This document shows, in pieces, positions 1-20,884 of a stretch of 20,884 bases of DNA. Location of the stretch: IMG/VR virus record IMGVR_UViG_3300030419_000958, positions 1 through 20,884 of that record, one strand, 5' to 3'. How positions within the stretch are numbered: position 1 is the stretch's first letter; the number at the start of each line of letters is the position of its first letter. The DNA comes from a virus. The notes below the pieces were generated by a model. The model saw only the letters and a list, made by a program, of their open reading frames with translations. It was not told where the DNA came from and did not search any database. The translations under genes were made by a program, and so were the position numbers.

Positions 1-54
1 AATTTTTTACAAAAATGATCAAAAAACGCCTATATTTTAGGATCTAAGCATTTT

Positions 55-224
55 CAAAGTATCAATAGTATCAATAGTATCAATAGTATCAATAGTATCA
101 CTCAAAAGCTAAAAAAAGGTGTTTTCCGCGCCCATATAGGTGATATTTTGATACTTTGGGGTAGATAGTATCATAGTATCATCTTACACACCCCTAGGGC
201 AAAGTATCAATAGTATCACTCAAC
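55..224. repeat. Iteron-like GTATCA repeat array (candidate origin or operator)
   Basis: Four perfect tandem 9-bp units AGTATCAAT (58-93) are followed by the variant AGTATCACT (94-102). The same block, CAAAGTATCAAT...AGTATCACTCAA, recurs with fewer units at 200-224. Two 8-bp AGTATCAT units lie at 167-182, and one inverted copy (TTGATACTTTG) at 148-158. In all there are nine direct and one inverted GTATCA cores in about 170 bp. The stop codon of the RepA-like ATPase gene (216-218) lies inside the last unit. Arrays of this kind next to replication genes are typical of iteron origins or of operators. The function here is inferred; the repeats are directly visible. Confidence 0.75.
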
Positions 225-1352
225 CGCGTCATAATCGCTTAAATTGTCTTTTTTAACTAAATATTTACCATGTCCTAATTTTTCGATCACATTCCACTCA
301 TTTAGCCTTTTTAGCCATCTTTTTGCCGTAACAATCGATACATTATTGAAATTATCGCTTTCCGCTACAAACATAGTAAATTCTTGCGTATAAAACTCAG
401 TTCCATCCGATAATCTTATATCTATAAACGATTTAAGTGCCTGGATTTCCATCTTTTCAGCCATATTCGTAAAGTACGCTATCTCGCTCTTAATAATCCC
501 TCGCCTAGTATAAAGCAAGTTGTCATCCAGGGTAAGTTTCAGCGGTTTATTATGCAAACTCGACCCGCTATACCGACTCTTGGTCCACTTCAAACATTTG
601 ATCGTCTCATCATTAACATTCGCTGCGATCTGAATCACACTATCGGCATTCATCGTTAGCTGCTTACCGCCCTGGATATGATTAATGTTTATCGGCTCTG
701 GGACCGAATTCTTATTATGATGGCCCACCAGGACAAAACAGATCTTATATTCATCCGAAATCTCGCGGATTCTTTTTAATACCGGCCTAAGTTCGCTATT
801 ATCGCTGAGATTTCTCTCGGTAGACGTATACATATTATCCACGATCACAACCGCACCTCTCGAATCTGGTAGGCGGCAATAATTTTCTATGCCATCCCAA
901 CGCTCACTAAAAGCGCCGCCGTCATAGGTTTTATAGAAAAACAGGGACGTATCAACTTGCGCTACATCCTCAGCCATTTTCTGGTATTGCAGCCTAACTC
1001 TTCTGGCGTATTCTTCATCGGTCAATTCAAAGTTAAAGATCATAACCTTACGTCTAACGCCCATCTCAAAATCTAAAAATCTCTCGCCAGTAACGATACA
1101 TAGCGCTAACTGCGAACACAAGATACTCTTACCACTACCCTCAGTACCCGCAAGTACAGTAATACCAGACTTTGGGAGTATAGGTTCAATAGTGAATTCG
1201 TGCTTTCCCTCGGATCTATTCATAAGCTCATCTAAGCTGATCATCCCGTTAGATGTCTCTTTTATACTGGGAATCTCTTTATTTTGTTTCTCGAGGTCCG
1301 TCGCATCCGCTCCCTCTGGCACATTGCTATAGTCTGGCTTACGCAACCGCAT
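216..1352 (-). CDS. RepA-like replicative ATPase/helicase (AAA_25 type) with C-terminal winged helix
   Basis: A 378-residue RecA-fold ATPase. Walker A is GTEGSGKS (residues about 69-76). Walker B is the hydrophobic strand ending VVIVDN (about 168-173), followed by a FVLVGHH strand (about 206-212) typical of RepA/DnaB-like RecA folds. The last 45 or so residues look like a winged helix (TAKRWLKRLNEW...GHGKYLV), suited to DNA binding. It lies directly downstream of the primase gene and overlaps it by 14 bases, so the two probably form the primase-helicase pair of the phage replisome. I chose ATG at 1352; an in-frame TTG at 1361 would add three residues. The gene ends inside the iteron-like array, consistent with a Rep protein that acts on nearby repeats. 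ATPase class is firm; the helicase role is inferred from family and context. Confidence 0.82.
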   Translation of the reverse strand: MRLRKPDYSNVPEGADATDLEKQNKEIPSIKETSNGMISLDELMNRSEGKHEFTIEPILPKSGITVLAGTEGSGKSILCSQLALCIVTGERFLDFEMGVRRKVMIFNFELTDEEYARRVRLQYQKMAEDVAQVDTSLFFYKTYDGGAFSERWDGIENYCRLPDSRGAVVIVDNMYTSTERNLSDNSELRPVLKRIREISDEYKICFVLVGHHNKNSVPEPININHIQGGKQLTMNADSVIQIAANVNDETIKCLKWTKSRYSGSSLHNKPLKLTLDDNLLYTRRGIIKSEIAYFTNMAEKMEIQALKSFIDIRLSDGTEFYTQEFTMFVAESDNFNNVSIVTAKRWLKRLNEWNVIEKLGHGKYLVKKDNLSDYDAVE

Positions 1353-2103
1353 ATCTTGCAAATCTTTCTATGAATTTCTCACTAGCTTTACGGCCAGCTT
1401 CATCGTTATCAAAGTACGGGAACAACTCCTCAAATTTATCTACCACCAGTTTGACCAGGTAATTCGGCCAGCGGGCCATTGCTCCATTGTTTAAAGTGAT
1501 TGCTTGTTTTCCGCTGGATATCAAGCTCACAACATCTTTTTCGCCCTCAGCTATATATAAGGTCTTCTTTGGATCGTATTTATGGACCATATGCCACATT
1601 GGGAATATATAAGTATTCGCGTGGCCAGTAACTTGTTTCTGCTTATGCCACTTAATATTGACCAGCTTACCATCCTCATTTAAGTACGGGAATACAAATG
1701 TATTATTGCCCCAGCCAATATTCAGCCGGGTAACTGCCGTTTTATTCCAGGGCAGATCATCGACCATAGCATCATAGTTCAATAGCAGCCGGTCCTGGGC
1801 CTCGCTTACAATCTCAATATACTCTTCAGATAGCGGTTTTGGCGGCGACCATATATCCGCCTTAAACTTAGTTCGCTTTATATTAGCCAAATTTGGGATC
1901 TGTTCTCCGACCATTTTTGCAAAAGTGATCGCATTTCCCTTGGTATCGCACCCAAAGCAATGAAATAGGCCATCATCGGTAAAATAAAAACTAGGCGTCT
2001 TATCATCGTGAAACGGGCAAAGACCTACCCAATTCCCAGGCTTACTGGCTTTTTTAATCCTTAATACATATTTAGAGAATAGATTATCGAAAAACTCTGG
2101 CAT
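1339..2103 (-). CDS. DNA primase, CHC2 zinc finger plus Toprim
   Basis: 254 residues. The N-terminal zinc-binding domain carries C29, H32, C49 and C52 in the CPFHDDKTPSF...HCFGC pattern of DnaG CHC2 fingers. A compact catalytic part follows, with the Toprim glutamate motif YIAEGEKD (residues 183-190) and the acidic motif FDNDEAG (231-237). It is much shorter than bacterial DnaG (about 580 residues) and lacks a DnaB-binding C-terminal domain. The separate ATPase encoded immediately downstream probably supplies the helicase function, as in many phages. It makes RNA primers for phage DNA synthesis. The start codon follows the stop of the upstream small gene directly (TGAATG), suggesting translational coupling. 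Identification is strong. Confidence 0.9.
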   Translation of the reverse strand: MPEFFDNLFSKYVLRIKKASKPGNWVGLCPFHDDKTPSFYFTDDGLFHCFGCDTKGNAITFAKMVGEQIPNLANIKRTKFKADIWSPPKPLSEEYIEIVSEAQDRLLLNYDAMVDDLPWNKTAVTRLNIGWGNNTFVFPYLNEDGKLVNIKWHKQKQVTGHANTYIFPMWHMVHKYDPKKTLYIAEGEKDVVSLISSGKQAITLNNGAMARWPNYLVKLVVDKFEELFPYFDNDEAGRKASEKFIERFARYAVA

Positions 2104-2286
2104 TCAAGACCCAATCTCACTAGCTGGAATAATTCCCTGGAGATACCACCAACCATTGCCGTTATCTTTCAAGGTTTTATTACGTTCTCTTATATATCTT
2201 GGATCTTCGAGGCTTTTGTATGGCCAACCGTTTCTCCATCGTTTCCAGTCGTCATTCTGTAGTGTTTTGTTGCGCTTTCTTGGCAT
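2104..2286 (-). CDS. Hypothetical 60-aa basic, Trp-rich protein with internal repeat
   Basis: I do not recognise this family. The protein is basic and rich in tryptophan. It contains two imperfect copies of an RNKTL(Q/K)(N/D) motif, at residues 5-11 and 36-42, each followed by a Trp-rich stretch (DDWKRWRNGW and NGNGWWYLQG), so it looks like an internal duplication. Its ATG sits inside the 3' end of the preceding small basic gene (35-base overlap), with a GGAGG-like stretch about 12 bases upstream. Its TGA abuts the primase ATG. The position suggests a small DNA-binding or primase-associated accessory protein, but that is only inference from charge and context. Confidence 0.6.
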   Translation of the reverse strand: MPRKRNKTLQNDDWKRWRNGWPYKSLEDPRYIRERNKTLKDNGNGWWYLQGIIPASEIGS

Positions 2287-2383
2287 TCTTTCTAGCCCTC
2301 CTCTTGTTTGCTTTATATTCTTTAATCTTTTTTGTAGCGAGTCTTTTCATTCTTTTGCGCTGTTTTGCCTCTTTATTTGGCAT
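2252..2383 (-). CDS. Small lysine/arginine-rich protein (43 aa)
   Basis: A 43-residue strongly basic ORF beginning MPNKEAKQRKRMKR and probably mostly helical. No family recognised. An AGAGG Shine-Dalgarno lies five bases before the ATG. The ATG lies within the last codons of the methylase gene (11-base overlap, GATGCCAAATAA), and its 3' end overlaps the next gene. The start region is part of a 17-base sequence that recurs exactly at the methylase start. Small basic proteins like this in phage replication operons may bind nucleic acid, but nothing here proves it. The case for coding rests on the ribosome site and coupled overlaps. Confidence 0.55.
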   Translation of the reverse strand: MPNKEAKQRKRMKRLATKKIKEYKANKRRARKNAKKAQQNTTE

Positions 2384-2386
2384 CTT
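2370..2386. repeat. 17-bp direct repeat, copy 1 (3' junction of methylase gene)
   Basis: TCTTTATTTGGCATCTT here is identical to 2776-2792. On the coding strand each copy encodes the final Asp-Ala-Lys-stop of the upstream gene and, in another frame, the initial Met-Pro-Asn-Lys of the next. The two copies bracket the methylase gene precisely. Confidence 0.85.
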
Positions 2387-2789
2387 TACCTCTTAAAACG
2401 AATAAAGTTGTATTCGACGCCTTAGGCCAAGGCTCGCCAGTTTCAGCATCTAGCCATTTTACCCTACCTAAAGATCTTGCCTCAGCTCCAGCCTCTAATA
2501 ATAAATTGATAAAAGACATTGTATTAATCGTAATAACGACCGTTTTACCTTTTTTATTTTCTTCGATAGCCTTACGTATAAAAGCTGTCGGACCTTTGCC
2601 ATTTTCACTATCAGCTTTCCTAAATGGGGGATTGCAGTAAGTAACATTACCCCAATCGATCTCAGTCCCATCTACCCCCTCATATGGATAAGGACATGGA
2701 TCAAAATCAAAGCCAAATTCAGCATCTAATTTTTTATATAAGTCTGGCGGTGTAATCCAATATTTTTTCCTATCTTCTTTATTTGGCAT
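2373..2789 (-). CDS. dam: Phage DNA N6-adenine methyltransferase (Dam type)
   Basis: 138 residues from the preferred ATG at 2789. The sequence runs from KYWITPPDLYKKLDAEFGFDFDPCPYP to an adenine-methylase catalytic motif, CNPPF. This matches the small phage N-6-adenine methyltransferase family (Pfam Dam, PF05869), which uses S-adenosylmethionine and usually targets GATC. An ATG six codons upstream (2807) lacks a good ribosome site, whereas AGGA lies about seven bases before 2789. It also produces an 11-base overlap with the preceding Zn-ribbon gene identical to the overlap at its own 3' end. GATC sites are common throughout the window, so the phage does not avoid this sequence. Likely roles are protection from host restriction or marking of phage DNA. 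Confidence 0.85.
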   Translation of the reverse strand: MPNKEDRKKYWITPPDLYKKLDAEFGFDFDPCPYPYEGVDGTEIDWGNVTYCNPPFRKADSENGKGPTAFIRKAIEENKKGKTVVITINTMSFINLLLEAGAEARSLGRVKWLDAETGEPWPKASNTTLFVLRGKDAK

Positions 2790-2792
2790 CTT
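2776..2792. repeat. 17-bp direct repeat, copy 2 (5' junction of methylase gene)
   Basis: Identical to 2370-2386. It contains the end of the Zn-ribbon gene (Asp-Ala-Lys-stop) and the start of the methylase (Met-Pro-Asn-Lys-Glu). Confidence 0.85.
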
Positions 2793-2946
2793 CTTTTCCT
2801 GGCTCATCTGTTATAGAAAACTCAGCGCTTGCCTCGCAACTGGAGCATAATAATACTGTAACCTGGCCCTCTCCCTCGCGCCCGTACTCTTCGTAAGTAA
2901 AATCAGACTGCCAGACCATTTTCTCTCCACAAAACCAGCAAGTCAT
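2779..2946 (-). CDS. Small Zn-ribbon protein, CxxC...CxxC (55 aa)
   Basis: A 55-residue ORF beginning MTCWFCGEKMVW. Two CxxC pairs (C3/C6 and C34/C37) are separated by an acidic segment, YEEYGREGEGQV. This is a zinc ribbon of a type I have seen as small conserved proteins of unknown function in many phages. Its ATG overlaps the stop of the PD-(D/E)XK nuclease gene (TAATG), and its own stop overlaps the methylase start by 11 bases. It may bind nucleic acid or act as an adaptor; the biochemical role is unknown. The coding assignment is strong because the Cys spacing and both coupled junctions agree. Confidence 0.75.
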   Translation of the reverse strand: MTCWFCGEKMVWQSDFTYEEYGREGEGQVTVLLCSSCEASAEFSITDEPGKEDAK

Positions 2947-3593
2947 TACGCATCTTTCTTCAATTTCTCAAGCTCCATACAGCACTTAAACACATTCCAT
3001 CCCCAGTCAAGCTGCTGCTTACTAACGAAATGATGCGAAAATGCGCCGGAGTTTTTATCTAGCTTGAGTATCATTGCGGATCCTATCTTAGCTTTAGGCT
3101 GCAACTCTAGATACATTTTACGGTAAGCGGCCAGTTGGCAAGTCATCTCTGGGTATATACCCTTTGATGTCTTGAAGTCTCCCAGGACCAGGGATCCATT
3201 TATCCTGGCAATAAAATCTGCGGTCCCGCCAACCTCATATTTTTCGCTTACCATTTTTAATTCTATTGCCTCATACTTGGGTTTTGTCATCTTTTCCCAT
3301 TCTAAATATCCTAAAAAAGCATTCTCAGCTTTCTCAATTTGCTCCGCAGAATAATCAGCCACATCTGGCTCTTCGCCCTTGATATGACTTTCGCATAGAT
3401 AATGAGCCAAGGTCCCAATCGTACCCGCCTCTTTCAATACCGCGTCTGGATCGTCGCCAGCTAGGGCAGTACGTCTAGCCCAGGCCACCAATACATTCTT
3501 ATTCCAACCTAAGTTATTTAATATGGTCGTAACGCCTTTGACGCGCCGGCCATCTTTTAATCTATACGCAGTATGCGCTTTTGTTTTTGCCAT
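2946..3593 (-). CDS. PD-(D/E)XK exonuclease, Cas4/RecB-like
   Basis: 215 residues with the motif order of RecB/Cas4-type nucleases: GTLAH (H64) in the N-terminal helix region, GGTADF (D126), the catalytic LGDFKTSK (D139, K141), and QLAAY (Q153, Y157). Such phage nucleases process DNA ends for recombination or replication, typically next to an SSB or recombinase. Here the operon also carries an SSB and a Holliday-junction resolvase-like protein, so a recombination role is likely. No iron-sulfur Cys cluster of the Cas4 kind is evident: there is only an adjacent Cys pair near the C terminus plus isolated Cys residues. It is translationally coupled to the Zn-ribbon gene downstream. Confidence 0.8.
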   Translation of the reverse strand: MAKTKAHTAYRLKDGRRVKGVTTILNNLGWNKNVLVAWARRTALAGDDPDAVLKEAGTIGTLAHYLCESHIKGEEPDVADYSAEQIEKAENAFLGYLEWEKMTKPKYEAIELKMVSEKYEVGGTADFIARINGSLVLGDFKTSKGIYPEMTCQLAAYRKMYLELQPKAKIGSAMILKLDKNSGAFSHHFVSKQQLDWGWNVFKCCMELEKLKKDA

Positions 3594-3684
3594 CGCACAT
3601 TATCGCCAGCAATCTCTTGCGCAATCGCTGACAATCCTTTCCTTGTTTAGTTCGCTCTCTAATAACTGACTTATAAACCTCCAC
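3562..3684 (-). CDS. Possible small basic ORF (40 aa, GTG start)
   Basis: The roughly 100-base gap between the GIY-YIG and PD-(D/E)XK genes has an open frame from GTG at 3684. It runs through RERTKQGKDCQRLRKRLLAIMC and ends 32 bases inside the PD-(D/E)XK gene in another frame. It is basic and contains three Cys residues. A GGAGG lies in this gap but overlaps the proposed GTG, so no start is well placed after it. It may be a real leader-type microgene or chance. I list it because the operon otherwise has almost no non-coding space. Confidence 0.25.
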   Translation of the reverse strand: MEVYKSVIRERTKQGKDCQRLRKRLLAIMCDGKNKSAYCV

Positions 3685-3697
3685 TATCTGGTAATAT

Positions 3698-4147
3698 CTA
3701 ATTGGCTTTTTTTGCAATTTCGATCCATTTCTTTAGTGATTTTTTAAGCGCTTCATTAGCAATACGACCGATAGGCTTGTTCTTGATCGTAGCTTTGATC
3801 TTCATTGCATTATAAACATCAAGATCTAATTCGCTATTGAAACGCTTGGTCTTGCCCTTAAAAGTCTTTATAAATTCTTTATTTAGCTTAGGTCCTAACC
3901 TACGAATGAGTTTTTTCTCAGAGGCCTGGGCTTCCTCTAGATTAAGTAAAACCTTGAACTTGGCATATTTGTGTTCTTTCTCATGCGTTTTAATCCGCTG
4001 AAATATTTTAACTGAGTGGCCAATGTATATAAGACCATTATCATCGTATAAAGCATAGACTCCAATGTGTTTTTGATGACCCAGGTTCATCTCAACATCT
4101 TCATCGTATGTGTACCAGACGCCAGGCATTATTCCAAACATACTCAT
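3698..4147 (-). CDS. GIY-YIG endonuclease with C-terminal ribbon-helix-helix-like domain
   Basis: 149 residues. The GIY-YIG module is clear: GVY (29-31), YIG (41-43), R51 in QRIKTH, E77 in QASEKKL and N89 in KLNK, all in the right order. The tail, residues about 103-141 (FNSELDLDVYNAMKIKATIKN... then GRIANEALKKSLKKW), resembles a ribbon-helix-helix DNA-binding fold (short strand, two helices). That would make this a nuclease fused to a sequence-specific binding module, as in some homing endonucleases, or a junction-cleaving enzyme. Its ATG overlaps the stop of the Nmad1 gene (TAATG). The nuclease call is strong; the C-terminal fold is my reading of the pattern. Confidence 0.8.
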   Translation of the reverse strand: MSMFGIMPGVWYTYDEDVEMNLGHQKHIGVYALYDDNGLIYIGHSVKIFQRIKTHEKEHKYAKFKVLLNLEEAQASEKKLIRRLGPKLNKEFIKTFKGKTKRFNSELDLDVYNAMKIKATIKNKPIGRIANEALKKSLKKWIEIAKKAN

Positions 4148-4557
4148 TACTTTCCCCAGATCTTTTCCTTAACAAGCGTTGCCATGATTCCATAGTTACT
4201 CATATCTAAAAAAGCATCTTCTAGCGGCTCATCCTCAACGGCTGGGTCGTTCTGCATTATAAGGTTTTTAGCACGCTGGATCTTGTCGTGCATACGAAAC
4301 CAAATGCCAGTTAGTGATAACTGGACCTCTTCATCGGTTTCTAGCTTGGTCCCTACTGATATATTGGAAGATCCGTAGTCTTTTTGTTTTTTGCAGAATA
4401 AGCTATATTGCTCTTCTTGCAGCTTTTTAAACCTTTCGGTCATTTGTGGATATTTATTTTCCACCTCCATAATCGTATGTATTTCTTGAGATTGAGCCTC
4501 TGTGAGTTGTGAAACATCAAAACTGTATTTACCCTTTTGCTTATCTACGCTGCTCAT
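4147..4557 (-). CDS. Nucleotide-modification-associated domain protein (DUF1599/Nmad1)
   Basis: 136 residues, all alpha. Diagnostic features are the KQKDYG motif (57-62), a helix with MHDKIQRAKNL (D91, R95) and a C-terminal helix EDAFLDMSNYGIMA (113-126). These match what I know of DUF1599, renamed nucleotide modification associated domain 1 because it occurs near phage base-modification genes. The enzymatic role, if any, is not established; the acidic pattern loosely recalls MazG-like pyrophosphatases. It has AGGA six bases before the ATG and starts directly after the stop of a small membrane gene. With the adenine methylase in the same operon, a link to DNA modification or nucleotide pools is plausible. 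Confidence 0.72.
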   Translation of the reverse strand: MSSVDKQKGKYSFDVSQLTEAQSQEIHTIMEVENKYPQMTERFKKLQEEQYSLFCKKQKDYGSSNISVGTKLETDEEVQLSLTGIWFRMHDKIQRAKNLIMQNDPAVEDEPLEDAFLDMSNYGIMATLVKEKIWGK

Positions 4558-4683
4558 CTATTTCCTCGCTTTCAATTTTAAATATGTTAATAAGGTCGAT
4601 ATTCCGCCAAGGCTTAGTATTGTATACATTAGCCCGTGTGGCTCTCCGCATAATCCCAATAAATGTTTAATCGTCTCTATCAT
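4558..4683 (-). CDS. Small single-pass membrane protein (41 aa)
   Basis: A 41-residue ORF, MIETIKHLLGLC...LMYTILSLGGISTLLTYLKLKARK. It has one predicted membrane helix (about residues 18-36) and a basic C-terminal tail expected to stay in the cytoplasm. Its ATG overlaps the 3' end of the acidic coiled-coil gene by 17 bases, and its TAG is followed directly by the Nmad1 ATG. Function unknown. A small membrane peptide within a replication operon is unusual; it could affect host membrane or superinfection. Confidence 0.6.
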   Translation of the reverse strand: MIETIKHLLGLCGEPHGLMYTILSLGGISTLLTYLKLKARK

Positions 4684-4825
4684 CGTTACCTTCTAAATCA
4701 TCTCTAATTTCTTCAAGCTCATCTAGCGCATTTATACAATCAATATTCGCCTGGAGCATTTCAGTCTCAAGCTGTATTAATTCTTTTTGCAACTCTAGAT
4801 CTAATATTTTATCAATATTGCTCAT
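4667..4825 (-). CDS. Small acidic coiled-coil protein (52 aa)
   Basis: A 52-residue ORF beginning MSNIDKILDLELQKEL. It has heptad-like leucine and isoleucine spacing through residue 43 and a very acidic tail, DDLEGNDDRDD, suggesting an oligomerising helix with a DNA-mimic-like charge. No family recognised. Its ATG overlaps the TGA of the upstream 47-aa gene in the classic ATGA arrangement, and its end overlaps the membrane peptide start. Overlaps on both sides support translation. Confidence 0.6.
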   Translation of the reverse strand: MSNIDKILDLELQKELIQLETEMLQANIDCINALDELEEIRDDLEGNDDRDD

Positions 4826-4965
4826 AGTCTATGATACCATTTCCATAATCTTAGTAAGCGGCTATGTCCCATAAGTTTTAAAAACCAGGCTATCTGTTTT
4901 ACTTGCGCTGGGCTGCCACCGCTTTTTAAATACCTCCAGACATAAACACAATACCATTTCATCAT
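4822..4965 (-). CDS. Small aromatic, basic protein (47 aa)
   Basis: A 47-residue ORF starting MMKWYCVYVWRYLKSGG and ending LLRLWKWYHRL, with many Trp, Tyr, Lys and Arg residues and no acidic residues. It begins with ATGATG overlapping the TGA of the upstream 66-aa gene and ends in ATGA overlap with the next start. This frame, not the longer open frame at 4862-5074, is favoured because both its junctions are perfectly coupled. Function unknown; amphipathic cationic helices like this can associate with membranes or nucleic acid. Confidence 0.55.
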   Translation of the reverse strand: MMKWYCVYVWRYLKSGGSPAQVKQIAWFLKLMGHSRLLRLWKWYHRL

Positions 4966-5162
4966 ACATACATCCCATAATCATCAGAGTCTTTTTCCTT
5001 ACGATTTTCAGCGCTGGCCGACGGCTTGGAGGAGGTTCTTTTAGAAAGCGAAACAACACCATCAACCAGCGCATCGTAAATGTAAGCGAAAAGATCTGGC
5101 AGCCAGGCCAACCCAGCGTTTATCTCCTTTTTCTTTTCGCTTTTTTCAGTTCGAGACCACAT
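4962..5162 (-). CDS. Hypothetical protein (66 aa)
   Basis: 66 residues. A lysine-rich N terminus is followed by a hydrophobic-aromatic segment, LAWLPDLFAYIYDALVDGVVSL (listed to show its amphipathic character), and a polar, Ser/Lys/Asp-rich, probably disordered C terminus. No family recognised. The ATG at 5162 lies 41 bases inside the preceding Cys-rich gene, so translation may reinitiate; a later start near residue 17 is possible. The TGA overlaps the next ATG. It belongs to a string of microgenes between the resolvase and Nmad1 genes. Confidence 0.5.
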   Translation of the reverse strand: MWSRTEKSEKKKEINAGLAWLPDLFAYIYDALVDGVVSLSKRTSSKPSASAENRKEKDSDDYGMYV

Positions 5163-5281
5163 ACGGTTAATTCCCGAACCTTATTTGGATTGGTTGCAAA
5201 ACCGCAACGCAACTCTTGTTTGTTATCATATCCAGCAAGGGCGCATACCTTATTATTCTTTAAGGGGCATCTTTCAAACAT
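5120..5281 (-). CDS. Small four-cysteine, putative zinc-binding protein (53 aa)
   Basis: A 53-residue ORF starting MFERCPLKNNKVCALAGY. Cys residues at 5, 13, 26 and 41 are followed by a strongly basic tail, KKAKRKRR. The pattern suggests a single metal site with a nucleic-acid-binding tail. The ATG lies within the end of the resolvase gene (22-base overlap, different frame) with no separate Shine-Dalgarno, implying coupled translation. Its end is overlapped by the 66-aa gene. It fills what would otherwise be a 97-base gap in an operon almost free of gaps. I do not recognise a named family. Confidence 0.6.
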   Translation of the reverse strand: MFERCPLKNNKVCALAGYDNKQELRCGFATNPNKVRELTVCGLELKKAKRKRR

Positions 5282-5667
5282 CGTACCCAATCATCAAATG
5301 TCATTACTACAAATGTGATCCCCCGGTCCTCGCGAAACATAACCACATCGCAGTTACCCAGGCTTAACCATTTAGGAATGGTCTTGCGCCGCTTGGCTTG
5401 GATCTTTATTTTATCAGCCACAATATCTACATCAGAGGCTTGACCTAAGGACCTACCATCGGATCCCCAGGCACGCTTAACACCCTTAAATCCAGCGGCA
5501 ATCAATTTCTTAACCAGCTCATTTTCATAGCCGGTTCCTTTTTGCTTACTATTGGCCATAGACTTATCCCAATCTTGTTGCAGCTTTTGTATTTCTTCTT
5601 TAGATCTATTCTCTAGCTTAGAACGGCAAATCTTCGTCGGATACTGGTCCGTCTTTTTTACTTGCAT
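5260..5667 (-). CDS. Holliday-junction resolvase-like PD-(D/E)XK nuclease (Hjc type)
   Basis: 135 residues from ATG 5667, which has GGAGG nine bases upstream. Longer (5706) and shorter (5559) starts have no comparable ribosome site. Catalytic signature: KGTGYENELVKKL with E48, then GQASDVDIVAD (D79/D81) and the strand KIQAKRRK (Q90-x-K92). This is the E...D...QxK arrangement of archaeal Hjc-like and related phage nucleases. It probably resolves recombination or replication intermediates in phage DNA. Residues 1-40 form a charged extension not typical of Hjc. The start lies inside the SSB gene (50-base overlap), so SSB and resolvase are co-translated. Confidence 0.75.
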   Translation of the reverse strand: MQVKKTDQYPTKICRSKLENRSKEEIQKLQQDWDKSMANSKQKGTGYENELVKKLIAAGFKGVKRAWGSDGRSLGQASDVDIVADKIKIQAKRRKTIPKWLSLGNCDVVMFREDRGITFVVMTFDDWVRCLKDAP

Positions 5668-6196
5668 CAAAACTGACCTCCTTTTGCTCTTGTTTTGGCT
5701 TGGCAAAGGTTACTGAGTCTCCACTATTCTTTTCTGCTATCTGGACCTCATTAAGATATATGCTGATTGATTGCTTGCCTTGCCTGTCCCACACTTTTGG
5801 CCTAACAGCTAGATTAACCACATCTCCGCCGTAGGGATTATCCATTGTTCTTTGGCCTTGCATATCAAATACATCTGGGAAGCGCTCTACGCCATCTCTA
5901 TAATAAATAGCGTTTTTAAATACTATATAATCTGGTCCATCTTTTAATTGACAACTTTTTATCTTATCGCCTACTTGTTTTTTAAGACCATTAACTGTTT
6001 CAACGCCAGATTGCTTAACAACCTCTTTAATCATTTTTTCTAGCTCATTATTACATTCCACTAGCACACTATGGCCAGATTCGTATACCAAGTCTGGTTT
6101 TTGTATGTGCGAAAATTTAACGGTTAGATTGTTAAATGTCATTGTAGTGAACTTGACGGGCGATTTCATATTACCCGACTTTTTATTTACGGCCAT
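5618..6196 (-). CDS. Single-stranded DNA-binding protein, phage type
   Basis: 192 residues. The diagnostic feature is the acidic C-terminal tip DEDLPF, after a low-complexity Lys/Gln/Asp linker. This is the partner-recruiting tail of bacterial and phage SSBs. The body, beginning TTMTFNNLTVKFSHIQKPDL, resembles phage ssDNA-binding proteins of the T7 gp2.5 or DUF2815-like kind more than bacterial OB-fold SSB; I infer an OB fold without proof. AGGAG lies eight bases before the ATG. It would coat replication intermediates and recruit the primase, nuclease and resolvase encoded downstream. Confidence 0.72.
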   Translation of the reverse strand: MAVNKKSGNMKSPVKFTTMTFNNLTVKFSHIQKPDLVYESGHSVLVECNNELEKMIKEVVKQSGVETVNGLKKQVGDKIKSCQLKDGPDYIVFKNAIYYRDGVERFPDVFDMQGQRTMDNPYGGDVVNLAVRPKVWDRQGKQSISIYLNEVQIAEKNSGDSVTFAKPKQEQKEVSFDASKKDGPVSDEDLPF

Positions 6197-6291
6197 AATA
6201 GACTCCTATTGTTTATAAATACTGCTATTAACATTATTATTATTATTATCTCTATAAAATATTCTTTGATATACCAAATAAGATCTTTCAA
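6187..6291 (-). CDS. Tiny single-pass membrane peptide (34 aa, TTG start)
   Basis: The roughly 90-base space before the SSB gene encodes a 34-residue peptide in one frame: MKDLIWYIKEYF followed by a run EIIIIIMLIAVFI that would span a membrane. The TTG start overlaps the TGA of the upstream gene (TTGA), with GAGG seven bases upstream. The isoleucine run comes from an ATA/AAT trinucleotide repeat (6236-6250 region), so chance cannot be excluded, but start context and spacing favour translation. Confidence 0.4.
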   Translation of the reverse strand: MKDLIWYIKEYFIEIIIIIMLIAVFINNRSLLWP

Positions 6292-6518
6292 TCGATTACC
6301 TCATAAGGAATATTTAAGGTATCGAGCTTGCGACAAGTCTCAGTTATTAAATTATACCTATGTAATGTGTCTTTTGTTTTAATGGTAAATGACGTTGTAA
6401 ATACGCCATTTTTAAGAGCCGAGTCGCCAGGCAAAGAGGAGCCACCTAACGACTCGACGTAGGAAAGAAATTCTTTTTTATTAAGTTTTTCGCTATCGCT
6501 TATTAGAATTTTGCTCAT
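6288..6518 (-). CDS. Hypothetical protein (76 aa)
   Basis: 76 residues, MSKILISDSEKLNKKEFLSY at the N terminus and a TTSFTIKTKDTLHRYNLI strand-rich middle, ending in NIPYEVID. Probably a small alpha/beta protein. No family recognised. Its ATG lies 26 bases inside the end of the preceding 42-aa basic ORF, and its own TGA overlaps the following TTG. It sits third in the leftward operon after repressor and excisionase-like genes, a usual place for small regulatory or host-takeover proteins. Confidence 0.6.
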   Translation of the reverse strand: MSKILISDSEKLNKKEFLSYVESLGGSSLPGDSALKNGVFTTSFTIKTKDTLHRYNLITETCRKLDTLNIPYEVID

Positions 6519-6621
6519 TTTGGTATGTGGATTCCATTTTTCTTTTTTCTATCTTTTGCTTACGCTTTATAAGCTGGTGATTGTTTAATCTTTTTTTATA
6601 TGACTTAATTTTAGACTTCAT
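6493..6621 (-). CDS. Small basic protein (42 aa)
   Basis: A 42-residue ORF, MKSKIKSYKKRLNNHQLIKR and on through KQKIEKRK, with about 40% Lys/Arg. The ATG overlaps the TGA of the excisionase-like gene (ATGA), a strong coupling signal. It overlaps the next gene by 26 bases. It resembles the other lysine-rich microprotein at 2252-2383 in style, not in sequence. Function unknown; nucleic-acid binding is a guess from charge. Confidence 0.55.
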   Translation of the reverse strand: MKSKIKSYKKRLNNHQLIKRKQKIEKRKMESTYQNEQNSNKR

Positions 6622-6800
6622 TTAGTCCTTATCTGCTCGAGGTTGTCTATACTGCTTTTTAAAATTCGTGTCCGCCCGCCAATTCTTTTTACTCTTAAAT
6701 CTGGATTTTTACGACTCGATAATATCCGCTTTATCGTACTGCGCGATACCGATAGGTATGTTGCAGTTTCAACAATACTTAACCAGGAATCTTTTAACAA
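6618..6800 (-). CDS. xis: Excisionase-like helix-turn-helix protein
   Basis: 60 residues. SIVETATYLSVSRSTIKRIL followed by a wing-like VKRIGGRTRILKSSIDNL matches the MerR-like/HTH_17 excisionase fold: helix-turn-helix, then a short hairpin containing GGRxR. The start is TTG at 6800, with GAGGAA seven bases upstream and immediate overlap with the repressor stop. Excisionase would bind attP and direct the integrase toward excision. Its location in the early operon, opposite the integrase and away from attP, is common. An alternative is a small transcription regulator of the same fold. Confidence 0.7.
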   Translation of the reverse strand: MLKDSWLSIVETATYLSVSRSTIKRILSSRKNPDLRVKRIGGRTRILKSSIDNLEQIRTK

Positions 6801-7033
6801 AAAAGTTCCTCGCGTGTTACATTGATGTTAAATCTTTGAAACACAAATAATATACGGTCAGCCTGGCTCTCTTGTAGTCTACGTTTTCCAGTTGTAATCT
6901 GGTGTAATAATGGATAGGTTATATTTGACTCTCGAGAAAGCCAGGCGAGATTTCTTTGAACGTCAGATCTATTTAACACCTTTTTAATCTTATTTTGTGG
7001 TGTAATTGGTGTGTCTAGTTTGGGGCGTCCCAT
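6794..7033 (-). CDS. Small Cro/CI-like helix-turn-helix regulator
   Basis: 79 residues from ATG 7033, which has AAGGA about ten bases upstream; the longer frame to 7081 would start within the promoter. NLAWLSRESNITYPLLHQI followed by TTGKRRLQESQADRIL is an XRE-type helix-turn-helix. It is the first gene of the leftward operon, directly behind a sigma70-like promoter and divergent from the integrase operon. This is the arrangement of a Cro/CI pair with the HTH protein on the plus strand. It probably controls the choice between lysogeny and lysis. Which of the two is the lysogenic repressor cannot be told from sequence. Confidence 0.7.
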   Translation of the reverse strand: MGRPKLDTPITPQNKIKKVLNRSDVQRNLAWLSRESNITYPLLHQITTGKRRLQESQADRILFVFQRFNINVTREELFC

Positions 7034-7060
7034 AAATAATTGTTCCTTATTTTGTTGCAT

Positions 7061-7090
7061 ATTATAAAGCCAATGAAACATTTAAAGCAA
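7061..7090 (-). promoter_or_regulatory. Leftward sigma70-like promoter for early operon
   Basis: On the minus strand -35 TTGCTT (7090-7085) and a perfect -10 TATAAT (7066-7061) are separated by 18 bases. Transcription would start near 7054-7056, giving a short leader before the regulator ATG at 7033. Confidence 0.7.
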
Positions 7091-7127
7091 TAAGTTTTCT
7101 TACTTTTTTTATTTATGTTGCTTAATT

Positions 7128-7144
7128 GTTACATAAAATGTAAC
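7128..7144. promoter_or_regulatory. Palindromic operator GTTACAT-AAA-ATGTAAC
   Basis: A perfect 7-bp inverted repeat with a 3-bp spacer lies between the divergent promoters. It covers the -35 zone of the rightward integrase operon and is 38 bases from the leftward -35. It is the obvious binding site for one of the two flanking HTH regulators. Confidence 0.7.
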
Positions 7145-7159
7145 TTTAAGTAATATATT
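7129..7159 (+). promoter_or_regulatory. Possible rightward promoter for regulator-integrase operon
   Basis: A -10-like TATATT (7154-7159) lies 19 bases after TTACAT (7129-7134), a poor -35 inside the operator. Spacing and -35 are suboptimal, so the promoter may be weak or activator-dependent. Confidence 0.4.
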
Positions 7160-7185
7160 TTATTAACACAACGGAGGATGGCACT

Positions 7186-7614
7186 ATGACACAATTATCT
7201 CGTAAGGAATTAGCTGAAATTATTATTAATGGCGAAGAATGGTCAGATCAAGACTGGACCAATACTACCGGTATATCGCGCCAAACATTTTGGAGAATGC
7301 GTACTAATAAAATTAAAGGTGTCGAATCTAAAACAATAGAATTAATGGCTCGCGCAAGCGGTCGTAAGGTCATATGGAAAGATCACTCAAAAACTCTTGG
7401 AAAATTAGATACAAACAATAAACATATGGAGGAAAACTTGACAGACGTAGAACATACCTTGCTATTATATCGCGAAACGATACAGTTGCAAAAAGAAAAA
7501 ATAAAAACCCTCGAAACTAAACTAAGTAATATCGTAAATGATTATGCTTCTGGTTTAGATGTTTTACTGCATAAGGAAATACTTAAACTAAGTAAGTCAA
7601 AGGAGAAAGATTAA
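7186..7614 (+). CDS. HTH regulator with C-terminal coiled coil
   Basis: 142 residues. The N-terminal part has a helix-turn-helix-like segment (WTNTTGISRQTFWRMRTNK, residues about 24-42) and a following helix, SKTIELMARASGRKVIW, like the end of XRE domains. Residues 82-115 form a coiled coil (LLLYRETIQLQKEKIKTLETK listed in part), probably for dimerisation. GGAGG lies eight bases before the ATG, the strongest ribosome site seen here. The TAA overlaps the integrase ATG (TAATG), so regulator and integrase are co-produced. That fits a lysogeny-promoting repressor, divergent from the small Cro/CI-like gene. The DNA-binding call is inferred from pattern. Confidence 0.65.
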   Translation: MTQLSRKELAEIIINGEEWSDQDWTNTTGISRQTFWRMRTNKIKGVESKTIELMARASGRKVIWKDHSKTLGKLDTNNKHMEENLTDVEHTLLLYRETIQLQKEKIKTLETKLSNIVNDYASGLDVLLHKEILKLSKSKEKD

Positions 7615-8720
7615 TGGCTAAGATTATAAATAAAAAACCTGGTAATAAATATGTCATACAATATATACCTCAAGGGTTTAAAACCATTTACAAAAATCCA
7701 TACAGACGTATTACGGTTATTGGCAAAACTAAAGCTGATCGTACTGTGGCGGATCTTACTGCCATAGAAGTAATCGATAAAAATGAGCGCAGATTAGGTA
7801 GGACAGATATTGCAGAGATAGCTAAAGAAATTAGCATTGGAGAATTGTTTACATTTTTTGAAGACCAAGTAATGCCCTGGTGCGATTACGCTAAAAGAAC
7901 GGAAGAACGCTACACTCGTATAATGAACAAATTAGTTAATGACTTTGGATCTCAATTCTTATTTAAGAATATTACCTATAAACTAATTCTTTCTAATTAT
8001 GCTACAGGAAAGCGTAACCAATGTATTACAATGATTAAGTGCATAAATCACATTGGAGCTATAGGCCGCCAGGCAATCGCTGGGCAGCTTGAGATAGCAT
8101 TAAACGGCTATAAGATAAGTTCGCACCCGATCAAGACGCCTAAGATAATTAAGGGAAATAAAAACCCATTAAGTATTGAACAGTTGGAAGAAATCTATGC
8201 TAACCCAGATATTAATGATCTGACTAAAGATATTATGCGACTTTATATTATTACAGGCTGCCGGGTATCTGAATTAACGCGTCCATATTTTGAATGGAGT
8301 CAGATTGATAATCTCAATGGCATTGCTTTCATACGCAACAAGGGTAATAAGAAAGAACACTCTACTATGCTTGAAATACCCTGGTTAGACCAGCATCAGC
8401 AACTACTAGAGCGTATTGCAGCATACTATAAACCCTGGCATCAACTGGCAAGCCATTATCCAATTCCGATTACCAGTCAAAATGTTTATGACCGCATACG
8501 AACTGCAAGTAAGATTAGTGGTTATCATTTTACGCCACACGACCTAAGAGATACTGGTGCTACTTTAATTCTTAGATCTACTGGAAATATTTATGCCGCT
8601 AAAGAATTTTGTGGCCATAAAAGCGTACGCGATACAGAAGAGTCTTATGCTGACTATAATATCTATGATAAAAAGAACGCTACAAGTAAACTCTTAAATC
8701 ACTTAGGGTCATTATTATAG
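7614..8720 (+). CDS. int: Tyrosine recombinase, phage integrase
   Basis: 368 residues with the full catalytic set: R217 in TGCRVSEL, H309 and R312 in the HDLRDTGATL box, H335 in GHKS and the nucleophile Y345 in EESYADY. A central SAM-like core-binding region precedes the catalytic domain, and a likely arm-binding N-terminal domain starts the protein. GGAG lies upstream of the ATG. The gene ends about 130 bases from the tRNA-Ser fragment that forms the proposed attP core. It would integrate the phage into a host tRNA-Ser gene and, with an excisionase, reverse this. Identification is firm. Confidence 0.93.
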   Translation: MAKIINKKPGNKYVIQYIPQGFKTIYKNPYRRITVIGKTKADRTVADLTAIEVIDKNERRLGRTDIAEIAKEISIGELFTFFEDQVMPWCDYAKRTEERYTRIMNKLVNDFGSQFLFKNITYKLILSNYATGKRNQCITMIKCINHIGAIGRQAIAGQLEIALNGYKISSHPIKTPKIIKGNKNPLSIEQLEEIYANPDINDLTKDIMRLYIITGCRVSELTRPYFEWSQIDNLNGIAFIRNKGNKKEHSTMLEIPWLDQHQQLLERIAAYYKPWHQLASHYPIPITSQNVYDRIRTASKISGYHFTPHDLRDTGATLILRSTGNIYAAKEFCGHKSVRDTEESYADYNIYDKKNATSKLLNHLGSLL

Positions 8721-8744
8721 CATCGGTATTAAAATCGGTAGTTT

Positions 8745-8772
8745 TTAGGACCCATTAGGACCCATTAGGAGC
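8745..8772. repeat. 10-bp tandem repeat TTAGGACCCA next to attP
   Basis: Two perfect copies of TTAGGACCCA (8745-8754, 8755-8764) and a partial third (TTAGGAGC, 8765-8772) are followed by a TTAGTTA/TAACTAA inverted repeat at 8773-8795. Together these lie just after the integrase gene. They could be excisionase or accessory sites, or part of a weak terminator. Confidence 0.6.
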
Positions 8773-8850
8773 TTAGTTAGATTATTAATTAACTAAATCT
8801 GGCTATCTAAATAATTGATATATCTTAATATTGCTAGACTTAAAGCAATA

Positions 8851-8880
8851 GTGCGGAGGGGGAGGGATTCGAACCCCCGA
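8851..8880 (-). other. attP core: 3' end of a tRNA-Ser gene
   Basis: On the minus strand this segment reads as a T-arm (GGGGG-TTCGAAT-CCCTC) followed by the acceptor strand CCCCTCC and discriminator G, with no encoded CCA. The G discriminator, and the long hairpin-like sequence preceding it (CTTC...GAAG), suggest tRNA-Ser. No matching 5' acceptor strand GGAGGGG or D-arm lies within 100 bases, so this is only the 3' part, as expected for a phage attP that restores a host tRNA on integration. The exact core length is not determinable without the host attB. Confidence 0.72.
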
Positions 8881-9014
8881 TTCTTAGTGTTCTCTTCGTG
8901 AAGAAATCCCATCGGTAGTAATATTGGTAGTGTTTTTGTATTTTAAAATACTTTCCTCGGTAGGTTATTTAAATAATAATTAACAATGAGCCAGAATGAC
9001 CCGTTCTGATTAAT

Positions 9015-9812
9015 TTATGAAAGTTGCTCAGTTAGCTGTATTGTGGTACTATATACACCATATGCTATTTCATTAAACCTTAATGAATCATCGCTCATTC
9101 TAACATAATTATAAGAAGATCCATCGTAATATAAAAACTTATAATGTGCGCCATCGACTGCATCTCGCATAGTCTCTAGGTTAGTCTTGTAGCTGCTGTT
9201 TATATGCTCTAATGAAAAATTCCAGAATTTCTTACTGCCGTGCCTTTGATTGGAAAACTCATTACCACCATAACTACTTATTAGATCATTGCCATAGTTA
9301 GCCCCCTCCTGGCCCGATAGCGTTACGTTAGTTAGGTCAAGTTTATTGCCGATTATAGCTTCTGTGATTGTGCTTTGAGTTGCTACATTAGAATATAGGT
9401 AAAAATAGCGCTGTGTTGCGGCGCTACCGCCAGAGGTATTTGATAACCCAGTTTTAACATTCCACCCCACAGTAAGATCTGCATAGCTAGTTCCAGTTAT
9501 AAAATTAGCATCGCCACTACCAAAAGCTCCGCTCGCAGCGCTACTGCTATTAAAAAAATGCACATCGTTACTATTTGCTGCATTAGAATAAACGGCAACT
9601 GCATCAATAGCTGTTATTGTTCCGCCCATATCAAATTGAACCGCATCATATTGAGGCATACTTGCAGCGGTCGAAATAGAAACATCAGTTAGTCTAGTTT
9701 CGTTTGTTACATTTGCACTAGCAGCAAAGTCATTAGTGCCACCAGTACGATCGCCTCCTACTGGATCTGCTGAATAAAGTTTTGCGTTTGGATAGATAAA
9801 ATATTTGGCCAT
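9015..9812 (-). CDS. Putative distal tail / tail fibre-like protein
   Basis: 265 residues, last gene of the late operon. It is rich in Ser, Thr, Asn, Gly and Ala with alternating hydrophobic residues, a beta-strand-rich composition typical of tail tip or receptor-binding proteins. There are no recognisable catalytic motifs. The C-terminal part (HGSKKFWNFSLEHINSSYK... then MRDAVDGAHYKFLYYDG) looks like a conserved tail-component domain. It starts in TAATG overlap with the preceding tail gene. Location after tape measure and hub-like genes supports a distal tail role; the detailed function is unknown. Confidence 0.6.
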   Translation of the reverse strand: MAKYFIYPNAKLYSADPVGGDRTGGTNDFAASANVTNETRLTDVSISTAASMPQYDAVQFDMGGTITAIDAVAVYSNAANSNDVHFFNSSSAASGAFGSGDANFITGTSYADLTVGWNVKTGLSNTSGGSAATQRYFYLYSNVATQSTITEAIIGNKLDLTNVTLSGQEGANYGNDLISSYGGNEFSNQRHGSKKFWNFSLEHINSSYKTNLETMRDAVDGAHYKFLYYDGSSYNYVRMSDDSLRFNEIAYGVYSTTIQLTEQLS

Positions 9813-11218
9813 TAGGATACCTCAGTACATTTTAGTTCAAGACTATTGGGTGTTTTTGATAATTCGTTTATTATAAAGTAATCACTTGACGACAGGGAAG
9901 ATCCATACGCTTTTATAGCAGAGGGAAAGTTTGTAAAGTTTACTATATCTCCTATTTCTAAATCCAAGTATTTTGGTCTAGTTATCATAAAGGATAGCAC
10001 ATTCTTTCTATCCTTGAACCAGTCTAAGTAAGAATCTCCAAGATTTTGTGCCGTAGTTGTATCTTGAATACAATCAGCATCAAGTTTTAATTTTTGCGCC
10101 CTAGATGATGCAGAATACTTAGCTTTACTTGTTGAGTCGGATGAAGTGTCGCTTAATAAAGTTTGCTCTGTTCCATAATCATATCGGTAATTTATTTCAA
10201 TGTCATTTCTAACTGAATTTATATTTGTCCTATTGAAAGACTTAAAAACACAATCTTCAAAATCTATAGTTTTATTTGCGCTAGAATAAGAAGCTGCTCG
10301 TAAGCGTTGCCGTAAAGTCGCTTTACCAGACCCATCAAAGAAAAAATATAAACCACATTGCTTACATATTTTCTGTATTAAGCTAATACCATCCATATAT
10401 TTGTATTGAGAAAAAGCAAACTTTACATCAGAAACCGAATCGTTTAAAGCAGTACCAAGCGTACCATTAGTTGTATTACCTATAGTATCAAATGTAGTAT
10501 AGTCTATATCGCTATCACCTAATCCCATCTCTGATCGTAAAATATCTTCAATGATATAAACTGGATTTTCTATTAAGTCATTTTGATTATAACCATTATT
10601 TCTTGAATTGGCATCGACCCAGCTTCCATATTTTCTACCTTTTGCTGCGATATATAAAAGATTAACCTCTTTAGGTGCAGTCTCATCAGAGTGCGTTATA
10701 ATTCTATGTGTTTGTAAGATTGTTTCTACGGTGTCATCCCTACGGCCATCAAAAGCATCTTTTACACTAATTTGTATTTCGTGTTCTTTTGTTAAATACT
10801 CTACTGTATTTACAACCTTACCAAAACCTTGTTCTAGTTTATACTCAATCTCGATAGCTGCATCTTTAATTCTAAGTATTTGACCGTTATCGCTCGTTTG
10901 ATCATTTAACGTAATAGTTACCTGGCTTTCTAAATTCCAGTTCTCTTTATTTGCATCAGAAATTGATGATGTAAAATCAAGTTCTGTAACTACATACGCA
11001 TTGGTATCGTTCCAGGTCCAACTTAAAGCTCCACCTAGCGCAGAGACTCCATGCGCTGTACTAGGCTCACTTCCATCCATCTCCCAATAAAATATAAGTT
11101 TTACATTAGATATTTCACCTAGTTTAGCAAATTTTGGAATACCAAAGTTTAAAGTATCAAGATAGCTATTGCTTGACTTTGTTTGCATTGTCGCAATGGC
11201 GGTTGAATCATAATTCAT
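9812..11218 (-). CDS. Putative tail hub / tip protein
   Basis: 468 residues. It has an N-terminal beta-rich region (residues 1-135) and a middle with YIIEDILRSEMGLGDSDIDY, followed by ISLIQKICKQCGLYFFFDGSGKATL. The latter is reminiscent of baseplate-hub (gp27/Tal-like) domains, where a small helix-turn precedes a beta layer describing outputs such as IEINYRYDYGT. The C-terminal LEIGDIVNFTNFP resembles the barrel region of hub proteins. It is the second gene after tape measure and overlaps both neighbours through TAATG junctions. Placement and pattern suggest the central tail hub; the sequence alone does not prove it. Confidence 0.6.
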   Translation of the reverse strand: MNYDSTAIATMQTKSSNSYLDTLNFGIPKFAKLGEISNVKLIFYWEMDGSEPSTAHGVSALGGALSWTWNDTNAYVVTELDFTSSISDANKENWNLESQVTITLNDQTSDNGQILRIKDAAIEIEYKLEQGFGKVVNTVEYLTKEHEIQISVKDAFDGRRDDTVETILQTHRIITHSDETAPKEVNLLYIAAKGRKYGSWVDANSRNNGYNQNDLIENPVYIIEDILRSEMGLGDSDIDYTTFDTIGNTTNGTLGTALNDSVSDVKFAFSQYKYMDGISLIQKICKQCGLYFFFDGSGKATLRQRLRAASYSSANKTIDFEDCVFKSFNRTNINSVRNDIEINYRYDYGTEQTLLSDTSSDSTSKAKYSASSRAQKLKLDADCIQDTTTAQNLGDSYLDWFKDRKNVLSFMITRPKYLDLEIGDIVNFTNFPSAIKAYGSSLSSSDYFIINELSKTPNSLELKCTEVS

Positions 11219-12063
11219 TAAGGATCTCTATCTACAGCAGCCTGCTGGCCAGTTAAAGGTTTATACGCAAAAAATGTTCTACCACTAAACTTAACGACAG
11301 GTGTTCCAGATGTAACACTTACATTAGAGCTTTCACAGGCTGAGTATATACCATCATTATAATGATACAGGTTTTTTGCATAAAGTGTATGTAACGCTAC
11401 GCTATCGGGTCTTAATTCCACTTTAGAGTCGGATTGATTAAACTCATCTACAACAATCGCTGGAACTTTTACTTGTGATACATATTGATCTAATGGAGAT
11501 GGTAAGGAGCTATCTATGCTAAAATCTCCATAAAGGCATGGTATTGCAATGCCTCTATTTTTTTCTGGTGCATTTTGAAAAGCTCCTTGCGTAATACCAG
11601 TATTCGGCACTTCTGCATTCATTTTTGAGCTTTTTGCTTGCAATCTTAACGTCATACTTTTATCATTATAAGAAAAATCACCACTTATAATACCTGTCGC
11701 GATCATCTCTGTGTCAGAGTCGGATAAGGTATCGTCATTAACGTATAATTCCCATTTTCTATTTTCATAGTTATTTGAGCTTAATAAATCGCTAAATCTT
11801 TGTACATCGCAAGACTTTTCAGTATTAACCATCTTTACATTCCAAGTTCTTTGACTTGCAGTAAAATTATCTACACTTAATGTAAAATTTAATTTTCCCC
11901 AGTCTTGCACAATTCCATGATAATGTACACTTGAGATAGTTCTGTCTCGATCAGAGACTCCTGTAAAATTACTTTCATCTCCATAGTATAATTTTAAATA
12001 CCAAAAGGATTGATTTGAGTCTCGGTCAAATCTATTGGTCATATTGGTGTTAAAACTAAGCAA
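11218..12063 (-). CDS. Putative distal tail protein
   Basis: 281 residues directly after tape measure, the usual position of the distal tail (Dit) protein. It is beta-rich, with WNVKMVNTEKSCDVQRFSDL and YGDFSIDSSLPSPLDQY among recognisable stretches but no family-defining motif. I use the TTG start at 12063 because GGAG lies six bases upstream and it overlaps the tape measure stop; the first ATG (12042) lacks a ribosome site. It ends in TAATG overlap with the hub-like gene. These two proteins may together correspond to a single larger tail protein in related phages. Confidence 0.55.
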   Translation of the reverse strand: MLSFNTNMTNRFDRDSNQSFWYLKLYYGDESNFTGVSDRDRTISSVHYHGIVQDWGKLNFTLSVDNFTASQRTWNVKMVNTEKSCDVQRFSDLLSSNNYENRKWELYVNDDTLSDSDTEMIATGIISGDFSYNDKSMTLRLQAKSSKMNAEVPNTGITQGAFQNAPEKNRGIAIPCLYGDFSIDSSLPSPLDQYVSQVKVPAIVVDEFNQSDSKVELRPDSVALHTLYAKNLYHYNDGIYSACESSNVSVTSGTPVVKFSGRTFFAYKPLTGQQAAVDRDP

Positions 12064-13900
12064 TCCTTACTCCGCTTCTGTTAATTGCTGGTATCAGCTC
12101 ATTGCGGACATAATCTTCTTGAACTACGCCGCCGTGTATATGCACATTAACATTGCTTTGCGCTTGGCCAGTTTTATTCATTGCTACAAGCGTATCTAAA
12201 CCAATAGACTTAGCAGAGTCTTTATTAATTATAAACTCTCCAGCCTGGGCCAATATTGGAACATTATCTCTACCTCGAACCGTGCCACCGCGTGCAAAGG
12301 TTTGAACGCCTTTATTGGTTATGCTCCCCCCTTTATGACCGATAACAGATCCTAAAAGACTAAAGCCCATACTTGATGCACTAGCCGCGCCGCCGGTTAT
12401 CATATTCAATATCATATACGATACAGCTTCGGCTGCCATTTGAGCTGCGATGGCTTTTAATGAATTAACAACTGCCGGTCCTAATGCTTGACCCTCGACA
12501 ACTGCTTTCCCTATATTATCAGAGAATTGTTTAAATGCGGCAGCCGTTTTTAGAGCAGCATCTTGCTGAGATTTTAAACCTCTAAGCATATCGTCAAATC
12601 CAGCTTGCGCTGATTCTATTCTAGCTTCCTCTGCTTCTTCCATTTCTTTTCTAAGAGCCTCAATCTCAGATTGAGCCGCTAAAAACGATGCACGCCTATT
12701 ATCTTCGTGTTTTATCCTAGCATCATTCATTTGCTTCTCAAGAGCCATTAACTCTTCAGCTCGCTTGATTTGCTCTCCAAATTGTTTGTCGCCAAACATT
12801 TTATCTGGATCTACGCCAGCATCTAAATTTTTAGCTAGCTTTTCAAGCTCTTCCATAGATTTATTTAAATCTTTTAATTCACCCTCAAACTCTTCACCCT
12901 TATCCTTGGTAAATATAAATTTAGTTGCTAGTTCTCCAAGCGCAATAACTGCAAGACCATAACCAGATTTTATTAAAGCTGCTCTTGTTTTAAGGATAGC
13001 TAAACTAGCTAATATGGCCTGTCTTTTTGTATAAGCAAACGCTAAACCAACGGCGGTAATTGCTAAAGCATAACCTTTAACACGTTCGACTTTAGTAAAC
13101 TCTACCATTAATTTAGCAAGTGGTATTAGAGCCTCTCCAATTTCTTTACCAAGGACTTTAAAATTTGCTTGTAAAGCTCTAACCTGGTTAGCGAATTCGT
13201 GCTGCGTATTAGCATAATCGCCTATTGCATCGCCAGCTCCATTAATAATTAAAGCTGTTCTGGCTATTACTTTTTGCTGAGAAGTAAGACCTCCACTTGC
13301 ATTCTTTATACCTAAACGCATAGCTGCCAGCTTGACCTCAGCCTCAGTTATTGATATACCGTATTTTCTTACTGCTTCGTGATTACCTACGATTGCTGAA
13401 GTAAATGCCTGGGAAACTTCAGCGCTAGATGCGTTTTTGAATGACTGAACATCAAACGCTAATTGTGTTAATGTTTCAGATAAAGTTTGAGCCTCTTTCC
13501 TGGAAAACCCTAAAGGCACAAAGGTATCTTGTAAGGCGGCCATTAAAGCAATTACATCATCTTCCGCCTTATCAAATGCGACTGATAATGTTCTTGCAAA
13601 GTTTAAGGCTGCATCAGACTGCTCTCCAAAAACTACCTTAAATTGATTTAATGTTTCTTGTCCATCAGAGGCAAGTTTAATGAACTTACCTAAAACTCTT
13701 GAGGCACCAGTTAAGGCAAACGTATATAAAAGTAAATTATTTCTAACTAACGCAATCTGCTTACGAAATTCATTAGTCTGTCGCCCGGCTCTTTGACTAC
13801 GATTGCCGTAGTTTTTCATCGCATCGTCAGAGCGTTTTAGGTCAGTATTTAACTTCTCAAAACCTTTAGCTTTAACTTCAATTACAAATTTATTTGCCAT
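12056..13900 (-). CDS. Tail tape measure protein
   Basis: 614 residues. The N terminus is basic and helical (KGFEKLNTDLKRSDDAM...). A hydrophobic central segment lies around residues 275-325 (ALAITAVGLAFAYTKRQAIL and onward), followed by a long charged coiled coil (about 350-450). The C-terminal Gly-rich signature has FARGGTVRGRDNVPILAQAGEF and VHIHGG, both frequent near tape measure C termini. It is rather short: by the rule of about 1.5 angstrom per residue, a tail of around 90 nm. It follows the chaperone G/GT pair as usual. AGGGA precedes the ATG, which overlaps the end of the T reading frame. Confidence 0.85.
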   Translation of the reverse strand: MANKFVIEVKAKGFEKLNTDLKRSDDAMKNYGNRSQRAGRQTNEFRKQIALVRNNLLLYTFALTGASRVLGKFIKLASDGQETLNQFKVVFGEQSDAALNFARTLSVAFDKAEDDVIALMAALQDTFVPLGFSRKEAQTLSETLTQLAFDVQSFKNASSAEVSQAFTSAIVGNHEAVRKYGISITEAEVKLAAMRLGIKNASGGLTSQQKVIARTALIINGAGDAIGDYANTQHEFANQVRALQANFKVLGKEIGEALIPLAKLMVEFTKVERVKGYALAITAVGLAFAYTKRQAILASLAILKTRAALIKSGYGLAVIALGELATKFIFTKDKGEEFEGELKDLNKSMEELEKLAKNLDAGVDPDKMFGDKQFGEQIKRAEELMALEKQMNDARIKHEDNRRASFLAAQSEIEALRKEMEEAEEARIESAQAGFDDMLRGLKSQQDAALKTAAAFKQFSDNIGKAVVEGQALGPAVVNSLKAIAAQMAAEAVSYMILNMITGGAASASSMGFSLLGSVIGHKGGSITNKGVQTFARGGTVRGRDNVPILAQAGEFIINKDSAKSIGLDTLVAMNKTGQAQSNVNVHIHGGVVQEDYVRNELIPAINRSGVRIA

Positions 13901-14560
13901 TACTTAATTCCCTTTGTCTTTTTTCACACGCATTCATCTCCTCACTAATAATGCGAAAGATGTCAAGAGTGTGCGCATCGGCTTCTGGTAGGCTTTGAGC
14001 GATGGGAATATTGAATTTTGTCATATAAAAATACTCTAGTATATAAAACTCAATATCTTGGTCGTGAAATATTTTAGGATTACAGAAGAATGATAGATTA
14101 TAATAGACATTCTGGCCGGGCGTAAATTTCCCACGCTTGTCCTCAAGTAAGATCCGGTCTATCTCTTCCCAGATCTCTTTCTTATCAAAAGTGATTATTT
14201 TTGAAAGCGTTGGACTTTGGGCCTGGTAGGATTCAAACTGGACGGGATATAAACTGTTTCCCCAGCCGAAAAAATTACACCAGGTTGCAATTCTTATTTT
14301 GAGGGCTTTTTTTCAGATATACCCTTATAATGAAAGTAAAATTTATTTAGGATTTCATCAATTTGACCATCATCAAGATCTTTTAGTTTTTCTTCTGGAT
14401 CTTCAAATGCTTTTTCCATAACCCAATTTAGTAAGTTAAAATAGGCATCTTGGTCTATTTTTTCATCCCAGTACACTTTCATCTCTAAGCGGTGTAGTTC
14501 TCTACGGTCCGCAAAGCTAATAGGGCGAATATCAAAATCGCCGTGATCTGTTTTTACCAT
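13890..14560 (-). CDS. Tail assembly chaperone G-T fusion made by -1 frameshift
   Basis: The 390 bases between the G gene and tape measure look empty in simple ORF lists. In the -1 frame they are fully open from the slippery site A AAA AAG at 14312-14306 to TAA at 13890, with no internal stop. After codon 85 the frame continues ALKIRIATWCNFFGWG... through LEDKRGKFTPGQNVYYNLSF to EEMNACEKRQRELSNGK. The fusion has about 223 residues, 138 from the T frame. There is no plausible start for T alone. This reproduces the lambda gpG/gpGT layout, where a small share of ribosomes makes the fusion that helps load tape measure with tail tube. Translation reading is direct; the function is from family knowledge. 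Confidence 0.85.
14294..14560 (-). CDS. Tail assembly chaperone G (zero frame)
   Basis: 88 residues, mostly helical and acidic (MVKTDHGDFDIRPISFADRR... ending EKKPSK), between tail tube and tape measure. This is the standard place of chaperone G in siphoviruses. A large fraction of ribosomes would terminate at 14294-14296; the rest slip at codons 83-85 to make G-T. It has no recognisable catalytic motif. The start has only a weak upstream GGAA. Confidence 0.75.
   Translation of the reverse strand: MVKTDHGDFDIRPISFADRRELHRLEMKVYWDEKIDQDAYFNLLNWVMEKAFEDPEEKLKDLDDGQIDEILNKFYFHYKGISEKKPSK
14306..14312 (-). promoter_or_regulatory. Programmed -1 frameshift slippery site A AAA AAG
   Basis: Minus-strand GAA AAA AAG at 14314-14306 contains the heptamer A AAA AAG in the zero frame, the sequence used in bacterial dnaX and several phage tail genes. 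The stop of the zero frame follows 9 bases later (14296-14294). Confidence 0.85.
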
Positions 14561-14574
14561 TTATTCCATATTGA

Positions 14575-15585
14575 TTAATAATGAATAGCGAATAGCGCAT
14601 TTGTGCCGCTAGCAACAAATTTCGTACTCACATCTAGCATCATCGCATTGGCCTCATTATAAGAGAGGCTAGTGATCTTACCATATCCGGCCTCAAAACC
14701 GAATGTAGTGGATCCATTGCTTAAAGCATCGTGGGTACACATAAAAGCGCCAGCGTTTGCGCCAGTATTCATTGAATTCATTAACCCGCCAGTATTAACG
14801 TCATATTTGACCGTTGCATCTAGCGTAACTGAGATCTCTGGAATTGCCCGGACGATAGCGTCGGGATTACCATTTGCATCATTTTGACCAACAAACTCAG
14901 ATGGGTTTTCGATATTCAATGAAAAACTTTGTACGACTGGATCGTCGCATCCAGCTATTTTTTTAGCATCGCCACTTGATAGGGTTGCTAAAGAATAAAA
15001 TGTAGTGCCATATGCGGATACCGTTGGAGCTGCTTGATTAAAAGCTGCGGCATATCCGGTACGGGCGGTAGCGGTAAATTTAAGCCGGCCGGACTCATCG
15101 CCCATATCACCTGTAATTGTAAGGGAAGAAATAACGCAGCCTTTAAATACCATATTCTGGTTATTGCCAGTAGTTGGGTTCAATACTGCGATTGTGATCG
15201 TATCTGCGATCGTAATAGAAGAGTTATCGCCAGTTTCTAATTCTGGTGGAGTGTAATTATAAGGTATCGTAACTACATTTGAGGAGTCTTCAAGACCAAT
15301 GCAGTTTTGAAGAAGTAAAGCTGCAACGTCGCTAGAGAATACACCAGAAAAAGTAATTTCTTTTACTGTGCCTTTGCTGTCGATAAAAGCATCGTCTACA
15401 TCTGCAACTCGACCGCTGGACCCGCTACGCGCTTCAATCACTTGGGTTAAATTAAATCCTGGCATCTCTACGCTATCGACATTAACGCGGGTCATGCCAC
15501 TTGTTATTGCTGTACCGATCGTTGTTTCGGCTTGTATAGCTAGGCCAAACTCTTTTGGACTATATGCTGCACCATCTAAAGCCAT
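14575..15585 (-). CDS. Major tail tube protein
   Basis: 336 residues beginning MALDGAAYSPKEFGLAIQAE. It is rich in Thr, Ser, Gly and Ala with alternating strands, includes ITGDMGDESGRLKFTATAR and ends TKFVASGTNALFAIHY. The order tail tube, chaperone G/GT, tape measure is conserved in siphoviruses, and this gene is directly before G. A well-placed GGAG precedes the ATG. It would form the stacked rings of the tail tube, and probably also carries an Ig-like or decoration segment given its length. Function rests mainly on position and composition. Confidence 0.75.
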   Translation of the reverse strand: MALDGAAYSPKEFGLAIQAETTIGTAITSGMTRVNVDSVEMPGFNLTQVIEARSGSSGRVADVDDAFIDSKGTVKEITFSGVFSSDVAALLLQNCIGLEDSSNVVTIPYNYTPPELETGDNSSITIADTITIAVLNPTTGNNQNMVFKGCVISSLTITGDMGDESGRLKFTATARTGYAAAFNQAAPTVSAYGTTFYSLATLSSGDAKKIAGCDDPVVQSFSLNIENPSEFVGQNDANGNPDAIVRAIPEISVTLDATVKYDVNTGGLMNSMNTGANAGAFMCTHDALSNGSTTFGFEAGYGKITSLSYNEANAMMLDVSTKFVASGTNALFAIHY

Positions 15586-15767
15586 TATTCAGACTCCTTT
15601 TTACTGCTACTTTTATTTGTTTTTTCTAAATACTCTTTGGCCAATTTTGGGACCTCTTTAAGTTCGACTGTCTCGCCTCTGTTTAAAGCCTCCCAATCTT
15701 CGCGATCTAGGCCCTTATAACCGTTCCATTGTGGAATGAATTTATTTGATTTATAACTTGCCATCAT
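15585..15767 (-). CDS. Small hypothetical tail-region protein (60 aa)
   Basis: 60 residues, or 59 if the second ATG is used. NKFIPQWNGYKGLDREDWEALNRG followed by a Lys/Glu/Ser-rich tail. AAGG is just upstream. It lies between the second tail-completion paralogue and the tail tube, and its stop overlaps the tail tube start. The acidic-basic C terminus looks disordered. I do not recognise the family; it may be a minor structural or scaffolding factor for tail tube assembly. Confidence 0.6.
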   Translation of the reverse strand: MMASYKSNKFIPQWNGYKGLDREDWEALNRGETVELKEVPKLAKEYLEKTNKSSSKKESE

Positions 15768-15782
15768 TTATACCTTATTAGT

Positions 15783-16370
15783 TTACGCGTATAATTCTTC
15801 GACTAAACATTTAAAATCTGCTGTAGCCGTAAGATAGTTCGGTCTTTCACTTTCTGGATCATAGTTTACAGATTCTAATCTTGCATTATGCCAATCATAT
15901 GTCAATGCTGCTGGGTAGACCGCAAACGCCTTGCCATCCGATGTTAAAAAGAAATCATCTTGGCTTGTGATCAACAATGGTCTCTTTGCGATCAGAACAT
16001 CCTCTCCATCGCTCGTCAAGAAGTTTTCACCATCGCTGGTTACATAATACAAGAACAACTCAATACTGGCCGTTGCACGCCTAAGAATCTCTTTTAAACG
16101 CTCAATCGTATTGACGCGACCATCTAGACTACCTCTTTTTGTATATCTACCAACTTTTCTTTCAGTATATTGAATTTCAATCGTGTATTCTCTAATAGCC
16201 CCCTCGGTCCTTATATCAACAATCTCATCTTCTATTGGAGTTAGTTTGAAATAAGTATTTCCATTATAGCTATCATCGTAGCGTATGGGTTTTTTCCTAA
16301 ATTCTTGAGCAATGATTGAGGTAAGATTCTCAAGTACGCTTTTATTGGTGGTTTTATTATAATCGATCAT
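15783..16370 (-). CDS. Tail-completion-like protein with TSDGE repeat insertion
   Basis: 195 residues. Residues 1-100 and about 155-195 align by eye with the neighbouring gene: EFRKKPIRYDD..., the RTEGAIREY...Y, the GRYTKRGSL...IERLK block, and TYDWHNARLESVNYDPESE...FKCLV. Residues about 105-152 are an insertion absent from the paralogue. It is built from repeats of a short beta-type unit: VTSDGE, LTSDGE, ITSQDD and LTSDGK. The fold resembles phage tail-completion/terminator proteins (lambda gpU-like position). ATGA overlap links it to the upstream paralogue. The insertion could form a projection or binding surface on the virion; that is inference. Confidence 0.7.
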   Translation of the reverse strand: MIDYNKTTNKSVLENLTSIIAQEFRKKPIRYDDSYNGNTYFKLTPIEDEIVDIRTEGAIREYTIEIQYTERKVGRYTKRGSLDGRVNTIERLKEILRRATASIELFLYYVTSDGENFLTSDGEDVLIAKRPLLITSQDDFFLTSDGKAFAVYPAALTYDWHNARLESVNYDPESERPNYLTATADFKCLVEELYA

Positions 16371-16810
16371 ACTAATACATTACAGTTGAATAAGAGATCC
16401 GCGACCTGGTACGCCTGTTCTTTATCCTCTAATTCTGGCTGATAGTTTACCCTGGTAATAACTCCATCATTCCAGGCATAAGTACCGCTTGGCCTGTAGT
16501 TAGAATTATTACCAATTAAACGCTTAATACGGTCGATATAATTGATAAGCTGCGTAAGGCTTCGCTCTTTATTATAAGGGCCAGGAGTACGCCTATAAAC
16601 GCGTAATAATAGGCCATATGTACGCAACTGGTCTTCGGTGGTTGGTTTATCTAATAAATCTTGTACTGGAATGACCCTAATAAAGAAATTTCCTCTATGC
16701 TTAAAATCTTGATCGTAATGAATTGGAATTTTGCCAAACTCAGATTTGAGTAGGCTTTCAAATGGATCTAATACGTTATCCTTGAGTACGCTTGTATATA
16801 TCGAGGCCAC
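16367..16810 (-). CDS. Tail-completion/terminator-like protein
   Basis: 147 residues with GTG start at 16810. Key blocks shared with the next gene are SEFGKIPIHYDQ, TTEDQLRTYGLLLRVYRR, GPYNKERSLTQLINYIDRIK and TYAWNDGVITRVNYQPELE. Its size, and its position between the connector-like and tail tube genes, match head-tail joining or tail-terminator proteins. No ribosome site is convincing, so it probably depends on translation of the preceding basic microgene. It lacks the repeat insertion of its paralogue and may represent the ancestral form. Confidence 0.68.
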   Translation of the reverse strand: MASIYTSVLKDNVLDPFESLLKSEFGKIPIHYDQDFKHRGNFFIRVIPVQDLLDKPTTEDQLRTYGLLLRVYRRTPGPYNKERSLTQLINYIDRIKRLIGNNSNYRPSGTYAWNDGVITRVNYQPELEDKEQAYQVADLLFNCNVLV

Positions 16811-16813
16811 ATT

Positions 16814-16894
16814 CTACTTGCGCTTTTTTACGCGCACCTTTTTCCTTTTAGATCTTCTTTTTTTCTTACCGTATGTTCCTTTTCCCCAAGGCAT
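16814..16894 (-). CDS. Very small, very basic peptide with GKGTYG motif (26 aa)
   Basis: A 26-residue ORF starting MPWGKGTYGKKKRRSK, over half Lys/Arg. GAGGAG lies seven bases before the ATG, which is a strong ribosome site. It fills the gap between connector-like and tail-completion genes. I recall similar MPxGKGTYG-type peptides near structural genes in marine phages, but cannot verify this here. A role in DNA or head binding is possible from charge. Confidence 0.6.
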   Translation of the reverse strand: MPWGKGTYGKKKRRSKRKKVRVKKRK

Positions 16895-16896
16895 AG

Positions 16897-17871
16897 TTAT
16901 CTCCTCATTATCTGGCCGGATCTTACTTCGCCGTGTTCTTCTGGCTGACCGACCACAATTATACTGTATTCATCATTTAGTGTATACACACCCTCACTAA
17001 AGCGGATATAGACATTGTAAGCCATTGGCTGGTAATCTCCATTGATAATTTCATCATCTACTGCGGTATTCATTGCCAGGCCATCGCTGTTTTTAGTATA
17101 AACAGAATATTTTACACCGCTAGAACTAGCAGCAGTAAAAGTTCCCGCTGTAGTTATCTTGACGCGTACGTCATCATAATCCACATTTGGTAATCCGCTA
17201 CTCTTTGTATCTGCGATATACCCGGTACTAGAACCATTGACCGCAACTGGGACCACACGGCCCTCATTTAATTCATTGGTTGCTTCGTGCCATAAGGCGT
17301 AAGCGCCTTGTTTAAGGCGGTCCAGCATTCCATCGCCATCTGGTGAAATATAGCGCTCATAGATCTCTTGTGCTTTATCTGGATCCTGGCTGGATATTAA
17401 AGCGGCGCACGCCAGGCCAGCATTGGCATTGATCAATACAAAATCATAATCACGACTTGCTGCGCCTTGGTCCTCCGCTTTTGTACGCTTAAAGATAGGT
17501 CTATTGATATAAGATCTAATATGGTCCGCTTGCTCATTAACTACACGCGTTTTAACTGTGGCCCAATCTTCAGCAGCCTCATAAACCAGATTATCGGGAT
17601 CTACCGCTGAATAAATATATAAAGCGTCTTTATCGGAATCAAAATAAGCCTCATCAGCGGCATTTACATCGCTTAGAGACGAACACATCGTTAGTTCTTT
17701 TCCCTCGGAGTAAGCCTGGCTAATATAGCCAACATTAAATGCAACATACACCGAACCCGAATGAGTTTGAAAGTTTTGAATAAGTCTTTTCCTATCATAG
17801 CTGTCGATATTGCTTTCAATTCCCTGGAGATCTGTGGTCGCATTACAAAATGCCTCAAGTCTAGTTGCCAT
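16897..17871 (-). CDS. Putative head-tail connector / structural protein
   Basis: 324 residues. The N-terminal half is helix-rich (DRKRLIQNFQTHSGSVYV..., WATVKTRVVNEQADHIRSYI) and contains ANAGLACAALISSQDPDKAQ, plus a helix ending in KQGAYALWHE. This recalls adaptor-type proteins (gp6/gp15-like) that bind the portal ring. The C-terminal third is beta-rich (VKITTAGTFTAASSSGVKYS). It lies upstream of the tail-completion paralogues, where connectors usually sit. It joins the preceding 76-aa gene in TAATG overlap. Structural role is likely; exact identity is uncertain. Confidence 0.55.
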   Translation of the reverse strand: MATRLEAFCNATTDLQGIESNIDSYDRKRLIQNFQTHSGSVYVAFNVGYISQAYSEGKELTMCSSLSDVNAADEAYFDSDKDALYIYSAVDPDNLVYEAAEDWATVKTRVVNEQADHIRSYINRPIFKRTKAEDQGAASRDYDFVLINANAGLACAALISSQDPDKAQEIYERYISPDGDGMLDRLKQGAYALWHEATNELNEGRVVPVAVNGSSTGYIADTKSSGLPNVDYDDVRVKITTAGTFTAASSSGVKYSVYTKNSDGLAMNTAVDDEIINGDYQPMAYNVYIRFSEGVYTLNDEYSIIVVGQPEEHGEVRSGQIMRR

Positions 17872-18101
17872 TACGCTAATCCACTTTGTTCGTTACTAAA
17901 ATCATTTGCTGAACTAACCTCTTCAAACGCAACTACTATATCTGGTATTCTTAGATTATCAATCATACTTACTAGATTAGCAATCTTCCTAGCACCGTCG
18001 ATAGTAACTTCTGAATCAATATCAATCTTTAAACTTCTATTTAAATGTTTGATGGCTTTCAATTCATCCATCATACTCTGCATTTGTTCGGCTAACGTCA
18101 T
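17871..18101 (-). CDS. Hypothetical protein (76 aa)
   Basis: 76 residues. Alpha-helical N terminus (LAEQMQSMMDELKAIKHLNR), then SEVTIDGARKIANLVSMIDN and a short acidic tail. GAGG is eight bases before the ATG. It is coupled to the connector-like gene. No family recognised. Might assist connector assembly, given the constant adjacency of such small helical proteins to connectors, but this is only position-based. Confidence 0.55.
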   Translation of the reverse strand: MTLAEQMQSMMDELKAIKHLNRSLKIDIDSEVTIDGARKIANLVSMIDNLRIPDIVVAFEEVSSANDFSNEQSGLA

Positions 18102-18119
18102 TATAAATACCTCATTCGA

Positions 18120-18608
18120 CTACTTAATCCATTTGGTAACTTGCTCGACAAACTCCTCTGGATCTCCTTTGCCATCAGCAGAATTATAAAATTCTTTCCA
18201 ATAGCTCGCCATACCATCAATCGTATTTGGCATTCTTTTAGGTACGCGCCAATACTTAATCCTACAATGGACAATGCCGGCTGCAATGTTTTTCTCTAAT
18301 ATGTTGGACCATAGATCCAGGTCATACGTCTGCCAATGCTTTATATCCACCATACTCGCTTTTGCGCATTTTTGCATTAGTGATTTTCTATGGGAAAGAA
18401 AGTGTTGGCAGTTATCTACAGCAGTCGCAGGCTCTACCTGGTGGAACGACGCGGCGGGACCAGAGTTAAGTTGCTTGATATATTCATAACGGCTTTCAAT
18501 AATACCAGTAGCCAGGACCAGATCTACGGCCTCTTTCTTGGCGTATTTAGATCCCATCTCTTCGCAAACACGCTCAATGAGAGATCTCATTTGAGATATG
18601 CTGACCAT
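18120..18608 (-). CDS. Lysozyme-like / lytic transglycosylase-type protein
   Basis: 162 residues. LVLATGIIESRYEY with E38 followed by GPAASFHQVEPAT (50-62) resembles the catalytic core of goose-type/SLT lysozyme-like phage proteins: a catalytic Glu, then a Gly-containing hydrophobic turn and a Q-x-x-P. The rest, including AAGIVHCRIKYWRVPKRMP and GMASYWKEFYNS, matches a pattern I associate with phage muralytic or internal virion proteins. No signal peptide. With membrane-helix proteins just upstream, it may serve host lysis, or be packaged for entry. Start ATG directly follows the TAG of the previous small gene. Confidence 0.65.
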   Translation of the reverse strand: MVSISQMRSLIERVCEEMGSKYAKKEAVDLVLATGIIESRYEYIKQLNSGPAASFHQVEPATAVDNCQHFLSHRKSLMQKCAKASMVDIKHWQTYDLDLWSNILEKNIAAGIVHCRIKYWRVPKRMPNTIDGMASYWKEFYNSADGKGDPEEFVEQVTKWIK

Positions 18609-18764
18609 CTAGAAGTTTTTTTCAATAAACGGCTTTACTGTTTCTTCCCAGACTACATCATCATCTGAATTCTTACTAGAAGAAACGGCCCAGTCTCCAA
18701 TTTTAATTAAGAGACCTTTCATACCGTGCTTTTTAACTAGATTTCTTACTAATCTTTTAAGCAT
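18609..18764 (-). CDS. Small protein (51 aa) before lysozyme-like gene
   Basis: A 51-residue ORF, MLKRLVRNLVKKHGMKGLLI... to SSSKNSDDDVVWEETVKPFIEKNF. The basic amphipathic N terminus and acidic C terminus suggest a peripheral membrane or partner-binding protein. The ATG follows the stop of the upstream membrane gene after one base, and its TAG is directly followed by the lysozyme-like ATG. No family recognised. Confidence 0.6.
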   Translation of the reverse strand: MLKRLVRNLVKKHGMKGLLIKIGDWAVSSSKNSDDDVVWEETVKPFIEKNF

Positions 18765-18765
18765 A

Positions 18766-18909
18766 TTATTTCCCTATTGCTTTCTTGATGCTATTCCATA
18801 CTATGTCTAGTACAATATCATCTTTGTCTGTAGGGCTTAGTTTCACCAGTTTTTCGCAAATCATAAATCCTAGTAAAAACCATTCCCAATGTGTTGTAAA
18901 AAATTCCAT
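18766..18909 (-). CDS. Small conserved-looking phage protein with LSPTDKDD motif (47 aa)
   Basis: 47 residues. MEFFTTHWEWFLLGFMICEKLVKLSPTDKDD... then IVLDIVWNSIKK. The N-terminal helix (8-23) is hydrophobic and could insert in the membrane; the rest is soluble. I recall similar EWFLLGF...KLSPTxxDD peptides in marine phage lysis regions, unverified. GGAG is about ten bases upstream. Its context next to lysozyme-like and coiled-coil membrane proteins suggests part of a lysis module. Confidence 0.65.
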   Translation of the reverse strand: MEFFTTHWEWFLLGFMICEKLVKLSPTDKDDIVLDIVWNSIKKAIGK

Positions 18910-18911
18910 AA

Positions 18912-19136
18912 TTAACTAACTCCTTTTAACCAGGCAAAAAGACTACTAAAAACAAATGTGATTGTAGCTAGTATTCCAGCAAACCAAGATTGTTTATTCT
19001 CTAAAGCTCGCACTCTGCCGTTTTGTGCTTTTATATCTACTCTAATTTCTTTTGTAACCTCAAAATGAGCCTGGTGCTTTTCTTCCAGCCTTGTTAAGCG
19101 GTCAAGCATTTCATCGCGATACGCTTCTAATTTCAT
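18912..19136 (-). CDS. Tail-anchored coiled-coil membrane protein (holin-accessory-like)
   Basis: 74 residues. N-terminal coiled coil (1-48) with charged heptads, then a membrane helix (51-70, WFAGILATITFVFSSLFAWL). This topology matches XhlA/hemolysin-like phage proteins that assist holins. Starts in ATGA overlap with the upstream coiled-coil membrane gene. The lysis role is inferred. Confidence 0.6.
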   Translation of the reverse strand: MKLEAYRDEMLDRLTRLEEKHQAHFEVTKEIRVDIKAQNGRVRALENKQSWFAGILATITFVFSSLFAWLKGVS

Positions 19137-19390
19137 TTTGTGGACTTTCTACGCTGCTTAGAACCGCGACCGTTGCCAAGTTTTGCCTCAATATAATTTA
19201 ATTGATCTGTAAGTTCGTCATTTAACTCTGCAAACTTTTCAATCATTAAATTCTTAGAATCAATAAGCTTTATAATGATTTGATGTAAGTCATCAATCTT
19301 TTTATTTAACTCAGATGTCATCCATTTAAATGTCATCCATAATATTCCCGCTGCTAATCCTGCAAATCCTACTTCGGTCCAATTTTCCAC
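19133..19390 (-). CDS. Signal-anchor coiled-coil membrane protein (85 aa)
   Basis: 85 residues, GTG start at 19390. A membrane helix near residues 7-23 (GFAGLAAGILWMTFKWM) is followed by a coiled coil rich in Leu, Ile, Asn and Asp, then a basic tail GRGSKQRRKSTK. Opposite topology to the next gene. Pairs of this kind occur in phage lysis cassettes, and could be holin or inner-spanin-like. No family recognised with certainty. Confidence 0.55.
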   Translation of the reverse strand: MENWTEVGFAGLAAGILWMTFKWMTSELNKKIDDLHQIIIKLIDSKNLMIEKFAELNDELTDQLNYIEAKLGNGRGSKQRRKSTK

Positions 19391-19412
19391 TATATCTCTC
19401 TTTTAAATTTTT

Positions 19413-19432
19413 GAGGGGGGACGGTCCCCCTC
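19413..19432 (-). other. GC-rich hairpin between small genes
   Basis: GAGGGGG...CCCCCTC with a 6-base interior forms a 7-bp stem with 6 of 7 pairs G-C, in the 49-base gap before 19390. There is no T-run after it on either strand in the expected place, so it is not a classical terminator. It may tune translation or mRNA processing within the late operon. Confidence 0.5.
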
Positions 19433-19439
19433 TAGGTTG

Positions 19440-19664
19440 TTATGCTTCAGCTTTTGGTTCTTCCAAGCTGTTCTTTAAGCTCGAAACGAAACTCTGTCTA
19501 CCCATTTCCATCTGCTGTAGATTGAACTTTGCGTTGTCAATCTTGCGATTAAGGTCATTGATATGAGCGACCATTACCTTTTCTTCGTCTTTCATATCAT
19601 TGATCTTATACTCTTTTTCATCGAGTACAAGAGTTGGTTCGTTTTGTTTCTCTTTTTTAGCCAT
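19440..19664 (-). CDS. Soluble coiled-coil protein (74 aa)
   Basis: 74 residues. LVLDEKEYKINDMKDEEKVM followed by AHINDLNRKIDNAKFNLQQMEMGRQSF. The pattern EYKIxDM...HIxDLxRKIxxAxFxLxQ is one I associate with small phage proteins of the DUF6447 kind, unverified. AGGAG is seven bases upstream of the ATG. No membrane segment, unlike its neighbours. Likely a soluble partner or structural coiled coil; function unknown. Confidence 0.65.
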   Translation of the reverse strand: MAKKEKQNEPTLVLDEKEYKINDMKDEEKVMVAHINDLNRKIDNAKFNLQQMEMGRQSFVSSLKNSLEEPKAEA

Positions 19665-19683
19665 TTTAGACTCCTGTTTATCG

Positions 19684-19941
19684 TTATTTGAAAATGTTTA
19701 CTTTTTCCATTAGAGTTTTATTTTTTTCCTCTAATTCTCTTGTGCGCTTCGTTTCTATTGCGCTAATGCGACTATTTAGGTCGCTTAAATCTTTTTCAAT
19801 TATTTCTATATGTCTTTGGTTATCTGCCATACGCTTCTGGGCTTGGTAATAACTGCCGACAATAATTGTAACCAGCACCACAATCTGCACGAGCCATTTA
19901 ATATTAATCGTGATAGCAAGGTCATCATTCAGGTTTGCCAT
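19684..19941 (-). CDS. Membrane-anchored coiled-coil protein (85 aa)
   Basis: 85 residues. Membrane helix at about 14-32 (IKWLVQIVVLVTIIVGSYY) followed by a coiled coil (KRMADNQRHIEIIEKDLSDL and onward). Similar architecture to the gene at 20086-20361, suggesting diverged paralogues or shared function. GGAG is ten bases before the ATG. Possible holin-accessory or spanin-like membrane protein. Confidence 0.6.
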   Translation of the reverse strand: MANLNDDLAITINIKWLVQIVVLVTIIVGSYYQAQKRMADNQRHIEIIEKDLSDLNSRISAIETKRTRELEEKNKTLMEKVNIFK

Positions 19942-20089
19942 CTATATTAAACTCCGTTGTGTCTGGTGGTAATTCTGTTTTAATTCCAATTCTTTCTTCA
20001 AACTTATTTACAGCAGGCTCTAGCGTGCCTTTTGCATCCGCAATTACAATCACAATCGCAGTCGCGCATAATGTATAAAACCATGTCAT
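19925..20089 (-). CDS. Small protein with N-terminal membrane segment (54 aa)
   Basis: 54 residues: MTWFYTLCATAIVIVIADAKG then GTLEPAVNKFEERIGIKTELPPDTTEFNIDGKPE (split here for display). The first 17 residues look like a signal or anchor, with ADAKG as a possible cleavage region. The ATG overlaps the upstream TGA (ATGA); its own stop is 17 bases inside the next gene. No family recognised. It may be exported or membrane-anchored. Confidence 0.6.
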   Translation of the reverse strand: MTWFYTLCATAIVIVIADAKGTLEPAVNKFEERIGIKTELPPDTTEFNIDGKPE

Positions 20090-20361
20090 TTCTTTCCATC
20101 TCTTAATCTCATAATCTCTTCTTCAATTCTTCTAATTTTTTCATCTTGTCTAACATCACTTGGTATTGGTAAGTCTTGCATCGCTTTCATTTCTTCAATA
20201 GAGGTCTCATTCCCTTGCGCTTGATGCTCTAAAAAACTAATTCTAGTATTTAGTTGTCCATAGCCCCAGACCATTGCAGAAATAAAACCCACCGCTTGTA
20301 TTAACATCGGAAGACTAATATTGAAACTAGAATTTTCTCCTATAGGTTGCTTATTTGTCAT
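20086..20361 (-). CDS. Membrane-anchored coiled-coil protein (91 aa)
   Basis: 91 residues from ATG 20361; a longer start at 20397 would run through another small gene. One membrane helix (about 14-35: NISLPMLIQAVGFISAMVWGY) and a coiled coil (TRISFLEHQAQGNETSIEEM..., IRRIEEEIMRLRDGKK). Resembles the gene at 19684-19941 in architecture. Starts by an 11-base overlap with the upstream 26-aa gene. Lysis or membrane role inferred. Confidence 0.6.
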   Translation of the reverse strand: MTNKQPIGENSSFNISLPMLIQAVGFISAMVWGYGQLNTRISFLEHQAQGNETSIEEMKAMQDLPIPSDVRQDEKIRRIEEEIMRLRDGKK

Positions 20362-20431
20362 AATAACACATAAAATAAATAGCAGTCGCAAACACACAGA
20401 GTGCTATTGCCTGTAAAGCTATTTCATTCAT
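20351..20431 (-). CDS. Tiny membrane peptide (26 aa)
   Basis: A 26-residue ORF, MNEIALQAIALCVFATAIYF ending MCYYDK, almost entirely one membrane helix. Its ATG overlaps the end of the upstream gene and its TAA lies inside the next. Perfect coupling on both sides makes translation likely. Confidence 0.55.
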   Translation of the reverse strand: MNEIALQAIALCVFATAIYFMCYYDK

Positions 20432-20708
20432 TTTTTGGTCTTGGTCTTGGCTTTGGCTTTTTATTAATAACAATACTTTTAGTATAAACAGGTTTTATAT
20501 GCGGTCTTGTTTCCCAATATCTATAATCATCTGTATTCCAGCCAATCGCTATTGCATTTGGATAATATCTATGTGCAAAAGCATCTGATCTATACACCTT
20601 GATCACCCTGCCACTATCAGAATAAGTTATAACCTCAGATGGTACAGGTTCACCCATATCGCCACTAAGAGCATATCCTAAAATCAATCCTAGCATAAAC
20701 TGTATCAT
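20424..20708 (-). CDS. Secreted or anchored protein with KPRPRPK tail (94 aa)
   Basis: 94 residues. A hydrophobic N terminus (MIQFMLGLILGYALSGD) is a likely signal peptide or anchor. A Tyr-rich middle (YSDSGRVIKVYRSDAFAHRY, RYWETRPHIKP) is followed by a basic Pro-rich tail, KKPKPRPRPKNE, typical of periplasmic or virion-associated small proteins. The ATG overlaps the stop of the upstream gene; TTG at 20711 is an alternative. No family recognised. Confidence 0.55.
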   Translation of the reverse strand: MIQFMLGLILGYALSGDMGEPVPSEVITYSDSGRVIKVYRSDAFAHRYYPNAIAIGWNTDDYRYWETRPHIKPVYTKSIVINKKPKPRPRPKNE

Positions 20709-20884
20709 CAATTACTACCGTTGTTTATGCGTTGAGCATCTATATAAATTTTATTAAAATCCATTGCAGTAGAATCAAGCTGTAGCTGAATCAGTTTAAA
20801 TAAGCTATCCACTTCAAATGCGTTTCTTGTTACCTCTGCATTTAATTCATCTCTGGTTTTACCAAAGTAAAATTCATCTGCACA
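20708..20884 (-). CDS. Partial CDS, C-terminal 58 residues
   Basis: Open reading frame reaching the window edge. The visible part contains CADEFYFGKTRDELNAEVTR and DSLFKLIQLQLDSTAMDFNK, ending IYIDAQRINNGSN. Helical, acidic. It is probably the previous gene of the late operon. The start lies beyond 20884; no family recognised. Confidence 0.55.
   Translation of the reverse strand, partial: CADEFYFGKTRDELNAEVTRNAFEVDSLFKLIQLQLDSTAMDFNKIYIDAQRINNGSN

Follow-up and report, generated by a model that had tools for sequence, protein, structure and literature searches.

The exonuclease-primase locus and its repeated junction

The stretch of DNA analysed here, referred to as the window, is an IMG/VR virus record in full, 20,884 bases long. 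On its minus strand, an exonuclease gene is followed in order by a Zn-ribbon-like gene, a predicted Dam-family methylase gene, a small basic gene, a 60-aa gene, a primase gene and a gene for a helicase-like ATPase (Table 1). The exonuclease is conserved, with 74-93% identity in most of 31 related loci. The Zn-ribbon-like gene has CxxC pairs visible in its sequence and has no match in Pfam or PHROG. No near relatives of the window at the DNA level were found among named phages, and searches of GTDB genomes with the exonuclease and the basic protein gave no confirmed prophage relatives.

Table 1. Features of the locus and candidate recombination genes in the window
Feature	Position	Strand	Evidence and remarks
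Helicase-like ATPase	216..1361	-	
CHC2/Toprim primase	1339..2103	-	PF01807, E 3e-15; right anchor of the locus
60-aa gene, overlapping the basic gene	2104..2286	-	ORF; 75% DNA identity in L001
Small basic-protein gene, MPNKEAKQRKR.., 43 aa	2252..2383	-	Where the junction motif originates
Right junction, copy 2 of AAGATGCCAAATAAAGA	2370..2386	-	Exact match; methylase stop over basic-gene start, 11 nt
Predicted Dam-family N6-adenine methyltransferase, 138 aa from MPNKED	2373..2789	-	PF05869, E 7.4e-9; phrog_111
Left junction, copy 1 of AAGATGCCAAATAAAGA	2776..2792	-	Exact match; Zn-ribbon stop over methylase start, 11 nt
Zn-ribbon-like gene, 55 aa, ending ..KEDAK-stop	2779..2946	-	ORF; alternative neighbour of the junction
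PD-(D/E)XK exonuclease	2946..3593	-	phrog_298 exonuclease, E 7e-27; conserved left anchor of the variable locus
RusA-like Holliday junction resolvase	5260..5706	-	phrog_244, E 6e-12; candidate recombination function
Gp2.5-like ssDNA-binding/annealing protein	5618..6196	-	phrog_112, E 2e-11; candidate recombination function

Two further features of the window were observed. Upstream of the exonuclease, positions 3698-4147 encode a GIY-YIG-like protein (PF01541, under the curated cut-off) with a C-terminal extension, which is kept in the relative L001. Near the end of the record, at 57-106, there is a tandem 9-bp repeat, AGTATCAAT, with a further occurrence at 200-223, where the helicase-like gene ends; it is perhaps an origin or a regulatory iteron.

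The description of the junctions given in an earlier note on this DNA is accurate. The 17-mer AAGATGCCAAATAAAGA is present in exactly two identical copies, 406 bp apart on the minus strand, and no third copy with up to two mismatches is found in the window. The same 11-base overlap is formed at both sites (2779-2789 and 2373-2383), where the upstream gene ends with GAT GCC AAA TAA (Asp-Ala-Lys-stop) over the ATG CCA AAT AAA (Met-Pro-Asn-Lys) that opens the following gene. The interval between the copies is exactly one gene, that of the Dam-type methylase (PF05869).

The product of this gene passes the PF05869 profile with 35.9 bits against a curated cut-off of 28.1, and carries a catalytic motif of the NPPF type (YCNPPF) that is conserved in L001; it is predicted to be a Dam-family N6-adenine methyltransferase. 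An in-frame ATG at 2807 would make it six codons longer (144 aa instead of 138), but position 2789 is the likelier start because MPPNK is the most upstream start in L001, whose methylase has 95% amino acid identity to that of the window. Dam homologues in named phages are all below 60% identity.

The methylase unit consists of just this gene. Profile searches detected no recombinase or endonuclease in it, and no inverted repeats were found; a self-mobile element (transposon, homing endonuclease or integron-like cassette) was rejected given that the unit lacks its own recombinase or endonuclease and terminal inverted repeats. Between 2100 and 3100 there are no terminators, the junctions have no terminator hairpin, and a single promoter-like site (2.2 expected by chance) lies within the methylase gene and is not convincing. 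A moron or PeSL cassette, which would bring its own promoter and terminator, was rejected as well.

The start of the small basic gene and its upstream neighbours

The start of the basic protein, MPNKEAKQRKR.., is common to about 50 homologous IMG/VR loci, many of them with ATGCCAAATAAAG or a close variant of it. At least eight non-homologous upstream gene families stop at the TAA embedded in this start, most of them ending in ..AK or ..APK before the stop. These families comprise the Dam methylase, a C5 methylase, small membrane proteins, and genes of L065, L085, L105, L119/L120 and L129. The ends of the two methylases differ from those of their relatives elsewhere: C5 methylases end in ..LHD in other places versus ..NAK or ..HAK at the basic-gene start, and Dam methylases in RGKNV or RGKTK versus RGKDAK at the junction. 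The Zn-ribbon gene of L053 and L059 stops three codons further into the basic gene, because the embedded TAA reads CAA there. From these comparisons, the start of the basic gene thus works as a linker, whose stop codon also ends the upstream neighbour.

The 17-mer as a dedicated cassette site is not supported by these data, since what is conserved here is the beginning of a small gene found at many loci. The earlier note would have counted it against the cassette if the 17-mer were common in the phage family as a general ribosome-start context; this applies in part, the motif being common as the conserved start of one widespread gene and not as a general start context. The exact 15-mer GATGCCAAATAAAGM occurs in at least 100 IMG/VR stretches (well over that number), a count that is by estimate roughly at chance level for a collection of this size, and the list was set aside as evidence of a general ribosome-start context. 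In named phages the basic protein has no match by tblastn, a search made uninformative by the low-complexity filter.

On the methylase, the same start is rare. Only two of about 30 Dam homologues inspected begin with MP(P)NK, those of the window and of its nearest relative L001, and a degenerate IMG/VR search for other methylases starting with NKEDRKKYW returned only the contig of L001. The left copy of the junction, on the methylase, is therefore the anomalous one; the basic gene normally begins with this sequence, which accounts for the right copy.

The arrangement with a junction on each side of the methylase is found in two genomes, the window and L001, and in each of them the two junctions agree. 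In L001 both read ATGCCCCCAAATAAAG, with the same 3-bp insertion (+CCC, MPPNK/MPPNK), such that the comparison of the 17-mer in relatives proposed earlier reveals co-variation of the two junctions within a genome. L065 has a basic gene of the L001 type, of nearly the same sequence and with the same +CCC, preceded by an unrelated gene and with no methylase directly in front. Given that +CCC is found on a basic gene without methylase, the left junction of L001 most likely acquired it from the basic gene.

The limits of similarity also fall at the junctions. The window and L001 are 93.5% identical across the methylase block, and this similarity starts and stops at the junctions: on the upstream side of the left ATG, matches drop to about 57% of the aligned bases, and immediately beyond the right junction the identity is about 63%. 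L001 and L065, as well as L065 and L069, are unrelated upstream of GATGCC and nearly identical downstream. As expected of linker exchange, similarity breaks at the linker in all three comparisons, and the edges of the module carry identical sequence, of 17 bp in the window, 16 bp in L001 and 18 bp in L053.

It had been predicted that in some relatives the Zn-ribbon gene would lead to the basic gene through a single junction without the methylase, and this is found in L053 and L059. The nearest match to the window arrangement with a single junction is L059, which is diverged, with 57% amino acid identity in the Zn-ribbon protein. Searches for relatives of the Zn-ribbon gene gave none with the protein of the window and 33 loci with that of L053. 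When the flanks of the window are joined in silico at the junction, both neighbouring proteins are unchanged, the Zn-ribbon letter for letter. The membrane gene found upstream in L001 runs straight into the basic gene in L071/L072. Among the relatives no near-identical sibling of the window without the methylase was seen, and loss of this methylase was not observed; single-copy, module-free relatives form close pairs for other modules at the locus, and for the window methylase they are only the diverged L053 and L059.

Among these 33 loci, at L257/L258 (from 3001), a Zn-ribbon gene is followed by a different gene of 262 aa (MKTDNGYVYF..), with the same 11-nt overlap register after GAAGATG. This gene is a third alternative downstream partner of the Zn-ribbon gene.

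Occupied and empty sites at the locus

All related contigs were compared for the presence or absence of short units. L053 and L059 differ by one gene of 533 bp, with flanks that are 99.2% identical over 5652 bp and 97.7% over 746 bp. Both ends of this gene read AGAAGGAAATATAATGAA, an 18-bp repeat at a stop/start junction (KEI-stop/M) around which similarity reaches 28 bp at 86%. This occupied/empty pair with near-identical flanks indicates that a unit bounded by this second connector comes and goes. The connector has a Shine-Dalgarno-like sequence, and function may therefore keep its copies similar, so that part of the likeness could be due to convergence. Further pairs have an aligned junction of 21 bp (L056-L058 and L060) or junction repeats of 11 bp (L060 and L077, with an 89-bp gene; L063 and L068) and 10 bp (L078 and L067).

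The 533-bp gene itself (MKEKRY.., 177 aa) has no Pfam or PHROG match; by eye, its IPDGYLF..FIIEIEN stretch resembles a PD-(D/E)XK nuclease core.

In the exonuclease-primase interval of the window, L001, L051, L069 and L077, methylases of three types alternate (Dam, PF05869; C5, PF00145; N6/N4, PF01555), which makes it a methylase-swap slot. Such alternation in one interval may bear on the evasion of host restriction. The C5-cytosine methylase (L051, 5652-7300; also L056-L058, L066, L068 and L070-L073) is present as pieces in three frames, and the same loci have a long overlapping ORF of 359-521 aa, rich in W-P-T-P repeats; this possibly reflects frameshifting, or two overlapping genes.

Probable exchange of genes through stop/start overlaps

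The breakpoints, the duplication of the junction, its co-variation and, for other genes at the locus, the occupied/empty pairs are features of the compared sequences themselves. From these features, we infer that the exonuclease-primase locus is likely a gene-exchange region, in which short-homology recombination has its breakpoints in stop/start overlaps. The earlier proposal that the methylase is a cassette bounded by junctions and moved by recombination is retained in part: the shared block ends at the junctions and other single genes come and go between duplicated junctions, but the site is not dedicated to this purpose.

In the proposed mechanism, ATGCCAAATAAAG would act as a linker, beginning the basic protein in one frame and giving -Ala-Lys-stop to the upstream gene in another. 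The start of the methylase would once have been fused to a copy of the linker (MPNKE + DRKKYW..), an initial fusion that was possibly illegitimate. The fused methylase could then recombine through the linker into a single-junction phage, leaving the junction duplicated with one copy on each side; were these two copies to recombine with each other, the 406-bp unit would be lost and both neighbours would stay as they are. In a cross between a donor with two junctions and a single-junction phage, a left crossover within the motif's 3' half together with a right one within its 5' half would place the variant of the recipient at both ends, as L001 shows. The enzymes are probably the phage's own, judging from the presence of genes for an exonuclease, a Gp2.5-like annealing protein and a RusA-like resolvase within a few kilobases. 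A length of 17 bp is short for RecA-type recombination, and recombination of the annealing type is assumed here. Products broken at the overlap would keep their neighbours whole and coupled and would, therefore, survive selection; coupled translation as the reason why recombinants persist is, like the direction of the events, part of this reconstruction.

How phages gain and lose single genes in tightly overlapped operons is a matter of long-standing debate, between homology at boundary sequences and illegitimate recombination. According to the latter (the Hendrix-Hatfull view), recombination would occur at random positions, selection would retain only products broken at gene boundaries, and the repeat would be a by-product of the first fusion site. 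Many phage mosaic boundaries are indeed without shared sequence (PMC3029335), and some events at this locus have an overlap of only 0-2 bp (L069/L073 and L054/L077). The single-gene events at the exonuclease end, however, have repeats of 10-21 bp exactly at stop/start junctions, with 17 bp for the window methylase, and a purely illegitimate origin is considered unlikely.

It is less likely still that the two genes evolved the MPNK start independently, without recombination, favoured by the good coupled overlap that an out-of-frame TAA inside a start provides. With a stop inside the start, every upstream gene read in that frame automatically ends in DAK, and 5-10% of Markov simulations with the length and composition of the window contain a 17-bp direct repeat at some position. 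The repeat per se is accordingly weak evidence, and it is its register and position that matter. Against convergence, the MP(P)NK start was found, among about 30 Dam genes inspected, only on the two that adjoin a basic gene, the same +CCC is present at both junctions of L001, and the blocks of similarity end at the junctions. Moreover, in a survey covering the window and its relatives, no run of 12 or more bases in register is common to any of 1425 pairs of non-adjacent gene junctions; adjacent junctions in the same survey share up to 13 (L056) and 16 bases (L001 contig). The 17 bases of the window and the 18 of L053 also belong to adjacent junctions, but were left unpaired by the automatic gene calls of this survey and are taken from separate comparisons. 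A chance repeat was likewise rejected, on position, co-variation and breakpoints.

A dedicated mobile element, with a recombinase or endonuclease that recognises the junction as its target, would fit a short, repeated site reused by several modules, but is very improbable given the gene content of the methylase unit described above, the use of two different junction sequences by different modules at the same locus, and an integrase in the window (7614-8720) that is an ordinary tyrosine integrase by family.

A swap at an overlap leaves the neighbouring proteins intact while genes are gained, lost and exchanged in an uncultured phage and its relatives. The locus offers natural examples at base resolution, where the breakpoint is a coding overlap and the site is regenerated on insertion. 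As a tentative extension, stop/start overlaps could serve throughout this phage family as reusable linkers, ending and beginning proteins, keeping coupling and providing homology. If so, each insertion would regenerate its own site, and any number of genes could be stacked or removed without damage.

Comparison with known systems

The earlier note knew of no described module of this kind, a statement that does not hold as worded, given that duplicated gene boundaries around a gained or lost phage gene are known. In the Cluster I mycobacteriophages Brujita and Island3, the extra gene 68 is flanked by duplicated gene-end sequence and a relative has a single recombinant copy; short boundary sequences were proposed as the sites of general recombination (PMC3029335). 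This is the closest described case, sharing with the present locus an extra gene between duplicated boundaries and a single-copy relative. It differs in that the repeat there is of about 60 bp at gene 3' ends, whereas here it is a stop/start overlap of 17 bp (or 10-21 bp) that codes for two proteins at once, closing one and opening the other, and that serves many unrelated genes in turn. More generally, phage mosaicism has been attributed to boundary (linker) sequences, through homologous recombination at short sequences common to module edges (PMC3029335). Here, by contrast, the linker is itself coding, at the point where a single conserved gene begins.

Two other systems of short repeats are comparable in part. 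The SAS/ESAS of Cluster K mycobacteriophages are repeated at many genes, 3-7 bp upstream of the start, as a ribosome-binding element with a proposed role in translation, and the upstream stop codon is sometimes inside the SAS; in passages of that paper that deal with them, they are not described as module boundaries (PMC3203893). They resemble the present junctions as short repeats at translation starts, although here the repeat spans the start codon and the first codons, has two copies and bounds a gained gene. The PeSL cassettes of T4-like phages, as cited in PMC4503421, are repeated promoter/terminator elements between genes that mediate shuffling; the junctions described here, by comparison, have neither promoter nor terminator hairpin. 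No description of exactly such a stop/start-overlap linker was found in the open literature. The type of shuffling is known; the difference here lies in the linker, which coincides with the coding stop/start overlap and puts the start of a single conserved gene to repeated use.
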